NCBI GenBank assembly: GCA_021739645.1
Contig: JAIPBL010000001.1
Span: 124,001-188,000, forward strand
From: Saprospiraceae bacterium
Lineage (GTDB): Bacteria; Bacteroidota; Bacteroidia; Chitinophagales; Saprospiraceae
Length of the DNA: 64,000 nucleotides
Reading direction: 5' to 3'
Positions within the stretch are counted from its first letter, which is position 1. Every line of letters starts with the position of its first letter. The notes beneath the pieces were generated by a model, which was not told where the DNA came from, did not search any database, and saw only the letters and a list, made by a program, of their open reading frames with translations. This document shows positions 1 to 64,000 of the stretch, in pieces. A program made the position numbers and the translations under genes.

Positions 1-303
1 GCCGTTTTCCAGCGCCGGGCCGATGCCGAACTTGATGCCGGGGTACAATGCTTCGAGTGCCTCGGCCATGAGGTGGGCGGAGGAGTGCCAGAAGGTATTT
101 TTGCCTTCTTTGGAGTCCCAAGTCAGGAGTTGGAGTGAGGCGTCAGCGTTGATGGCACGGCTGGCATCCCAGACTTCGCCGTTGACTTTGGCGGCGAGTA
201 CATTCCTGGCCAAGCCTTCGCTGATGGACTTCGCAACGTCCATCGCGGAGGCTCCTTGTTCGTATTGACGGACGCTGCCGTCGGGTAAGGTGATGTTAAT
301 CAT
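1..303 (-). CDS. thrS: Threonine--tRNA ligase, N-terminal part (cut by window edge)
   Basis: Charges tRNA-Thr in the cytoplasm. The 101 codons present start at the ATG at 303 and run off the left edge. They translate as a TGS domain (begins [19 protein letters not shown]) followed by the start of the editing domain with [17 protein letters not shown] and [11 protein letters not shown], which are hallmarks of bacterial ThrRS (the HxxxH-type zinc/editing motif region). The start codon lies inside an AACAATT-type leader repeat, with no Shine-Dalgarno sequence, as usual in Bacteroidota. The catalytic core is outside the window, so integrity cannot be judged. Confidence 0.93.
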
Positions 304-332
304 TGTTGAATTGTTGTATTGTTAAATTGTTT
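302..332 (-). repeat. AACAATT leader repeat at the thrS start
   Basis: Read on the minus strand this is four imperfect 7-8 nt units of the form AACAATT/AACAATA. The last unit supplies the A and T of the thrS start codon. A nearly identical array in the same orientation relative to its gene precedes the start at 52804. The function is unknown; an A-rich, unstructured leader that helps initiation without a Shine-Dalgarno sequence is one possibility. Confidence 0.6.
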
Positions 333-402
333 TGGGACTTAAATCTTACGACAAGGCAGCGCCAAAAGTTCAGGCACTTCCAATGCTTTTTCTCAAAGGC
401 GG

Positions 403-410
403 CAAAAATA
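403..410 (-). promoter_or_regulatory. Possible -7 box for thrS
   Basis: On the minus strand this reads TATTTTTG, which fits the Bacteroidota -7 consensus TAnnTTTG. It lies about 100 nt before the thrS start. No TTTG is found at the ideal 19 nt distance upstream, so support is weak. Confidence 0.3.
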
Positions 411-442
411 GTTTTTTTTGAAAAGGGACGGGGCGAATAACT

Positions 443-1153
443 TCAAAGGTTTTCAACAATCAGGGCATTGATTTCTTCGGCCCGTGTCAGTGTCATCATG
501 TGCGAGCCTTTTTGGACGATGATGCTTGGAGTAATATTGCGAAGCGGCAAAGTATGGTCATTCGACCCGTGGATATGGATGATGCCGGGTGGATGTGTTT
601 CCCTTTCCCAGTGGATTATCATGTTCACGGCACGCTTTAGATATAGCGGATTTTTGTCGGAAAGCATGGCCTTGAAGGTGGCTTTGTACTTGTTCCGGTC
701 AGGTTCCACCACGGCTTGCGCTACGGACGACATGGCCTTGATGAACCTCGGCCCGAACAGTTTATTTATCGGCACATGTTTTTGAAATCGGTAATGCCGG
801 GGTAGTTCCTTTCGGCATTTTGCACTCGAAATGATGATCGTTTTTTTGGGATGCAATTGTTCCGTAAGCTCTGTGGAGAGCATTCCACCGATGGAGACGC
901 CAATCAGAACGAAGGGCTTTGTCGTGTCTATTTGCTGCGCAATTAAAGTGGCGTAGCCTGACATGGTGGCATTCTTTTCTGGAATCGGGTAAAGTATATG
1001 CTTTGCCTGATACCCAGTAGGTAGGCTTAATAGGGCAAATAGCCGGTCATCGGAGCCGGTGCCGGGCAGTAAGTAAACAGTGGTAATAGGTTGGGCCGGT
1101 AGCCAATGAATGGTTGTCAAAAGCAAAAAAGCAATGACGAGTTTTCCATGCAT
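443..1153 (-). CDS. Secreted alpha/beta-fold hydrolase
   Basis: 236 residues. An N-terminal signal peptide (about residues 1-20, ending near LPAQP) points to export. The nucleophile elbow is GVSIGGM (Ser about 87), the oxyanion region is LLPGTGSDDRLF, and the C-terminal HGSNDHTLP and GSHMM segments would give the Asp and His of a Ser-Asp-His triad. This is typical of small esterase/lipase-like alpha/beta hydrolases; the substrate cannot be read from sequence. It stands alone between thrS (same strand, downstream) and a 612-nt gap. The start is chosen because it begins directly with a signal peptide. Confidence 0.75.
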   Translation of the reverse strand: MHGKLVIAFLLLTTIHWLPAQPITTVYLLPGTGSDDRLFALLSLPTGYQAKHILYPIPEKNATMSGYATLIAQQIDTTKPFVLIGVSIGGMLSTELTEQLHPKKTIIISSAKCRKELPRHYRFQKHVPINKLFGPRFIKAMSSVAQAVVEPDRNKYKATFKAMLSDKNPLYLKRAVNMIIHWERETHPPGIIHIHGSNDHTLPLRNITPSIIVQKGSHMMTLTRAEEINALIVENL

Positions 1154-1765
1154 GTATCAAGAATTGAAGCGATTGTTTCCAAAATCCAAGTTCGCATTTT
1201 TTTGAACCTTTCCAAGAAAACCCTATTGAATCGCCGCACAATCAAACAGCGGTTCGATGAAAAATTACCCCATCGCAGGCGGCTCCGCTGGCATCGGCAC
1301 TGAAGATTGTTGGAATGTTTTATTGTTGGATTGTTACCCGCATTACGACAACCAAGCATTGCTAAGTAGGTATTGGGAATTAGTTATTTGGTATTGTGTT
1401 GAAAATCAATTACTTGCACAATTTATTCTCTAAACTAATTTCACGGACGTACTTACAACTTGGATTCAACTAATAAATGCAACTTTCAGGAAATCCCATC
1501 AATTTTATACATCTGTCTTGAAAGTTCAAGTGCAAATTAATATTTGGAAAAATCTCCAAATCATTCCAAAAATCTCGATTCTTTTCACTATCTTTACCAA
1601 TATCGGTACAATACACCGTTTCCGGGTGCTTTTCCCTTCCTTTTCAAGGATTAAATTTTTCCATGGACTAGGTTTCCGAGATTCGAATGCTGTAGCTGAT
1701 TCCAGGCTGCCTTGCCGTGAGGCGCTTACCTTTTTACAATTAATCAAACAATTTTTTTTTTATTT
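1154..1765. other. 612-nt intergenic leader region with no convincing gene
   Basis: Divergent region between the hydrolase and the GABA operon. It holds a degenerate ATTGTTGGA-type repeat at about 1311-1338 and an 18-nt palindrome at 1543-1560 (TTTGGA, 6-nt spacer, TCCAAA) that could be an operator. At 1589-1596 there is an imperfect -7-like box, TATCTTTA. No RNA gene or coding region with recognisable homology was seen. The long leader before 1766 could carry regulation of the operon. Confidence 0.4.
1543..1560. promoter_or_regulatory. Palindromic operator-like site upstream of the GABA operon
   Basis: TTTGGA and TCCAAA half-sites are separated by 6 nt, with a further direct TCCAAA-like half-site at about 1564. 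It lies roughly 200 nt before the aminotransferase start. The symmetry is seen directly; a role as regulator binding site is inference. Confidence 0.25.
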
Positions 1766-3076
1766 ATGATTGCAAGCAAAACCAAAAGTGAAGAGCTACT
1801 GGACAGGCGGAGGTCTGTCGTAGCCAGTGGGGTTGGGCTGTTCAATGCGGCCACTGCTCAATCTGCCAAAGGAGCCATCGTCGTCGATGCCGATGGCAGG
1901 GAGCTGATTGATTTTGCAGGAGGTATCGGCGTTGTAAATGCTGGCCACTGTCCAGACTCCGTCGTCGAGGCCATCATCGAACAGGCCCGTAAATTTATCC
2001 ACACCAGTTTCAACGTGACTACTTACGAGCCGTACATCGCCCTATGCGAAAAGCTGGTCGAAATACTGCCGCACGATGGCCCCACGAAGGTCATGTTGGC
2101 AAGCACGGGTGCCGAGGCAGTGGAAAATGCCATTAAGATTGCCCGGCAGGCAACGCACCGTGATGGCATACTTTGCTACACCGAAGCATTTCATGGCCGT
2201 ACCATGATGGCCATGACCCTGACCTCCAAAGTGGCTTATAAAATGGGTTGTGGGCCGTTTGCGCCGGAAGTTTACCGAACCGCCTTCCCGAACTATTATC
2301 ATTATGGGACTGGGATTGATGAAGACACATTTGCCACGCAGGAGCTTTACCGCTTGGATGAATACTTGAAAAGCAATGTTGGCCCTGAAGACCTCGCAGC
2401 TATCATCATCGAATTGGTGCAGGGAGAAGGAGGTTTTAACGTTGCACCGAAAAAATATGTGCAAGGCTTGCGTAAGCTCTGCGACCAATATGGCATCATG
2501 CTCATCTTCGACGAGGTGCAGAGCGGATTCTGCCGCACCGGAGCTTGGGGTGCTTACGAGCATTTTGGCGTACTCCCCGATATTTCCACCTGGGCCAAAT
2601 CAATGGGCTCGGGCATGCCAATAGCCGCCGTAATAGGGCGAGCCAAAGTGATGGACGCTGCTGGGCCTAGTACCATTGGCGGCACTTACATCGGCAATCC
2701 CGTTTGTTCTGCCGCTGCATTGGCCACCATCAAGTTCATGGAGGAAAATGACCTCAACGCCAGAGGTGTGGAAGTTGGGAATATTGTGCGAGAACGATTC
2801 GAACTCATGAAATCTCGCTATCCTTCGATTGGGGATGTCCGCGGACTAGGCGCCATGATGGCGATGGAGTTTGTGAAAAATGGTGACCCGCTCCAGCCGG
2901 ATGGTGATTTGTGCATACGGATAATGGAGGGCTGTTTGAAGAATGGTCTGATAATCATAAACGCTGGCACTTACAAAAATATACTGAGGTTGTTATCGCC
3001 ATTGGTCATAACAAACGAGCAACTCCATAAAGGACTTGACATCCTAGAGACTGAAATTCAACGAGCAACTAACTAA
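1766..3076 (+). CDS. gabT: Class-III aminotransferase, probable 4-aminobutyrate aminotransferase
   Basis: 436 residues, full length for the class-III omega-aminotransferase family (fold type I PLP enzymes). Visible landmarks are the PLP phosphate site STGAEAVENA (about 113-122), AFHGRT (141-146), IIIELVQGEGG, FDEVQSGF with Asp249, and the Schiff-base lysine in WAKSMGSGMP (Lys278). The sequence most resembles GABA transaminases, which move the amino group of GABA to 2-oxoglutarate and give succinic semialdehyde. A succinate-semialdehyde dehydrogenase ends the same gene run at 11534, which supports that reading. First gene of the probable six-gene amine operon. Other omega-amino acids or putrescine could also be substrates. 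Confidence 0.85.
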   Translation: MIASKTKSEELLDRRRSVVASGVGLFNAATAQSAKGAIVVDADGRELIDFAGGIGVVNAGHCPDSVVEAIIEQARKFIHTSFNVTTYEPYIALCEKLVEILPHDGPTKVMLASTGAEAVENAIKIARQATHRDGILCYTEAFHGRTMMAMTLTSKVAYKMGCGPFAPEVYRTAFPNYYHYGTGIDEDTFATQELYRLDEYLKSNVGPEDLAAIIIELVQGEGGFNVAPKKYVQGLRKLCDQYGIMLIFDEVQSGFCRTGAWGAYEHFGVLPDISTWAKSMGSGMPIAAVIGRAKVMDAAGPSTIGGTYIGNPVCSAAALATIKFMEENDLNARGVEVGNIVRERFELMKSRYPSIGDVRGLGAMMAMEFVKNGDPLQPDGDLCIRIMEGCLKNGLIIINAGTYKNILRLLSPLVITNEQLHKGLDILETEIQRATN

Positions 3077-3160
3077 TTGAGAATTGAAAATGGAGAATTC
3101 AAAGTGAAGCATATATGCCTTGGATTTTCAATTTTCAATTTTCAATTTTCAATTAAATAA
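3077..3160. repeat. TTTTCAA tandem repeat between gabT and the nitrilase gene
   Basis: The 84-nt gap contains four consecutive TTTTCAA/TTTTCAATT units (about 3124-3153), preceded by inverted versions (GAATTGAAAATGGAGAATTC). Such short AT-rich tandem runs recur between genes in this window. The tract could fold back on itself; it contains no gene. Confidence 0.55.
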
Positions 3161-4015
3161 ATGAAGCCATTTTCAATTGCCGGCATCCAAATGCCCGTTT
3201 CTGCCATCCATAGCAATATTCCTTTGATGAAAATCAAGCTGGATGTGCTGATGAGCGTATTTCCTTGGGTACAGATGGTCGTGTTCAGCGAGCTTTGTGC
3301 CTTTGGGCCACTTAAAAAAAATGCCATGGCACTACCCAATCAATATGAAGCTGGGTTTCAGGCATTGGCCAAAAAATATGGTATTTGGCTCATACCTGGT
3401 TCCATGTTCCAGCTTTGGGAAGGGAAGATATACAATACCGCAAGGGTCATTAACCCACAAGGCGAAATCGTGGGACGATATGCCAAGATGTTCCCTTTTT
3501 ATCCATACGAAGAAGGTGTGACCGCAGGCAGTAATTTCCTGATGTGGGATGTGCCAAATGTCGGGAAATTTGGAATTAGCATCTGCTACGATATGTGGTT
3601 TCCAGAGACCTCTCGTACCATGGTTGCCAACGGGGTGGAAGTAATCATTCACCCAACATTGACAGGCACATTGGACCGGGAAGTTGAGCAATCCATCGTG
3701 ACAGCTACCGCCGCTATGAACCAATGCTATGTAATTGATGTGAACGGTTTGGATGCAGGTGGAAATGGGCGTTCATTATTCGTTGACCCCGATGGGAGGG
3801 TGATTTGTCAGGGTGGCACAACCCCCCAGCTTATGCCTATTGAAATAGATTTGGGACTGGTGCGGCGCAGACGAGAAAGGGGCATACTGGGCCTTGGTCA
3901 ACCACTAAAAAGTTACCGTGACAATACCGTGCATTTCGATGTTTATGACCGAGGAGTAAGGCATCCATACCTCGATTCATTAGGAGCATTAGAAAAGCCA
4001 AAAAGACCGATATGA
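3161..4015 (+). CDS. Carbon-nitrogen hydrolase (nitrilase superfamily)
   Basis: 284 residues, normal for the family. The catalytic triad is visible: Glu44 in VFSELCAFGP, Lys109 in RYAKMFPFYPYEEG and Cys142 in ISICYDMWFPE. These enzymes hydrolyse amides, ureides or nitriles through a Cys thioester. It is cytoplasmic with no signal peptide. Its place between a GABA aminotransferase and an amino-acid decarboxylase-like gene suggests an amide made from an amine or amino acid as substrate. N-carbamoylputrescine amidase (AguB) is one possible relative, but the sequence is not a clear AguB match and no agmatine deiminase lies nearby. Substrate unassigned. Confidence 0.8.
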   Translation: MKPFSIAGIQMPVSAIHSNIPLMKIKLDVLMSVFPWVQMVVFSELCAFGPLKKNAMALPNQYEAGFQALAKKYGIWLIPGSMFQLWEGKIYNTARVINPQGEIVGRYAKMFPFYPYEEGVTAGSNFLMWDVPNVGKFGISICYDMWFPETSRTMVANGVEVIIHPTLTGTLDREVEQSIVTATAAMNQCYVIDVNGLDAGGNGRSLFVDPDGRVICQGGTTPQLMPIEIDLGLVRRRRERGILGLGQPLKSYRDNTVHFDVYDRGVRHPYLDSLGALEKPKRPI

Positions 4016-4107
4016 TTGTGATATCATTGAATTGCTTTTTTACTGATAAGCTATTCAACACCAAAAGAAAATCATATTGCAATATAACATTTTAGCAACT
4101 CATAATA

Positions 4108-6867
4108 ATGACTAAAATAAAACCGACCACTGCCTTACATATAAATATTGGTCAGCTCAGGATTGATACCTGGAATTCCTTGAAGAATGAGGCTGCCAAG
4201 CTTGCCACCTCAGAAAAAGGAACAGCAGACTGTAAAAAACACCTCAATTCTGTCGAAGACTCACTCAAGCGACTGGGCAATATCGAGCGTTATTTTGCAT
4301 TCCCTGGTTTTCCTAACCTAATGTCACTGAAAGAAACCTGTAAGCAGGGCGAGTACGTGTCTTTGTTGAGAAAAACAAATGATGTAGTCCAACTCTTGGT
4401 TAGTGATGCCTACCGGAATGGCGCCACCTTGGAAGGTGTCAACGATTGGGTGAAAAGCTCCAAGAGGAGCGGAATCAAAAAGACGAACATAGCTGCTGAA
4501 AAGAATTATTTTGAGGTACTTTTCGTGGAAGACCTTTCCGAAGTCGCCGAGACAGAATTGCGCCAACGTTTGCTGGAGTTACAGGATAAAGACGAGCAGT
4601 TTGTTTACCGCTTAATTGTAGTGCCTTCTTTTCAAGATGCCCTCATCGCATTATCGTTCAACCATAATATCCAATCGGTGGTGGTACGCTATGGCCCGGT
4701 TTTTTACTCCAAACACATTACGACACTTATTCAGCCTTTTATTGAAAATGTATTGAAAATTGACCTGTCGGAACAGTTGGAGTCGGACTTAGGGCCATTA
4801 CTAGGAAAATATATCCGGCAATTCCGGCCCGAGTTGAATACATATTATATTACCGATACGGCACTCACCCATTTGAAAGATTCAACGCTCAATAATTTTA
4901 ACCGCATATTTTATAGAAAAGAAGATGTTCAGGAGTTACATTTGAGTATAATAGGAGGAATTAGTGAGCGATTTAAGACACCGTTTTTTTCTGCACTTGT
5001 AGATTACAGTAAAAAACCGACGGGTGTTTTTCATGCCATGCCGGTATCACGAGGCAACTCGGTTTTTAAATCAAATTGGATAAAAGATTTTGGTAGATTT
5101 TATGGCAGGAACATGTTCCTCGCTGAGACTTCTTCTACCACTGGCGGCCTCGATTCGCTGTTGCAGCCCACAGGGCCACTGAAAAAGGCGCAAGAAATGG
5201 CGGCCAAAGCGTATGGCTCGGAATATACTTTTTTTGTCACCAACGGTACATCTACCGCCAATAAAATTGTACAGCAAGCCCTGGTTGAGCCAGGCGATGT
5301 CGTATTTATTGACCGGGACTGTCACAAGTCGCATCATTATGGTTTGGTGCTGGCTGGCGCATTTCCAGTTTACCTGGATTCTTATCCAATCCAAGAATAT
5401 TCGATGTACGGCGCCGTGCCTTTGAAGGTAATAAAAGAGAAGTTGTTGGAGATGAAGGCTATTGGGAAGTTGGACATGGTGAAAATGCTGCTGCTGACCA
5501 ATTGCACCTTTGATGGCCTTGTTTACAATGTTGAAAAAGTAATGGAGGAAGTGTTGGCCATCAAGCCGGACATGATTTTTCTTTGGGACGAGGCATGGTT
5601 TGCATTTGCAGGTTTCACTTATACCTATAAGCAGCGCACTGGCATGTTTGTCGCAAAAAAATTATACGCCAAATACCATAGTGAAGCATATAAGCTTAAA
5701 TATGAGAAACATGTAAAATCGCTTGCCGCGGGCGAAACAGCAACTTTACCTAACCCTGATAAAGTTAAAATAAGGGTTTATTCCACCCAGAGCACGCACA
5801 AGACGCTCTCAAGTTTCCGGCAGGGTTCCATGATACATATTTGGGACGAAGACTTTCAACGTAAAACAACCGATGCTTTCCATGAGGCATATATGACGCA
5901 TACTTCCACTTCGCCGAATTATCAAATATTGGCTTCGCTGGATGCAGGTAGGCGGCAAGTGCAGTTCGAGGGCTATGAACTGGTGGAGAAAAGTATTGAG
6001 ATGGCGATGGTCATGCGGGCAAAAATCAATGACCACCCTTTGCTGAAAAAATATTTCGAAGTTCTGACCATTAAGGACTTAATTCCCTTGGAATATCGGG
6101 GAACCGGAATCAGTGAATATTACAGTCCAAAAGATGGTTGGACACGGATGGAGGAGGCTTGGTCGCAGGATGAATTTGCGCTCGACCCCACCAAAATTAC
6201 GCTTTCGGTGGGCAAGGCTGGTATTGACGGCGATACGTTCAAGAATGAGTACCTGATGGACCAGTTTAACATACAGATTAACAAGACCTCCCGCAACACC
6301 GTGCTATTGATGACCAATATTGGTACCACTCGCAGCTCAGTTGCTTACTTGATGAATGCACTTCTGATAATCGCCAAACAATTGGACGAAAACTTCCGGT
6401 CACTGAACCAAAAGGAGTTGGAGATTGCGGAAAAACGCATCCACTCCTTGATGGAAGAGTATCCGCCACTGCCCGACTTCAGCCATTTTCACCATGCTTT
6501 CCAGGCAGGCCCGGACATACCGGGAGGCAATATTCGAGCAGCCTACTTTCTTTCTTACCATGAAGATGAGTGCGAGTATGTACCGCTCGAAAACTGTTTG
6601 GATACTTTCAAAGATGGACGAGAACTGGTTTCAGCGTCTTTTGTCATTCCCTACCCACCGGGCTTTCCCGTATTGGTGCCTGGGCAAGTAGTTAGCGAGG
6701 AAATCATTCATTTCATGCTGGCATTGGATGTTTCGGAAATACATGGCTTCCGTCCTGAGCTTGGGCTTAAAATTTTTACTGCTTCAGCCATTAGTAATCG
6801 AGACAAAGTGACTGGAAATGGCGTAGTAAAAAAGGAAGCCATGAAAGCAATAGCCAATAAAAATTAG
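4108..6867 (+). CDS. Large PLP enzyme related to Orn/Lys/Arg decarboxylases
   Basis: 919 residues, longer than the usual 700-760 of the acid-inducible Lys/Arg/Orn decarboxylases. Residues 1-300 form an N-terminal region, part of which (about 130-210, LFVEDLSEV...VVPSF) resembles the receiver-like wing domain. The fold-type-I PLP core starts near AETSSTTGGLDSLLQPTGP. It shows FVTNGTS (377-382), RDCHKSHHYG with the ring-stacking His (406), LWDEAWF with Asp494, and the PLP lysine in STQSTHKT (Lys565). The expected reaction is decarboxylation of ornithine, lysine or arginine to a di- or guanidino-amine, but related aminotransferase-like chemistry cannot be excluded. Third gene of the operon, 92 nt after the nitrilase gene. 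Confidence 0.75.
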   Translation: MTKIKPTTALHINIGQLRIDTWNSLKNEAAKLATSEKGTADCKKHLNSVEDSLKRLGNIERYFAFPGFPNLMSLKETCKQGEYVSLLRKTNDVVQLLVSDAYRNGATLEGVNDWVKSSKRSGIKKTNIAAEKNYFEVLFVEDLSEVAETELRQRLLELQDKDEQFVYRLIVVPSFQDALIALSFNHNIQSVVVRYGPVFYSKHITTLIQPFIENVLKIDLSEQLESDLGPLLGKYIRQFRPELNTYYITDTALTHLKDSTLNNFNRIFYRKEDVQELHLSIIGGISERFKTPFFSALVDYSKKPTGVFHAMPVSRGNSVFKSNWIKDFGRFYGRNMFLAETSSTTGGLDSLLQPTGPLKKAQEMAAKAYGSEYTFFVTNGTSTANKIVQQALVEPGDVVFIDRDCHKSHHYGLVLAGAFPVYLDSYPIQEYSMYGAVPLKVIKEKLLEMKAIGKLDMVKMLLLTNCTFDGLVYNVEKVMEEVLAIKPDMIFLWDEAWFAFAGFTYTYKQRTGMFVAKKLYAKYHSEAYKLKYEKHVKSLAAGETATLPNPDKVKIRVYSTQSTHKTLSSFRQGSMIHIWDEDFQRKTTDAFHEAYMTHTSTSPNYQILASLDAGRRQVQFEGYELVEKSIEMAMVMRAKINDHPLLKKYFEVLTIKDLIPLEYRGTGISEYYSPKDGWTRMEEAWSQDEFALDPTKITLSVGKAGIDGDTFKNEYLMDQFNIQINKTSRNTVLLMTNIGTTRSSVAYLMNALLIIAKQLDENFRSLNQKELEIAEKRIHSLMEEYPPLPDFSHFHHAFQAGPDIPGGNIRAAYFLSYHEDECEYVPLENCLDTFKDGRELVSASFVIPYPPGFPVLVPGQVVSEEIIHFMLALDVSEIHGFRPELGLKIFTASAISNRDKVTGNGVVKKEAMKAIANKN

Positions 6868-6929
6868 ACATTACCTTTCAAATATTTCTACAATAATATT
6901 CAACAATTTAAATCAATAAAATAATATAA

Positions 6930-8579
6930 ATGAGTACGACTAATTCAACCGTTAATCCTCCAAAAAAAGCCGTTAAAAAGGTTAATACTACTGCTAAATC
7001 AGCTGCCAAGCCGGTAGCAAAACCAGCTGCTAAATCAGATGCTATTCAATTAGTAAAGGCCGTGGCTAAACCTGCTGTGAAAACAACAGTAAAGCCTCCC
7101 CAAAAAGTATCGACAAGGCCATTGAGCGGCATATCCGATATCCGACGTTTTTTCTATAGAAATGAAACACCGATTTATTTCATAAGTGCTACCAACTTCA
7201 ACCTACTGGGTGCCGACGAATGGATTAAGGGATTTAAGTTCATCACTTATATTGAGTGTTTTGACGGCCTTCACTCCAACGTTTTTTCACCAAAGGAAGA
7301 ACTGCCACATGAAGAGTTCCAAAGTATTGAGGACATCAATAATTACCTGCTGCAACACCCGGAGGTGATTGAGTATATCAAGAAAAACAAGAAAAAAGGC
7401 GAACAGGACAAGGTGCTTTTCCTCATGTTCGATGATAAAACCGAGGCACTTGCCAAGAAATTGGGTCTGGAAATCATGTTTCCTTCTGCCGAAATGCGAA
7501 ACTTCATGGACAATAAGGTGAACACCAACCGCATCGCTGAGAAAGCGGGCGTGCCTTGTGTGCCTTATGTGCTTTCCAATGTGAAGGACTACAAGCATTT
7601 GCGGAGTGTGTCCAAAAAATTAGGCGAGCACCTCGTTATCCAATCGCCTTATGGAGACTCTGGCCACACCACGTTTTTTATCTCAGATGAAAAGGATTAC
7701 AAAAAGTATGCGGAGGAGATAGAAAAGGAAAAAGAGGTGAAAATCATGAAGCGCATCAATTGCCGTGGCTCGGCCATCGAAGCCTGTGTGACACGCCATG
7801 GAACCGTCGTTGCTCCGCTGATGACAGAATTGGTTGGGTTCAAAGAACTGACGCCGTACAAAGGCGGCTGGTGTGGAAATGAAATTTATGCGGGTGCTTT
7901 TACACCTGAAATCAGGGAAAAAGCCAGAAAATACACGCAGCTTTTTGGCGACCAACTGCGCAAGGAAGGCTACAAAGGCTATTTCGAGCTGGACTTTTTG
8001 ATCGACCAGGACGACCAGAGCGTTTACCTTGGCGAGCTGAACCCAAGGGTCACGGGCGCCAGTTCCATTACCAACCATGCGGTATTTGCCCTTTCCGATG
8101 CACCACTTTTTATCTTCCACATCCTCGAATGGATGAACCAAGAATATCAACTGGATGTGAACGCGCTCAACGAACGTTGGGGCAATCCTGACAATATTGA
8201 TTCCTGGAGCCAACTCGTGGTGAAGCACACTGAAGACAGTATCGAATATGTGACGGAAGCGCCCCGCTCAGGCATTTGGCGGCTGCAGGATGACGGCTCC
8301 ATGTTGTTCGACCGGATGGACACCCACCGTCGGTACGTTGAGTTGGACCAAGAGGCATTTTTTCTTCGAATCACCCGTAAGGGCGACTACCTGTACGAAG
8401 GTGCCGACATGGGCATTCTCGTGATGCGTGGCCGTTTGATGACCGATGATTTCAAACTGACCCCAAGGGCCGAAAAATGGATAAATGCGGTTCGTCAAAA
8501 CTACCAATCCGTGCCACCAGCCAAGCCTGCTGAAATAGCGGAGCGGGTTGCTGAGTCAGGTGGGTTTAAGTACATGTAA
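6930..8579 (+). CDS. ATP-grasp ligase with Lys/Ala/Pro-rich N-terminal tail
   Basis: 549 residues. Residues 1-60 are a low-complexity Lys/Ala/Pro/Val tail of AKPA-type units, unlike the rest. The remainder is an ATP-grasp enzyme: an ATP-binding stretch near LGEHLVIQSPYGDSGHTTFF, then MKRINCRGSAIEACV, FELDFLIDQDD and the metal-binding YLGELNPRVTGASSITN. Automatic annotation would probably say biotin carboxylase, but the family includes carboxylate-amine ligases that make amide bonds, and there is no biotin carrier here. Given its neighbours (decarboxylase, amidohydrolase, Ntn amidase) I infer amide-bond formation on an amine; the substrate is unknown. Cytoplasmic. It starts 62 nt after the decarboxylase gene. 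Confidence 0.7.
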   Translation: MSTTNSTVNPPKKAVKKVNTTAKSAAKPVAKPAAKSDAIQLVKAVAKPAVKTTVKPPQKVSTRPLSGISDIRRFFYRNETPIYFISATNFNLLGADEWIKGFKFITYIECFDGLHSNVFSPKEELPHEEFQSIEDINNYLLQHPEVIEYIKKNKKKGEQDKVLFLMFDDKTEALAKKLGLEIMFPSAEMRNFMDNKVNTNRIAEKAGVPCVPYVLSNVKDYKHLRSVSKKLGEHLVIQSPYGDSGHTTFFISDEKDYKKYAEEIEKEKEVKIMKRINCRGSAIEACVTRHGTVVAPLMTELVGFKELTPYKGGWCGNEIYAGAFTPEIREKARKYTQLFGDQLRKEGYKGYFELDFLIDQDDQSVYLGELNPRVTGASSITNHAVFALSDAPLFIFHILEWMNQEYQLDVNALNERWGNPDNIDSWSQLVVKHTEDSIEYVTEAPRSGIWRLQDDGSMLFDRMDTHRRYVELDQEAFFLRITRKGDYLYEGADMGILVMRGRLMTDDFKLTPRAEKWINAVRQNYQSVPPAKPAEIAERVAESGGFKYM

Positions 8580-8764
8580 TAAATTGCAACTGCCGTTTTT
8601 TTGGCAGTAAGTGAATAAAATAACTGTTACTTCCCTGTGTTGTTGCGAGCTTCTGTTTTGTTTCATTTTTGAAATAAGGCAGCAAAGAGGCAACATAGGG
8701 GAGTATCGGTTGTTTCGACTAACTGGATACCCAATCAAGCCGCACAAAATTCAACGGAAGTTCA

Positions 8765-10009
8765 ATGCAATTAACGTTCAATGCCATCTCTGAGCCAACC
8801 CAGCCAGGCCCGAAATGGCAGAAATTGTTCAATATTTATTGGGCGGCCTATCACGCTTGGTACGCTTCGAAAGGAGTTGCCTACACGCCAAGCCTGGGCA
8901 TTTCACAAGCTGCACTGAAGCGCCACATGCCAGGGATGTGGCCAACTTACGAGCGGCTTTGCGAATTGGCGGGCAATAGCGAGGTAGCGGCACGCTTCCT
9001 CACCGGATACCAGCCACCAGCATACATCAGCGGCTGCTCCCAAGCGGTCTTAGCTTTGGGAACGGTGCAGCTTGTCCGCAATTACGATTACCACCCCGAC
9101 CTCATTGAAGGGACACAAATACTCACCGCCTGGAACGGTAAAAAAGTGATTGGCAGCAGTGATTGCTTGATAGGCTTACTGGACGGCATGAACGAGGATG
9201 GCTTGGCCATTTCCCTCACTTTTGGTGGCCGCAGGGTCGTTGGCGAGGGGTTCGGCATCCCATTTATTTTGCGTTATGTCCTGGAGTTTTGCTCCACAGT
9301 AGAAGAAGCCGTTGAAACGCTGACCCGTGTACCTTCTCACATGTCTTACAATGTCACAGTGATTGACCGCAGCGGTGACTTTAAGACCGTACAATTGGCG
9401 CCCGATAAATCGCCGCTAATCACTGATGCAACGATGGCCACCAACCATCAAGGAGTCGTTGACTGGCACGAAAACGCACATTTCAACAAGACCGTTGAGC
9501 GGGCTGTCTTTTTGGAAAACATGCTATCGGAAGACTGCCCCGATGGTACTGCGGCCATCGCTGCCTTTCTGCAGCCGCCGCTCTACAACACCCGTTTCCG
9601 GGAAGGTTTTGGCACGCTTTACACTGCCGTTTACCACCCAATGGAAGGCTCCGTACAAATGCACTGGCCCACTGAAGATTGGCTGCAAACTTTTGATGAT
9701 TTTCGGGAAGGAGAAAGGCTGATTAAGTTTAGTCAAAACGTACCGGCTGTTCAAAGCGATGCACGGACTAGCACACCTACCATGGCCTCAGATGAAAGCT
9801 ATCAGCCTGAAACGGCATTGCTGGATTGGCAGGAAACAGTTGCGGAGTCTTTGGTAGCGTCCATGACAGAACCCAATTCCCCTAAATCCAATAAGCTCTT
9901 GAAAAATTTGCGGAGCGAAATCAAGCGTCGTGGTCAAATTCCTTGGGAAATAGTGTCGGATTTTTGGTCCGACTTGAACAAGAAATATAGCCAGAAATGG
10001 CGGAAGTGA
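8765..10009 (+). CDS. C45-family Ntn hydrolase (penicillin acyltransferase-like)
   Basis: 414 residues, resembling the acyl-CoA:6-aminopenicillanic acid acyltransferase family. Members mature by autocleavage before a Cys that becomes the N-terminal nucleophile. Here this is probably Cys91 in YISGCSQAVLALG, followed by the typical LVRNYDYHPD. Further family features are GLLDGMNEDGLAISLTFGG, VLEFCSTVEEAVETL, MSYNVTVIDRSGD and ATNHQ. Chemically it is an amidase or acyltransferase. No signal peptide, so it probably acts in the cytoplasm with its operon partners. It could remove the group added by the ATP-grasp enzyme, in the role PuuD plays in the gamma-glutamyl-putrescine route (inference). The C-terminal 90 residues are extra and polar. 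Confidence 0.75.
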   Translation: MQLTFNAISEPTQPGPKWQKLFNIYWAAYHAWYASKGVAYTPSLGISQAALKRHMPGMWPTYERLCELAGNSEVAARFLTGYQPPAYISGCSQAVLALGTVQLVRNYDYHPDLIEGTQILTAWNGKKVIGSSDCLIGLLDGMNEDGLAISLTFGGRRVVGEGFGIPFILRYVLEFCSTVEEAVETLTRVPSHMSYNVTVIDRSGDFKTVQLAPDKSPLITDATMATNHQGVVDWHENAHFNKTVERAVFLENMLSEDCPDGTAAIAAFLQPPLYNTRFREGFGTLYTAVYHPMEGSVQMHWPTEDWLQTFDDFREGERLIKFSQNVPAVQSDARTSTPTMASDESYQPETALLDWQETVAESLVASMTEPNSPKSNKLLKNLRSEIKRRGQIPWEIVSDFWSDLNKKYSQKWRK

Positions 10010-10070
10010 ATTTGTCAAAGAATCCTAATTATTCACCTGAACATGAATTCTCGCTAAAAATAATTCAAGC

Positions 10071-11534
10071 ATGATTTTAAAGAACAAAAACCTTCTCAGG
10101 GACAAAGCATTTTTTGACGGACATTGGGTCGATGCATATAGTGGTAATACTTTTCTCGTCACCAATCCATACGATGGTTCCCATATCGGTCAGGTGCCAG
10201 ACTTGGGCGCTGCCGAAACCAAAGCTGCCATTGGTGCTGCCGCAAAAGCCTTCCCAGCTTGGCGGGACAAAACCGCTGCTGAGCGTGCCAATATTTTGAA
10301 AAAATGGTACGCCCTGCAAATGGAAAACCTTGACGACCTCGCTGTGATTCTTACTTCCGAACAGGGAAAGCCACTGGCCGAGGCCAGGGGCGAAATCCGT
10401 TACGGTGCCTCTTTTGTGGAGTGGTTCGCCGAGGAAGCAAGGCGGGTGTATGGCGATGTCATCCCCGGTCATGGAAAAGGATTGAGAATTATGACCATCA
10501 AGCAGCCGATTGGTGTAGCAGCGGCCATCACGCCTTGGAATTTCCCGAATGCTATGATAACCCGAAAAGTCGCACCGGCACTCGCTGCTGGCTGCACGGT
10601 GGTCATCAAACCCGCAGAAGACACGCCGCTTTCGGCACTGGCGTTGGCCGTATTGGCAGAAGAGGCAGGCTTTCCGCCGGGCGTACTCAACATTATCACG
10701 ACTAGCCATGCACCGGAGGTTGGTAAAGAACTGACCGACAACCCGCTTGTGAGGAAACTCTCATTTACAGGCTCCACCGAAATTGGCAAACTATTGATGG
10801 CGCAATGTGCGGGTACGGTAAAAAAACTGTCGCTGGAGCTTGGCGGGAACGCCCCGTTCATCGTCTTCGATGACGCAGACCTCGACGCTGCAGTTGCTGG
10901 CGCCATCGCTTCAAAATACCGCAACGCCGGTCAGACCTGTGTTTGTGCCAATCGCATGTATGCTCAGTCGGGCATTTATGAAAAATTCACCCAAAAGCTC
11001 GCCGAAGCGGCCAGTCAACTCGGTGTGGGTAATGGCATGGAAGATGGCATAGAAATCGGCCCACTCATCAATGTGGAGGCTTTGGAAAAAGTGGAGCGAC
11101 TAATGAAAGATGCCACAGATAAAGGGGCAAAAGTGCTCACGGGTGGCAAGCAAAAGACCATCGTTGGTAATGGCTCTTTTTACGAACCCACTGTACTGAC
11201 TGGTGTACTGCCCAGTATGGAAATTAGCTCTGAGGAAATTTTTGGCCCTATTGCTCCAGTTATCAAATTTGAAACAGAGGAAGAGGTCATCCGACTAGCA
11301 AACGATACGCCGTTCGGCTTGGCATCCTACTTTTATGGGAGGGACTACGCCAGAATCTGGCGGGTGGCCGAAGCACTGGAGTACGGCATGGTCGGCATCA
11401 ACACTGGGATGATTTCTACTACCGTGGCCCCATTCGGCGGGGTGAAGCAAAGCGGCTTTGGGCGGGAAGGCTCGAAGTACGGCATGGATGATTTTTTGGT
11501 GATTAAATATTTGTGTTGGGGCGGCGTGGAGTAG
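10071..11534 (+). CDS. gabD: Succinate-semialdehyde dehydrogenase, NAD(P)-dependent
   Basis: 487 residues, standard length for class I/II aldehyde dehydrogenases of the GabD/Sad type. Landmarks are the cofactor motif FTGSTEIGK (232-240), the general base Glu256 in LSLELGGNAP, the nucleophile Cys290 in NAGQTCVCANR, and SEEIFGPIAPV with the C-terminal FGREGSKYG. The neighbouring Cys292 matches the CVC pair that acts as a redox switch in some SSADHs. It oxidises succinic semialdehyde to succinate and so would complete GABA use begun by GabT at 1766. It begins 61 nt after the C45 gene on the same strand, so it is probably the last gene of the operon. Confidence 0.87.
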   Translation: MILKNKNLLRDKAFFDGHWVDAYSGNTFLVTNPYDGSHIGQVPDLGAAETKAAIGAAAKAFPAWRDKTAAERANILKKWYALQMENLDDLAVILTSEQGKPLAEARGEIRYGASFVEWFAEEARRVYGDVIPGHGKGLRIMTIKQPIGVAAAITPWNFPNAMITRKVAPALAAGCTVVIKPAEDTPLSALALAVLAEEAGFPPGVLNIITTSHAPEVGKELTDNPLVRKLSFTGSTEIGKLLMAQCAGTVKKLSLELGGNAPFIVFDDADLDAAVAGAIASKYRNAGQTCVCANRMYAQSGIYEKFTQKLAEAASQLGVGNGMEDGIEIGPLINVEALEKVERLMKDATDKGAKVLTGGKQKTIVGNGSFYEPTVLTGVLPSMEISSEEIFGPIAPVIKFETEEEVIRLANDTPFGLASYFYGRDYARIWRVAEALEYGMVGINTGMISTTVAPFGGVKQSGFGREGSKYGMDDFLVIKYLCWGGVE

Positions 11535-11594
11535 TTTGAACTTGGTAACCAGCAGTAAATTGCTTTCTTTTGCCCACAATTTTCAAAATTCAAC

Positions 11595-12077
11595 ATGCAA
11601 AAAGTTTGTCTTAAAATTTGGGTTTTCAAAGCTCGAAATTTTGTCCTTGGCTTATCATTGGCATTCATTTCTATCGCTTCGCTCACAGCCCAAACCCCCA
11701 ACGGCTGGCCCCTTTTCGAACAAGTTGAATTCGGCAAGAAGTTTTTCAAGACATACGGCATGTTCATGACTTGGCCAAAATCTTTTGACAAAATCCGGGA
11801 ATGGGAGGGCAAGGAGGTCATGCTTTCAGGGTACATCATTCCAACTGCCGATGCGCCTGGCTATGCCGGGCTGATTCTTTCCAAGTTTACCTACACCCAA
11901 TGCTTTTTTTGTGGCAAGGCCGGGTTGGCCAGCGTGGCGGAGGTCATTATGAAAAAACCGTTTAAGGACTATAAAATAGACAGGCCTTATGTCTTCAAGG
12001 GCAAACTAAAATTCAATGAGGATGACCCTGACAGGTTGATTTTTATCCTCGAAAACGCTGAATTGATGGAGCTGTAG
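11595..12077 (+). CDS. Exported small protein with CFFCG motif
   Basis: 160 residues. An N-terminal hydrophobic segment (about 15-32, ending near SLTAQTPNG) looks like a signal peptide, so it is probably periplasmic. After a WEGKEVMLSGYIIP strand-like stretch it has FTYTQCFFCGKAGLASVAEV, a CxxC-type motif that suggests metal binding or redox activity, then YVFKGKLKFNEDDPDRLIFIL. This arrangement suggests a small OB-like beta fold (inference). I do not recognise the family by function. It starts 60 nt after gabD and may be transcribed with it. Confidence 0.6.
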   Translation: MQKVCLKIWVFKARNFVLGLSLAFISIASLTAQTPNGWPLFEQVEFGKKFFKTYGMFMTWPKSFDKIREWEGKEVMLSGYIIPTADAPGYAGLILSKFTYTQCFFCGKAGLASVAEVIMKKPFKDYKIDRPYVFKGKLKFNEDDPDRLIFILENAELMEL

Positions 12078-12104
12078 AAACAGCCTCCGCAATAACCTAC
12101 CGAA

Positions 12105-12725
12105 CTATTTTGCCAGCAATTGCAGCGTTATATTGTTTTCAGTTTTCCCATCTGAAACAGTATTTTTTGATAGACCGGAAATCCCCGACTCCAAATTTGA
12201 AGGTGACACACCAAGGCCAATCAAGGTCGCTTTTATGACCGTGATTCTCTCCTTGTCAAGTGTGGATAATTCATTTTGACCCGGTACGAGGTTTGCGGCT
12301 ATTTTGAACCTAGCATTTGGGAAGCAGCTCACGATTTGAGCAAGATTGCTCAATTGTCCAACTGACTGTGGCATTACCAGTTTTGATGTTCCGGCATCAA
12401 ATGCAACGATATCAAAGTCAAGCCAAGGCAATTTACCTACCGCCATAGCCTTATCCTCAATTTGTGCTAAAAGCTTGGCCTCCAAACCGTTTTCCTTGAA
12501 CTTGATTTTTTTGCCACATGGCAGTTTTACAATACTGTCAGCGTCCAGGCCAACCGACTGAGCGGGTGGTTGTGCTGCGGATGCCGTTTCACATGAAATG
12601 GCAATGCTGTCGGTCTGTACCTGGCTGCTCATGGCAGGGTTTTGTTTCGCCTCGTTGTTGCAGCTACCAAAAAGGAAAGCAATTGAGATAAGGCCAAAAA
12701 CGAGGAGGAACGAGTTTTTTTTCAT
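12105..12725 (-). CDS. OmpA-like domain lipoprotein
   Basis: About 206 residues when started at the internal ATG at 12725, which gives a proper lipoprotein signal (MKKNSFLLVFGL, lipobox LFGSC). A longer form to 12758 would place 11 extra residues before the signal and is less likely. The C-terminal half (VGQLSNLAQIVSCFPNARF, then RITVIKATLIGLGV) resembles a degenerate OmpA C-terminal domain of the kind that contacts peptidoglycan. It would be anchored in a membrane facing the periplasm. It follows the ion-channel gene by 48 nt on the same strand, so the two may be co-transcribed. Exact role unknown. Confidence 0.65.
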   Translation of the reverse strand: MKKNSFLLVFGLISIAFLFGSCNNEAKQNPAMSSQVQTDSIAISCETASAAQPPAQSVGLDADSIVKLPCGKKIKFKENGLEAKLLAQIEDKAMAVGKLPWLDFDIVAFDAGTSKLVMPQSVGQLSNLAQIVSCFPNARFKIAANLVPGQNELSTLDKERITVIKATLIGLGVSPSNLESGISGLSKNTVSDGKTENNITLQLLAK

Positions 12726-12773
12726 TTTTTGAAAGGTTGAAATCGTGAATTTATCCATTTTGAAATAAAGTCA

Positions 12774-13745
12774 TTAATCAAAGAAAACAAGCAAAAGCGT
12801 TGCAGTTAAATAAACAGCAAGGAAAAAGGCCGCCATTTTCCGTTCTCTAATTTTCAGCTGGTGAAGGTCAAGTTCCTTTTTCTTGAATCGTTGAAGTTTA
12901 TTGCCGGTGAGTATGAGTTGGAACATCACCGCTGCAATCAATCCATAGGCGAGCAGGTAAATTTTGTCCATCAAAACCATATAGCCCACGTCCGGCAGGG
13001 CGTCTGCGTAACTCTGTTGGAGGAAAACGGCGGTGAGCAGACTCCCGACCGGCAAACTGATTCGAGCATCCACGTAACTTGGAAAGAAAAGCAGTGCGCC
13101 CAAGGCTGCGAAGATGACAACGGTAAGTGGCAGCAATAATTTCAGCACAAAATAACTTACCGGACGGGTGATGCTAAAACGAAAGACGAAGTTGGAGAAA
13201 TTGATGGCAGGATTGTCAGGGTTGCCGAAGTCGGTTTCATAGTTGTGTGTTTTTGTCAAAAGTTCGGCACCCAGCAGTTCCCAACCAGCCAAGGCCAATT
13301 CTGGTCGGTAGTAAATGGGGGATGAGGTGGTGTCCTTTACAAAAACAAGTTCCCTTGCAGGGTAATCCGGATGCTCCAAGTGCAATTCGAGCGGATGTCG
13401 GTCCAATGGGAAACGCTGCAATTCAAACGGATGAAAGAACCTGCCCTCCACTCGGAACCCTTGATATTTCCAGCCGCCGTCCAGCAGAATGATGGTGTCC
13501 TCAAAAGGCTCTTGGGTCATGCCCCATTTCTCCACCATGTTCACGAACTCAATGCCTGTGGGGTCAATTTCTCCTTTCCATTTGAACCAGACATAGAAAT
13601 CAGCATAAAAACTGTTCTCGTCCAAGTTCAGGTCATACAGGTTCATCAAATAAACCCCAGTGAGCACCTGTTCCGGTTTCGATGCTCTAACGAAGCTCGT
13701 GAAAAGTCCCAAAAAGACCAGTAAATACAGGCATTTTCGTTTCAT
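12774..13745 (-). CDS. Pentameric ligand-gated ion channel homologue
   Basis: 323 residues, the size of bacterial GLIC/ELIC-type channels. Residues 1-21 are a signal peptide. The extracellular/periplasmic beta domain (about 25-195) contains the conserved FPLDRHPLELHLEHPDYP (112-129), which corresponds to the Cys-loop region; the two Cys are absent, as in prokaryotic members. Four membrane segments follow: M1 about 198-221, M2 about 228-248 (ISLPVGSLLTAVFLQQSYA), M3 about 254-279 and M4 about 304-322. A short basic M3-M4 loop (LQRFKKKE) replaces the long eukaryotic loop. It should form a ligand- or proton-gated pore in the inner membrane; the ligand is unknown. The Bacteroidota host is notable. 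Confidence 0.85.
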   Translation of the reverse strand: MKRKCLYLLVFLGLFTSFVRASKPEQVLTGVYLMNLYDLNLDENSFYADFYVWFKWKGEIDPTGIEFVNMVEKWGMTQEPFEDTIILLDGGWKYQGFRVEGRFFHPFELQRFPLDRHPLELHLEHPDYPARELVFVKDTTSSPIYYRPELALAGWELLGAELLTKTHNYETDFGNPDNPAINFSNFVFRFSITRPVSYFVLKLLLPLTVVIFAALGALLFFPSYVDARISLPVGSLLTAVFLQQSYADALPDVGYMVLMDKIYLLAYGLIAAVMFQLILTGNKLQRFKKKELDLHQLKIRERKMAAFFLAVYLTATLLLVFFD

Positions 13746-13819
13746 TCTGACAAAATAAAAGCGTCATTAATTTGACTATTGTCTTGCTCACGCTATCATC
13801 CGATCATCCTCTAACCCGC

Positions 13820-16800
13820 TTAAATCTTGACCACCTTCCAAACCGAACTTTCACCCTCCATTTTCACCACCAAAAAGTAAATGCCAGTAGCAAGGTCAGC
13901 GATGTCGAGCTGCAAAAGGGCTTTTTGCGAAGCAATACGAGCAGTTGAGCGAACAGGCTTTCCCGTCATGTCGGTTAGTTGCAGTTGCACCATCTTCACC
14001 GCATGAAGGTCGAGTTGGACGTTGACCGTTTGGCTTGCTGGATTGGGGTAAACCGCCACGTTTTCAGGAAGCAGACGGCCAGGGTCGGCGGCACTTACGC
14101 CGTTGTTTGTCACAAGAATGGTATCGAGGGCATAAGCCGAACAGCCATCGAGACTAGTAATTGCCAAGCTGACGATGTAAGTGCCGATGGACGTGAAAGT
14201 ATGTGAGGGACTTTCTTCGCTGCTACCGGCCCCATCGCCAAAGTTCCAGTCGAAGCTGTCCACATTGTCGGTGCTGGTGTTGGTGAAAAGAACAGGTAGG
14301 TTGTCCGTCAAGTCGATGCTATCGGCAGAAAGGCTGAAAGATGCACCTGGCGAGCTGCCCGCAGCATTCACTGGAACAATGGTTTCGGTGCGTTCGCAAA
14401 CCTCTGGGATTTCAATTTGCCAATCATAAAAGAAGTAATAGGCGTTGTTGTTGCCATTGTTGGTGCCCTTTATTTTGACCAGGTCCGGCTGCTCGATGGG
14501 GTAATTAACATCGGCAGTGTTACCATAAAATCCCTTTCCACCCTTTTTGATGATTTGCAGGTTATTTTGGGCTGGCACCTCCCAGTTAAGCATCACCTCA
14601 AAAAAACCAACCGAGTTGACATTGATAACGGAATGTTGCACCTCATCGCCATTGTTGTCTAGCAGGATAAACTGACGCAAGCCCGTTGACTCCGCAAAGA
14701 CCTTGACCGATTTGAGCTTAAATGGCCTTAGTGCATTGAATACCAGACCAACCTCCTCATCTTCAAGCAATTCATTCGGGGCGGTGTTTTTGTTGGGCAA
14801 ACCAGCAGGTACCGTGTAAATTGCCTCAGCGTAAAACGTGTCCGCTTGCGCCAAAGGCGGTGTCGTGAAGACCATGCCCTGACCAATCGCCACGCCTCCA
14901 AACGGCTTGTCGTACCACTTGACGGAGGCATAACCGGGGCCATCGTATTCGGCCCGAAGCAGCGCCGATGCACCTTCGCAAGCGGTGGCTGCCCCCTCTG
15001 ACTGCACCTTCAGCCGCTCACGAGAGAGCACTTCGATTTTTCTTTCAATGACGTTGTTCAAAGGCCGCTCATCCGGTACGCCGTTCGGGTTCATTAACGT
15101 CACACGGAAGCGGAAGTTACCGGGTGATGCACCCAAAGTTGGCAACTGGATGGTAGCCCGCTCCCTTTGTGCCAGATTGCCTACCCAGCCAATGGAATAA
15201 GAATTGCTGCCTGCTTCATACTTTATTTCAAAAGAAGTCAGTGGGTTTGAGCCGCCATTTTCAACTGTCAAAATCATGGGCGAAACCTCGGACGCACAGG
15301 TGATCGCCGGCATTTCCAGATTTACCACAAAAACATCGTTGTCCACATGCGGGGAAACGGGCACGTTGCCCTGCGCCACCAAATAATCAAACGCTGCTGG
15401 TAAATTAATCACGCCCATGCCATAAATGTTGTCCTCCCCGGGCTGGCCAAGGTCGGTAGCTGTGAAGTACAATGCCAATTTAAACTCCTTGCCGGGCAGG
15501 TACGGAAAGGCTTCTTTCAGCAAACATATCGCACCAGAAACATGGGGTGAAGCCATTGATGTGCCGCTCAGAAGGCCATAGCCTGTTGGCAAACAGGAGC
15601 GCACATCCACGCCAGGGGCGGAAACTTCAGGCTTGATTATCAGCGAACTATCCGTTGCCACGCAGTGCGATGGCCCCCGGCTTGAAAAGCCAGCGATGGG
15701 TAAACTTGATGCGTTCCCATTCAATGCACCGACCGTAAATGAATTGACGAGGTTCAAATTGACGTTGTGCGGCGGAGTGATGGTACTTGGGCCAGGGCCT
15801 GCGTTGCCTGCTGAAAAAACGACTGCGACGCCCGCTGCTTCCATCGCCTGCAAAATTGGCACATACACACTGAAACAGTCAATCGTGTCCAACCCCGGGT
15901 CGTACCAGGAGTTGTTGATGACATCAGCCATGTCCTCCGCCGTTGCAGGGTTGCCATCCGGGTCCATTGACCACTGGAAAGTGGCAAGCAGGTGGGCCGT
16001 GCCTCCGTTGCATACGATAGAGGCGGCTCCCATCCATTGGGCGTTAAAAGCTACGCCGATGGTGTCATTGTTCATGCGGTCGAGGCCGACGATGGTGCCG
16101 GTGACGTGCGTTCCGTGGTATTGGCAGTCAAAGGCATCCACGTTTGGGATTTGCGACTGTTGCCCTGAATTGTAATCAAAAAAAGCTTGCTGTGCTGGCA
16201 CCAGATTGCCCCGATAGTTGGTGTTCAGGGCTGGTTGGCTGGGGTCAACACCGGTGTCGTTTGTCAATGCATTTTGACCATAACCTGTGTAGCCCATCGC
16301 CCACATGACAGGTGCACCGATGACGGTCAGGCCGACCTCATGGCCGTTTGGCGAAGCAATAGGCGGCGCTGGGTTTACGGTGTAAGCCTCCAACTGCGGC
16401 TCGGCGTTCAAGCCAATCCAAACCACGTCCGGGCGGTTGCTCAGTTCGGCTATCAGCTCGTTTTTCATTTCTGCGACGATGGCGTTTGCCACCCAAAAAC
16501 TGCCAACCGAGCCAGCCTTGGCCAACGGTGAATTTCTGATTTGGGTCAAAAGGTTGCCTTGGGTGCTGGCAGCCTTTGATTTTAGCGCGGAAATGACGGT
16601 CACTGAACGCTGTTCCGGCAGCGCACGTTGGGCGGAAAACTGGGCGTCGAGGGCTTCCAGGTCAACTTGGTCGGTCAAGACAAGGTGAACAGACTGGAAA
16701 GCCGTTGGCGCTTCTGCCATTTGGATTAGCAGTTTTTTGGCGATTTTTTCAGGGTTGGCGTTTTGCGCAGCAACAAAAAAGGAGGTGTGCAAAAAACCGA

Positions 16801-16828
16801 AAACAAGTAGTGTGTAAAATAGACGCAT
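13820..16828 (-). CDS. Secreted subtilisin-like (S8) protease with PKD and T9SS sorting domains
   Basis: 1002 residues. Signal peptide 1-21; an inhibitor-like propeptide region about 45-140; S8 catalytic domain about 160-485 with Asp191 (NDTGVD), His238 (YHGTHVTG), oxyanion Asn306 (INNSW) and Ser424 (SGTSMASPHV). A long beta-rich region follows, then a PKD domain (about 825-905, FDWNFGDGAGSSEESPSHTF). A type A T9SS C-terminal sorting domain ends it (about 920-1002, VAVYPNPASQTVNVQL...TGIYFLVV). The protein should be secreted through the type IX system, with the C-terminal domain removed at the cell surface. It probably degrades extracellular protein. Single gene, 74 nt upstream of the channel gene. 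Confidence 0.93.
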   Translation of the reverse strand: MRLFYTLLVFGFLHTSFFVAAQNANPEKIAKKLLIQMAEAPTAFQSVHLVLTDQVDLEALDAQFSAQRALPEQRSVTVISALKSKAASTQGNLLTQIRNSPLAKAGSVGSFWVANAIVAEMKNELIAELSNRPDVVWIGLNAEPQLEAYTVNPAPPIASPNGHEVGLTVIGAPVMWAMGYTGYGQNALTNDTGVDPSQPALNTNYRGNLVPAQQAFFDYNSGQQSQIPNVDAFDCQYHGTHVTGTIVGLDRMNNDTIGVAFNAQWMGAASIVCNGGTAHLLATFQWSMDPDGNPATAEDMADVINNSWYDPGLDTIDCFSVYVPILQAMEAAGVAVVFSAGNAGPGPSTITPPHNVNLNLVNSFTVGALNGNASSLPIAGFSSRGPSHCVATDSSLIIKPEVSAPGVDVRSCLPTGYGLLSGTSMASPHVSGAICLLKEAFPYLPGKEFKLALYFTATDLGQPGEDNIYGMGVINLPAAFDYLVAQGNVPVSPHVDNDVFVVNLEMPAITCASEVSPMILTVENGGSNPLTSFEIKYEAGSNSYSIGWVGNLAQRERATIQLPTLGASPGNFRFRVTLMNPNGVPDERPLNNVIERKIEVLSRERLKVQSEGAATACEGASALLRAEYDGPGYASVKWYDKPFGGVAIGQGMVFTTPPLAQADTFYAEAIYTVPAGLPNKNTAPNELLEDEEVGLVFNALRPFKLKSVKVFAESTGLRQFILLDNNGDEVQHSVINVNSVGFFEVMLNWEVPAQNNLQIIKKGGKGFYGNTADVNYPIEQPDLVKIKGTNNGNNNAYYFFYDWQIEIPEVCERTETIVPVNAAGSSPGASFSLSADSIDLTDNLPVLFTNTSTDNVDSFDWNFGDGAGSSEESPSHTFTSIGTYIVSLAITSLDGCSAYALDTILVTNNGVSAADPGRLLPENVAVYPNPASQTVNVQLDLHAVKMVQLQLTDMTGKPVRSTARIASQKALLQLDIADLATGIYFLVVKMEGESSVWKVVKI

Positions 16829-17093
16829 GAATACAGGATTTACAGTGATTAGGTCAAGTAGTATTGCCGTTTTGGGAAATTAATTTTGTTGAACTGATTT
16901 TTGGCGAAAAATCTGAAGTGAAACTTTTGAAACTGGCGTGAGTGAGCAGGTCAAAGGTAATCGCTTGACGGCTTTTTTTGTGCAAAGTAAACCTGATTTG
17001 TGCAGCCGCACGACCAAACTTGGTTTCCTTGCCAACTTCCCGTCCAGTTTACCTCACTTTCTTATTCTATTTTGTCTTTGGGCAAATACAAGT

Positions 17094-17124
17094 TTTGACC
17101 CCTCATGGCCGTTGAGTAGCTTTG
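17094..17124 (+). promoter_or_regulatory. Bacteroidota-type promoter of gldA
   Basis: TTTG at 17094-17097, exactly 19 nt of spacer, then TAGCTTTG at 17117-17124. This matches the Bacteroidota consensus TTTG-N19-TAnnTTTG at every defined base. It would start transcription near 17131 and give a leader of about 180 nt before the GTG at 17313. Confidence 0.7.
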
Positions 17125-17129
17125 CCCTT

Positions 17130-17308
17130 CGATTGCGGATTGCGGATTGGGGATTTCGGAAACAGACTGCTGAAATCCGATTGCGTTTTCCAATGTCGAA
17201 TAATGGATTGATTGGCTGTGCAAGTATGCCGCTATCCGAATTTGAAAAATCTGGACTTTAGATTTTGCGCAGACCCTGCCGCAATCTGAATTCCTCAATC
17301 CGAAATCC
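17130..17308. repeat. GATTGCG/GGATTTCGG repeat cluster in the gldA leader
   Basis: Units GATTGCGGATTGCGGATTGG and GGATTTCGG at 17131-17160 reappear in inverted form at 17279-17308 (CCGCAATCTG, CAATCCGAAATCC). The arms could pair across the untranslated leader. Interspersed repeats of this kind recur between genes in this window. No gene is seen in 16829-17312 besides the promoter and these repeats. Confidence 0.45.
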
Positions 17309-17312
17309 ACCC

Positions 17313-18218
17313 GTGTCAGTAAAAGTACAGCACTTGACTAAAAACTACGGCCCCCAAAAGGCCGTGAACGACGTCAGTTTTGAAGCAAAAAAAGGCGAAG
17401 TGCTCGGCTTTCTCGGCCCCAACGGCGCCGGGAAAAGCACCACGATGAAAATTTTGACCTGTTTCATCCCACAGACGGAAGGCCAGGCCGAAGTCTGCGG
17501 CTTCGACGTGGCTGCCGACCCAATGGAAGTTCGCCGCCGTATCGGCTATTTGCCCGAACACAACCCGTTGTACAAGGACATGTACGTGCGGGAATACCTA
17601 GGTTTCGTGGCGAAACTCCACAAGGTTCCAAATGTGAGCCGCCGGGTGTCCGAGATGGTGGAATTGACTGGACTGGGTCAGGAACAGCACAAATTAATTA
17701 GCTCATTGTCAAAGGGTTATCGGCAGCGGGTGGGGCTGGCGCAGGCCATGCTTCACGACCCCGAAGTGCTCATCCTCGACGAGCCGACGAGCGGCCTTGA
17801 CCCCAACCAGTTGGTCGAAATTCGCAGCGTCATCAAACAGTTGGGCAAGGAAAAGACCGTAATTTTCAGCACGCACATCATGCAGGAGGTGACGGTGCTC
17901 TGCGACCGGGTGCTCATCATCAACAAAGGCAAAATCGTGGCGAACGACGCCATTGAGGTGTTGCAGGGCAGGGTAGGCGGCGAGCTGCTGGTGACCGTGG
18001 AATTTGGTCAAAACACCAACGCCAACAAGCTCCAGCAAATCCGCAATGTGAAACGTGCCGACCACCTCGGTGGCAACCGCTGGCGAATCTCTTCATCCTC
18101 CACCAATGATACCCGCACGGACATTTTCCGCTTCGCCGTGGACAACAACCTGACTTTGCTGGAAATGCACAAGGAGGTGGTGAGCGTGGAAGATGTGTTT
18201 ACGGAGTTGACGAAATAG
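17313..18218 (+). CDS. gldA: Gliding-motility ABC transporter ATPase GldA
   Basis: About 301 residues from the GTG at 17313, where homology begins (VSVKVQHLTKNYGPQKAV). A longer in-frame ATG at 17265 lies within leader repeats and adds a non-homologous 16 residues. Walker A is GPNGAGKSTT, the ABC signature LSKGYRQRVGLAQ, Walker B VLILDEPTSGLDP and the switch His IFSTHIMQEV. GldA pairs with GldF and GldG in the inner membrane; the complex is needed for gliding in Flavobacterium johnsoniae. Its partners lie downstream at 19641 and 20988, separated here by unrelated genes. A generic ABC-2 exporter ATPase is the alternative, but the neighbours favour GldA. Confidence 0.88.
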   Translation: MSVKVQHLTKNYGPQKAVNDVSFEAKKGEVLGFLGPNGAGKSTTMKILTCFIPQTEGQAEVCGFDVAADPMEVRRRIGYLPEHNPLYKDMYVREYLGFVAKLHKVPNVSRRVSEMVELTGLGQEQHKLISSLSKGYRQRVGLAQAMLHDPEVLILDEPTSGLDPNQLVEIRSVIKQLGKEKTVIFSTHIMQEVTVLCDRVLIINKGKIVANDAIEVLQGRVGGELLVTVEFGQNTNANKLQQIRNVKRADHLGGNRWRISSSSTNDTRTDIFRFAVDNNLTLLEMHKEVVSVEDVFTELTK

Positions 18219-18251
18219 ATTGTTGAATTGCTTTATTGTTGAATTGTAATT
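18219..18251. repeat. ATTGTTGAATTG repeat after gldA
   Basis: ATTGTTGAATTG appears twice, separated by CTTT, in the 34-nt gap between the gldA stop and the next GTG start. It is the reverse-strand form of the AACAATT repeat found at 302-332 and 52767-52799. Confidence 0.5.
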
Positions 18252-18252
18252 T

Positions 18253-18930
18253 GTGGAAAAAACACTTTTTATAGCAGCTTTATTGGCCCTTTTCGGGACT
18301 TCCCTTTTCGGGCAAGATACAGTCTTGCTGACGAAGAATTTCCGCTTTGCGGACGGCATCTATTTCAACCTTGCGGAACTGAAGGCCAATCGGCCAGGCC
18401 TGCCTATCGACTCCATGAAACTGGATATTATCACCAATCCGCAAACTTCCTTGACACAGTTGAATGCGGTGTTTTTGAAAAAAAACACGCCCATGTTTTC
18501 AGTGGATTCCATTTGGGCGATTTGTCTGGACGGAGTTCCATCCATCCGTGTTCCGAAGGAGGAAATCAGCAAGAGCCTTCCAAACTACGCAGCTTTGAAA
18601 CTTCGTGGCAAAATCTGCTATTTCACCTATCCTGATTACCGCCAAAAAACCATCCGGGTCGCAGCCTACAACCCGGTGACGGGCAGACCGTTCCGGCATG
18701 GGAATGTGTTGCGGGACGAAGAGGTTATTGTAGAAAAAATGCTGCATTTCGAAACGGGCGAGGTAGCGGATTTTCAAGTTGAAAAACTGTTGACTTGGAT
18801 TAAAGATGATTCGCTGCTGGTGGAAACCATCGCAGAATTGCCCAAAGGCGAACTAAAGGATAAATTATTTAAATCACTGCTCATATACGTGGACAGAAAC
18901 CCGACTTATTTGATGGTAAAAGATGAATAA
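18253..18930 (+). CDS. Secreted hypothetical protein inside the gld locus
   Basis: 225 residues from a GTG start. Residues 1-20 (EKTLFIAALLALFGTSLFGQ) form a clear signal peptide, so it is exported. The mature part has no cysteine-rich or catalytic motif that I recognise. It contains FRFADGIYFNLAELKANRPG near its start and FTYPDYRQKTIRVAAYNPVTG further on. It lies 34 nt after gldA on the same strand and could be co-transcribed with it. Proteins of this general appearance (secreted, one domain, FADGIYFN-type start) seem common in this lineage, but no function can be given. Confidence 0.6.
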   Translation: MEKTLFIAALLALFGTSLFGQDTVLLTKNFRFADGIYFNLAELKANRPGLPIDSMKLDIITNPQTSLTQLNAVFLKKNTPMFSVDSIWAICLDGVPSIRVPKEEISKSLPNYAALKLRGKICYFTYPDYRQKTIRVAAYNPVTGRPFRHGNVLRDEEVIVEKMLHFETGEVADFQVEKLLTWIKDDSLLVETIAELPKGELKDKLFKSLLIYVDRNPTYLMVKDE

Positions 18931-18988
18931 GAAGGAACCAAAATTGTGTAAACTATTTTGATGAATTTTATGACTTAATTATTTCAAT

Positions 18989-19225
18989 ATGGAAGTTTCA
19001 AATTCAGGAAATCTAACAAACCTGCAAAGGGAATTACTTAAAGTATTTAGTGTCAATTTGGACGAACATCAATTGATTGACATTCGAGGATTGTTGACCA
19101 AATATTTTGCGGAGATGGCCACAAAAGAAATGGACAGGCTTTGGGATGAAAGAAGCTGGACACAAGAGACTATGAATGAATGGGCAAACGAACAAATGAG
19201 AAGTAAAAAACAGCGCAATGAATGA
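18989..19225 (+). CDS. Antitoxin of a PIN-domain toxin-antitoxin pair
   Basis: 78 residues, helical and charged, ending in a basic tail (RSKKQRNE). Its stop overlaps the start of the PIN toxin by 8 nt, a typical antitoxin-toxin arrangement. The text LIDIRGLLTKYFAEMATKEMDRLWDE resembles small antitoxins that partner PIN toxins in Bacteroidota. It should bind and neutralise the toxin and may autoregulate the pair. Composition is AT-rich compared with the flanking gld genes, which suggests acquisition. The assignment rests mostly on position. Confidence 0.7.
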   Translation: MEVSNSGNLTNLQRELLKVFSVNLDEHQLIDIRGLLTKYFAEMATKEMDRLWDERSWTQETMNEWANEQMRSKKQRNE

Positions 19226-19637
19226 TTTAAAAATTGTTCTGGACACGAATGCTTTGTTGGTTTGTATTTCTCGCAATTCAAAATTTCGTCTAATATTTGA
19301 CAAGTTCTTAGATGGTTATTTTGAATTACTCGTGAGTACTGAAATATTGAATGAGTATGTTGAGAAGTTACAAGAAAAAGCGAATTCTTTTGTAGCCAAT
19401 AATATCTCCGAAGTATTAATCAATGCCCAAAATGTAGTTTTAGTGAATGTTTATTACAATTGGAATATTATCTCAGACGATCCAGACGACAATAAATTTA
19501 TTGATTGTGCAGTTGCAGCCGACGCAAATTTTATTGTTTCAAATGATAGGCATTTCAATATCCTAAAGAAAATAGATTTCCCCAAAATTAACGTAATAAC
19601 AATTGAAGAATTCATGCAAATTCTTCAAAATCAATAA
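19218..19637 (+). CDS. PIN-domain toxin (putative ribonuclease)
   Basis: 139 residues, normal for PIN-family type II toxins. The metal-binding acidic residues are visible: Asp9 in IVLDTNALL, Glu in VSTEILNEYVEKL, and the DDPDDNKFIDCAVAADANF and IVSNDRHF segments. PIN toxins cut RNA (often tRNA or mRNA) using Mg2+. It ends 3 nt before gldF starts, so the module sits inside the gld transcription unit. AT-rich composition differs from gldA and gldF, consistent with insertion. Confidence 0.85.
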   Translation: MNDLKIVLDTNALLVCISRNSKFRLIFDKFLDGYFELLVSTEILNEYVEKLQEKANSFVANNISEVLINAQNVVLVNVYYNWNIISDDPDDNKFIDCAVAADANFIVSNDRHFNILKKIDFPKINVITIEEFMQILQNQ

Positions 19638-19640
19638 AAC

Positions 19641-20372
19641 ATGTTGACCATATTCTTCAAAGAAATCAACACCTTTTTTAGCTCATTAATCGGCTATATC
19701 GTGATCGGTGTTTTCCTGGCCATTTTGGGTTTGGTCATGTTCGTGTTCCCGGACACGAGCTTGCTGAACTACAACTACGCCACCCTCGACCAGCTTTTCG
19801 ACATTGCGCCGATGGTCTTTGTCTTCCTCATTCCAGCGGTGACCATGCGCTCGTTTGCGGAGGAAACGCAGGCTGGCACCATCGAACTGCTGGCCACAAA
19901 GCCACTGAGCGACCTGCAAATCGTGATGGGAAAGTTCCTGGCCTGCCTCGCTTTGGCAGTGTTTGCGCTGATTCCGACCATCCTCTACTACATCACCGTC
20001 TATCAACTCGGCAGCCCAAAAGGCAACCTGGACAGCGGCGCTATCATGGGTTCCTACCTTGGTCTGATAGCATTGGCGGGTGCTTTTGTGGCGATTGGGG
20101 TATTCGCCTCGTCCATCACCAGCCACCAGATAGCCAGCTTCGTGATGGCGGTTTTCCTCAGCTTTTTGGTGCATTGGGGTTTTATGTTTTTGAGCAAACT
20201 GCCTGTGTTCGTGGGCAAAGTGGACGATATCGTGCAGATGCTCGGCATTGACTACCACTACACCTCCATCAGCCGTGGGGTGATTGACACCCGGGATGTG
20301 ATTTACTTTTTGTCCCTGATTGGAATTTTCGTGGTGATGACGGTGACGGCGCTGGAAAGAAGGAAGTGGTGA
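19641..20372 (+). CDS. gldF: Gliding-motility ABC transporter permease GldF
   Basis: 243 residues with six predicted membrane helices (for example IGYIVIGVFLAILGLVMFVF, FLIPAVTMRSFAEE, FLACLALAVFALIPTILYYI and IYFLSLIGIFVVMTVTAL). The FAEETQAGTIELLATKPLSD stretch is typical of ABC-2 permeases of the GldF type. It forms the inner-membrane part of the GldAFG transporter. It begins 3 nt after the toxin gene, which may couple its translation to the toxin-antitoxin module. gldG follows only after an intervening Uma2 gene. Confidence 0.9.
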   Translation: MLTIFFKEINTFFSSLIGYIVIGVFLAILGLVMFVFPDTSLLNYNYATLDQLFDIAPMVFVFLIPAVTMRSFAEETQAGTIELLATKPLSDLQIVMGKFLACLALAVFALIPTILYYITVYQLGSPKGNLDSGAIMGSYLGLIALAGAFVAIGVFASSITSHQIASFVMAVFLSFLVHWGFMFLSKLPVFVGKVDDIVQMLGIDYHYTSISRGVIDTRDVIYFLSLIGIFVVMTVTALERRKW

Positions 20373-20405
20373 AAACTGCTTATTTTTGTAGAAAAACATT
20401 TTAAA

Positions 20406-20981
20406 ATGACAGCAACATTAGAAATATCCGATAAACTCTATACGGTCAAAGAATGGCTGGAAATAGAGAAGAAGTCTGAGGTCAAACACGAATTTTACTA
20501 TGGGAAACTTATACCTATGGCTGGAGAATCAAAACAAGCAAACAATATTGCAGGTAATTTCAAAAGAAATGTTGAAGTTCAACTTTTTGAAAAAGGCTTC
20601 TTGATTTTTGACCATGATGTAAAAACAGAAGTTGCCTCATCGAATATCTACCGATACCCAGATTTGGTTGTTGCCCCAGAAGTGGATGACGAAGATGACT
20701 ACATTGTAAAACACCCGGTTTTATTGGCAGAAGTCGCTTCTCAAAACTCACGCCATCGTGACCGGGTGCGCAAACGACGTGAGTATTTTAACGTAGAATC
20801 GCTTTGGTATTATCTTGTAGTGATGCAAGATGAAATGCTGGTAGAACTTCATTCAAAGCGGGAGGATGGAAGCATCGAAACTCAATGGTTTACCGAACCC
20901 GCTGACATTATCGAACCGCCCAAATTCGAATTGAAAATTGTGTTGTCAGATATTTATTGGCGAATAAAACTTAAAGATTAA
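20406..20981 (+). CDS. Uma2 family (DUF820) endonuclease-like protein
   Basis: 191 residues, the normal size of the Uma2/DUF820 family, which has a restriction-endonuclease-like fold. The core motif is visible: a Glu in VKHEFYYGKLIPMAG, YRYPDLVVAPEV, then VLLAEVASQNSRHRDRVRKRREYFNVESLWYYLVV. The biological role of these proteins is mostly unknown; a mobile or defence-related role is often assumed. It is inserted between gldF and gldG (6 nt before the gldG GTG). A second, diverged copy is at 59551. Confidence 0.85.
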   Translation: MTATLEISDKLYTVKEWLEIEKKSEVKHEFYYGKLIPMAGESKQANNIAGNFKRNVEVQLFEKGFLIFDHDVKTEVASSNIYRYPDLVVAPEVDDEDDYIVKHPVLLAEVASQNSRHRDRVRKRREYFNVESLWYYLVVMQDEMLVELHSKREDGSIETQWFTEPADIIEPPKFELKIVLSDIYWRIKLKD

Positions 20982-20987
20982 TTTTCA

Positions 20988-22676
20988 GTGAGCAAAAAAC
21001 GCAACCAATCCCTCCTCCGCCTCGGCCTAATCGTCGGCATTGCCCTTTTCGCAAACGTGTTGGGCAACGTCTTTTTCACCCATTTCGACCTGACAGAGGA
21101 CAAGCGATTCACGCTTTCCGAGCCAACGTTGAAGATGATGAAAAACCTGGACGCCGAGGTCTATATCAACGTGATGCTGGCAGGCGACTTCAACGCTGGC
21201 TTCAAGCGGCTGCAACGGTCTGTGACGGAGATGCTCGACGACTTCAAGTCGGAGTCAGGGTTTATTACCTACAACTACACAAACCCTGGCGAGGGCACCG
21301 TGGACGAAATAAATGCCCGCCGCACCGAGCTGGCCAAGGACGGCATCGTGCCCACCAATCTTCGAATCAAAACCACCGAAGGAACAGAGGAAAAGTTCAT
21401 TTACCCCTATGCCAAGATAAGCTACAAAGGGCGTACCGCCGTGGTTGACTTACTGGACGAAGAGGCCGTGGGTGCCAACCCCGACGAAAAACTGAACACC
21501 TCCATCAGTCAGTTGGAATACAAGTTTGCGAACGCTTTTCACAAACTGGAATCTGGGGCAAAAGAGGTCATCGCCTTCACGATGGGCCATGGCGAACTCA
21601 ATGAGCGAGAACGTGCCGATTTGGTGCGCAGCCTGCGGGCCTATTACGAAGTGGGCACTTTCAAATTGGACAGTGCGACAATAATCCCCTCGGAAGTCAA
21701 AACGCTGATAGTCGCAAAACCAAAGGCGCCGTTCAGCGACCGTGATCTGTTCCTGCTGGACCAGTACGTGATGAACGGCGGCACGGTGCTTTGGCTCATT
21801 GACCCGCTCAACGTGGAGTTGGATTCGCTTCGCAACCAAAACAGCTACATCGCCAGGGACTACCCGCTGAACATCAACGACATGCTGTTCAAGTACGGTG
21901 CTCGGGTAAATCCCGATTTGGTGCTCGACCTGCAATGCTCTAAAATCCCGATGGTCATTGACCAAAAAGGCTCGATGGACCTGTTCCCCTGGTACTATTT
22001 TCCAGTCATTGTGCCCAACTCCAACCACCCGTTGGTGCGAAACTTGGATGGCATCAACCTGTATTTTCCTTCGTCCATTGACACCATAAAAACCAAAACG
22101 CCCGTCAAGAAAACTATCCTGCTGACGACTTCCGACCACAGCAAATTGCAGCCGAACATCACCCGCCTCAACTTTGAAATACTGCGTTACGGCGACGAGA
22201 TTACCGCTTCTTTTGACCAAAAAAACATCCCGGTAGCGGTACTGCTGGAAGGTGTTTTTCCTTCGTTTTTTGAAAACCGGGTAACGACTGAAATGCAGGC
22301 TGGACTCCAACAAATCGGACAAGAATACAAGGCGCAAAGTGCCCCAACCCGCATGGTTGTTGTGGCGGATGGCGATGTGGCCCGCAATTTCGTTAATGCC
22401 AAAACTGGCCAGCCACTGGCGCTGGGTTTTAACCCGATTGACCGGTTCACTTACTCCAACAAGGACTTTTTGCTCAATGCCGTCGAGTACCTTCGGGATG
22501 ATGTTGGTATCATCGCTGCCCGCGGGCGGGAGGTGAAGCTGCGTCTGCTCGACACACAAAAAGCCAAGGATGAAGAGACTTTTTGGACGCTGCTCAATAT
22601 TGGCGGCCCACTGGTGCTGCTGGGTGTGTTCGGTTTTGTGTTTACTTGGCTCCGCAAACGGAAGTATGCCCGGTGA
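20988..22676 (+). CDS. gldG: Gliding-motility ABC transporter component GldG
   Basis: 562 residues from a GTG start. An N-terminal membrane helix (about 8-30, LGLIVGIALFANVLGNVFFTHF) is followed by the GldG periplasmic region (FDLTEDKRFTLSEPTLKMMKNL, AFTMGHGELNERERADL, LIVAKPKAPFSDRDLFLLDQYVMNGG). A C-terminal membrane helix ends it (about 535-557, GGPLVLLGVFGFVFTWLRKRK). It forms the auxiliary subunit of the GldAFG complex. Full length. Confidence 0.92.
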   Translation: MSKKRNQSLLRLGLIVGIALFANVLGNVFFTHFDLTEDKRFTLSEPTLKMMKNLDAEVYINVMLAGDFNAGFKRLQRSVTEMLDDFKSESGFITYNYTNPGEGTVDEINARRTELAKDGIVPTNLRIKTTEGTEEKFIYPYAKISYKGRTAVVDLLDEEAVGANPDEKLNTSISQLEYKFANAFHKLESGAKEVIAFTMGHGELNERERADLVRSLRAYYEVGTFKLDSATIIPSEVKTLIVAKPKAPFSDRDLFLLDQYVMNGGTVLWLIDPLNVELDSLRNQNSYIARDYPLNINDMLFKYGARVNPDLVLDLQCSKIPMVIDQKGSMDLFPWYYFPVIVPNSNHPLVRNLDGINLYFPSSIDTIKTKTPVKKTILLTTSDHSKLQPNITRLNFEILRYGDEITASFDQKNIPVAVLLEGVFPSFFENRVTTEMQAGLQQIGQEYKAQSAPTRMVVVADGDVARNFVNAKTGQPLALGFNPIDRFTYSNKDFLLNAVEYLRDDVGIIAARGREVKLRLLDTQKAKDEETFWTLLNIGGPLVLLGVFGFVFTWLRKRKYAR

Positions 22677-22731
22677 GTTGGGAATTAGGGATGTTAAGAA
22701 AAATTTTCTTGTTACCTTTTTCGGGGAGGAC

Positions 22732-22836
22732 GTCCCCCTAACCCCCTTCCACGGGGGAATTCTTGTCTGCTACCCCGCCTATTTTGAGCAATTTAGCAGG
22801 AACCTATTCCCCCTTGGAAGGGGGCTAGGGGGATGT
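22732..22836. repeat. Inverted-repeat element, copy 1 (CCCCCTAACCCCCTT family)
   Basis: About 104 nt with long outer arms: GTCCCCCTAACCCCCTTCC at the left and GGAAGGGGGCTAGGGGGATG at the right (22732-22762 and 22806-22835). A middle part shares GTCTGCTA, TTGAGCAATT and AGCAGGA with copy 2 at 26886. It could fold into a long hairpin as RNA and lies right after gldG. It looks like a non-coding, MITE- or REP-like interspersed repeat. Confidence 0.75.
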
Positions 22837-22905
22837 CCGTGGCAAAAAGCTGACGTTTCAATTTGTTCTTAACACCCAATTCCCCAATTCCAATTCCAAT
22901 TCCCA

Positions 22906-22936
22906 TTTGAACATTTCTCCGATAGCTTTACTTTTA
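22906..22936 (+). promoter_or_regulatory. Probable promoter of the M48 protease gene
   Basis: TTTG at 22906-22909, 19-nt spacer, then TACTTTTA at 22929-22936, matching TTTG-N19-TAnnTTTG except for the last base. The ATG at 23013 lies about 70 nt downstream of the expected start of transcription. Confidence 0.55.
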
Positions 22937-23012
22937 TTAGCGTAGATTAGCTCGCACATTGCTGTGTGACAAGGAGCAGTTTTTTCGTCAAAAAAACAAA
23001 AATGCAACAAAC

Positions 23013-24470
23013 ATGAAAAATTCCCTTCTTCGCCTGCGGTTTAGTGCCTTGGGCATTCTTTTCATCGCCTCGTTCATTCTCTCTTGTGCCATCAATCCAG
23101 TCACTGGGAAGCGGCAGCTGATGCTGATTTCTGAAAAGCGAGAAAAGGCAATGGGCCTTGCCTACGACCCGCAGGTGATTCAAGAATTTGGCCTTTATGA
23201 CGACAAAATACTCCAAGATTTTATCAGCGACTATGGGAAGCGCATGGGCCGCATCAGCCACAGGCCCACCATTGGGTACGAGTTTCGTATCCTCGACTCC
23301 CCGGTGGTAAATGCCTTTGCAGTGCCGGGTGGCTACGTTTATTTCACTCGGGGCATCATGGCGCATTTCAACAACGAGGCGGAGTTTGCAGGGGTGTTGG
23401 GGCATGAGATTGGCCACGTGACAGCTCGCCACTCAGCGCAGCAGCAGAGCCAGCAGATATTGGCACAAATCGGCTTCATCGGTGCGATGTTGGCTTCTGA
23501 AAAATTCCGTCAGTACTCCGATTTGGCGCAGACGGGGCTTGGCCTCATGTTCCTAAAATTTAGTCGCAACCACGAGAGCCAGTCCGATAAACTGGGCGTG
23601 GAATATTCCACCAAAATCGGCTACGATGCCCACGAGATGGCTGGTTTCTTCAAGACCATCGAGCGTATTCAGGATGCTTCCGGCGCCAGCCTGCCTACCT
23701 TCCTCAGCACCCACCCCGACCCAGGAGACCGGTACGTTCGGGTGAACCAACTGGCCACCAAGGAGCAGGCAAAAGCCACTTCTCCCAAAACGCTGAACGT
23801 GAACCGGGACAAGTACCTGCGCATGATAGACGGGCTGATGTATGGCGAAGACCCGCAGCTGGGCTATGTGGAAAATGACGTGTTTTATCACCCACAATTG
23901 AAGTTTCAGTTTCCAACACCGAAGGCATGGCAGACCATCAACTCCAACTCGCAAGTGCAGATAGCCCCGAAAGATGGCAAGGCCGCCATCATCTTCACGC
24001 TGTCCGGTGAAAAGACGCTGGCGCAGGCCAAGCAAGCTGCCATTTCTGCGGATAGCCTTCAGGTCATCAGCAGCCAGAATATCTCTGTGAACGGGAACAG
24101 TGCAGTTGCCCTGACAGCTGACCTGAACCCACAGGTGCGCCTGTTGATGTACTTGATTCAGTACAATGGCAATATCTACAAGTTCACGGGCCTGAGCGAA
24201 ACGCCCAATTTCAACGGCTTTGAAGCGACCTTCGCCAATTCTTTTAAGGGCTTCAAAGCACTGAGCGACCAAAGCAAAATCAACGTTTACGCCGATAAAA
24301 TCAACATCGTGACGGTGGCTAAGGACCAGACGCTCTCCGATGCGCTTAAAGCTAACAACCAACCTAGCGCCCGACTGGAAGAGCTTGCCATACTGAACGG
24401 CATGGAACTCAGGGACAAAGTGACGAAGGGGATGTTGATTAAGACGGTGGAAAAGGGGACGAAAAACTGA
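23013..24470 (+). CDS. M48-family metalloprotease, lipoprotein
   Basis: 485 residues from the ATG at 23013, which gives a lipoprotein signal (lipobox ILSCAI, Cys25). An earlier ATG at 22959 would add 18 unlikely residues. The zinc site is HEIGHVTARH with a downstream Glu in NHESQSDKLGVEY. The start INPVTGKRQLMLISE is typical of periplasmic M48 peptidases of the LoiP/BepA group, which degrade or help assemble outer-membrane proteins. The C-terminus (VAKDQTLSDALKANNQP...LNGMELRDKV) looks like a LysM-type tail. Anchored in the periplasm. A terminator follows at 24506. Confidence 0.9.
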   Translation: MKNSLLRLRFSALGILFIASFILSCAINPVTGKRQLMLISEKREKAMGLAYDPQVIQEFGLYDDKILQDFISDYGKRMGRISHRPTIGYEFRILDSPVVNAFAVPGGYVYFTRGIMAHFNNEAEFAGVLGHEIGHVTARHSAQQQSQQILAQIGFIGAMLASEKFRQYSDLAQTGLGLMFLKFSRNHESQSDKLGVEYSTKIGYDAHEMAGFFKTIERIQDASGASLPTFLSTHPDPGDRYVRVNQLATKEQAKATSPKTLNVNRDKYLRMIDGLMYGEDPQLGYVENDVFYHPQLKFQFPTPKAWQTINSNSQVQIAPKDGKAAIIFTLSGEKTLAQAKQAAISADSLQVISSQNISVNGNSAVALTADLNPQVRLLMYLIQYNGNIYKFTGLSETPNFNGFEATFANSFKGFKALSDQSKINVYADKINIVTVAKDQTLSDALKANNQPSARLEELAILNGMELRDKVTKGMLIKTVEKGTKN

Positions 24471-24505
24471 GAAATAGGTTGCCTTAGGTAATGCAAACTG
24501 AAGGG

Positions 24506-24541
24506 GGCGTCGGTGTGGCTTGGGCTGCGCCGACGCCTTTT
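24506..24541 (+). terminator. Rho-independent terminator after the M48 gene
   Basis: GGCGTCGG pairs with CCGACGCC around an 18-nt loop and is followed by TTTT. It is 36 nt after the stop codon. Confidence 0.65.
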
Positions 24542-24577
24542 GCGTTTGTCTTTTTCGGCAAAAGAAAATACCAAATT

Positions 24578-24607
24578 ATTGAAACCCATCAGTGCACTGT
24601 ACATTTG
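24578..24607 (+). promoter_or_regulatory. Probable promoter of the CocE/NonD hydrolase gene
   Basis: ATTG at 24578-24581, 18-nt spacer, then TACATTTG at 24600-24607, a perfect TAnnTTTG -7 box. The ATG at 24641 is about 27 nt after the expected start of transcription. Confidence 0.5.
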
Positions 24608-24640
24608 ACCATCATTGAAGCATAAAATCAATCTACATTT

Positions 24641-26809
24641 ATGAAAAAGACAACCCTCCTCCTTTCGTTCCTTATTTGGGGAATGGCCTCCAACCTCCTC
24701 ACTGCCCAAGACCTCACCGGCATATGGCACGGCCTACTGGATGTCCAAGCAGCCCAACTCCGGCTCGACCTCGACATTGCGCAGCAAGACGGCAAATACA
24801 CCGTCATGCTGTACAGTCCCGACCAGACACCTGAGGGCATTCCCGTGCCGGAGGTTGATTTTAAAAATGGCAAACTGGACTTTGCCGTCCCGGAATATAC
24901 CATTGAATATACCGGAACGGTGGACAAGGGTTTTGCTGGAATAACGGGCACTTTCAAGCAAGGTGGGCAGGCATGGCCACTCAACTTTAGCCGGGAGGCA
25001 TTGGATGCACCGCCCGGTAGCCCCGAATGGATAAAGGCACGCCTCGACAAACAAGAAATCTATATTACCATGCGTGATGGGGTGCGGCTTTTTACCTCCA
25101 TTTACACGCCAAAAGACACCAGCAAGAAATACCCGATGCTGATGACACGAACCCCGTATAACATCGAACCGAACGGGGAGGAAGGTATTTCTTATCACCT
25201 CATGTCCAATGTCAAGTTGATTGAGGAGGGCTATATCTTCGTATATCAGGACGTTCGTGGGCGCCATATGAGCGAAGGCGAGTACATGGATGTGCGCCCA
25301 TATAACCCGAAGAAGAACAAAAACGAGATTGATGAAACCACCGACACTTACGACGCCATTGATTGGCTGGTGAAAAACGTGGCCGGAAACAACGGCAGGA
25401 TTGGGGTTTTCGGTGTTTCATATCCCGGTTTTTATTCCACCATGTCGCTGATTGATGCGCACCCGGCACTGAAGGCAGTTTCGCCGCAAGCGCCCGTCAC
25501 CAACTGGTTCATCGGCGACGACTTCCACCACAACGGTGCTTTTGCGCTCATGGACGGCTTCAGTTTTTATTCCGGCTTCGGCAAGCCTCGCCCAAAACCA
25601 ACCCGGGAAGGGCAGCCCGGTTACGACATTCCCGGCCAGGACAATTATGATTTTTACCTGAAAATGGGTGCACTGAAACATGCCAAAGAAATTGCCTTTG
25701 GCGACAGCATCAAGTTCTGGACAGAACTGATGAACCACCCAGACTACGACGATTTCTGGAAAGCCCGTGACCCTCGCCCGCATTTGAAAAACATCAAGCC
25801 CGCCGTACTGACCGTCGGCGGACATTTCGATGCAGAGGATTGCTGGGGTGCTTGGCACACCTACGAAGCCATTGAAAAACAGAACCCTGCCACCGTTTCC
25901 AATCGCCTGATAATGGGCCCGTGGTCGCACGGGCAGTGGTCTGGCGACCTTGGCGAGCAACTTGGCAACATTCATTTTGGGGCAAATACAGGCGACCACT
26001 ACAAAGAAGTGGAGCTTGAATTCTTCAATTTTTACCTCAAGGACAAAGGCAAAATCAACTTGCCCGAAGCCGATATTTTCATAACCGGCGCCAACAAATG
26101 GCAATCGTTCGACACTTGGCCACCGAAGAACGTGACCGAGAAAACGCTTTATTTTCAATCAAACGGCAGCATCACGATGTCGGCGCCCACCGCCAAAACC
26201 AGCTTTGACGAGTATGTTTCCGACCCGATGAAACCTGTGCCTTATACAGAAGATGTTCACCTTCGTCGCACCCGGGAGTACATGACCGACGACCAGCGCT
26301 TCGCCGCCCGCCGCCCCGATGTGATGGTTTACCAAACGGACATCCTTACCGAGGACATGACCATCACTGGCCCGCTCAACGCAGACCTGTTCGTGAGCAC
26401 CACTGGCACCGATGCGGATTTTGTGGTGAAATTGATTGATGTATTTCCCGATACGCTGAAAAGCTATCCCAAGAATGACATGCACGTGCCCATGGCGGGC
26501 TATCAGATGTTGGTGCGTGGCGAGATTTTTCGGGGCCGCTACCGCAATTCTTATGAAAAGCCGGAGGCATTCGTTCCGGGGAAAGTGACGGAGGTGAAAT
26601 ATGAGCTGCCAGATGTGGCACATACTTTCAAAAAAGGCCACCGCATCATGGTGCAGGTGCAGAACTCGTGGTTCCCACTTTTCGACCGGAACCCACAGCA
26701 AATGCTGGACATTTACCATTGTTCCAGCACTGATTTCAAGAAAGCGACCATGCGGATTTACCATGAGGCTGGGAAGGCTTCGGGGGTGAAGGTCAAGGTG
26801 CTGCGATAG
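24641..26809 (+). CDS. Secreted CocE/NonD-family hydrolase (X-Pro dipeptidyl-peptidase S15-like)
   Basis: 722 residues with a signal peptide (1-22, ending LLTAQD). Residues 25-125 form a small beta domain (KLDFAVPEYTIEYTGTV...FKQGGQAWPLNFSRE) ahead of the hydrolase. The alpha/beta-hydrolase core has RDGVRLFTSIYTP, the nucleophile elbow GVSYPGFYSTM, the Asp region GGHFDAEDCWG and the His in GPWSHGQWSG. The C-terminal jelly-roll X-Pro domain (about 500-722) ends with HRIMVQVQNSWFPLFDRNPQ. Family members are cocaine esterase-like esterases, glutaryl-7-ACA acylases or X-Pro peptidases; substrate unknown. Confidence 0.87.
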   Translation: MKKTTLLLSFLIWGMASNLLTAQDLTGIWHGLLDVQAAQLRLDLDIAQQDGKYTVMLYSPDQTPEGIPVPEVDFKNGKLDFAVPEYTIEYTGTVDKGFAGITGTFKQGGQAWPLNFSREALDAPPGSPEWIKARLDKQEIYITMRDGVRLFTSIYTPKDTSKKYPMLMTRTPYNIEPNGEEGISYHLMSNVKLIEEGYIFVYQDVRGRHMSEGEYMDVRPYNPKKNKNEIDETTDTYDAIDWLVKNVAGNNGRIGVFGVSYPGFYSTMSLIDAHPALKAVSPQAPVTNWFIGDDFHHNGAFALMDGFSFYSGFGKPRPKPTREGQPGYDIPGQDNYDFYLKMGALKHAKEIAFGDSIKFWTELMNHPDYDDFWKARDPRPHLKNIKPAVLTVGGHFDAEDCWGAWHTYEAIEKQNPATVSNRLIMGPWSHGQWSGDLGEQLGNIHFGANTGDHYKEVELEFFNFYLKDKGKINLPEADIFITGANKWQSFDTWPPKNVTEKTLYFQSNGSITMSAPTAKTSFDEYVSDPMKPVPYTEDVHLRRTREYMTDDQRFAARRPDVMVYQTDILTEDMTITGPLNADLFVSTTGTDADFVVKLIDVFPDTLKSYPKNDMHVPMAGYQMLVRGEIFRGRYRNSYEKPEAFVPGKVTEVKYELPDVAHTFKKGHRIMVQVQNSWFPLFDRNPQQMLDIYHCSSTDFKKATMRIYHEAGKASGVKVKVLR

Positions 26810-26885
26810 AAGAGCATTGGCCGGGTGACTTTGATACCGATGGCTTTTAGTAAATATCGCAAATTTAAAAGTCTGCCCTGACTGA

Positions 26886-26989
26886 CATCCCCTAACCCCC
26901 TTCAAAGGGGGAATTCGTGTCTGCTAATCCTCATAAGTTGAGCAATTAAGCAGGATTTAATTCCCCCTTTGAAGGGGGTTAGGGGGATG
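26886..26989. repeat. Inverted-repeat element, copy 2 (CCCCCTAACCCCCTT family)
   Basis: CATCCCCTAACCCCCTTCAA at the left and TTGAAGGGGGTTAGGGGGAT at the right form near-perfect arms of about 30 nt (26886-26916 and 26959-26989). The roughly 42-nt middle resembles copy 1 at 22732. No gene overlaps it. It sits between the CocE-like gene and the GH18 gene. Confidence 0.8.
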
Positions 26990-27042
26990 TTCGTCGCAGA
27001 GCAGTTCCTTTAGTTGATGGCACTAAAACACAACAAAAAGCA

Positions 27043-28137
27043 ATGATTCACAAATTATTTGGTGCATTTCTCCTCCTGATTGCCAGCCATTCCAACCCAT
27101 TATTTGCGCAGCAAAACGACATCGCCATCATCGCCTATTACGCCGGAAATGCCGAAAACATAGACGCACACCCCGTCGAAAAACTCACCCATCTCATTTA
27201 CAGTTTTTGCCACCTGAAAGGGAACCGCCTCACCGTGGACGATGCCAACGACAGCCTCACCATCCGCCATCTCGTCAGCCTCAAAGCCCGGAATCCCAAG
27301 CTGAAAGTGATGCTGGCACTGGGAGGGTGGGGTGGTTGTAAACCATGCTCCGAGGTGTTTTCTTCGAGAAAAGGGCGGCGGGAATTTGCCAAATCCACCC
27401 TCGAACTCCTAGAGACCTACCAGGTGGACGGCCTCGACCTCGACTGGGAGTATCCGGCCATCGAAGGGCATCCCGGTCACCCGTGGTCGCCGAAGGACAA
27501 GCGGAATTTCACGCTGTTAATCAAACAGTTGCGCAAGAAAATGGGCTGGAAGTACGAGCTAAGCTTTGCCGCAGGTGGCTTCACCAAGTTCCTCGAAGCA
27601 TCCGTGGAATGGCATAAAATCATGCCGCTGCTGGATAGGGTGAACCTCATGTCCTATGACCTCGTGCATGGCTACAGCACCGAGACGGGCCACCACACGC
27701 CGCTGTTTTCCAACGCCTCACAGGTCGAATCCACCGACCATGCCGTTCGCTTTCTGGACTCCATCGGTGTGCCGCTGAACAAGGTGGCCATCGGCGCTGC
27801 TTTTTATGGACGGGTCTGGGAAAACGTGGCGGATGTGAACAACGGAATTTACCAAACCGGGAAATTCAAACGGGGCGTTTCCTATCGGTCACTGCCGAAG
27901 TATTTGGCCGAGAATCCGGGCTATCAAAGCTATTGGGATGAGGTCTCTAAAGCGCCTTATATGTACAATGCAAAAGCCCAGCTTTATTTCACGTATGACA
28001 ACGAACGCTCTGTTGCTTTGAAAACAAAATATGCCATGGAAAAAGGACTGAACGGCATTATGTTTTGGCAATTGGCCGAGGATGCGATTGCACCGGAAAA
28101 GGGGCTGTTGGAGGTGATATATGAAACGGTGAGGTAG
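27043..28137 (+). CDS. Secreted glycoside hydrolase family 18 (chitinase-like)
   Basis: 364 residues with a signal peptide (1-22, LFAQ). The GH18 motif DxxDxDxE is present as DGLDLDWEYP, with Glu136 as acid/base. Other family features are LALGGWGG (about 91-98), SFAAGG, MSYDLVHGYS and the C-terminal MFWQLAEDA, where the Trp lines the -1 site. It should hydrolyse beta-1,4-GlcNAc links (chitin or related glycans) outside the cytoplasm. There is no T9SS sorting domain and no carbohydrate-binding module, so it is probably periplasmic or released by another way. Confidence 0.9.
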   Translation: MIHKLFGAFLLLIASHSNPLFAQQNDIAIIAYYAGNAENIDAHPVEKLTHLIYSFCHLKGNRLTVDDANDSLTIRHLVSLKARNPKLKVMLALGGWGGCKPCSEVFSSRKGRREFAKSTLELLETYQVDGLDLDWEYPAIEGHPGHPWSPKDKRNFTLLIKQLRKKMGWKYELSFAAGGFTKFLEASVEWHKIMPLLDRVNLMSYDLVHGYSTETGHHTPLFSNASQVESTDHAVRFLDSIGVPLNKVAIGAAFYGRVWENVADVNNGIYQTGKFKRGVSYRSLPKYLAENPGYQSYWDEVSKAPYMYNAKAQLYFTYDNERSVALKTKYAMEKGLNGIMFWQLAEDAIAPEKGLLEVIYETVR

Positions 28138-28171
28138 GTAAGGGTGGGCATTTCGAGGCAGTTCAATTTGA

Positions 28172-28597
28172 AATATGGAACACTTGCGGCAACGGGTTTA
28201 GGTGGAGTTTCTGGTTGCAATTGTTCAGCCTTAAAGAGTCGTGCAAATTGGCTTTGTCTGCGCTGCCGAAGTGGACTTCGGCAGTACCGTCGTACCGCCA
28301 AAGTCCACTTTGGCGCTTTCCTGTTCGCAATCACGCTGGCTCTAAGTGCCTTGCTCAAACGGTGAGCTTTTCGTGATACTTGGGCAATGCTGATATTGGA
28401 ATGTGGAACACTTGCGGAAACGGGGTCGTGCAAATTGGCTGTGCCTGCGCTGCCGAAGTGGACTTCGGCAGTACCGTCGTACCGCCAAAGTCCACTTTGG
28501 CGCTTTCCTGTTCGCAATCACGCTGGCTCATAGAGCCTTGCTCAAACGGTGAGCTTTTACTGCTGGCCTTGGAATGTGGAACACCTGCGGCAGCGGA
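28172..28597. repeat. 134-nt direct repeat with embedded palindromes
   Basis: A unit of 134 nt (28238-28371) is repeated almost exactly at 28425-28558 (offset 187). Each unit holds two perfect 9+2+9 palindromes: TGCCGAAGTGGACTTCGGCA (28264-28283, 28451-28470) and CGCCAAAGTCCACTTTGGCG (28296-28315, 28483-28502). A leader, GTGGAACACTTGCGG, occurs three times, at about 28175, 28402 and 28575 (the last with one change). The region is non-coding. Related palindromes are at 57163 and 57208. Confidence 0.85.
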
Positions 28598-28719
28598 CAA
28601 ATTAAACGGCATTTTTGCATTTCATGTCACCTACCAAGCTTTTATTTTCGCCAACCCCCAACCCCCAATTTTTTCTATTTTTACCCCGTACCTTCATCTT
28701 TCATCAAAACTCCGTTTTC

Positions 28720-31155
28720 ATGCGACAAATCACCCGATACTTCATCCTAGTTATTATCATGGCCCTATTTTCAGACCTTGGTTATTCGCAAGACCCCACC
28801 ACCTACCAGACCCCTCCAAAAGCTATCGCTGACCTGATTGATGCAGCGCCCACGCCCGGCGTTTCCATCAGTCCCGACAAGAAAATGATGCTCCTGCTGA
28901 GCCAGCCCGGACTGCCCTCCATCGAGGAAGTGGGCGAGCCGGAACTCCGCATCGGCGGCATCCGCATCAATCCCCGCACCAATGGCCCCAGCCGTGCTTT
29001 CTATTACAACAAGCTGACCATGAGGACCTTGGAAAGCGAAAAAGAAATCCCCATCAGCGGCTTGCCGCAAAATCCGAGGATGAGCAGCGTCACTTGGAAC
29101 ACGGATGGGTCGAGGATTGTGTTCCTGAACACCGTTGCCAACGGCATCGAATTGTGGACGATTGACGTGGCGACTGCCAAGGCCAAGCGGCTCACGGATG
29201 CCGTCGTCAATAGTGCGGCTGGTGGCGCTTTCGAGTTGTTTTCCGATGGAAAAACCTTGCTCTACAAGCGCATCCTCGCCGACCGTGGCGATGTTCCTGA
29301 AAAACCAGCCGCTCCCGCTGGGCCAACCGTGCAGTCGAACCAAGGCAAAGCCGCACCGGTGCGCACCTACCAGGATTTGCTCAGCAACAAATTCGATGAG
29401 ACGCTTTTTGAATATTACACCACCGCTCAACTGATGTGGCTCGACCTCGCCACTGGCAGCGAACAACCTTTCCTCAAAGGCATTTTCACTGATTTTTCTG
29501 CTTCGCCGGATGGTAATTACGTACTTGTTTCCGAAGTGAAAAAGCCGTTTTCTTATATCGTGCCGTATCGTAGTTTCCCGGAATCGGTGCGCATTTACGA
29601 CCGGAAAGGCGGCATGGTGCGCCAAATCGCTGACCTGCCCGCTGCCGAAAACATCCCGAAGGGCTTCAACGCTGTGCCGACCGGTCCCCGCAGCTTTACT
29701 TGGCGTGCTGATAAACCTGCCAGCCTCTATTGGGTGGAAGCGCAGGACGGCGGCGACCCGAAAAAGGAAGTGGATGTTCGGGACAAAATGTTTTACCTCG
29801 ATGCGCCTTTTGCGGGAGCACCAAAGGAGGGCATCTCGTTCAACCTGCGCTATGCGGGCCTGACTTGGGGCAATGACGGCCTCGCTTTGTCTTATGAAAG
29901 CTGGTGGCAGACCCGCCGCCAAATCGTCCGGCAGTGGCAACCTGAGAAGCCTGCCGCTGCGCCAGTTGTCGTTTTCGACTTGAACACCGAGGACCGCTAC
30001 AACAACCCCGGTGGTTTTCAGACGGAAAGAAATGCTGCCGGCTGGAACGTGCTGCTCACCGCCGATGGCGGCAAGTCGCTCTTCCTCACCGGGCAGGGCG
30101 CTAGCCCCGAAGGCAACCGCCCTTTTGTGGACAAATTCGATTTGGCTTCGAAAAAAACCACCCGACTCTGGCGTTCGGAAGCGCCGTATTATGAAACACC
30201 GATTTCCATTTTGGACATGGAAAAGGGCCTCGTGCTGACCCGCCGGGAAGCCAATTACGAGCAGCCGAATTATTACCTCCGGGATATTAAAAAGGGCAAA
30301 ATCACGCAGGTCACCAATTTTCCGAACCCTTTCGAGGGCATGAAAGGTGTGAAAAAAGAACTCCTGAAGTTCAAGCGGGCCGACGGTCTTGACCTGACCG
30401 GAACGCTTTATTTGCCAGCCAACTACGACAAAGCACGGGACGGCGAACTGCCCGTGGTGATGTGGGCGTACCCCCGTGAATTCAAGAGCGCCGAGGCGGC
30501 AGGGCAGGTGCAGGATTCGCCGTATGAGTTCATCCGCACGAGCTGGGCTTCGCCGATTTTGTGGGTCACGCAGGGTTATGCCGTTTTTGACGATGTGGCC
30601 ATGCCCATCGTTGGCGAAGGCGACCAAGAGCCCAACGAAACGTTTGTGGAGCAACTCCAAGCGAATGCCGAGGCTGCCGTCAAAGTCCTGCACGACATGG
30701 GCGTGGGCGACCCCAAGCGCATCGGCGTGGGCGGCCACTCCTACGGGGCGTTTATGACGGCCAACCTCTTGGCGCACACGGACTTGTTTGCCGCAGGCAT
30801 CGCCCGCAGTGGGGCGTACAACCGCACCTTGACGCCGTTCGGTTTTCAGGCCGAGGAGCGTACGTATTGGGAGACGCCGGAGACTTATTACAAGATGTCG
30901 CCGTTCAATTACGCTGATAAAATCAAGGAGCCGCTGCTGCTCATTCATGGTGAAGCAGACAACAACAGTGGCACTTTCCCGATGCAGAGCGAGCGGATGT
31001 TTGCTGCCATGAAAGGCAACGGCGCCACGGTGCGCCTCGTCATGCTCCCGCACGAAAGCCACGGCTACCGGGGCAGGGAATCCATCCTGCACATGGCATG
31101 GGAAATGGATGGCTGGCTGGAGAAATATGTGAAAAATGGAGGGGCGAAGCCTTGA
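28720..31155 (+). CDS. Secreted S9-family prolyl oligopeptidase-like peptidase
   Basis: 811 residues from the ATG at 28720, where a signal peptide begins (MRQITRYFILVIIMALFSDL). An upstream in-frame start at 28615 adds non-homologous sequence from the repeat region. The N-terminal part (about 30-530) is a beta-propeller-like region. The C-terminal alpha/beta hydrolase domain has the nucleophile in GVGGHSYGAFMTANLL, the Asp in LLIHGEADNNSGTFP and the His in PHESHGYRGRES. It probably cleaves peptides in the periplasm or outside, in the style of the Bacteroidota exopeptidases of family S9. Single gene. Confidence 0.9.
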   Translation: MRQITRYFILVIIMALFSDLGYSQDPTTYQTPPKAIADLIDAAPTPGVSISPDKKMMLLLSQPGLPSIEEVGEPELRIGGIRINPRTNGPSRAFYYNKLTMRTLESEKEIPISGLPQNPRMSSVTWNTDGSRIVFLNTVANGIELWTIDVATAKAKRLTDAVVNSAAGGAFELFSDGKTLLYKRILADRGDVPEKPAAPAGPTVQSNQGKAAPVRTYQDLLSNKFDETLFEYYTTAQLMWLDLATGSEQPFLKGIFTDFSASPDGNYVLVSEVKKPFSYIVPYRSFPESVRIYDRKGGMVRQIADLPAAENIPKGFNAVPTGPRSFTWRADKPASLYWVEAQDGGDPKKEVDVRDKMFYLDAPFAGAPKEGISFNLRYAGLTWGNDGLALSYESWWQTRRQIVRQWQPEKPAAAPVVVFDLNTEDRYNNPGGFQTERNAAGWNVLLTADGGKSLFLTGQGASPEGNRPFVDKFDLASKKTTRLWRSEAPYYETPISILDMEKGLVLTRREANYEQPNYYLRDIKKGKITQVTNFPNPFEGMKGVKKELLKFKRADGLDLTGTLYLPANYDKARDGELPVVMWAYPREFKSAEAAGQVQDSPYEFIRTSWASPILWVTQGYAVFDDVAMPIVGEGDQEPNETFVEQLQANAEAAVKVLHDMGVGDPKRIGVGGHSYGAFMTANLLAHTDLFAAGIARSGAYNRTLTPFGFQAEERTYWETPETYYKMSPFNYADKIKEPLLLIHGEADNNSGTFPMQSERMFAAMKGNGATVRLVMLPHESHGYRGRESILHMAWEMDGWLEKYVKNGGAKP

Positions 31156-31434
31156 TGGGGTTTCGGATTTACGATTTACGATTGGGATGCCGTGGGTGGT
31201 TTCAAGGGATTGGTTTATTGGACAAATTCAACCATTAATCTTGGGCGTTTAGTGGCGGCGTGACTCGAAGTCTATCACGCGAGGAGGATGGGAATACGGA
31301 TGGAGCGGATTTGGCGGATGAAAACGGATTTCATCTGTTTTAATCCGCTCGACCCGCTAAATCCGCAGTGCAATCCTCCTTGTAGTAAGTTGACGACGTT
31401 AGATTCAAGTCATGCTGACACGATGGCACACCCG
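31156..31434. repeat. Intergenic region with interspersed repeats
   Basis: 31162-31186 carries GGATTTACGATTTACGATTG, the intergenic form of a repeat that is also found in sense inside the ostA-like gene at 58814. 31300-31367 is an imperfect inverted repeat built from AGCGGATTTGGCGGATG and ATCCGCTCGACCCGCTAAAT. At about 31258 lies a degenerate GGCGTGACTCGAAGTC palindrome related to 60174. No gene was recognised. Confidence 0.45.
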
Positions 31435-31773
31435 CTATCCATTATGTTTTTCGAATTTTGCATAAAATAAGGTTAGCAAGACGAAAGCAAAGTATGGAAT
31501 CAATAAGATAAGGTTGAGCAAACCCCAGTCAAAGTATGCGGTCAAAACACCCAATACAAACCCAGTAATCACAAGGCCCACAAGCCACATGATTTGTAGC
31601 TTGATGAAATCGCATTTTATTGATTCACGACAACCTTGGCAAGGCCATGTTGATAAGCCGTATGACATCACATATCGCCGAACAAATACTCCGAAAGGAT
31701 ATTGATGACCGCATGCTGGGCAGGTGCGAGGGCCTGTGTTTTTTTCAACTATATCGAGAATTTCGTTGTGCAT
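31435..31773 (-). CDS. Small zinc-ribbon membrane protein
   Basis: 112 residues. The N-terminal part has two Cys pairs (CPACG at about 18-22 and CQGC at about 45-48), which looks like a four-Cys zinc ribbon facing the cytoplasm. Two membrane helices follow (about 61-82 and 85-105). No known function. It lies downstream of the WG-repeat gene on the same strand with a hairpin between them. Composition is close to the WG gene, so the two may have come in together. Confidence 0.6.
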   Translation of the reverse strand: MHNEILDIVEKNTGPRTCPACGHQYPFGVFVRRYVMSYGLSTWPCQGCRESIKCDFIKLQIMWLVGLVITGFVLGVLTAYFDWGLLNLILLIPYFAFVLLTLFYAKFEKHNG

Positions 31774-31795
31774 TGATTTTTTTTTGATGCGAACG

Positions 31796-31857
31796 GTTAG
31801 CGTCGGCGACGTGCCCAGCTTTTGCTGGGCATGGGCGCTGGCGCAGTGTTAGCTAAC
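31796..31857. repeat. Large hairpin between the WG gene and the zinc-ribbon gene
   Basis: An inner perfect stem, TGCCCAGC (31812-31819) and GCTGGGCA (31824-31831) around TTTT, lies inside an outer pair GTTAGC (31796-31801) and GCTAAC (31852-31857). It follows, and overlaps the last bases of, the WG-repeat gene, so it may end or stabilise its transcript; there is no T-run on the minus strand. Confidence 0.5.
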
Positions 31858-33079
31858 GTAATTTTAACTTTTCTAATTCTTTACTCAGATTTTCTTGCAA
31901 TAATCCTAAGGGAATAATAAATTCTCCGTCAATATTAATTACTCCCTTTTGCTCTCCTTTTGTTACAAGGGCAATAGGTTGATTATACTGATTTTCTCTA
32001 ATTTTCCAATAACCTCCCGTTGGTGATTCTTTGCTTCCAACAATCAGAATCGAGTCAAATTCATATTTGGTCAGTTGCTTTCCATTTTGATTAAAAATTG
32101 CCCATTTACCTTTTCTTTTAAAAGCAATCACTCCTTCAAATTCTCTGACGTAATCATCATGCTTGAATGGAATTAGTATTTTCCCAGCCGTAGATATCAT
32201 TCCCCATTTGCCTTTTTTTCTTGCTGCGGCACAACCTAAATGCGGCTCTCTTAATATCTCAAAATTACTTTCAAATATTTCTGCTCCAGTAGTGTCAATA
32301 AACCCAAGATTTCCATTATGCTTTCTGTATGTTGCTTTTTCCGTGTAAAATGCACTTACCATTTTATACTTTGGCGGGATGACCTCTTCACCTCTTATGT
32401 TAATAAAACCCCATGAACTATCAACCCTAATTTTTGATTTGCCATTATAAAAGTCATCAATCCCTGTGTATTTCAAATCAGTTAATAACTCTCCCTTTGA
32501 ATTTGCTATTGCGTAATATTGTCCTTTGCGAATCCTTATCAAACCATCTTTTATCCATTCAAACGAATCATAAATTGGCTCAAGAATAGGTTCGCCGTTG
32601 GGTGAAAATATTCCATACGTCCTTATTTTTGAAATCCATCCAGCAAATTCTCCTTCCATCAATAAACTGTCCCTCCTTTTTTCAACAAATAGTCTATCAT
32701 TTTTCAAATAGATACTGTTGAATACCATTGGTAAGACTTCTTTTCCGCTTTCTGTTATTACTCCTACATCGTATTTTCCACGATAATCTGTTCTATTTCT
32801 ATTTGTAATTCTTATCAACGAAATATTTAGAAAATGAATCTGGTCATAATTGAAAGGAATAATTATTTCTTTTCTCGAATTTATTACTCCAGCTTTTTTG
32901 TTGTGGAATACGACACCTTTTCCATATAGGAAATCAAACGCATATTGGAACTGTGGTTTTATAACGATTGAATCCTTGTCCTTGTATCCCCACAAACTAT
33001 CCATTTCAAATGCACAATAATCCTGAGCATTTGAATTTGTCGAAAAAAACAAAATTAGTATGAGTAGTTTGTTTTTCAT
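31853..33079 (-). CDS. Exported WG-repeat protein
   Basis: 408 residues. Signal peptide 1-18 (ILFFSTNSNAQ). The rest is a series of about 40-residue WG (KWG-type) repeats, seen as SLWGYKDKDS, KAGVINSRKEIIIPFNYD, SSWGFINIRGEEVIPPKY, GNLGFIDTTGAEIFESNF, GKWGMISTAGKILIPFKHD and GKWAIFNQNGKQL. These repeats form an open beta structure of unknown function, often surface exposed. The gene is clearly AT-rich compared with its neighbours. It is flanked by the 12-nt direct repeat GTGTTAGCTAAC (31846-31857 and 33084-33095), which suggests horizontal insertion. Confidence 0.8.
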   Translation of the reverse strand: MKNKLLILILFFSTNSNAQDYCAFEMDSLWGYKDKDSIVIKPQFQYAFDFLYGKGVVFHNKKAGVINSRKEIIIPFNYDQIHFLNISLIRITNRNRTDYRGKYDVGVITESGKEVLPMVFNSIYLKNDRLFVEKRRDSLLMEGEFAGWISKIRTYGIFSPNGEPILEPIYDSFEWIKDGLIRIRKGQYYAIANSKGELLTDLKYTGIDDFYNGKSKIRVDSSWGFINIRGEEVIPPKYKMVSAFYTEKATYRKHNGNLGFIDTTGAEIFESNFEILREPHLGCAAARKKGKWGMISTAGKILIPFKHDDYVREFEGVIAFKRKGKWAIFNQNGKQLTKYEFDSILIVGSKESPTGGYWKIRENQYNQPIALVTKGEQKGVINIDGEFIIPLGLLQENLSKELEKLKLR

Positions 33080-33101
33080 TTTTGTGTTAGCTAACTACTT
33101 G

Positions 33102-33146
33102 ATACCCGCAGTTTTAACCACAAAACGCATTCAAAACTGCGGGTAT
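33102..33146. terminator. Hairpin downstream of the large BNR gene
   Basis: A perfect 14-nt inverted repeat (ATACCCGCAGTTTT at 33102-33115 and its complement at 33133-33146) with a 17-nt loop. It lies 34 nt after the stop of the minus-strand gene starting at 36473 and upstream of the WG gene. A terminator role is likely but the T-run is only on the + strand. Confidence 0.4.
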
Positions 33147-33179
33147 TTTTAATACTTCCCCAACAAATCTTCAAAACCC

Positions 33180-36100
33180 TCAATCCACCCCCACCGGCTT
33201 ATACTCCTTAAACAAAGAATATTGCAGCGCCTCCACCTTCTTTTGGTATTCCGCAAAATCCTTCTCCACCAACCGGTTGATGTCGGTCACCACCTCCGTC
33301 ACTTCCTTTTTGACTTTCTCCATCATTATACGGGCAGACTGGTTGGGCGCACCGCCGGATGATTCGATATAACTGCGGGTTCGCCAGAGGTGGCCCGTGA
33401 TATTCTCTGGGTCCCGTTGGATGCCTTTTAGTCCCTCCGGCGTCATGTACCGCTTTTCGAGGACAGTGATACTGTCTTGAATGGACTTGGCCAGTTTGCC
33501 GATGTCTTTTTTCAGGCTGTCCGGCACGTTTTCGAGGGCGGAATTGACGAGCTTGATATTGGCTTTTAAATCTTGGAGGCGGTCAAAACCAGCCGTCGCC
33601 TTTTCCACGATTTTCGCCATTTCATCCTGCGCTGCCCGTTCTGCCAATCGGCTGGCCAATGGGAAGCTCATGCGGTGGTCGGGATGGACATTTACGCTGA
33701 TGCTGTCGGTCTTGCCCTTGTAGGTCAGCATCAGCTTGTAGGTGCCGGGCAAAACGCTGTAACCACCGGGCTTGTCGTCCTCTGGTTTTACCTTGCGGCG
33801 ACTGGGGGAGCGCACGCCGTCCTCATTCAGTCCCCAGTTGATGCGCACCAGTCCAGTGTCCAATTTCGTGGAAAAGGTGCGGAGCGTGTCGCCTTTGGCA
33901 TCAATGACCCGAACCCGCACTTTGTCGTCTTTTTTGTCGCCTTTCTTTTTATCGTCGCCTTCCGGTTTTTCCTCACCTTCTGGTTTTTCTTCGGCAGCCT
34001 CCGCTTTCGGTTCTTCTTTTTTCGGAGCGGCTTTCTCCTTTTTTCCTTTTGCGTCTTTGCCCTCCGCCGTTTTTTCTTTTTTGTCATCAACGGGTTTTGT
34101 CGGTTTCACCCAAAGCGAAATCATTGCGCTCGGCCAGCGGTTTTGGCCGGAAAACATGGCATCGCCCGTGAAGCGTACACCGTCCACCGAGGCGAACTCG
34201 GCGAGGTAACCGTTCGTTGCTGAAAGCACTTTGAAGTCCTCGTCCAGCACTTTTCCTTTTGTGCGGGCTATTTCCCGAAGGGGACGGATATCATCCAAAA
34301 TCCAGGCGGCCCGGCCAAACGTGCCAATGATTAGGTCATGTTCCCGTGGGTGAATCTTCAAATCATACGTAGAAACGGAGGGGAAGTCCTTCGACCATTT
34401 GTTCCAATTGTCGCCGCCATCGATGGTGAAATAAAGCCCCAAGTCGGTGCCGAGGAACAGCAAGTTCGGCACTTCCGGGTCTTGCACGATGCTCAGGGCG
34501 TGGCCGCTCACCTTCTTTTCATCGGCAATTCTTTTGAAAGTAGCGCCAAAGTCAGAGGTGTGGTAGGCATACGGTTTCCAGTCGTTGCGGCGGTAGTCGC
34601 TATAAATCACGAACGCCTCGCCCGCATTTTTTTTGCTCACTTCGATGAACGGAATCCAGCCGCCCGCCTTAGCGCCGGGCATTCGGTTGGCCACGTTTGT
34701 CCAGGTCTTGCCGCCGTCACGGGTCAGTTGCAGGTTGCCGTCGTCCGTTCCGACCCAAACCACATTTTCGTCAATGGGGCTGGGCGCAATGGCCACGATG
34801 GTCGTGTTGTTTTCGGCATTGGTGGCATCAATGGTGAGGCCGCCGCTTTTGTCCTGGTGCTGTTTGGTCGTGTCGTTGGTGGTAAGGTCTGGGCTGATGA
34901 TTTGCCAAGTCTGCCCGCAATCAAGGCTTTTGTGGAGGAACTGGCTGCCGTAGTAAATGCCGCAGTTGTGAAATGGATTTTGGGCAAAACCCGCATTCCA
35001 GTTGAACCGCAGCTCCACACCGTCGGGGTGAACGGGCATCAAATCCTTGGTGTTCCCGGTGAACATATCCACATAACCGAGGTTGCCGCCCTGCGACATT
35101 GCGTAGCAATAACGGCCATCGTCCGGCCGGATAGCCACATCGAAACCGTCACCAAAATAGACCTCCTGCCAATCCGCATTTCGGATGCCGCCTGCCTTCC
35201 AGACTGCCGATGGGCCGACCCACGAGCCGTTGTCCTGCATGCCGCCGCAAACCCGGTAGGGCACGCTCATGTCGTAGTTGATGTGGTAAAATTGCGCCAG
35301 CGGAAGGTTCTCGGCGAAGCGCCAATTGCGGCCGCCGTCGTGCGAAATGTTGAGGCCGCCGTCGTTGCCTTCGATGATGTAATCGGGGTCGTCGGGGCTT
35401 ATCCAAAAGGCGTGGTGGTCGGGGTGTACCTTCCAGCCTACCCAGGATTCAAAGGTCTTCCCGCCGTCCTCGCTTTTTGATAAAATGCTCCACAGGCTGA
35501 ACACCCGGTTCTCATTTTTTGGGTCAACATAAATCTCGTGGTAGTAAAATGGGCGATTGCCCACGTTGCTGCCATCCTTGTCGGCGTCTGCCATTTTCGT
35601 CCATTTGAAACCACCGTCATAACTTTTGTAGAGGGCGTTTTCTTTTGCCTCAATCAAGGCGTACACGATGTTTGGTTTGCTGGGCGCAAAAGCGAGGCCG
35701 ATGCGTCCGAGGTCGCCTTTTGGTAGGCCGTCCTTGTCGGTGCGCTTTGTCCAGGTTTCCCCGGCATCGAAGCTGACGTAGAGGCCAGAGCCGGGGCCGC
35801 CAGAGTTAAAGGTCCAGGGTTTGCGGCCATATTCCCACATGGCGGCGATGAGTTTGTTCGGATTGGATGGGTCAACGACGAGGTCGGCGCAGCCCGTGGA
35901 ATCGTTCACGAAGAGAACCTTGCGCCACGTCTTGCCACCATCGGTTGTTTTGAAAACGCCACGGTCAGGGTTGTTCCCCCAAGCCGAGCCAGTTGCGCCA
36001 GCGAAAACCGTGTTCGGGTCGTCCCGGTGGATGATGATGCGGTGGATGGTGCGGGTGTTTTCGAGGCCCATGCGCACCCAGTTCTTGCCGCCGTCAATGG

Positions 36101-36473
36101 TCTTGAAAATGCCCTCGCCGCTGTTCTGCGAGTTGCGAGGGTTGCCCTCGCCAGTGCCTACCCAGATTTCGGCGGGATTATTCTGATTGATTTTTAAGGC
36201 TCCGACAGACTGCACGGGTGCCTCATCGAAAATGGGTGTCCAGTCAATGCCGCCGCTGTTGGAGCGCCACACGCCACCGCTTGCCGCCCCCGCATAAATC
36301 ACGTCGGAGTGCGTCAATACGACATCAATGGCCGTCACCCGCCCGCTCATGCCCGCCGGGCCGATGTTGCGGATTTTCATGCCGGATAGCTGTTCGACGT
36401 TTATTTTTTGGGCGAAAAGGGTGCTAGCAAATAGCAATAGAAGGAATAGAATTGGATGGTGTTTGTTTTTCAT
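33180..36473 (-). CDS. Secreted BNR/sortilin-type beta-propeller protein
   Basis: 1097 residues from the ATG at 36473 with a signal peptide (ILFLLLLFASTLFAQ). A longer in-frame start at 36587 overlaps the rlmF gene and is rejected. Many Asp-box units are visible (SNSGGIDWTPI, TIDGGKNWVRM, SFDAGETWTKR, SEDGGKTFESW, TRDGGKTWTNV, TIDGGDNWNKW). They indicate two beta-propellers like sortilin/Vps10 or exo-glucanase-type glycosidases. At about 800-860 is a Lys/Glu/Pro-rich low-complexity linker (PKKEEPKAEAAEEKPEGE). The last 200 residues are a beta domain with a helical tail. Often annotated as glycosyl hydrolase, but no catalytic residues can be named, so a binding or sensing role is equally possible. 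Confidence 0.8.
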   Translation of the reverse strand: MKNKHHPILFLLLLFASTLFAQKINVEQLSGMKIRNIGPAGMSGRVTAIDVVLTHSDVIYAGAASGGVWRSNSGGIDWTPIFDEAPVQSVGALKINQNNPAEIWVGTGEGNPRNSQNSGEGIFKTIDGGKNWVRMGLENTRTIHRIIIHRDDPNTVFAGATGSAWGNNPDRGVFKTTDGGKTWRKVLFVNDSTGCADLVVDPSNPNKLIAAMWEYGRKPWTFNSGGPGSGLYVSFDAGETWTKRTDKDGLPKGDLGRIGLAFAPSKPNIVYALIEAKENALYKSYDGGFKWTKMADADKDGSNVGNRPFYYHEIYVDPKNENRVFSLWSILSKSEDGGKTFESWVGWKVHPDHHAFWISPDDPDYIIEGNDGGLNISHDGGRNWRFAENLPLAQFYHINYDMSVPYRVCGGMQDNGSWVGPSAVWKAGGIRNADWQEVYFGDGFDVAIRPDDGRYCYAMSQGGNLGYVDMFTGNTKDLMPVHPDGVELRFNWNAGFAQNPFHNCGIYYGSQFLHKSLDCGQTWQIISPDLTTNDTTKQHQDKSGGLTIDATNAENNTTIVAIAPSPIDENVVWVGTDDGNLQLTRDGGKTWTNVANRMPGAKAGGWIPFIEVSKKNAGEAFVIYSDYRRNDWKPYAYHTSDFGATFKRIADEKKVSGHALSIVQDPEVPNLLFLGTDLGLYFTIDGGDNWNKWSKDFPSVSTYDLKIHPREHDLIIGTFGRAAWILDDIRPLREIARTKGKVLDEDFKVLSATNGYLAEFASVDGVRFTGDAMFSGQNRWPSAMISLWVKPTKPVDDKKEKTAEGKDAKGKKEKAAPKKEEPKAEAAEEKPEGEEKPEGDDKKKGDKKDDKVRVRVIDAKGDTLRTFSTKLDTGLVRINWGLNEDGVRSPSRRKVKPEDDKPGGYSVLPGTYKLMLTYKGKTDSISVNVHPDHRMSFPLASRLAERAAQDEMAKIVEKATAGFDRLQDLKANIKLVNSALENVPDSLKKDIGKLAKSIQDSITVLEKRYMTPEGLKGIQRDPENITGHLWRTRSYIESSGGAPNQSARIMMEKVKKEVTEVVTDINRLVEKDFAEYQKKVEALQYSLFKEYKPVGVD

Positions 36474-36535
36474 CTTGCCTGTGAATTGGTGGAAAATATT
36501 GATTGGACGGCAAGATAGTGTAGGGGATTGAGAAA

Positions 36536-37495
36536 TTAAGGCGTAGCGGTGACACTCCGCATTTGTTCTTTCGATAAAAACGACCAAGCAACAATACGGC
36601 TCTGTTTATTGCCCTGTCCCATGGGAAGGGTTTCGATGGTGGCTGCCCCCACGGTCTTGAGGGCTGCATAAATGCTTTTGAGGTTGGATTCTTTGGAAAT
36701 CAAACTGGAAAACCAGCGAACGGAATCGGCAAAATTCTTGCTTTGGCGCACCATTTCTTGCAAGAAACCCGCTTCCCCACCTTCGCACCATAATTCATTG
36801 CTTTGGCCACCAAAATTCAAGACTGGCTTTGTTGCTTTCTTACCTTTTAGGTTCTTTAGTTTTCGAGATGTTCCGGCTTGTGCTTCCGCCAATGACGCAT
36901 GAAAGGGTGGGTTGCAAATGCACAAATCGAAACGCTCGCCCTTTTTAATGATTCCATGAAAGATATCCTTTGGATTTGGCTGCAACCTTATTTCGAAATT
37001 GCCTTGTAAAGCGGGATTTAATTCAATGATATTATTGGCAGATTTAACCGCCACCGCATCAATATCCGTACCCACAAATGACCAGCCATATTCTTTTTTT
37101 CCAATAATAGGATAAATGCAATTGGCACCTACGCCAATATCCAAGCACTTTATTTGTGGCCCCGTGGGGATTTTACCTTGATTATATCTTGCCAATAAAT
37201 CCGCAATATGGTGGATATAATCTGCCCTGCCTGGTATGGGCGGGCATAAGTAATTCGGCGGGATGTTCCAGTTTTCGATTTGGTAATAATGCTTCAACAG
37301 TGCTGTGTTGAGCGTTTTAACCGCTGCTGGATTGAAGAAATCAATGGATTCATCGCCGTAAGCGTTCACCTTCACATAAGGCACTAAAGCCAGACAGCTT
37401 TCCATCAATAATTTAAAATCATAGCGTTCCCGATGCTTGTTCCTAGGGTGTAGTTCGGATTTTATTTTAGGATGTTCTTTCTTTTTTGGAAGCAT
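36536..37495 (-). CDS. rlmF: 23S rRNA (adenine-1618-N6)-methyltransferase RlmF
   Basis: 319 residues, full length. The N-terminus LHPRNKHRERYDFKLLMESC is typical of the family. The SAM site is CLDIGVGANCIYPIIG, followed by FVGTDIDAVAVKSA. The N6-adenine catalytic motif NPPF is in LCICNPPFHASLAEAQAG. It methylates A1618 of 23S rRNA during ribosome assembly. The N-terminal Lys/Arg/His-rich start (MLPKKKEHPKIKSELHPR) would contact RNA. Confidence 0.93.
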   Translation of the reverse strand: MLPKKKEHPKIKSELHPRNKHRERYDFKLLMESCLALVPYVKVNAYGDESIDFFNPAAVKTLNTALLKHYYQIENWNIPPNYLCPPIPGRADYIHHIADLLARYNQGKIPTGPQIKCLDIGVGANCIYPIIGKKEYGWSFVGTDIDAVAVKSANNIIELNPALQGNFEIRLQPNPKDIFHGIIKKGERFDLCICNPPFHASLAEAQAGTSRKLKNLKGKKATKPVLNFGGQSNELWCEGGEAGFLQEMVRQSKNFADSVRWFSSLISKESNLKSIYAALKTVGAATIETLPMGQGNKQSRIVAWSFLSKEQMRSVTATP

Positions 37496-37566
37496 GGTTT
37501 TTGTTTCAATTTTGGGATAAAAGTAGGGCTTGCGAAACGAAACACACGACTTTCAATGCACCGAAA

Positions 37567-37597
37567 GGGTTACTAAACTTCAAAAGTTTAGTAACCC
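37567..37597. terminator. Perfect hairpin between the BNR lipoprotein gene and rlmF
   Basis: GGGTTACTAAACTT (37567-37580) and AAGTTTAGTAACCC (37584-37597) pair perfectly around a 3-nt loop. It is placed after the minus-strand gene 37650-38672 and before rlmF. It lacks a strong T-run, so it may be a terminator or an interspersed palindrome. Confidence 0.45.
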
Positions 37598-37649
37598 TAT
37601 TCTCAGTAATACCCTTTTTTGATTGAAAACCCTTGATATAGCCAGTTTT

Positions 37650-38672
37650 TCAGCACCCCCGATCCCTCGGCACCGCATAAATCACACCATTCGAAACGGA
37701 CAAATTGAACACCTTTTTCCCGAAGGAGGGAAGTAGCAATTCCCATGTTTTACCCCTATCGGAGGAGCGGAAAATGCCCTCAGGATGGCCGCAAAAGAAG
37801 TCTTTGCCCACCTGCTTGATAGAGGCAATGAGCATGGATGGTGGTAGGCCCGCATCGATGGCCTGCCAGGTTTTGCCGCCATCGGCGGAAATGCGCACCC
37901 TTCTAGTCTCCGATTCGGTATTGAAAGTGATGGCGGCAAAACCACCCTCGATGGGTTCCACGGCGATGCCCACACCGCCTTCATAAAGCACCACATCCCA
38001 GTTTTCGCCACCGTCAGTGGAGCGCAGAATGCCACCGTCGTTGGTGCAGAGCAGTATGCCATTCGATTCTGCCATATTTAATGCCCAACCATCCTGCATA
38101 ACGTGTTTCCAGGTCTTGCCTTGGTCAGCGGATTTAAAAAGGCCATCGTCGGCGCCGATGAAAATGCTGCCGTCCTTGGCCGTGAATACACTGCGCACCA
38201 AAGGACTTTTGAAGTTGGTGAAAACTGGCAACCAGATGCGCTTGTCCTGCTGTTGTTTGAAAAATCGGCCACTGTTGTTGATGGCTATCGCCCCGCTTGG
38301 GTTGGCCGATACGCTGATAAGCTGTTGGTCCATCATTGATTCCTTTTCCCAGTTGGCGGTTTCTAGGGCAGTTTTGGTCGTATAATTCCCCTTTTCATCG
38401 CCAAAGATAAGCTCGTCTTTGCCTGCAAAAAATAGGAAAGGCTTGGTGCTGCTGGGTATCCCACCGCTGATGTCCTGCCAGGTTTGCCCGCCATCTGCGG
38501 ATTGAAAAACGAGATTGGATGCTGGTTCCGGGATTTTTGCCTGACACTGCAATCCAGCCATGTTGGTTCGATTGGCGAAATCGGCGGCCAATGGCATAAC
38601 GTTCTCAGAAACCTGTTGACAGGCCATGAAGGATGAAAAAACGAGTAGAAATGCGATTTTGTAAATATTCAT
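37650..38672 (-). CDS. Lipoprotein with BNR/Asp-box repeats
   Basis: About 340 residues from the ATG at 38672, which gives a lipoprotein signal (MNIYKIAFLLVFSSFMACQQ, Cys19 or near). Asp-box repeats are clear: SADGGQTWQDI, FKSADQGKTWKHV, RSTDGGENWDVV, SADGGKTWQAI and RSSDRGKTWELL. This indicates one beta-propeller of the sortilin/Ycf48 type, anchored in a membrane and facing the periplasm or surface. No catalytic residues are recognised. It is the second such protein near the large one at 33180, although rlmF lies between them. Confidence 0.75.
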   Translation of the reverse strand: MNIYKIAFLLVFSSFMACQQVSENVMPLAADFANRTNMAGLQCQAKIPEPASNLVFQSADGGQTWQDISGGIPSSTKPFLFFAGKDELIFGDEKGNYTTKTALETANWEKESMMDQQLISVSANPSGAIAINNSGRFFKQQQDKRIWLPVFTNFKSPLVRSVFTAKDGSIFIGADDGLFKSADQGKTWKHVMQDGWALNMAESNGILLCTNDGGILRSTDGGENWDVVLYEGGVGIAVEPIEGGFAAITFNTESETRRVRISADGGKTWQAIDAGLPPSMLIASIKQVGKDFFCGHPEGIFRSSDRGKTWELLLPSFGKKVFNLSVSNGVIYAVPRDRGC

Positions 38673-38866
38673 GTCATTATGTGGTTTGGTGAAACAATGG
38701 GGCAAAGATGCAGGCGTAGCAGGCGACGAGCACCTTTTTGGGTGTAAAAGGATGTAAAGGATATGTAAAAGTAAACCGCCACCGGGTAGGCCGCCAGCCG
38801 ATACATGGAAGCTAGAGAAAGAAATGTCGGAAATCTGTATTTCGGACTATCTCTGGAAAAAATTGA

Positions 38867-39990
<1,124 letters not shown>

Positions 39991-40055
39991 GGTGGATACA
40001 CCCGTTTGTGAAAAATACAGAAAGGCAGCCCGCCACTTATTCGTTATTTTGCCCC

Positions 40056-40805
40056 ATGAAATTCTTCCTGCACTTATCCTACAAAGGCACGCACTACCAC
40101 GGCTGGCAGTGGCAGCCCAAGCACACCAGCGTTCAGGAAACGCTGCAAGGGGCGCTGGAGGAAATGCTGGGCCACAAGGTCAATTGTGTCGGTTGTGGCC
40201 GGACGGATGCGGGGGTGCATGCCAGTCAGTATTTCTGCCATATCATTGTGGAGGACGACTTTGACTACGACCCCGTTTTCCGCCTCAATAAAATCTTGCC
40301 GAACGACATTACCATCCACCATTTCATCAAAGTAGGTTGGGATGCCCATGCTCAAAAGGATGCCATTTCGAGGACCTATACCTACCGAATACATACCACG
40401 AAAGATGCCTTCCTGAGCGAGTTGAGCACCTATTACCCAAAAGAAAACATGGACGTGGGTTTGATGCAAAAAGCCGTAGAAATATTGCCCCGTTACCGGG
40501 ATTTCCGTGCGATGTGCAGGCAGCCAGACCGCTATAGAACGACCCACTGCGAACTCACCGCAGCCCAATTGTTGGTGGAAAATGACGGGGAGCGCCTGTC
40601 TTTCGTGTTCACTGCCAGCCGCTTTTTGCGGGGAATGGTGCGGATACTGGTGGGCCAAATCCTGGAGGTTGGGTATGGCAGGGAGTCGTTGGAGGCATTT
40701 GAAAATAACCTTAAAACGGGGCAGGCACCTGCATTTACAAAAGGTGCTTACCCGCAGGGACTGTACCTTTCGGGGGTGAAGTATGGGTTTTTGGATATTG
40801 GATAG
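40056..40805 (+). CDS. truA: tRNA pseudouridine(38-40) synthase TruA
   Basis: 249 residues from the ATG at 40056 (MKFFLHLSYKGTHYHGWQWQ), the normal length and start for TruA. An upstream in-frame start at 40008 would add 16 non-homologous residues. The catalytic Asp lies in VGCGRTDAGVHASQYF, with family motifs YRIHTTKDAF, YRDFRAMC and FTASRFLRGMVRILVGQIL. It makes pseudouridine in the anticodon arm of many tRNAs. It directly follows the pseudogene region. Confidence 0.93.
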   Translation: MKFFLHLSYKGTHYHGWQWQPKHTSVQETLQGALEEMLGHKVNCVGCGRTDAGVHASQYFCHIIVEDDFDYDPVFRLNKILPNDITIHHFIKVGWDAHAQKDAISRTYTYRIHTTKDAFLSELSTYYPKENMDVGLMQKAVEILPRYRDFRAMCRQPDRYRTTHCELTAAQLLVENDGERLSFVFTASRFLRGMVRILVGQILEVGYGRESLEAFENNLKTGQAPAFTKGAYPQGLYLSGVKYGFLDIG

Positions 40806-41411
40806 TTCGAGGTAGTGCTGTTTTGCGGTTGTCGCAATGCTTCCTCCTAACAATCAGCGGCTTTCAGCGTCGAAAATCATGCGTCAAATTTTTTCTGAGA
40901 CCTTTTTTCACCCACGTTCCTTAATACACAGGAAATTTTATTTCCAGTGAACTAGGCTGACATGAGCTGTCAAGAACATGCTCTGCTTAAAGTTAAGATT
41001 TAACCAATGACTATTCTGTGACTGGAAAATTTCCGTTGATTATTTTGTTGTAATTTGCAACCCATATAATATCTAAAACGCTCAAAAAATAAGCTCACAA
41101 TTTACGTTTACTAAGCTTCTGAAAGTCTGTTGATTACCCACAGAAAGAGAAGCGTTGAAAGATGGCAAGTTGAATAACACCATTTCAGGATACTTTGTAA
41201 ATTGCTGATATCTGCGCTGCCAAGTTGCCTCAATCAATCTATCGGAATTGATATGACGAGCCAATTAGGGGATGTTCGCTTCGCACAATGCACATACTTC
41301 AATGAAACCTATTCTGTGGGTAATGGGCAGACTTCTGAAATTTTAGTAAACGTTTGCCTCCAAATCGTAAGGTTGTTTTTTGACCGAATAATAAATCAAA
41401 ATACTTAGGTT
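40806..41411. other. 606-nt intergenic region with an inverted duplication
   Basis: No gene with recognisable homology. It contains two 42-nt arms in opposite orientation, 41104-41145 and 41312-41353, sharing ACGTTTACTAA, AGTCTG and ATTACCCACAGAA. Short open frames read outward through the arms and give similar peptides: FNASLSVGNQQTFRSLVNV on the minus strand and FNETYSVGNGQTSEILVNV on the + strand. It may hold two decayed copies of one element in head-to-head orientation. Confidence 0.5.
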
Positions 41412-41765
41412 ATGGAACTCATTAAAAGCAAATCAATTAGCATTGCCATCGTCAACGTTGTGTTTTTAATCATCTTGAACTTGGTATTGGCGTTTGTCAT
41501 TGGTTACTTAACCCTTGATTCGGCAGCCAATCTCAACAGCAGAATAGGTGCGGCATTACTGAGTTTTTTCATTCCATATTTCATAGTTGCTAAAACCAAG
41601 GAAATGAGTGGATTGGAACGCATGCTCAAATTTGGGACTGGTTTTATAATTTATATAATTGCCGCCTTGATAATGGTCGGGTTTCCTGTCGCATTTGGTG
41701 TATGGTTGCTTCCATGTTTGGTAGTCGCATTGGGCATCCTGTTTTATGGAGAAAAATTAATCTGA
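41412..41765 (+). CDS. Small integral membrane protein, unknown
   Basis: 117 residues with four likely membrane helices (about 10-32, 44-60, 72-91 and 94-113). It has short loops with few charged residues (KTKEMSGLERMLK between helices 2 and 3). No family recognised. The frame has a Met start, normal membrane-protein composition and no competing reading. It is isolated between the inverted duplication and a 356-nt gap. Confidence 0.5.
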   Translation: MELIKSKSISIAIVNVVFLIILNLVLAFVIGYLTLDSAANLNSRIGAALLSFFIPYFIVAKTKEMSGLERMLKFGTGFIIYIIAALIMVGFPVAFGVWLLPCLVVALGILFYGEKLI

Positions 41766-42121
41766 AAATTGTATGTCAACTAGCTTTGAGGCATCACCTT
41801 AAATTCAAAACCTCACCACTATGCCCCCTGAGTTGATAATTGGAAACAGGAAAGTCAATGCGCATTTTGATAATAAATTGAGTTGATAAATGGAACGCAT
41901 TCTCGGCTGCCAAGGATGTTTTTTTGCCAGCTTCATGCCCCGCTAAGTCATATTGGCAGGTTTTTTTACTGCAAAAGTACCCCTGAACTTTTCACAGAAG
42001 TAGTCCGGTAGCCCAGTGTTTAAGAAAGCTGCTTTGCAAAAACGAACTATTTAATAGGAGGGTAGAAAGATTTTGTGCGAACTTGCGCCCACTATCATTC
42101 ATCAAAACTAAATCCTTTTTC
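41766..42121. other. Intergenic region without recognisable gene
   Basis: 356 nt. The sequence GTTGATAA(A/T)TGGAA occurs twice (about 41831 and 41883) as a short direct repeat. A -7-like box on the minus strand (TACTTTTG, 41972-41979) leads to no gene. Nothing else seen. Confidence 0.3.
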
Positions 42122-43558
42122 GTGAAAAAAATCCTTACCACTAGCCTGATTCTTTGCTTCGCAACCATCATCGCCCTTGGGCAAACCCTTGTCACTGCTC
42201 AATTTTTAGGCTCAAAAACTAAAAACCAATTAATAGCCCAATTGGGGAACCCTTTCATTAAAAACGGCATCAAGTATTACAAGGTAATTTATGAGACGCC
42301 CGATGTACAAGGCAATACCTCGTTGGCCAGTGCCCTAATGGCCATTCCTGACGATACAACCCAGATTTACCCAATGGTCTGTTACCAACACGGTACTTCA
42401 TCGAGCAAGGATGATGTTCCTTCCAAACTCAATGGAGAAGCAATTCTGCCGCAAATGTTCGGCGGGTTGGGCTTTATCACCATCACACCCGATTACCTTG
42501 GATTGGGCGACTCACCCGGCTTTCACCCCTACGTGCATGCAGCCACGGAAGCGAGTGCTGGGGCCGATGCGCTCCGTGCCTTGGCAGATTTTGCGGATGA
42601 CGAAGGTATTTGCTATCAAAAAAGGGTCTTCCTGACGGGCTATTCGCAAGGCGGACATGCCTCTGCTGCCCTACACCGCCTACTTGACCAATCCAACGAG
42701 TTCAATGTTGTAGCAGCTGCTCACCTTTCTGGGCCTTATAGCATCAGTGGCGTGATGCGTGACCTGCTTTTTTCCGATGAGCCCTATAGCCGCCCTGCCT
42801 ACCTTATCAACACGTTGTTCAGTTACCAATATGTTTACGGTAATCTCTACACCGACTTAGCCGAGGTGGTGAAACCTGTTTTCCTTGCTAAATGCAGCGA
42901 CTACTACAATGGAACAATTAGCCTTTTGGAACTAAATGATTTCTTGGTTGCGGAATTGACCCTCAGCGAAGGTGCCCCCATTGCTAACCGGGTTTTCAAC
43001 GACGACTTCAAATCAGCAGTGGAGACCAACCCCAACCATCCCGCCAACATTGCCATGGCCGACAACGATGTGCTGGATTGGGTGCCAACAGTGCCAACCC
43101 GTTTTTTCTATTGCACTGCCGATGACCAAGTACCCTACCAAAACAGCTTGGTCGCAGAGGCCGCACTCAATACTGCTGGTGCCACCAATGTTGATGCTGT
43201 GGACGTGGGTGCCACGCTCGACCATGTTGCTTGCGTACCGCCTGCGCTTACCAACACCACCTTGCTTTTCTTGGCACTTCAGAATTTGCAACCATGTCCA
43301 CAAGTAAGCAGGGTTGTGGATGTCGCTTTGCCTTTCGACATCTACCCGAACCCGGCAGGTGAGGTGTTTTTCGTCAAAAACTTTCCATCCAATGGCCAAT
43401 TGCTCATGACAAATATGCAGGGCCGGGTGCAGTTGCGCCAGTCCATTGCCGAAGGGGACAATGAAATCGGGACGGGTGGGTTGCAGGATGGGTTGTATTT
43501 TGTTGATTTTCAAGGGGAAACAGGTAGTTTTCGGACAAAAATGATGGTGATGCAGTAA
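42122..43558 (+). CDS. Secreted lipase-like alpha/beta hydrolase with T9SS sorting domain
   Basis: 478 residues from the GTG at 42122, which begins a signal peptide (VKKILTTSLILCFATIIALG). The hydrolase domain resembles secretory lipase/tannase-like enzymes: YQHGTSSSKDDVPSK, ITPDYLGLGDSPGFHPY, the nucleophile elbow LTGYSQGGHAS, the Asp in FYCTADDQVPYQNS and the His in LDHVACVP. The C-terminal 75 residues are a type A T9SS sorting domain (FDIYPNPAGEVFFVKNF, then GLQDGLYFVDF). It should be secreted to the surface or medium and act on esters or lipids. Confidence 0.87.
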   Translation: MKKILTTSLILCFATIIALGQTLVTAQFLGSKTKNQLIAQLGNPFIKNGIKYYKVIYETPDVQGNTSLASALMAIPDDTTQIYPMVCYQHGTSSSKDDVPSKLNGEAILPQMFGGLGFITITPDYLGLGDSPGFHPYVHAATEASAGADALRALADFADDEGICYQKRVFLTGYSQGGHASAALHRLLDQSNEFNVVAAAHLSGPYSISGVMRDLLFSDEPYSRPAYLINTLFSYQYVYGNLYTDLAEVVKPVFLAKCSDYYNGTISLLELNDFLVAELTLSEGAPIANRVFNDDFKSAVETNPNHPANIAMADNDVLDWVPTVPTRFFYCTADDQVPYQNSLVAEAALNTAGATNVDAVDVGATLDHVACVPPALTNTTLLFLALQNLQPCPQVSRVVDVALPFDIYPNPAGEVFFVKNFPSNGQLLMTNMQGRVQLRQSIAEGDNEIGTGGLQDGLYFVDFQGETGSFRTKMMVMQ

Positions 43559-43563
43559 AGAAT

Positions 43564-43703
43564 CCACCTGCAAAGCAGGTGGCTTTGAAAAGCCCCCATA
43601 GGGGACCTGCCCTCAATACGTGTTCCTAACGGCCCTCATGACTTGAAAACGTGCTATTTTTAAGGCAAAGCCGAAAGAACATAACCACCTGCAAAGCAGG
43701 TGG
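43564..43703. repeat. Paired CCACCTGC-AAA-GCAGGTGG palindromes
   Basis: The 19-nt palindrome CCACCTGCAAAGCAGGTGG occurs at 43564-43582 and again at 43685-43703. Between them is a hairpin-prone AGCCCCCATAGGGG and a TACGTGTTCCTAACGG stretch. The layout resembles ends of a small REP-like or IS200-type non-autonomous element. It fills the gap between the lipase-like gene and the next lipoprotein. Confidence 0.55.
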
Positions 43704-43731
43704 ATTTCTAATTTGCATTAAATTTTTTACG

Positions 43732-44268
43732 ATGAAAATATTGCTCAAAAGCTCGATGCTTTTCTTGTTGCTGGCTTTTGGTTGTTGCAAAACAACCGAC
43801 GACGAACCCGTCGAAACGCCCTATTATGTTGGCACTGCCAAATGGGAATTGGCGAATGACATCAGCAACGGACTTGCCTCTGCGATAGACTCGTGGAATG
43901 TACCTGCCGATTATTACAACGTTAGCTTTTATCGAAATTTCACAGGACAAAATTTTTATTTCAGGGGCTTAAAATTGGATTTAGGTAAACAGCTGTTGAC
44001 CATCAATGCGCCACCTGCGGACAATATTCCGTCTGCGGACTTCTACCATGCCAACGGCGATGCGATTTATGACATTTACCATTTGATTGAATTGGATTCG
44101 GTGGAAAATTATTTTGAAATAACTTCCATAGACTTCGTAAACCAAGCGGTAGAGGGCAAGTTTCAGGCGGCTTTTGCCGTGGATACCAATTTCATTGCCA
44201 GCAATCCAGCGGGCGACCCCGATACGGTTATTTTTCGGAACGGGACGTTTAAGACGTTGATACGTTGA
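43732..44268 (+). CDS. Lipoprotein of unknown function
   Basis: 178 residues from the ATG at 43732, giving a lipoprotein signal peptide (MKILLKSSMLFLLLAFGCCK, Cys18). An upstream in-frame start at 43651 runs through the palindromic repeat and is rejected. The mature part (YVGTAKWELANDISNGLASA, LELDSVENYFEITSIDFV) has a beta-rich look with no known motif. It would be anchored in a membrane. Function unknown. Confidence 0.6.
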   Translation: MKILLKSSMLFLLLAFGCCKTTDDEPVETPYYVGTAKWELANDISNGLASAIDSWNVPADYYNVSFYRNFTGQNFYFRGLKLDLGKQLLTINAPPADNIPSADFYHANGDAIYDIYHLIELDSVENYFEITSIDFVNQAVEGKFQAAFAVDTNFIASNPAGDPDTVIFRNGTFKTLIR

Positions 44269-44371
44269 TAGGAAAGTAAAACCCTGCAGCGATGGGATTG
44301 ATATTTTCATACCCATCGCTGCACCATTCCTCATCCCAATTTTCCTTATCATTGCCATAAAAACAAAGGCA

Positions 44372-46441
44372 ATGAAATACCTAATCTTAGCAGCTTCCCT
44401 TTTCCTATATACCTCATACCTCATACCCCAGACCTCCCCTCCCGATGCCTGGCACGTCACCGCCACCAACATTGACCCCGCCAACTACTACGGTGTCACA
44501 GTTGCCAATGGCATGGTCGGCATCGTCAGTTCGCCGGAACCGATGCGGGTGAAGGATGTGGTGCTGAACGGAGTCTATGACTACTACCAACGTGGCCGGG
44601 TGAGCAACATCCTCAAGACTTTTAACCACGTCAACATGAACCTCGACGTGGACGGGCGGCGCATCGGGCGGAAGGACATCACCAATTTCACCCAAAGCCT
44701 CGACATGAAAAAGGCGGCGTTTACTACAACTTTCGATGTGGGGGATAAGCTTTCCGTGAAACACACCATCATGTCGTTGCGGCACCTGCCCTACACCGCC
44801 TTGACGGTGGTGGAAATCACGGCGAAAAAGGCCGTGACCATCACCCCCGCCGCCGTCATCGAAGCGCCGGACCACTTGGCTGATGTGCGGAATTGTTATG
44901 CAGAAATTGACCGCCCGCACGTGCTGATTCCATTGATGACTTCCGTTGGTAAAAGCCCATCTGGTAAATTGACCGTGGCCGCCAGCAGCGCCTTTGTTTT
45001 TGAGGAAAAACATGGCTCGGAACCCGACCTCATCCACGAGGATTGGGACTACAACATGCACCTGACCAAGTTTCACAAACAGATGAAAGCGGGTGAAACT
45101 TACCGCTTCTCAGTGGTGGCAAGCACCGTGGCCAGCAGCCAGTACAACGACCCGCACAACGAGGCCGAGCGCCTCACCATCTTCGCTGCGCTGGAAGGCC
45201 GGGAGCGGTTGCTCAAGCGTCACGAGGCCGAGTGGGAAAAGCTCTGGCAGAGCGACATCGTCGTGGAAGGCGACCCCGAGTTCTCGGGGCAGGCTATGAA
45301 CACGACCCGTGACATCCGGTTTGCGCTTTACCATTTGTATTCCTTCGCAAGGGAAGGCACGGCGTATAGCCTCTCGCCGATGGGCTTGAGCGGGCTTGGC
45401 TACAATGGCCACGTGTTCTGGGACACCGAGCTTTGGATGTACCCGCCGATACTGATGCTGCACCCGGAAATCGCCAAATCGTTCCTCGAATACCGCTACG
45501 AGCGACTGGAAGCTGCTCGGCAAAACGCCTTCTCGCACGGTTATGCAGGTGCCATGTTCCCGTGGGAGAGCAGCGCCGATGGCTCGGAGGATACACCCGT
45601 TTGGGCGCTGACGGGGCCGTTCCAGCACCACATCACCGGCTGCGTGGGCTGGGCTTGCTGGAAATACTACCAAGTGACGCACGACAAGGACTGGCTGCGC
45701 ACCCGTGGCTATCCGATTTTGAAAGAGGTAGCCGACTTTTGGTCGAGTAGGGTGGAGCGCAGTCCTGATAGCTATCGGGATGGCCATTACGACATCAACA
45801 ACGTCATCGGGGCGAACGAGTGGCAGGAGAACATTGACAATAACGCCTTCACGAATGGCATGGCCATCACCGCCTTGCGGTACGCAGCACAGGCCGCAAG
45901 GGAATTGGGCGAGGTGCCAAACCCTGACTGGGAGCATGTGGCCGACAATATTCCCATCCTGAAATTCCCCGACGGGACGACGAAGGAAAACGCCACCTAC
46001 GACGGCGTGGAAATCAAACAGGCCGACGTGAACCTGCTGGCCTATCCGCTGAACATCGTCAGCAAGCCCGAAGATATTCGCCGGGACTTGGCCTATTACC
46101 TGCCCCGTATGTCGCCGGAGGGGCCAGCGATGGGCAATGCCATTCTCGTGCTGCTCTACGCCCGGCTGGGCGAGGCGGAGAAAGCGGCTTCCCTCTTTCC
46201 CAAAAGCTATAAACCGAACGAGGTGCCACCGTTTGGCGTGCTCTCGGAGACGGCGGGCGGCACGAATCCGTATTTTGCCACAGGCGCTGGCGGAATGTTG
46301 CAGGCGGTGCTAGCAGGTTTTGGTGGGCTGGAGATTACCGACCAAGGCATTGCGCAGCGAAAAACAGTGTTGCCGAAGGGCTGGAAGTCGCTGAAGATAA
46401 CGGGGGTGGGGAAGGATGGGAAGGTGTTTGAGGTGCGGTGA
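44372..46441 (+). CDS. Secreted GH65-family glycoside hydrolase/phosphorylase-like protein
   Basis: 689 residues with a signal peptide (1-19). The N-terminal beta-sandwich (about 25-270) starts with YYGVTVANGMVGIVSSPEP. The (alpha/alpha)6 barrel shows FWDTELWMYPPILMLHPEIA, SYAFAREG-like SFAREGTAYSLSP, GAMFPWESSADGSED and GANEWQENIDNNAFTN. The last contains the Glu at the place of the general acid of GH65. Family members are maltose/trehalose-type phosphorylases or, as in the human PGGHG enzyme, hydrolases. Export suggests a hydrolase rather than a phosphorylase (inference). Confidence 0.83.
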   Translation: MKYLILAASLFLYTSYLIPQTSPPDAWHVTATNIDPANYYGVTVANGMVGIVSSPEPMRVKDVVLNGVYDYYQRGRVSNILKTFNHVNMNLDVDGRRIGRKDITNFTQSLDMKKAAFTTTFDVGDKLSVKHTIMSLRHLPYTALTVVEITAKKAVTITPAAVIEAPDHLADVRNCYAEIDRPHVLIPLMTSVGKSPSGKLTVAASSAFVFEEKHGSEPDLIHEDWDYNMHLTKFHKQMKAGETYRFSVVASTVASSQYNDPHNEAERLTIFAALEGRERLLKRHEAEWEKLWQSDIVVEGDPEFSGQAMNTTRDIRFALYHLYSFAREGTAYSLSPMGLSGLGYNGHVFWDTELWMYPPILMLHPEIAKSFLEYRYERLEAARQNAFSHGYAGAMFPWESSADGSEDTPVWALTGPFQHHITGCVGWACWKYYQVTHDKDWLRTRGYPILKEVADFWSSRVERSPDSYRDGHYDINNVIGANEWQENIDNNAFTNGMAITALRYAAQAARELGEVPNPDWEHVADNIPILKFPDGTTKENATYDGVEIKQADVNLLAYPLNIVSKPEDIRRDLAYYLPRMSPEGPAMGNAILVLLYARLGEAEKAASLFPKSYKPNEVPPFGVLSETAGGTNPYFATGAGGMLQAVLAGFGGLEITDQGIAQRKTVLPKGWKSLKITGVGKDGKVFEVR

Positions 46442-46504
46442 TGGAAACTTAAATTTACCACCTAATTTTCTCAGATAAAGAGTAGGATTCCCTTAAAATT
46501 AGGG

Positions 46505-46512
46505 TACTTTTG
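46505..46512 (+). promoter_or_regulatory. Probable -7 box of the ABC-3C operon
   Basis: TACTTTTG fits TAnnTTTG exactly and lies 28 nt before the ATG at 46540. No TTTG is found at the ideal distance upstream, so the -33 element is not clear. Confidence 0.4.
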
Positions 46513-46539
46513 CCACCATCAAAACCCCTTTTCAATATT

Positions 46540-47490
46540 ATGAATACTTACGAAAAACGACTTGCTCGATTGAAGTTCCGTCTCAAGGTGTACGAGAAAA
46601 ACGGGCAGGCGTTCGAAGATTTCTTCGTCAGGGTCATGCAAGCGCACAATCCAAATTTTATCCCGATTAAACCACAAGGCCGATACGGCGACCGAAAAAA
46701 TGACGGCTTTGACCGGACAACAGGAGTTTACTATCAAGTTTACGCACCAGAGGACATTACCGCAAGAGAATCTGAAACGATTGAAAAATTAAACACTGAT
46801 TTTCAGGGACTTTACAATTATTGGCATAGTCAAGTTTGTCCGATAAAAGAGTTTTACTTTGTTGTTAATGATAAATACAAAGGTGTTTACCCGTCGCTTT
46901 TTCCAGAATTGGAAAAAATTAAAAAATCTTACGAAGTAAATGCAGACTCGTTTTTAGCCAAGAACCTTGAAGACATTTTTCTTGAATTGTCGGATGAAGC
47001 TATAATTGATGTATTGGACGGTTTTGAACCACTTCCAGAAAATATTTCAGCCCCTGATTATTCCGTTTTGAGGGAAGTTGTAAACTACTTGAATGATTTG
47101 CCCTACCACTTCTCGGCAGAGGAAATCCCGGAACACCCTGATTTTGCTCGCAAAATCATATTTAATAAATTGAGTTCCGGAATTGCCCGTCGATTGGACA
47201 ACGGGCGAATCCACACTAATGACATCTACCATTATTTTCGCAACAATAGCGAATTTCCAAAAGAAGATTTGCGGCTGATTTTCAACAGTCTGTATCAGGA
47301 AGCTGTTGATAAAATACCGGAAAATGAAGATAAAGGGGATGAAGTGTTTCTGTACATCCTAAAAAAGGCGACGCCAAGACAAACAAAACCAATTGTTGAA
47401 GCGGTACTAATTTTGATGGCCTATTATTTCGAGTTTTGCGACATTTATGAAGCGCCACCGGGTGATGCTGAACCACTGACACTTTTTTAA
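46540..47490 (+). CDS. ABC-3C system CTD component with nuclease-like N-terminal domain
   Basis: 316 residues from the ATG at 46540; an upstream TTG in frame is not used. The N-terminal 90 residues show GQAFEDFFVRVMQ, then PQGRYGDRKNDGFDRTTGVYYQVYAPED. This order (Glu, GDxKNDG, Q-x-YAPE) resembles restriction-endonuclease-like domains that open many ABC-three-component effectors. The C-terminal part (about 170-316, YLNDLPYHFSAEEIPEHPDF, then RIHTNDIYHYFRNNSEFPKE) would be the CTD that joins it to the other components. It overlaps no gene and is followed after 2 nt by the middle component. Likely effector of a conflict (anti-phage) system; inference from the ABC-3C class. Confidence 0.75.
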   Translation: MNTYEKRLARLKFRLKVYEKNGQAFEDFFVRVMQAHNPNFIPIKPQGRYGDRKNDGFDRTTGVYYQVYAPEDITARESETIEKLNTDFQGLYNYWHSQVCPIKEFYFVVNDKYKGVYPSLFPELEKIKKSYEVNADSFLAKNLEDIFLELSDEAIIDVLDGFEPLPENISAPDYSVLREVVNYLNDLPYHFSAEEIPEHPDFARKIIFNKLSSGIARRLDNGRIHTNDIYHYFRNNSEFPKEDLRLIFNSLYQEAVDKIPENEDKGDEVFLYILKKATPRQTKPIVEAVLILMAYYFEFCDIYEAPPGDAEPLTLF

Positions 47491-47492
47491 AA

Positions 47493-47735
47493 ATGCTAAT
47501 GCCAGCTAAACATATCCGTTATTCAGAGTCCCTTTTGGGGCTTGGTGGTTTTTTGCTTTCAATGTTGAAAGAGCCAGCGACTTTGGATGAGCTTTGGATG
47601 AAATTTGAAAAAATCAACAACAGAAAACTGCCAGCCTACCACTCTTTCGATAACGTTTTGCTTGCATTGGACTTTTTATTTTTAATCGGAGCTTTAAATA
47701 TTGCCGACACAGGCGAACTTCATTTATGCGACTAA
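47493..47735 (+). CDS. ABC-3C system middle component
   Basis: 80 residues, the size of small ABC-3C middle components. It reads HIRYSESLLGLGGFLLSMLK, then PATLDELWMKFEKIN and FDNVLLALDFLFLIGALNI, which looks like a small winged-helix-like helical protein. It overlaps the ATPase gene by 10 nt and lies 2 nt after the CTD gene, so the three are tightly coupled. In this class it is thought to link the ABC ATPase to the effector. Confidence 0.75.
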   Translation: MLMPAKHIRYSESLLGLGGFLLSMLKEPATLDELWMKFEKINNRKLPAYHSFDNVLLALDFLFLIGALNIADTGELHLCD

Positions 47736-49456
47736 TCCGTTTGAGTGCTAATCAATCTACTTTTCGCACCGTGGTGTTCAACCCGACGGGTATCTCTCTC
47801 ATTACTGCCGAAAAACGGACAGAAGACAATCAAAATACCTACAACAGTGTCGGCAAATCGCTTTGTGTAGCATTAGTGCATTTTTGTTTAGGAAGTAATC
47901 CTGTAAAGGGATTTGAGGAAAAATTGCCAGAATGGACATTCACGTTGGAGTTTGACCTGAATGGCACAATCCACAAGACTTCAAGAAGCACGAACAATCA
48001 AAAGGTTATCGCTTTGGATGAAGGTGAATTTACCTTGAAGGAATTTAATAAGAAAATGGGTGAGCAGGTATTTGGTATATTGCCAAGCCAACAGGAGATT
48101 AGTTTTCGTAGCTTGATTTCGAGATTTATCAGACCAAAAAAAAGCAGCTACAATAGTTACGATGAATTTATCAAAGAAGAACCGCCCTATAACAGGCTGC
48201 TCAATAACGCTTATTTACTCGGATTGGACATTAGATTGGCCGAGCGAAAATTCCAGTTAAACAATGACTTAAAGGAATCCACTGATGCAAAAAGACGCAT
48301 TGAAAAAGATAGTACGCTCCGAGAATTTTTTCAATACAAAGACGATAAGGACGCCGAAGTCGAAATAGTCAATCTCGAAGAGCGAATTGCTCAATTGAGC
48401 AGAGACCTCGAAAAGTTTGTGGTGGCAGAAAACTATACGACTATCCAAAGGGAGGCAGATGAAATTTCAGCACGACTCCGGGAAAAACGGAATGAAACGG
48501 TAATAGTGGAAAATTCGATTGCTGCAATTGAGAAGAGCCTGAACATCCAGCCTGACATCCCATTTGAAAAGGTGAAGCGGCTTTACGAAGAAGCCCAAGT
48601 CTCTTTCAGCGACTTGGTAGTTAAGCGTCTGGAAGATTTGGAAGTATTCAATCATAAGTTATTGAACGACCGTCGCAAGCGTCTCCTAGAAGAGCGGCAA
48701 AAGTTTGAGTCCCGCCTCAAAGACCTAAATGCCATTATCAAGCGACTCTCGGAACAGGAGGATGAAAAGCTGCAATATCTTAATTCGCACGGGGCACTTG
48801 ACGATTACGTTCAACTGACAAATCAGCTTGCCTCCTTGAAAAGCAAACTTGAAAAACTCAATGGCTACAAAAAGATGGTCAAAGAGTACAATCTTAAAAC
48901 CGAGCAACTTAAACAAGAGATTTCTCAGGAAAATATCAATACTGAAAAGTACCTAGAGGACAACGACCTCATTCGTCGCAAAAACATCCTTCTGTTTAAA
49001 AGCTTTGCCGAGCGTTTTTACGGTAGCAATCGCACAGTAGGTATTTCAATTGAAAGTAACTCAGGTGAGAACACTATCCGGTTCAATATTTCCGCTAAGA
49101 TTCAGGATGATGCCGGTGATGCAGTCGGAGAAGTAAAACTCTTTTGTTTTGATTGGACAATTTTAAAAGGTGAACATAATCACTCAGTGAAATTTATATT
49201 TCATGATAGTAAAATCCTTGATGGCGTGGATACCCGGCAAATTGCTGCTATGTTTCGCATCGCAGGGGAAGAATGTGAGCAGAGTGGGGTTCAATATATT
49301 ATTTCCGCCAACCAGTACGTACTACATGGGCTTCGGGAAGAATTGACTGAAGAAGAATATCAACGACTGATTACTGATAGTATCGTTATGCAATTGAGCG
49401 ATGCTTCAGACGCCGATAAATTACTTGGAATTCAGGTTGATTTAGATTACAAGTAA
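47726..49456 (+). CDS. ABC-3C system ABC ATPase, DUF2326 type
   Basis: 576 residues. The N-terminal ATPase half has a P-loop of the form YNSVGKSLCVALVHFCLGSN, typical of this SMC/Rad50-like family (usual GxGKS is degenerate). A long coiled coil runs from about 190 to 420 (for example RDLEKFVVAENYTTIQREAD). The C-terminal half carries the Walker-B-like FIFHDSKILDGVD and a His/Asp-containing end. It probably senses or clamps DNA and controls the CTD effector. Last gene of the trio, followed by 600 nt without genes. Confidence 0.8.
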   Translation: MRLIRLSANQSTFRTVVFNPTGISLITAEKRTEDNQNTYNSVGKSLCVALVHFCLGSNPVKGFEEKLPEWTFTLEFDLNGTIHKTSRSTNNQKVIALDEGEFTLKEFNKKMGEQVFGILPSQQEISFRSLISRFIRPKKSSYNSYDEFIKEEPPYNRLLNNAYLLGLDIRLAERKFQLNNDLKESTDAKRRIEKDSTLREFFQYKDDKDAEVEIVNLEERIAQLSRDLEKFVVAENYTTIQREADEISARLREKRNETVIVENSIAAIEKSLNIQPDIPFEKVKRLYEEAQVSFSDLVVKRLEDLEVFNHKLLNDRRKRLLEERQKFESRLKDLNAIIKRLSEQEDEKLQYLNSHGALDDYVQLTNQLASLKSKLEKLNGYKKMVKEYNLKTEQLKQEISQENINTEKYLEDNDLIRRKNILLFKSFAERFYGSNRTVGISIESNSGENTIRFNISAKIQDDAGDAVGEVKLFCFDWTILKGEHNHSVKFIFHDSKILDGVDTRQIAAMFRIAGEECEQSGVQYIISANQYVLHGLREELTEEEYQRLITDSIVMQLSDASDADKLLGIQVDLDYK

Positions 49457-50056
49457 CCTGTTTACATAAGTTTGCCCCCAAAACTTCACGCCAACCCCGT
49501 TAGCACAAGTCCTCCACACTTCGAGCCACCCACAAATTAAGTATTCTCCGAAAAAGTGAATGTTTGAACAAGTGTTAAGCGAAGCGGCACTTGCAACGAT
49601 TCGCCCATGCACCATCTACAAAATGAGTCCCTCACACCGTAGTTGTAGTCCCGCTGTGCGTCGCTTTTGTCATTGCCGGAGGCAACCCGTCTACACCTCG
49701 CTCTACGTCACGTTGCACCCTACACGTGGATGGGTCCGCCAAAGGCGGATGACAAAAGCGACGACAACCGTAACGACTATCAATGCGTATAAAAGCAAAG
49801 ACCAAGGTATTTGATAAATGCTGTTTTAAGACTTCGGGAATCTTCAAGCCAACCGATGTTTTTTCCTAAAAAAATTCTAAACCACTGCATCTAAACCCAA
49901 ATTCTCCCGTAAAAGGAGGGTTTGCGCTTTGTTTTTAGGCATAGCGCATTGACGGTATAAAATTTATTAGACTTTTTTTCGATACCAAGGCTGTTTGGCC
50001 AAGTATTTGTTCCCAACCGATTACGAGTTACATTAAGAAAAGAACAAAACTATCAA
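49457..50056. other. 600-nt intergenic region with a 15-nt inverted repeat
   Basis: CGTCGCTTTTGTCAT (49659-49673) and its exact complement (49749-49763) bracket 75 nt of GC-richer sequence. This looks like the ends of a short non-autonomous element. A CTCCC...GGAGGG hairpin lies at about 49913-49919 and 49925-49930. No gene was recognised. Confidence 0.45.
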
Positions 50057-51073
50057 ATGGCTATAAGCGCAACCAAATGGTTGACCACGTGCCTGCATTA
50101 CAACGAACACTGGGAAACATTGCTCACCAAAGCGGTCAAACCCTACACCGATGTAGTCCTGCAAACCGGCGTTGCCGAGTGCTTCTTCTTTGAGCGAAGC
50201 ATGGAGCGTGGCCCGCACTTGCGGCTCTGGTTCAAATCCACCGAATTTTTGTTGGAAAACATGCTGAAACCCAACCTGACGGAGCATTTTCAGCAGTATT
50301 TTGAGGCGATGCCATCTTTTTTGATGGAACTTAAATATCCGGCTTCCTTCCCCGACAAGCTTAAATGGCAGCCCAACAACTCGGTGCAGTTTCCAGCTAT
50401 CCAAGAAGAATTCTACCCAAGGATTGGTCAGCACCATAAGATTATTTTGGAACAACAAAACCAAGCTTCCTCTTGCATGGTGCTCAACAGTTTAAAGGAC
50501 AGGAACGGGAATTGGTCGGATGCCGAAAAAATCAGCACGGCTATCAAACTGCATTTGGGGATGATTTACGCCTTTGGGCTGACACTCCGGGAAGCCAGCG
50601 ATTTCACGGCTTGGGCTTATGAAAACTGGGCAACGGGGTATTTGCCGAAGCACTTGAACGGCAAGCTGGCCACCGAAAAAGCGGCGTTACAGGATTCCTT
50701 TCAATCGAATTTCAAACACCAAAGCAAGGACGTGCAAGCGTACCACGCCGCCATTTGGGAACTGCTGAAAAACTACCGCAAAGCGGGCGACCCAGCGTTT
50801 GTGGATTGGATTCACGCCAATACCAGTACCCATGTGGAGCTGAGTTTGGCCATTGATGCAGGCAAGTTGCAGCCACTGCCTTCCAACCTCCCTCCATCGG
50901 AACCTATTTGGAGCTTCTACGCTGATTTTATCCAAAAAACGAACAACCGGCTTGGCATCAACGGGGTGAACGAGGGCAACCTCTTTTTTGCTTTGGCGCA
51001 AAGTTTGAAGCATATCAAACACGGGAACCTTTCTTTTTCTGCCACAGAATCTGCCAAAATAAAGGTCGCTTGA
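50057..51073 (+). CDS. SpaB_C / thiopeptide-type bacteriocin biosynthesis domain protein
   Basis: 338 residues. The N-terminus reads TKWLTTCLHYNEHWETLLTK, then VKPYTDVVLQTGVAECFFFE and RGPHLRLWFKS. These fit the lanthipeptide dehydratase C-terminal (glutamate-elimination) domain, usually written FFIRYxxxGPHLRLR. In split systems this domain is a separate protein that removes glutamate from Ser/Thr of a precursor peptide. Here no LanB N-domain, precursor, cyclase or transporter is in the neighbourhood, so it is an orphan. It may be repurposed or act on a distant RiPP cluster. No signal peptide, so cytoplasmic. Confidence 0.72.
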   Translation: MAISATKWLTTCLHYNEHWETLLTKAVKPYTDVVLQTGVAECFFFERSMERGPHLRLWFKSTEFLLENMLKPNLTEHFQQYFEAMPSFLMELKYPASFPDKLKWQPNNSVQFPAIQEEFYPRIGQHHKIILEQQNQASSCMVLNSLKDRNGNWSDAEKISTAIKLHLGMIYAFGLTLREASDFTAWAYENWATGYLPKHLNGKLATEKAALQDSFQSNFKHQSKDVQAYHAAIWELLKNYRKAGDPAFVDWIHANTSTHVELSLAIDAGKLQPLPSNLPPSEPIWSFYADFIQKTNNRLGINGVNEGNLFFALAQSLKHIKHGNLSFSATESAKIKVA

Positions 51074-51105
51074 CGATATTCTACGCTTAACTTTCCTTCT
51101 TTTGC

Positions 51106-51113
51106 TAAATTTG
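51106..51113 (+). promoter_or_regulatory. Probable -7 box of folD
   Basis: TAAATTTG fits TAnnTTTG exactly, 67 nt before the folD ATG. No clear TTTG lies 19 nt upstream. Confidence 0.4.
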
Positions 51114-51180
51114 CGCCGCCAAGCCCAAGCGGCTGTTTTATTTTCAAACTACTGGATTCCTACCAAAACAAAATTGAATT

Positions 51181-52062
51181 ATGACCATTATTGACGGAAA
51201 AAAACTCTCCGAAATCATCAAGACGGAAGTAGCCCTGGAAGTGAACGCCATCAAAGCCAAGGGCGGCAAAACACCCCATCTTGCCGCCGTGCTGGTGGGC
51301 GATGACCCAGCCAGCCAAGTTTATGTCAGGAACAAAGTCCGCTCCTGCGAAGCTGTTGGATTCAAGTCCAGCCTCATCCGCAAGGACGGCAATACCACCG
51401 AGGCCGAGTTGTTGGAAGTGGTTGCTGGCCTCAACAACGACCCTGACGTGGACGGCTTCATTGTTCAGCTGCCGCTCCCAAAGCACATCAACGAAGACAA
51501 CATCACGCTCGCCATTGACCCCAAAAAGGACGTGGATGGCTTCCACCCCGTCAATTTTGGGCGAATGGCACTCGGACTGCCGAGCTACCTTCCTGCTACA
51601 CCCTTCGGAATCATGACCATGCTGGAACGCTACAACGTGGAGACGTCCGGCAAGAACGCCGTGGTCATTGGCCGCAGCAATATCGTGGGAACGCCAATGG
51701 CCATCCTGCTTTCCCGCAAGGGAAAAGTTGGTGACTGTACGGTTACGTTGGTGCATAGCCGAACCAAGAACATGGCCGATATTGTGCGGGAGGCAGACAT
51801 TATCGTTGCCGCAATCGGTAAACCGGAGTTTGTGACCGCCGACATGGTGAAGGACGGCGCCGTTGTCATTGACGTGGGCATCAACCGCATTGACGAACCG
51901 ACTCACCCGAAGGGTTCACGGCTCGTGGGTGATGTGGCCTACGACGAAGTAGCACCGAAGTGCAGTTTCATCACGCCCGTGCCCGGAGGCGTAGGCCCGA
52001 TGACGGTTATGTCGTTGATAATGAATACGTTAAAGGCGAGCAGAAAGGAGATTTACGGGTGA
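51181..52062 (+). CDS. folD: Bifunctional methylene-THF dehydrogenase/methenyl-THF cyclohydrolase
   Basis: 293 residues, full length. Family motifs are VGDDPASQVYVRNKVRSCEA (with the catalytic Lys in YVRNK), VDGFIVQLPLPKHI, the Rossmann motif VVIGRSNIVGTPMA and the C-terminal TPVPGGVGPMTVM. It interconverts 5,10-methylene- and 10-formyl-tetrahydrofolate with NADP+, in the cytoplasm. Start ATG at 51181 agrees with the family (MTIIDGKKLSE). It has its own probable promoter. Confidence 0.95.
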   Translation: MTIIDGKKLSEIIKTEVALEVNAIKAKGGKTPHLAAVLVGDDPASQVYVRNKVRSCEAVGFKSSLIRKDGNTTEAELLEVVAGLNNDPDVDGFIVQLPLPKHINEDNITLAIDPKKDVDGFHPVNFGRMALGLPSYLPATPFGIMTMLERYNVETSGKNAVVIGRSNIVGTPMAILLSRKGKVGDCTVTLVHSRTKNMADIVREADIIVAAIGKPEFVTADMVKDGAVVIDVGINRIDEPTHPKGSRLVGDVAYDEVAPKCSFITPVPGGVGPMTVMSLIMNTLKASRKEIYG

Positions 52063-52063
52063 T

Positions 52064-52090
52064 AGAGAGTGAGAGAGTGAGAGAGTGAGC
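52064..52090. repeat. GAGAGTGA tandem repeat after folD
   Basis: Three and a half 8-nt units of GAGAGTGA follow the folD stop directly. A simple tandem repeat in the gap before the GNAT gene. Confidence 0.5.
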
Positions 52091-52113
52091 GGGGAACTTG
52101 TTTACTTGGCATT

Positions 52114-52668
52114 ATGAACCAAACCATGTTAGATAAAAGGGCAGTTGAAGTGGCGGAATGCAGTGTAGCCGATTTGGTGCTGCTCCGTGATATTGGGCTT
52201 CGGGCCTTCAGTGAGGCTTTTGAATCAATGAACAACCCCGAAGATTTTGCGATATACGCTGACAAGGCGTTTGGTTTGGAGCAGCTTCGGAGCGAGTTGA
52301 TGAACCCCGCTTCGGCGTTTTACTTCGCAAAAAACGGAGACGAGGTCGTGGGTTACTTGAAGGTCAATTTCCCTGGTGCCCAGGCCGACGCACAGGGTGA
52401 GAACTGCCTAGAAGTCGAGCGGATTTACACGTTCAAAGCCTATTTTGGGAAAGGAATTGGAGAGGTTTTGTTGAACAAAGCCATGGAAATTGCGCAAGCA
52501 CAGGAATTCGATTTCATCTGGCTGGGCGTGTGGGAGAAAAACCCCCGTGGTATCCGGTTTTATGAAAAACATGGATTTGAGCGGTTTGGTCAGCATGATT
52601 TCTGGATAGGCAACGACTTACAGACCGACATCCTCATGCGGGCTTTTTTGAAAAAAAGTGGGAGTTAA
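52114..52668 (+). CDS. GNAT-family N-acetyltransferase
   Basis: 184 residues. The acetyl-CoA site is visible as FKAYFGKGIGEVLLNKAMEI (the Q/RxxGxG/A motif as YFGKGIG), preceded by VVGYLKVNF and followed by LGVWEKNPRGIRFYEKHGF. The overall pattern is close to PaiA-like polyamine acetyltransferases and other small-molecule N-acetyltransferases. No substrate is evident. Monocistronic, 51 nt after folD. Confidence 0.82.
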   Translation: MNQTMLDKRAVEVAECSVADLVLLRDIGLRAFSEAFESMNNPEDFAIYADKAFGLEQLRSELMNPASAFYFAKNGDEVVGYLKVNFPGAQADAQGENCLEVERIYTFKAYFGKGIGEVLLNKAMEIAQAQEFDFIWLGVWEKNPRGIRFYEKHGFERFGQHDFWIGNDLQTDILMRAFLKKSGS

Positions 52669-52732
52669 ACCCCGATTTGTGGGGCATGAATCTCGTTTCG
52701 TCCGAAATTTGGGGACGTACACAGTTTATTTT

Positions 52733-52740
52733 TACCTTAG
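52733..52740 (+). promoter_or_regulatory. Possible -7 box for the membrane coiled-coil gene
   Basis: TACCTTAG at 52733-52740, 21 nt after TTTG (52708-52711). It fits only partly. A similar TTACCTTGC string lies in the upstream regions of the genes at 54238 and 61701 (minus strand), so it may be a lineage variant of the -7 box. Confidence 0.3.
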
Positions 52741-52766
52741 CTCACCAGTTTCAAGTTTACTTTGTC

Positions 52767-52799
52767 CAACAATTTAACAATCAAACAATTCAACAATAA
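52767..52799 (+). repeat. AACAATT leader repeat before the 52804 start
   Basis: Four units of AACAATT/AACAATC/AACAATA lie 5 nt upstream of the ATG at 52804, in the sense direction. The array is nearly identical to the thrS leader at 302-332. The two genes are unrelated, so the leader is a shared element. Confidence 0.6.
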
Positions 52800-52803
52800 A
52801 ATT

Positions 52804-53820
52804 ATGTCCGATATCGCACCTCCAACCTACGAGAAAAAATCATTCTGGAAACGCCCTGAAGGAGTTACCGGTACCATTTTCCTGTTAGCTGTACTCGGTG
52901 GCTTGGGCTATTTGCTGGCCGTAAACATGGCCGCCATCCTAGCCTTGGCCGCCAACACCATTTACTTGGTACTCATGTTGATGGCTCTTGCGGCGCTGAT
53001 TTACGTCATCCTCGACCCGAAAATGCGCAACTTGATTTGGTACATGTACAAAAGCGTGATGCGCTGGGTGACGGGCGTTTTCGTGCAGATAGACCCGGTG
53101 GGTATCCTGAAAAGCTATGTAGAGGACTTGCAGGATAACCTCGGCAAAATGAGCCAACAGATTGGCAACCTGAAAGGTCAAATCCGTAAGATGAGCACGC
53201 TCATGGAGGAGAACAACAAAGAAATCTCCAACAGCTTGAAGCTGGCCAGCGTTGCGAAGCAACAGAACAACGAGAGCCAGGTGGTACTTGCCACCCGCAA
53301 GGCTGCCCGCTTGCAGGAGACGAACGAGAAATACGCTGCCCTTCATGGCAAGATGGAAATCCTTTACCGTATCCTCGACAAGATGTACAAGAACTCCGAA
53401 ATCTTGCTAGAAGACACGAAGGACCAAGTGAAACTAAAAGAGCAGGAACGCAAGGCTATCCGGGCATCGCACTCGGCCATGAAGTCGGCCATGAGCGTCA
53501 TCTCCGGCGACCCCGACAAGCGGGCAATGTTCGATGCCGCCATTGAAAACATTGCCGACGATGTGGCCAACAAGGTGGGCGAAATGGAGCGATTCATGGA
53601 AATGTCCGCCAATTTCATGGACTCGATTGACCTGCAACAAGGCGTGTTCCAAGAAGAGGGCCTGAAAATGCTGGAAGAATGGGAGGAGAAAAGCACCTTA
53701 ATGCTGCTCGGCCCCAAGTCTGCTTCCAGCGATTCCCTCGACTTGAACCGGCCAACTTCCCGGCCAGAGAAGCAGGGTAGGGGAGACGGCGGCGAGTCCT
53801 ACGACAATCTTTTCAAGTAG
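52804..53820 (+). CDS. Membrane-anchored coiled-coil protein, PspA/IM30-like look
   Basis: 338 residues from the ATG at 52804; the in-frame start at 52762 would translate the AACAATT leader repeat and is rejected. Two membrane helices lie at about 22-40 and 46-64 (TIFLLAVLGGLGYLLAVNMA, then LVLMLMALAALIYVILD). A long coiled coil of about 200 residues follows (SYVEDLQDNLGKMSQQIGNL, RKMSTLMEENNKEISNSLKL, KLKEQERKAIRASHSAMKSA). The pattern is similar to phage-shock PspA/IM30 coiled coils but with membrane helices in front. It ends with a polar tail (SYDNLFK). Function unknown. A bidirectional terminator follows. Confidence 0.65.
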   Translation: MSDIAPPTYEKKSFWKRPEGVTGTIFLLAVLGGLGYLLAVNMAAILALAANTIYLVLMLMALAALIYVILDPKMRNLIWYMYKSVMRWVTGVFVQIDPVGILKSYVEDLQDNLGKMSQQIGNLKGQIRKMSTLMEENNKEISNSLKLASVAKQQNNESQVVLATRKAARLQETNEKYAALHGKMEILYRILDKMYKNSEILLEDTKDQVKLKEQERKAIRASHSAMKSAMSVISGDPDKRAMFDAAIENIADDVANKVGEMERFMEMSANFMDSIDLQQGVFQEEGLKMLEEWEEKSTLMLLGPKSASSDSLDLNRPTSRPEKQGRGDGGESYDNLFK

Positions 53821-53837
53821 CATTGAATGGGTTCTAA

Positions 53838-53873
53838 CGAAAAAAGGCTGCGAATTTTCGCAGCCTTTTTTCG
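53838..53873. terminator. Bidirectional rho-independent terminator
   Basis: CGAAAAAAGGCTGCGAA and its exact complement form a 17-bp stem with only TT as loop, with A-run and T-run flanks on both strands. It lies between the converging genes ending at 53820 (+) and 53879 (-) and serves both. Confidence 0.9.
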
Positions 53874-53878
53874 TAATC

Positions 53879-54238
53879 CTATGAGGTCACTTTTTTCTTT
53901 TTCTTTTTTGTTCGCTCCGCAACAAGGGTGGCCTTTTCCACCCAATCTGCGAGTCGGGACTTATCCGCAATGATATATTCTGGCAAGCTCCAATAAGTCA
54001 TCGTCCGCAGTTTGCCTTTCATCATCACCGAGAAGGGCGTGCTTCCTACCGCTTCAAAATCGGCTTTGTTGCTTTCGTCCACTTTCAAGCGGAGCACGTC
54101 GGTTTCGCCCATCAGGGCGCCCCACATGAATTCGCCACGAAAAAAACCGATGCCGCCAAACATTTTCTTGTGGGTAAAATTTTCTACTTCGGAGAGCTGT
54201 CCGAGCACGTAATCAAGGTATTCTTTCTTTACTGCCAT
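53879..54238 (-). CDS. TfoX N-terminal domain protein
   Basis: 119 residues. KKMFGGIGFFRGEFMWGALM and LRLKVDESNKADFEAVG are typical of the TfoX/Sxy N-terminal domain (MFGGxGxF). The C-terminal tail is a Lys-rich KKKKKKVTS, perhaps for nucleic-acid contact. In gamma-proteobacteria full TfoX controls competence; in Bacteroidota this single domain is common and of unknown role. Confidence 0.8.
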   Translation of the reverse strand: MAVKKEYLDYVLGQLSEVENFTHKKMFGGIGFFRGEFMWGALMGETDVLRLKVDESNKADFEAVGSTPFSVMMKGKLRTMTYWSLPEYIIADKSRLADWVEKATLVAERTKKKKKKVTS

Positions 54239-54464
54239 TAAATATTGCTTTAGTTTTATTAAATCATAGTTTGCAAGGTAATAAAATGGCAGGAACTAAC
54301 AAAAATTAGCGGGAACAAACACGATGCCCTGCCCCTTCCAAATACCTATTTTTCATTTTTATTTTTCATAGAATTAACGTTATAAAACGTATGCGAAAAC
54401 GGCTCCTTATTTCACCTACGCTCTTAATTGCTTCTGCAATGTTTTTTCTAAACGGCAAGAAGAC

Positions 54465-54498
54465 TTTCGATAGATTAAGGATTACTTTCATAGTTTTG
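54465..54498 (+). promoter_or_regulatory. Possible promoter of the ECF sigma operon
   Basis: TTTC (54465-54468), 22-nt spacer, then TAGTTTTG (54491-54498), a perfect TAnnTTTG -7 box. It is 30 nt before the sigma-factor ATG. No other signal was seen in the 289-nt gap 54239-54527. Confidence 0.4.
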
Positions 54499-54527
54499 CC
54501 GCCGTTTGATTTTAATCAAAAACATCA

Positions 54528-55052
54528 ATGCACGAATCAGAAATCATAACTGCATTAAAAGTTGGCGACAAAAACGCCCTCGGAATAGTGTATGACCGTT
54601 ACGGTGCTGTGCTGTTCGGGGTTGTGCTCCGTATTGTGCAATCGCCAGAGGTAGCGGAAGAAGTGGTACAAGATGCTTTTGTGAAAATTTTCAGGAACAT
54701 CAACAGTTTTGACGAAAACAAGGGCAGGTTCTATACCTGGGCATTGAACCTTGCACGGAACACTGCCATTGACGCCACCAGCTCCAGCGATTTTAGAAAC
54801 CGCCAGAAAACTGATCAATTTGACTTTGTTGTATATAGCCATACACACCCAGCAACATCAAGTTCCGTGGGCACGATTGGTCTTCTGGAAGTCATGAATA
54901 AGGTGGAAGAAAAACATCGGACAGTCATTGACCTCGCCTATTTCCAAGGGCATACCCAATCGGAAATTGAGCAGGAAATGAACATTCCAATCGGAACGGT
55001 GAATACCCGTTTGCGTTTGGCCGTTAAAGAACTAAGAAAAGTATTTGGGTAG
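54528..55052 (+). CDS. RNA polymerase sigma-70 factor, ECF type (SigK-like)
   Basis: 174 residues. Region 2 (about 10-80) has YDRYGAVLFGVVLRIVQSPE, VVQDAFVKIFRNINSFDENK and FYTWALNLARNTAID. Region 4 (about 120-172) has VEEKHRTVIDLAYFQGHTQS and MNIPIGTVNTRLRLAVKELR, a clear helix-turn-helix. It directs RNA polymerase to a small regulon and should be held by the anti-sigma factor of the next gene. Absence of signal peptide fits a cytoplasmic protein. Confidence 0.9.
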   Translation: MHESEIITALKVGDKNALGIVYDRYGAVLFGVVLRIVQSPEVAEEVVQDAFVKIFRNINSFDENKGRFYTWALNLARNTAIDATSSSDFRNRQKTDQFDFVVYSHTHPATSSSVGTIGLLEVMNKVEEKHRTVIDLAYFQGHTQSEIEQEMNIPIGTVNTRLRLAVKELRKVFG

Positions 55053-55112
55053 TCAATTCGACTTGTTCCATCAACGACAGCCAATGGCCAACTTTCAAAA
55101 CTGCCAACTGAA

Positions 55113-55958
55113 ATGAACCTTCAAGCATACATAACATCCGGCATTTTGGAGCTGTACGTTCACGGCCTCGCTTCCCCTGAAGAAATTCGGGAAGTGGAAG
55201 CCATGGCCGAACAGCACCCGGAAATACAGCAGGAGATTGAAGCTATCCGAAAGACACTGGAAGCATACACTGGTTTGCATGGTGTACAGCCGCCAGCAGG
55301 TTTGAAGGACAAAATAATGCAGCGGCTTGAGGGTGTGCCAAAAGGAGGCGCTAAAGTCAGGCCGAACAAGGAAAATACAAGTAGCCAACCTCATGGGTAC
55401 GAGCTTGGTCCTCAAGGCGAAACCAGTATCGCTTCCATCGCTACCTGGATATTGGGCTTGGCGCTGTTGGGCGCCTGCGTAGCGGTTTTTCTGTTTTGGC
55501 AACAAGCTGAAAGAGCTACCGAGCAAGTAAAGGCAGCTCAAACACAGCTGGAACAACATCAAAAAGATTGCGAAGCAGAAAAAGCAAAAGCCAATAAAAT
55601 AAATGAGCAGTTCATCGCCATCCGTCATTGGGATACCAAACCGGTGCAGATGAAAGGCACCGAACTCGGCGGCGATGCATTCGCTGTGGTTTATTGGAAC
55701 AATGTCAAAAAATTAGCCCTACTGGATGTGGTAAAACTGCCAGAACCCGCCGTTGACAAGCAGTATCAACTTTGGGCCATCGTGGGTGGCAAACCTACCG
55801 ACATGGGCGTTTTCGAATTGGCAGCTGCAGCTGGTTTGCAAGAAGTCCCCTTCATCAACAACCCGCAAGCCTTTGCCGTTACGCTAGAGCCAAAAGGTGG
55901 CAGTCAGACCCCAACCCTGGACCAGATGTATGTGGTGGGGAACGTTGCGAAGGGTTGA
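55113..55958 (+). CDS. RskA-like anti-sigma factor
   Basis: 281 residues, 60 nt after the sigma gene. The N-terminal anti-sigma helical domain (about 1-75, ITSGILELYVHGLASPEEIR) is cytoplasmic. One membrane helix at about 109-130 (ATWILGLALLGACVAVFLFW) is followed by a short coiled coil. A periplasmic RskA C-terminal domain ends it (about 175-280, AVVYWNNVKKLALLDVVKLP, YQLWAIVGGKPTDMGVFEL). The RskA domain with this partner is the usual SigK-RskA arrangement. It probably holds the ECF sigma at the membrane until a signal releases it. Confidence 0.87.
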   Translation: MNLQAYITSGILELYVHGLASPEEIREVEAMAEQHPEIQQEIEAIRKTLEAYTGLHGVQPPAGLKDKIMQRLEGVPKGGAKVRPNKENTSSQPHGYELGPQGETSIASIATWILGLALLGACVAVFLFWQQAERATEQVKAAQTQLEQHQKDCEAEKAKANKINEQFIAIRHWDTKPVQMKGTELGGDAFAVVYWNNVKKLALLDVVKLPEPAVDKQYQLWAIVGGKPTDMGVFELAAAAGLQEVPFINNPQAFAVTLEPKGGSQTPTLDQMYVVGNVAKG

Positions 55959-55981
55959 AAAAAATAATACCTTTGGTGTAA

Positions 55982-56179
55982 ATGGATGAGAAAACGAAAA
56001 ATGAGCTGCTAAAGGCACTTGCTTTGCGTGAGCTGATTACGAAGGGCAAGTTGCAGTTTTATGTAAAATATCGTTTTGAAATTCCTGAAGGAAGCAAATA
56101 TGCCGACGAAAGAATTAACTTTCATCTTGACGAATTAACGCAGATTTGGGCTTTTCGTGAAGAACTAAAAAATAGTTGA
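55982..56179 (+). CDS. Very small hypothetical protein (first of a pair)
   Basis: 65 residues, charged and helical, without membrane helix. It starts with MDEKTKNELLKALALREL and ends with a mixed charged region (YADERINFHLDELTQIWAFR). It stops 1 nt before the next small gene starts. The AT-rich composition resembles the other toxin-antitoxin genes of this window. A two-gene regulatory or toxin-antitoxin pair is possible but unproven. Confidence 0.5.
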   Translation: MDEKTKNELLKALALRELITKGKLQFYVKYRFEIPEGSKYADERINFHLDELTQIWAFREELKNS

Positions 56180-56180
56180 C

Positions 56181-56417
56181 ATGACATCAACCGCACTTAA
56201 AGCAAGGGATTTTGAGTCATATTATTTAGAGTACTTTATGATGACTTCAGAAGAGGAAATAAATGCATTCTGGAAAAGGATGGACAATGAAATCGTTAAC
56301 ATGAATGAAGCTGAAAAAAGGAATTTTTTTCAACAATTGGACGAGAGCTTGAAGCAAGAATCGGTCAAGACCAATGAAGTATTTCAAAAAGTTAAAGCTG
56401 CTTTGGCAAAAAAATAA
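56181..56417 (+). CDS. Very small hypothetical protein (second of a pair)
   Basis: 78 residues, helical, acidic N-half and Lys-rich end (VFQKVKAALAKK). It begins 1 nt after the previous small gene, so the two should be co-translated. No family recognised. It ends 49 nt before rpe. Confidence 0.5.
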   Translation: MTSTALKARDFESYYLEYFMMTSEEEINAFWKRMDNEIVNMNEAEKRNFFQQLDESLKQESVKTNEVFQKVKAALAKK

Positions 56418-56466
56418 CTTGTTTATTTCCGCTCCAACCCAATGTCTCTTCTAAAAATTTTGTAGA

Positions 56467-57138
56467 ATGCCTCACCTCATCGCCCCCTCCATCCTCGCCG
56501 CAAACTACCGCAATCTCCAAGCCGACTTCGACATGGTCAACCGCAGTGAAGCGGACTGGTACCATGTGGACGTGATGGACGGTCGTTTTGTGCCAAACAT
56601 CTCGTTTGGGATGTTCATCGTAGAGTTTATGAAGAAAATGGCCACGAAACCCCTCGACGTGCACCTGATGATTTTGGAACCGGAGAAGTATGTTGAAGAC
56701 TTCCGGAAAGCTGGGGCTGACGTGATTACGGTTCATTATGAAGCCTGCCCGCACCTGCATCGCACTATCCAACAAATCAAGGAAACTGGTGCGAAAGCTG
56801 GGGTTGCACTCAATCCTCACACACCTGTCAGCCTGCTAAGTGAGGTAATCGAAGACCTCGACATGGTGCTGTTGATGTCAGTAAATCCGGGCTTTGGCGG
56901 CCAAAAATTCATTTACAATACCATCCCGAAAATTCGGCAATTACGGGAAATGATTACCACGAAAAACACCAACACCCTCATTGAAATTGATGGTGGAGTG
57001 GGGCTTCAAAATGCGGAAGAAATCCTTCGGACTGGCGCCAATGTGCTGGTAGCTGGCAGCAGTGTGTTTGGCTCGGCGAACCCTGCCGAGACCATTGCGA
57101 AGCTGAAAGCAATTGGAAAAGATGAGGTTTGGGTTTGA
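56467..57138 (+). CDS. rpe: Ribulose-phosphate 3-epimerase
   Basis: 223 residues, full length TIM barrel. Family motifs are IAPSILAANYRNLQADFDMV, WYHVDVMDGRFVPNISFG (metal ligands His and Asp), PLDVHLMI, VITVHYEACPHLH, MSVNPGFGGQKFI and IEIDGGVGLQNA. It interconverts ribulose-5-phosphate and xylulose-5-phosphate in the pentose phosphate pathway, cytoplasmic. The 3' end abuts palindromic repeats at 57144. Confidence 0.95.
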   Translation: MPHLIAPSILAANYRNLQADFDMVNRSEADWYHVDVMDGRFVPNISFGMFIVEFMKKMATKPLDVHLMILEPEKYVEDFRKAGADVITVHYEACPHLHRTIQQIKETGAKAGVALNPHTPVSLLSEVIEDLDMVLLMSVNPGFGGQKFIYNTIPKIRQLREMITTKNTNTLIEIDGGVGLQNAEEILRTGANVLVAGSSVFGSANPAETIAKLKAIGKDEVWV

Positions 57139-57143
57139 AACGT

Positions 57144-57227
57144 GCCGTCGAACTCCAATGTGCCGTCGAACTCCAGTTCGACGGTGTGAAAAACAAGTGA
57201 CTCACTCCGCCGAACTGGAGTTCGGCG
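57144..57227. repeat. TCGAACT/GCCGAACT palindrome cluster
   Basis: A half copy CCGTCGAACTCCA (57144-57156), a perfect 22-nt palindrome (57163-57184, half-site CCGTCGAACT around CC) and a perfect 20-nt palindrome CGCCGAACTGGAGTTCGGCG (57208-57227). Same build, with a 2-nt centre, as the palindromes in the 28238-28558 repeats. It fills the gap between rpe and the ostA-like gene. Confidence 0.7.
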
Positions 57228-57289
57228 ACACAATTGTTACCAAAACCCCAACGCAGCACCCTTCGTCCACAGCCTTCGTTTTTACCAAC

Positions 57290-59488
57290 ATGAAATTGAT
57301 GCGGCATAGTATTATCCTATTAGGTTGTCTGTTCTTTACCCTTTCGGCCTTCGGCCAAAAGGGTAAGCCAACAGCTCCCGCAACTCGCCCAAACGCGCCA
57401 GTTGCACTGGTTGACACCTCCGGCAGTGATTTCATCAACATCCTTTTTTCAGACGAATTCAGCTACAACCTGACTGGTATTGACACCATTAAGCGGCTTA
57501 TAGGCAACGTGGAACTGAACCAAGATGATGTCTATCTTTTTTGCGACAGCGCCAATATCCTCAACAGCCAACGTGTATTGGCACAAGGCCATTTCATCCT
57601 CCAGCAAGGTGATTCCACCACCATCTTCTCTGATTCGGCGCTGTACCGAGCTGATACCAAAATTGCTGACCTCTACCGAGATGTTTCGCTGGTGAAAGGG
57701 CAGCAAAAACTGTTCACCGACCACCTCACTTACGACGCCAATACCAAAATCGCCACTTACCTCACAGGGGCAACCCTGACGGATGATTCCACTTTTTTGA
57801 CCAGCGTGAAAGGCTACTACCACGCCGACAACGACGATGTTTTTTTTCGGGAAAAAGTAGTGGTCGAAAGCCCGGATTTCTCGCTCCGAACGGACACTCT
57901 GAAGTTCAATGCCCGCTCGAAAGTCGTGACCTTCGTGGCGCCAACGCTGATAGTTCAGGACACCGCCCGCATTTACACGGAAAGCGGCAACTACGACATC
58001 CCAAACAAAAAAGGCATTTTTAACAAGAATCCGCAGTATCTCAAGAACGACCAAAAAGCCTGGGCGAGGCGCATGGAATATGACGGAAACAAGGAGGAAA
58101 TAATTCTGGCAGGTGACGCTCATTTTCTGGACAGCACCACCACCGCCACTGCCGACCGAATCATTTACAACGAACGACTTGGGGTGACCATCCTGCAAGG
58201 CCATGCCTTCGTAAAGGATGATAAGCGAATCATAACAGGGGACACGGTTGTCTATAATTCAAAAAAAGGCACCTATTCCACCCGTGGGCGGTCTCATGTG
58301 GAGGATGGGAGCCAGGTGCTCGATGCCAACAAACTTGACTACGACAAAGAGCGGGAGATGGGTATTGCGGTGGGGAACGTGATATGGCAAGATACGACGG
58401 AGCGATTGACCGTGGTTTGTGAATTTGCGGAGCACAGCAAGCAGAAAAACTACCTAAAAGCCAGCGGTGGAAAGTACGGCAGGCCATTGCTCATCAAGGT
58501 CATTGATGGCGACTCACTTTATGTTAGCGCCGACACACTGATGTCGTTAAAACCCGATACGCTTGCTGCACCCGAACCCGATAGCTTGCAAATCATCGAA
58601 CTTAGCAACCAGGATTCCACAACTTTAGATTCCACAGTTGCTCCAAAACCAAAGCAAAAAATCGCCACCAAAAGCGAACCAGTCCCGAAAAAATCGAACG
58701 AACCAGTGCCAGTCGTTCCTGAAAAACTTTTTGAGCTTCCTTCGGAAAATGACAGTTTGAAAACTCTCCCAATCGTACCTCAAGATTCAGTCCTTTCTGA
58801 TTCCACCACGTCACCCAATCGTAAATCGTCAGTCGTAAATCGTAAATCCGAAGACGACCGCATCATCCTCGCCTTCCACGATGTGCGCATTTTCAAAAAG
58901 GATTTACAAGCGCTCTGCGATTCGCTGTCGTACAGCTCGGTGGACTCGATGTTCCGGCTGTTCAAAGCGCCCATCATCTGGTCGGACACCTCGCAATTCA
59001 CCGCCGACACGGTGAATATCCAACTCGCAAACGACAAGATTGACCGGATTTTCCTTCGGCAAAACAGCTTCATCGTCAACTCACCGGACGAGTTTTTTTT
59101 CAACCAAATCAAGGGAAAAAACAGCATCGCCATGTTCGACAGCAGCGAGCTTCGGCGGGTTAGGGTGGTCGGGAATGCCGAATCGGTCTATTATGCCCTT
59201 GACGACGACAAGGCGTATATCGGGGTGAACAAAACCGTGTGCAGCGAGATGTTGATATATTTCGGTGACAACGAAGTGGAGGGCATCAAGTTTTACATCA
59301 AGCCGAAAGCCACACTTTTTCCGATGAAAAAAGCCGACCATGAGGGGCTGAAAATGGCTGGGTTCAGTTGGCAAATGGAGCGGCGACCAGGGTCTGTGGA
59401 GGATTTGTTGAAGGCGAAAACGGTGGTGGTTGTGCCAGTTGTTGCGCCAGTGGAGGAGCAGCCAAAACAGGTAGAGGAGGAGAAATAG
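57290..59488 (+). CDS. OstA-like/LptA-type protein, exported
   Basis: 732 residues from the ATG at 57290 (MKLMRHSIILLGCLFFTLSA is a signal peptide). An upstream in-frame start at 57113 would translate the palindrome cluster and is rejected. The body is made of OstA-type strands: LIGNVELNQDDVYLFCDSAN, RVLAQGHFILQQGDST, VNIQLANDKIDRIFLRQNSF. In Bacteroidota such OstA-like proteins are linked with LPS transport and outer-membrane assembly. At residues about 509-521 (58814-58851) the coding sequence contains NRKSSVVNRKS, which is a copy of the intergenic GTAAATCGTAAATCC repeat. The end has a low-complexity acidic tail (VEEQPKQVEEEK). Confidence 0.75.
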   Translation: MKLMRHSIILLGCLFFTLSAFGQKGKPTAPATRPNAPVALVDTSGSDFINILFSDEFSYNLTGIDTIKRLIGNVELNQDDVYLFCDSANILNSQRVLAQGHFILQQGDSTTIFSDSALYRADTKIADLYRDVSLVKGQQKLFTDHLTYDANTKIATYLTGATLTDDSTFLTSVKGYYHADNDDVFFREKVVVESPDFSLRTDTLKFNARSKVVTFVAPTLIVQDTARIYTESGNYDIPNKKGIFNKNPQYLKNDQKAWARRMEYDGNKEEIILAGDAHFLDSTTTATADRIIYNERLGVTILQGHAFVKDDKRIITGDTVVYNSKKGTYSTRGRSHVEDGSQVLDANKLDYDKEREMGIAVGNVIWQDTTERLTVVCEFAEHSKQKNYLKASGGKYGRPLLIKVIDGDSLYVSADTLMSLKPDTLAAPEPDSLQIIELSNQDSTTLDSTVAPKPKQKIATKSEPVPKKSNEPVPVVPEKLFELPSENDSLKTLPIVPQDSVLSDSTTSPNRKSSVVNRKSEDDRIILAFHDVRIFKKDLQALCDSLSYSSVDSMFRLFKAPIIWSDTSQFTADTVNIQLANDKIDRIFLRQNSFIVNSPDEFFFNQIKGKNSIAMFDSSELRRVRVVGNAESVYYALDDDKAYIGVNKTVCSEMLIYFGDNEVEGIKFYIKPKATLFPMKKADHEGLKMAGFSWQMERRPGSVEDLLKAKTVVVVPVVAPVEEQPKQVEEEK
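58814..58851 (+). repeat. Interspersed repeat inside the ostA-like coding region
   Basis: CCCAATCGTAAATCG followed by GTCGTAAATCGTAAATCCGA lies in frame and codes NRKSSVVNRKS. The intergenic copy at 31162-31186 has the same text on the other strand. This is the sequence evidence that the repeat has been taken into a coding region. Confidence 0.65.
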
Positions 59489-59501
59489 CGGGCTATTTAT
59501 G

Positions 59502-59534
59502 CGTTGCAACTCCAATCTTTATTGTCTAAATTTG
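59502..59534 (+). promoter_or_regulatory. Probable promoter of the second Uma2 gene
   Basis: GTTG at 59502-59505, 21-nt spacer, then TAAATTTG at 59527-59534, a perfect TAnnTTTG -7 box. The ATG at 59551 is only about 10 nt after the expected start, a short leader. Confidence 0.5.
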
Positions 59535-59550
59535 CCTAAAAAAGAAAAGC

Positions 59551-60132
59551 ATGGTCGCAGAAACCACAGGTACTTACACCGTTCAAGAATACCTCAAATT
59601 GGAAAGGAGGACAGGGCGGAAGTACGCATTCTATGACGGAAAACTCGAACAAATGGCTGGCGGAACCTTACCTCACAACACGGTATCAGCAAATGTATTT
59701 GGTTTGCTTTACCCCCATATCATTTCACATCCTGAGATGCAAATTTTCAGTAGTGACCAGAAAATTTATTTACCTAAATTCAATTTTTATCTCTACCCAG
59801 ATGTGGTTGTAATTACTGGCGAACCGATTGTGACGGACAACGAAGCCGACGCCATCATCAACCCGCTGCTTATCATCGAGACTTTATCCAAAAACACAGA
59901 ACGGTACGACCGTGGCCAGAAGTTTGTCGAATACCAAAGCCTGCCTTCGTTCAAAGAATACGTGCTGCTACGGCAGGATGCACCAGAAGCCTACTGTTAT
60001 TTCCGGGAAGAGCCGGATGTTTGGCGCTCAAAGGAGGTGGCGGGGTTGGAGAATGAGGTGCATTTTCAGAGCATTGACTTTAGGCTTGAATTGACCAAAA
60101 TTTATTACAAGGTCAAGTTTGGGGATAAATAA
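59551..60132 (+). CDS. Uma2 family (DUF820) endonuclease-like protein, second copy
   Basis: 193 residues. The same core as the copy at 20406: YAFYDGKLEQMAGG, YLYPDVVVITGEP, then PLLIIETLSKNTERYDRGQK and YQSLPSFKEYVLL. The two copies share the fold motifs but little other sequence, so they are not a recent duplication. The function is unknown; the fold is restriction-endonuclease-like. It has its own promoter and faces the nhaC gene. Confidence 0.85.
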   Translation: MVAETTGTYTVQEYLKLERRTGRKYAFYDGKLEQMAGGTLPHNTVSANVFGLLYPHIISHPEMQIFSSDQKIYLPKFNFYLYPDVVVITGEPIVTDNEADAIINPLLIIETLSKNTERYDRGQKFVEYQSLPSFKEYVLLRQDAPEAYCYFREEPDVWRSKEVAGLENEVHFQSIDFRLELTKIYYKVKFGDK

Positions 60133-60173
60133 GTCTTCCCTGTCCTGGAGTTTTGATTTGAAAATGAAGTGAT

Positions 60174-60194
60174 GGCGTGGCTCGAAGCCACGCC
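60174..60194. repeat. GGCGTGGCT-CGA-AGCCACGCC hairpin
   Basis: A perfect 9-bp stem with a 3-nt loop between converging genes (60132 + and 60229 -). It may end transcription in both directions, though it lacks T-runs. A degenerate relative lies at about 31258. Confidence 0.5.
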
Positions 60195-60228
60195 GTCGCT
60201 TGGGCTAATTCGTCTTGCATTTCCAGTC

Positions 60229-61701
60229 TTATTTTTCTACCACCAATTCATCTCCTTTCACCAACTGCCTAATCTTAATATTCAAAGCCGCAAACAACAA
60301 GGTCATGAATGGGCTTAGGTAATTGAAAATAGCATAAATAAAATAGTCAAAAACCGATACGCCGAGCACGCCAGACTGATAGGCTCCGCAAGTATTCCAA
60401 GGCACGAGCACAGAGGTCACGGTGCCGCTGTCTTCCAAGGTTCGGCTCAGGTTTTCGGGTGCAAGACCCCGTTTTTGGTATGCTTTCGCAAACATTTTAC
60501 CAGGCACAACGATGGCAAGGTACTGGTCAGAAGCAGTCACGTTGATGGCGAGACAACTGGCCACCGTGCTGGCAAAAAGGCCAAACACCGAATGTGCCAT
60601 GCCCAGCAAGGCATTGCTGATGCGGCTCAATGCACCGATGGCGTCCATCACTCCACCAAACACCATAGCGCACATGACGAGCCAGATAGTGCCCATCATT
60701 CCAGCCATGCCTTTGGCGTTGAAGAGGTCGCTGAGGGTGGCGTTGTCGGTAGCGATGCTCGTGCCTTCCGTCATGGCCATCATCACACCTTTGTAGGCGC
60801 TGGTGAATGTCAGGCTATCCGCACCAGCTATTTTTTGCACCACATCCGGTTGGAAAATAATGGCGAAAACCGCCCCCAGCAAGCTGCCAATCAAAAGGGC
60901 AATGATGGGCTGTGTTTTTTTGACAATCATCAAGATGACGGCCAATGGCACCAAGAAAAGCCAACCATTGATGTTGAAAGATTGCTTGATGGAAGCGAGG
61001 ATTGGGGCAGGGTCGGCGACCCCAGAAGTGTCCTGCGCATAGTTCAGTATCACAAAAACGATGAGGGTGATGATGATGGTCGGCACCGTAGTGTAGGCCA
61101 TATACCGGATATGCGTGAAAAGCTCGCTGCCCGCCATGGCCGGAGCGAGGTTGGTGGTGTCGGACAGCGGCGACATTTTATCCCCAAAATAAGCACCTGA
61201 AACCACCGCCCCTGCCACCATTCCAACAGGCATTCCGATGGCTTTGCCAATGCCGATGAGGGCGATGCCCACGGTGGCAGAGGTCGTCCAAGAGCTGCCT
61301 GTGGCCAAGGAAATGATGGAGCAAATTACCAGTGTGGCTGGCAGAAAAATACTCGGATGAAGTATTTGCAAGCCATAATAAATCATGGCGGGAATGATGC
61401 CGCTGATGAGCCAAGACCCGGCCAATGCTCCCACCAACAAGAGTATCAAAATAGCCCCAGAAGTTGATTTGAAATTTTGGCCCACTTCCTCCAGCATTGT
61501 TTTATAGCTCACTTTGTTGCGAAAGCCAACAACGGCTGCTACTGCCCCGCCAATGAGCAAGATGAACTGGTTGGAGCCGCTCAAGGCATTATCGCCAAAT
61601 ACGTAAACATTGTGGGCCAACAGCGCAACCAATACGATGACTGGGAGGAGCGCTTCCCAGATATTGAGTTCTTTGTTCCGAATAATTTTATGGTCTTCCA
61701 T
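60229..61701 (-). CDS. nhaC: Na+/H+ antiporter NhaC
   Basis: 490 residues with about 11-12 membrane helices. Family features are ISLATGSSWTTSATVGIALI, VVSGAYFGDKMSPLSDTTNL with conserved Asp residues, FGGVMDAIGALSRI, ASDQYLAIVVPGKMFA and LVPWNTCGAYQSGVLG. It exchanges external H+ for internal Na+ across the inner membrane for salt and pH balance. The start codon lies directly after a small inverted repeat (61702-61737). Full length. Confidence 0.93.
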   Translation of the reverse strand: MEDHKIIRNKELNIWEALLPVIVLVALLAHNVYVFGDNALSGSNQFILLIGGAVAAVVGFRNKVSYKTMLEEVGQNFKSTSGAILILLLVGALAGSWLISGIIPAMIYYGLQILHPSIFLPATLVICSIISLATGSSWTTSATVGIALIGIGKAIGMPVGMVAGAVVSGAYFGDKMSPLSDTTNLAPAMAGSELFTHIRYMAYTTVPTIIITLIVFVILNYAQDTSGVADPAPILASIKQSFNINGWLFLVPLAVILMIVKKTQPIIALLIGSLLGAVFAIIFQPDVVQKIAGADSLTFTSAYKGVMMAMTEGTSIATDNATLSDLFNAKGMAGMMGTIWLVMCAMVFGGVMDAIGALSRISNALLGMAHSVFGLFASTVASCLAINVTASDQYLAIVVPGKMFAKAYQKRGLAPENLSRTLEDSGTVTSVLVPWNTCGAYQSGVLGVSVFDYFIYAIFNYLSPFMTLLFAALNIKIRQLVKGDELVVEK

Positions 61702-61737
61702 TTACCTTGCGTTTTTTTAAAGAAGGAAGCAAGGTAA
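61702..61737 (-). promoter_or_regulatory. Inverted repeat overlapping the nhaC initiation region
   Basis: TTACCTTGC (61702-61710) and GCAAGGTAA (61729-61737) could pair in the leader, directly next to the nhaC ATG. Masking or exposing the start in a condition-dependent way is possible. The outer arm also resembles the TACCTTGC variant of a -7 box. The symmetry is real, the function is inference. Confidence 0.35.
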
Positions 61738-61957
61738 TTTTTTTTTGGAAGATGGGAGTAGCTTTAGATTGGCAAGGGACAAAGATGGGTAGGAATAAAA
61801 CAGGTTTGGTTTGGAGCTTTCAATCTTCGTGAGATTTGTTTTCGGATTAATTCTTATCTCAATTAATGCGTGAAAAGTTACTGCAAAATGAGCCGTTAAT
61901 ATCCGCCTTGTACTCCATTTGGGCAACATCATTTACAATTTCAAAGTCCCTTTTATT

Positions 61958-62347
61958 TCATGCACATTTCAAAATAAACCCTGCATCAATATTCAATCGC
62001 TCGTGAAGCCGTTTGGCCAGGTCAAGGTTGATTTTGCGCTTTCCAGCCAGCACTTCCGAGAGTCGGGAAGGCGCTATGCCCAATAATTCCGACAAATCCT
62101 TCTGCTTTAATTTAAGCTGATACATTTTGAGTTCAATCATTTCTGGCAGGTTTTCGGGTTGTTTTAGTGGCATAATTGGTAGGCTGTCTTCCCAAACTTC
62201 CGCAAGTTGAGAAAGCCTTTGGAGTTCTTCCGATTCATAGGTGGAAAAGCTTTGAAAGCCACCGCCAGTTGTAGCTTTTTGCAAATAGCCTTCAATGATT
62301 TGCATTACTTGTTCATATTCTGTAGCGGTTCTTATTTTAGTAATCAT
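61958..62347 (-). CDS. higA: HigA-type antitoxin, helix-turn-helix
   Basis: 129 residues from the ATG at 62347 (MITKIRTATEYEQVMQIIEG); an earlier in-frame start at 62374 overlaps the toxin stop. The C-terminal Xre-type helix-turn-helix is LKQKDLSELLGIAPSRLSEV, then RKINLDLAKRLHERLNID. The N-terminal part (ATEYEQVMQIIEGYLQKAT) is typical of HigA antitoxins that bind HigB toxins. It neutralises the toxin and represses the operon. The toxin gene lies first in this pair, the usual order for higBA. Confidence 0.85.
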   Translation of the reverse strand: MITKIRTATEYEQVMQIIEGYLQKATTGGGFQSFSTYESEELQRLSQLAEVWEDSLPIMPLKQPENLPEMIELKMYQLKLKQKDLSELLGIAPSRLSEVLAGKRKINLDLAKRLHERLNIDAGFILKCA

Positions 62348-62358
62348 GGCAATGAAAT

Positions 62359-62652
62359 TCAAATGGTGGAACAATCAATTTTGTTGTACTCGGCATGTGT
62401 GCCGATAAAGCGCACAAACAATGTTCGAATGTCGAAAAATATCATGGCAACAAGCCGGTAGCGATTGCCTTTGATATTGAAGACATAGCGGTCGTTGCCA
62501 ACATAATCGACAGCACTGAAACTTTGCCTAAGTTCTGCTAAATTTCCCCATTCAGCCTGTTTGACCTTCTTGTACCAATCATCAAGGGCATCTGCGGCAT
62601 CTGCATGTTGCTGCCCGAACTGGCTCAGGAGGGTTTTGCTGATAACGACCAT
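62359..62652 (-). CDS. higB: HigB-type ribosome-dependent mRNA interferase toxin
   Basis: 97 residues, normal length. Characteristic stretches are ADALDDWYKKVKQAEWGNLA, VDYVGNDRYVFNIKGNRYRL and FVRFIGTHAEYNKID, which are the HigB (RelE-superfamily) core and its C-terminal catalytic His/Tyr region. It should cut mRNA at the ribosome. It is followed after 11 nt by higA. Confidence 0.9.
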   Translation of the reverse strand: MVVISKTLLSQFGQQHADAADALDDWYKKVKQAEWGNLAELRQSFSAVDYVGNDRYVFNIKGNRYRLVAMIFFDIRTLFVRFIGTHAEYNKIDCSTI

Positions 62653-62709
62653 TTACACCAAGTTTGTTTCAACAAAAGTGGAATATTATTACCAAATTCA
62701 GAATATTTT

Positions 62710-63492
62710 TCAAAAATCTTTTCTCATCGCCACTCGCCGAATACTCAAAACTGGCAGTACCACCCACACTGCCAGCACCGCCATCGAAACGACCATGCCT
62801 AGTCCCGTTCCCAAGAATTTGCGGAAAACCGCTCCGGTGAAGCCCATCAAGGCTGAGATGTCCAATTTCAACAAAATAAGGATGCGGGATAAGTCAATCG
62901 GGTTGAGTACGGAGGCAATAAGCGAGAATTTTTCGACCGGATATTCAGACAGCAATGAGAGGGAGAGCAGCAAGATTCCATCATAAATAACGGCAAAAAA
63001 CAGCCAGGCCAATATCGCCAAACCAAAGCCTTTGATTCGGTTTTCGTTTTTCAAAGCAATGAAAAAAGCGATGGCACTGAACACGAACGAAAGTACCACA
63101 CCAATCAACAGCAGCATCAAGAAATTACCTGCCTGTGCCGAGCCAAACACGCCGTAAATCAAAAAAGGAAAGCCTACGCCTATCACCCAACTGGCTGACA
63201 ATGAGGCTGCTACGCCCAAATATTGTCCCAAGAAAATGCTTGTTCGTTTCACGGGTTGCGCCAGCAACAATTCGGTAAATTCCCTCGAATTGTAGTAGTA
63301 CATGACTCCAAACATGGTGGCGATGAGCGGACAGAGCAGCAGTACCACGTTCATCAGACTGATGACTACTTTTGACAAGTCGCTGCTCAGCCAAAGCAGC
63401 GAGAACGTGAACAGCATGTAAAATCCACAGTAGATGTAGGTCCATCGGCTGCGGATAAGGTCGAAAAAGCTGTATTTTAATATTTTGAACAT
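62710..63492 (-). CDS. ABC transporter permease, NosY-like
   Basis: 260 residues with six membrane helices (for example TYIYCGFYMLFTFSLLWLSS, LMNVVLLLCPLIATMFGVMY). The stretch YYYNSREFTELLLAQPVKRT and LGQYLGVAASLSASWVIGVG is typical of the NosY/ABC-2 permease family. With the ATPase at 63531 it forms an exporter. In other bacteria NosFY helps nitrous oxide reductase maturation, but no nosZ or nosD is in the window, so the substrate stays open. Confidence 0.8.
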   Translation of the reverse strand: MFKILKYSFFDLIRSRWTYIYCGFYMLFTFSLLWLSSDLSKVVISLMNVVLLLCPLIATMFGVMYYYNSREFTELLLAQPVKRTSIFLGQYLGVAASLSASWVIGVGFPFLIYGVFGSAQAGNFLMLLLIGVVLSFVFSAIAFFIALKNENRIKGFGLAILAWLFFAVIYDGILLLSLSLLSEYPVEKFSLIASVLNPIDLSRILILLKLDISALMGFTGAVFRKFLGTGLGMVVSMAVLAVWVVLPVLSIRRVAMRKDF

Positions 63493-63530
63493 GCTGTTTA
63501 TTTAGAGCTGGAGGAGAATGGGTCAGGTTT

Positions 63531-64000
63531 TCAAGCCGACATTTCGGTAATCTGTTTTTCGAGGAGCTTTGCTATGGCTCGCTCCACATTTGTTTCCTCC
63601 GATTTTTCCTTTAGTTCTTTCAAGCTGCCCCTAAAATGGATTTGGCCTTCGAGTAAAAAAACGACCTCCTCGGCCAGCTCTTCAACTAGGCTCATCACGT
63701 GGGTGGTGATGAGGATGGTTTTGCCCAGCAATCGTTGTTGGTGAATGAGTTCTTTCAACCTGACCATTGAAATGGGGTCAAGCCCAGCGGTCGGTTCATC
63801 GAGGAAAATGATGGGGCAGTCGTACATGAACGTGAGCACGAGGTTCACCTTTTGGCGGGTACCCCCGGAGAGGTTGCCGAGGCGTTTGTCGAGGAATGGC
63901 CGCAGCTCAAAAAGAGAAATTATTGCTTCATCTTGGGCGGTGCTGGTATTGAGGTCTTTCACCATTCGAATCAGCTCGGCCACGGTCAGGTTTTCAGGGA
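63531..64000 (-). CDS. ABC transporter ATP-binding protein, NosF-like (cut by window edge)
   Basis: The open frame runs through to 64000 without a start, so the N-terminus with Walker A lies outside. Seen here are the approach to the signature (LPENLTVAELIRMVKDLN region), the signature LGNLSGGTRQKVNLVLTF, Walker B PIIFLDEPTAGLDP and the switch His ITTHVMSLVEELA. It lies 38 nt upstream of the permease gene and powers it. A GTG at 63983 could be misread as a start. Confidence 0.85.
   Translation of the reverse strand, partial: PENLTVAELIRMVKDLNTSTAQDEAIISLFELRPFLDKRLGNLSGGTRQKVNLVLTFMYDCPIIFLDEPTAGLDPISMVRLKELIHQQRLLGKTILITTHVMSLVEELAEEVVFLLEGQIHFRGSLKELKEKSEETNVERAIAKLLEKQITEMSA

What the first reader, a model, noticed from the sequence alone, without database searches (positions are those of the whole stretch)
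1766..11534. Six-gene amine operon that looks like a non-homologous gamma-glutamyl-putrescine-type route
Seen: GABA aminotransferase, nitrilase-type amidase, Orn/Lys/Arg decarboxylase-like enzyme, ATP-grasp ligase, C45 Ntn amidase and SSADH lie on one strand with mostly short gaps (the longest is 185 nt). Known: in the Puu route putrescine is glutamylated, oxidised, freed of glutamate and then passed through GABA to succinate. Inference: the ATP-grasp enzyme could add a protecting acyl group to an amine made by the decarboxylase, and the C45 enzyme and/or the nitrilase could remove it, before GabT and SSADH finish. No PuuB-like oxidase is present, so the aldehyde-forming step would have to be done by the aminotransferase or elsewhere. 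Two different amidases in one operon are unexplained by the ordinary GABA shunt.
Basis: partly seen in the sequence, partly recalled or inferred. Interest (0 to 1): 0.82.

Follow-up and report, generated by a model that had tools for sequence, protein, structure and literature searches.

The report
Ligase-and-amidase operon feeding GABA breakdown
A set of enzyme genes shared by many Bacteroidota and by some soil and nodule bacteria appears to make GABA by way of an amide-linked intermediate and then burn it to succinate; its decarboxylase lacks the residue thought to let its relatives bind lysine, so the starting compound is unknown and can be tested.

Summary
All six genes are there on one strand and form a conserved operon. 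Among 80 named loci, where the contig leaves room, the decarboxylase (DC) lies upstream of the ATP-grasp gene in 63/63, nitrilase 56/57, GabT 54/55, an aldehyde dehydrogenase downstream in 50/64, C45 in 56/74. In Bacteroidota C45 is facultative; in the 12 plasmid loci read it always follows the ATP-grasp gene, once as a fragment. The ATP-grasp protein lacks biotin-carboxylase features and may be a ligase. The DC aligns almost full-length with M. tuberculosis Rv2531c (activity unknown) and has Asn at the LdcI Glu526 position in 77/77, so a basic substrate is unlikely. GabT and SSADH point to GABA to succinate. Best reading: the ligase forms a gamma-glutamyl-type amide, the DC decarboxylates it to a GABA amide, nitrilase and/or C45 free GABA. 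Substrates, order and partner amine are inferred. Related clusters on nodulation plasmids sit beside NylA/NylB ('nylonase') relatives. My searches listed no paper on this operon.

The parts
1766..3076 (+). GabT-like class III aminotransferase (436 aa), proposed GABA to succinate semialdehyde
   Evidence: Aminotran_3; TIGR00700 485.8 bits (cut-off 506.65). HGRT motif at 143, present in 51 of 56 operon GabTs
3161..4015 (+). nitrilase-superfamily amidase (284 aa), the near-constant amidase of the Bacteroidota operon
   Evidence: Lys109, Cys142 and Glu149 in 68/68 aligned sequences and Glu44 in 67/68 (one gap); present in 56/57 loci with room
4108..6867 (+). atypical Orn/Lys/Arg-decarboxylase-fold PLP enzyme (919 aa), nearest solved relative Rv2531c; Lys565 (PLP), Asn725 (LdcI Glu526 position), Arg729, Gln860
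   Evidence: 63/63 loci with room
6930..8579 (+). ATP-grasp ligase-like enzyme (549 aa; NF005096 family) with a low-confidence K/A/P-rich N-terminal tail (residues 1-60)
8765..10009 (+). C45-type Ntn amidase (414 aa), nucleophile Cys91; facultative in Bacteroidota
   Evidence: best fold match the precursor of isopenicillin N acyltransferase 2x1c; not found in 18 of 74 loci with room
10071..11534 (+). succinate-semialdehyde dehydrogenase (487 aa)
   Evidence: TIGR01780 717.5 bits (cut-off 646.35)

Best explanation
The operon is a conserved route into GABA in which an ATP-grasp ligase makes an amide, a PLP decarboxylase works on an alpha-amino acid whose side chain is not a free amine, and an amidase releases GABA, which GabT and SSADH turn into succinate. 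Committed order (inferred): (1) the ATP-grasp enzyme joins the gamma-carboxylate of glutamate to an amine or amino acid X; (2) the decarboxylase removes the alpha-carboxylate of gamma-glutamyl-X, giving gamma-aminobutyryl-X; (3) the nitrilase and, where present, C45 hydrolyse this omega-aminoacyl amide to GABA + X; (4) GabT gives succinate semialdehyde; (5) SSADH gives succinate. Shown by computation: families, catalytic residues, gene linkage, lack of the Glu526-type residue, at least one amidase gene in every locus with room. Inferred: substrates, order and X. The general claim (amide formed, then hydrolysed, GABA end route) I hold at about 0.7; this exact order at about 0.35.
For: Operon conservation and correlated divergence of DC, ATP-grasp, Nit and GabT (r 0.69-0.86 over 56 loci; no housekeeping gene as control, so this may only mirror species descent). 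In the Bacteroidota sample DC and ATP-grasp keep company: 4 of 296 genomes have an ATP-grasp match over the cut-off, 5 of 296 the DC at E <= 1e-80, the 4 being among the 5; the fifth DC (G192) is cut by a contig end where the ligase would follow. DC: Asn at the LdcI Glu526 position 77/77, PGQ 76/76 where a residue is aligned (Glu526 as probable lysine-binding residue from docking: PMC5607190, passages). ATP-grasp: not BC-like at the motif; an L-amino-acid ligase (3vot) is among the fold matches, at rank 44. At least one amidase in 57/57 loci with >=6 kb upstream and C45 in 12/12 plasmid loci, once as a fragment. GabT with HGRT in 51/56 and the true SSADH of the window fit a GABA to succinate end. 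Precedent in another fold: BtrK decarboxylates glutamyl-BtrI to GABA-BtrI (PMC7857480, passages); that the ATP-grasp BtrJ loads the glutamate is recalled. Rhizobial versions have glutamate dehydrogenase (4 of 5 loci read) and relatives of NylA and NylB, hydrolases of omega-amino-acid amides, by DC-ATP-grasp-C45.
Against: No substrate is shown for any of the three central enzymes. Of four ATP-grasp plasmid loci without a neighbouring DC, three records (Shinella, Sinorhizobium RAC02, C. necator pBB1) have no DC match anywhere (chromosomes not searched), so the ligase may work without it. The DC subfamily's Arg729 and the AspT neighbours of some relatives would also fit plain glutamate or aspartate. 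The ATP-grasp model is only moderate (pLDDT 70) and Foldseek ranks biotin carboxylases first. Two of the three aldehyde dehydrogenase types found in relatives reach no family cut-off, and the best model of one is lactaldehyde dehydrogenase, not SSADH, so the aldehyde is not certain there; no ALDH was found in 14 of 64 loci with room. The route spends ATP to reach GABA, which an ordinary glutamate decarboxylase makes without it; PF00282 genes occur in 31 of 34 operon genomes, though that family is broad.
Confidence: 0.4

Rival explanations
1. Capped diamino-acid route (closest to the first reader): the ATP-grasp enzyme acylates the omega-amine of ornithine (or lysine), the DC decarboxylates N-acyl-ornithine, GabT and ALDH take N-acylputrescine to N-acyl-GABA, nitrilase/C45 uncap it, and GabT and ALDH act a second time.
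For: Lack of the Glu526-type residue fits a neutral capped side chain. In Shinella, Roseateles and Sinorhizobium RAC02 the ATP-grasp and C45 sit with an Orr-like racemase (393 bits, cut-off 480), D-amino acid dehydrogenase, 2-ketoarginine-type decarboxylase and ALDH, i.e. another way from a basic amino acid to an aldehyde one carbon shorter (the three are about 90% identical, so one lineage). FigC is an N-citryl-ornithine decarboxylase of another fold (PMC7857480, passages). The Roseobacter ponti regulator is nearest PuuR (135.6 bits, cut-off 211).
Against: GabT and ALDH need double duty, and GabT is of the GABA type. Ornithine aminotransferase is present in 33 of 34 operon genomes, so ornithine has its ordinary route. 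No oxidase. The Shinella arginine genes look complete without a cap.
Confidence: 0.22
2. Plain GABA shunt with an unusual glutamate (or aspartate) decarboxylase; ATP-grasp, nitrilase and C45 form a side branch that conjugates and deconjugates GABA, for storage, export or signalling, like Ebony/Tan for beta-alanine in insects (recalled).
For: AspT aspartate-alanine antiporters next to 42-44% identical decarboxylases in 4 loci, one of them also with SSADH and an omega-aminotransferase; shared Asn/Arg/Gln in the two of them that were aligned (L099, L104). GABA is the metabolite common to DC clusters and to the Shinella arginine cluster. GDH near rhizobial clusters.
Against: A co-expressed ligase and amidases would be a futile cycle. 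The DC is tied to the ligase in Bacteroidota. Two other DC relatives without ATP-grasp neighbour (L097, L100) have no AspT beside them. The AspT group forms its own clade with fixed differences at active-site motifs (Q561N, Y605Q; 27 against 4 sequences).
Confidence: 0.2
3. Ordinary arginine or ornithine decarboxylation with the nitrilase as N-carbamoylputrescine amidase (agmatine route), the ATP-grasp and C45 being unrelated passengers.
For: The best named nitrilase model is AguB; OKR fold of the DC.
Against: AguB score 64.8 against a cut-off of 410.25; Glu526-type residue missing in 77/77; the ATP-grasp does not behave as a passenger (DC beside it in 63/63).
Confidence: 0.06
4. Biotin-dependent carboxylase step: the ATP-grasp protein is a biotin carboxylase with a carrier elsewhere.
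For: The NCBIfam name 'biotin carboxylase'; Foldseek top hits are BC.
Against: 12-14% identity to them, no BC C-terminal domain hit, BC catalytic Gln and Glu replaced (motif E369-L-N-P-R373-V-T-G-A377; BC residues recalled), no carrier or carboxyltransferase in the operon (genome not searched).
Confidence: 0.02

Closest known systems
gamma-glutamyl-putrescine (Puu) pathway
   Same: works like it: ATP-dependent amide formation and amidase release before GABA to succinate semialdehyde to succinate; GabT and SSADH-type ends
   Different: ATP-grasp instead of a glutamine-synthetase-type ligase, nitrilase/C45 instead of PuuD, no PuuB oxidase in the operon, and a decarboxylase without the basic-side-chain Glu inside the operon
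Butirosin side-chain pair BtrJ/BtrK
   Same: works like it in the preferred reading: ligase-made glutamyl conjugate decarboxylated to a GABA conjugate (BtrK: PMC7857480 passages; BtrJ role recalled)
   Different: BtrK is alanine-racemase fold and uses a carrier protein; here an aspartate-aminotransferase-fold (OKR) enzyme, no carrier seen, and a catabolic end
Rv2531c-type decarboxylase subfamily (PDB 9n0n/9n0o/9n0p)
   Same: alignment over residues 12-900 of 919 (E 2.9e-238), same Asn and PGQ
   Different: Ile instead of Arg729; activity not clarified (PMC12910592, passages)
Lys/Orn/Arg decarboxylases LdcI, AdiA
   Same: fold, PLP lysine motif STHK, DEAW/DSAW-type motif
   Different: lacks the Glu526-type residue; longer N-terminal part
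Ketoarginine/D-arginine pathway
   Same: its enzymes share an apparent operon with the ATP-grasp and C45 in Shinella-type plasmids
   Different: none of its own enzymes is in the window operon

Membership tests
Puu (gamma-glutamyl-putrescine) pathway | glutamine-synthetase-type ligase PuuA | tested here: not met
   the operon ligase is ATP-grasp; the rest of the genome was not searched for PuuA
Puu (gamma-glutamyl-putrescine) pathway | FAD oxidase PuuB | tested here: not met
   no such gene among the operon ORFs and the flanking ones scanned; genome not searched
Puu (gamma-glutamyl-putrescine) pathway | PuuD class-I amidotransferase-type hydrolase | tested here: not met
   the operon amidases are nitrilase and C45
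Puu (gamma-glutamyl-putrescine) pathway | GABA transaminase and semialdehyde dehydrogenase end | tested here: met
   (SSADH over its cut-off, GabT just below the TIGR00700 cut-off)
Basic amino acid (OKR) decarboxylase | fold and PLP lysine | tested here: met
   PF01276 263 bits; Lys565 77/77
Basic amino acid (OKR) decarboxylase | Glu at the LdcI Glu526 position | tested here: not met
   Asn725 in 77/77
GABA shunt | GABA to succinate via GabT and SSADH | tested here: met
   by sequence only
GABA shunt | decarboxylase acts on free glutamate | not testable with these tools
   needs an assay; AspT neighbours of some relatives are indirect
Biotin carboxylase | BC C-terminal domain and catalytic residues | tested here: not met
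   BC residue identities recalled
Biotin carboxylase | biotin carrier partner | tested here: inconclusive
   none in the operon; the rest of the genome was not searched for one
C45 Ntn family | curated family score and nucleophile Cys | tested here: met
   NF040521 163 bits > 85; Cys91 invariant in 34 sequences; fold match 2x1c. Autoprocessing itself not testable
Agmatine deiminase / N-carbamoylputrescine route | AguB equivalog score | tested here: not met
   64.8 bits against 410.25
Agmatine deiminase / N-carbamoylputrescine route | AguA in the genome | not tested
   only the ADI family PF02274 was searched

The most novel reading that the evidence does not exclude
The operon defines an unrecognised route: an ATP-grasp ligase forms a gamma-glutamyl-type (or N-acyl) amide, the first decarboxylase of the aspartate-aminotransferase (OKR) fold that (to my knowledge) needs a conjugated, non-basic amino acid acts on it, and dedicated amidases release GABA. 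Versions on nodulation plasmids near nylonase relatives would make or use the same kind of omega-aminoacyl amide, giving the 'nylon' hydrolases a natural substrate class, and would offer a substrate for the orphan mycobacterial relative.
Probability: 0.3. Interest if true: 0.78.

Novelty: new variant of a known kind. Interest (0 to 1): 0.6.

Why it matters
It would add a non-homologous ligase/decarboxylase/amidase way into GABA, give a substrate to a decarboxylase subfamily that has structures but no known activity, correct the 'biotin carboxylase' label of a protein family, and offer a natural role for nylon-oligomer hydrolase relatives on nodulation plasmids. By sequence the three central enzymes look like soluble proteins that can be assayed.

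Tried and rejected
Biotin carboxylase with a carrier elsewhere: set aside on motif, domain and identity evidence. Ordinary Orn/Lys/Arg decarboxylase: set aside on the Asn at the Glu526 position. C45 as the obligatory uncapping partner in Bacteroidota: rejected, because of 13 genomes whose operon lacks it 12 have no C45 match and one only a weak one (33.6 bits), while 4 controls were found. VOC as part of a linear pathway: left open; it is not at this place in the window, L001 and L003, with matches of 44-50% elsewhere in their genomes. PF00282 as a test for an ordinary glutamate decarboxylase: too broad to discriminate. Arginase family and ornithine aminotransferase as hints of an ornithine substrate: present in 34/34 and 33/34 operon genomes; no matched control set of Bacteroidota was run, so not informative. 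Mended on re-check: I first took the C. necator pBB1 cluster to lack C45, because my greedy ORF caller picked an antisense ORF; tblastn shows C45 (44%) right after the ATP-grasp gene. This does not change my odds. Literature: the listings (titles and starts of abstracts) showed no paper on this operon; some searches looked for side topics; the JBC paper on the Rv2531c structure is not held.


Full report
Observation. The six genes are present at the stated coordinates on one strand, with gaps of 84, 92, 62, 185 and 61 nt, and their families are as described.

Conservation. One scan of named genomes with the ATP-grasp protein gave 189 loci encoding a relative, of which the best 80 were kept; by their titles most are Bacteroidota, a few are labelled Ignavibacteria, Balneolaceae, Calditrichaeota or Acidobacteria MAGs. 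Counting only loci with enough sequence on the relevant side, DC lies upstream on the same strand in 63/63, Nit in 56/57, GabT in 54/55, a VOC protein in 48/57, C45 downstream in 56/74 and an aldehyde dehydrogenase within 4.5 kb in 50/64; of 48 loci with room on both sides GabT, Nit and DC are together in 47, with ALDH in 39, with ALDH and C45 in 31; at least one amidase is there in 57/57 (raw listing, clustering). Divergence of DC, ATP-grasp, Nit and GabT is correlated (r 0.69-0.86, 56 loci), as for a block passed on together, but no housekeeping gene was run as a control. The family is all-or-nothing and rare: 4 of 296 sampled Bacteroidota genomes have a match over the cut-off (786-825 bits; the next best 41.7). 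The DC is in 5 of 296 at E <= 1e-80, including those 4; the fifth copy is cut by a contig end at the side where the ligase would follow.

Amidases. Of 17 genomes searched with the C45 profile, 13 come from loci without C45 in the operon; 12 have no match and one only a weak one (33.6 bits), while the 4 controls are found. In Bacteroidota the nitrilase is therefore the near-constant amidase; its Lys, Cys and second Glu are in 68/68 sequences and the first Glu in 67/68. On the 12 plasmid loci read, the reverse holds: C45 follows the ATP-grasp gene in all 12 (a fragment in L101), the nitrilase is near it in 7 (L089, L090, L093, L094, L096, L102, L103) and not in the 5 rhizobial ones (L091, L092, L095, L101, L119).

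The decarboxylase. Its best solved relative is M. tuberculosis Rv2531c (E 2.9e-238, residues 12-900 of 919), for which a 2026 review says that the structure is known and the activity not clarified (PMC12910592, passages). The printed alignments put Asn725 of the window opposite LdcI Glu526, which a docking study names as a probable lysine-binding residue (PMC5607190, passages); the AdiA and LdcI chains shown keep Glu, the window and Rv2531c have Asn. In 77 aligned proteins Asn725 is invariant, the later PGE motif is PGQ in 76 of 76 with a residue there, and Arg729 is in 76 of 77; Rv2531c has Ile there. A free cationic side chain is therefore an unlikely substrate. Of six plasmid relatives without an ATP-grasp neighbour, four (Ensifer adhaerens, Rhodobacter, Phyllobacterium, Ensifer canadensis; 42-44%) sit next to aspartate-alanine antiporters (TIGR03802 641.7 bits over 546.95 in the one tested) and two do not (Roseateles L097, S. 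meliloti L100). This favours acidic substrates in that group; but it is a separate clade with fixed changes in active-site motifs, so the inference does not carry over cleanly.

The ligase. NCBIfam calls the family biotin carboxylase, but Pfam sees only ATP-grasp_3 and CPSase_L_D2, PDB profile hits are weak and mostly cover about 100 residues of BC, and the catalytic segment reads ELNPRVTGASS instead of the BC NTRIQVEH (BC segment recalled). The AlphaFold2 model has mean pLDDT 70; Foldseek ranks BCs first at 12-14% identity, with an L-amino acid ligase (3vot) at rank 44 and TM 0.62 by target length. I read it as an amide-forming ligase, with moderate confidence. The C45 model (pLDDT 87) matches the isopenicillin N acyltransferase precursor best.

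Other lineages. 32 plasmid records match the ATP-grasp protein; I read 12. Roseobacter ponti: PuuR-like regulator (below its cut-off), gabT (TIGR00700 542.8 bits, over the cut-off), Nit, DC, ATP-grasp, C45, peptide-type ABC importer. Cupriavidus oxalaticus and Pseudorhodobacter: Nit, DC, ATP-grasp, C45. Cupriavidus necator pBB1: ABC importer, Nit, ATP-grasp, C45, with GabT (43%) and SSADH (58%) about 17 kb away. Shinella, Roseateles XES5 and Sinorhizobium RAC02: divergent Nit and Lrp, then permease, agmatinase family, 2-ketoarginine-type decarboxylase, ALDH, ATP-grasp, C45, D-amino acid dehydrogenase, Orr-like racemase. No DC match lies on the Shinella, RAC02 or C. necator records; the Roseateles plasmid has one about 550 kb away (chromosomes not searched). 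Rhizobial plasmids: DC, ATP-grasp, C45 and a peptide ABC importer (importer seen in L091, L092, L095, L119), glutamate dehydrogenase in L091, L095, L101, L119 and not seen in L092, a NylA-like amidase in L091, L092, L095 (a fragment in L119), a NylB-like serine hydrolase in L091, L092, L119 (the L095 stretch ends before it), in some cases with nif or fix genes within about 10 kb. The amidase's best solved match is NylA (E 9.5e-74) and the serine hydrolase's is NylB (E 4.5e-62); both tested in L091 only.

Mechanism. Three readings remain. (i) The ligase makes a gamma-glutamyl amide, the DC turns it into a gamma-aminobutyryl amide, the amidases free GABA. This uses each gene once, needs no oxidase, fits the DC without the Glu526-type residue, the tie of DC to ligase in Bacteroidota, the GABA-type GabT and the SSADH, and has a precedent in BtrK (PMC7857480, passages). 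It is weakest for the Shinella-type clusters and C. necator, which have no DC beside the ligase. (ii) The ligase caps an omega-amine of a diamino acid; this explains the Shinella-type clusters well and has a precedent in FigC (same passages), but needs double duty of GabT and ALDH. (iii) The DC makes GABA directly from glutamate and the ligase and amidases cycle a GABA conjugate. The aldehyde step is firm only for the window and L001: the other two ALDH types reach no cut-off, one being nearest SSADH models and one nearest a lactaldehyde dehydrogenase model. I commit to (i) at about 0.35 for the exact order and 0.7 for the general claim of an amide made and broken on the way to GABA.

Conservation and non-biotin character are as hoped; the proposed amine from Orn/Lys/Arg is the part the evidence opposes. 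Novelty: the listings showed no paper on the operon; they cover open-licence PMC papers only.

Noticed in passing
window 12774-13745 (-): A pentameric ligand-gated ion channel homologue (best solved matches a GABA-A chimera, ELIC and GLIC, E 2.6e-11; no Pfam hit) lies about 1.2 kb past the GABA operon. ELIC answers to GABA and primary amines (recalled). No match in the 119 fetched loci at E 1e-4 (with the window as positive control), so the neighbourhood may be chance.
   Followed up: partly
L091 15159-23806, L092, L095, L119: Nodulation-type plasmids carry NylA-like amidase and/or NylB-like serine hydrolase with a peptide importer next to DC-ATP-grasp-C45, in part near nif/fix genes: a possible rhizopine-like compound and a natural role for nylonase families.
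   Followed up: partly
L099, L104, L105, L106: Decarboxylase relatives next to aspartate-alanine antiporters, in L106 also near aspartate 4-decarboxylase: possible acidic-amino-acid decarboxylase/antiporter systems.
   Followed up: partly
window 6930-7110; L004 6621-7130; L006 505-1017: The ATP-grasp protein has a K/A/P-rich low-confidence N-terminal tail of variable length among relatives, and the VOC protein of some relatives has a similar C-terminal tail; meaning unknown.
   Followed up: no
L005 6454-6858 and 51 other loci: A ~135-aa VOC-fold protein, between nitrilase and DC in most relatives with room (48/57), not there in the window; function unknown.
   Followed up: partly
L101 4542-5819 (-): An ATP-grasp protein with an L-amino acid ligase C-terminal domain (LAL_C2) between two glutamate-dehydrogenase-like genes near a rhizobial cluster.
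   Followed up: no
L119 13652-14638 (+): A second, shorter ATP-grasp-like gene (44% over 330 aa) between the ATP-grasp and C45 genes of one Rhizobium plasmid.
   Followed up: no
L018 11475-12173, L077 2088-2795: An uncharacterised ~233-aa protein lies between ATP-grasp and ALDH, where C45 usually is, in two loci; no Pfam family for the one scanned.
   Followed up: partly
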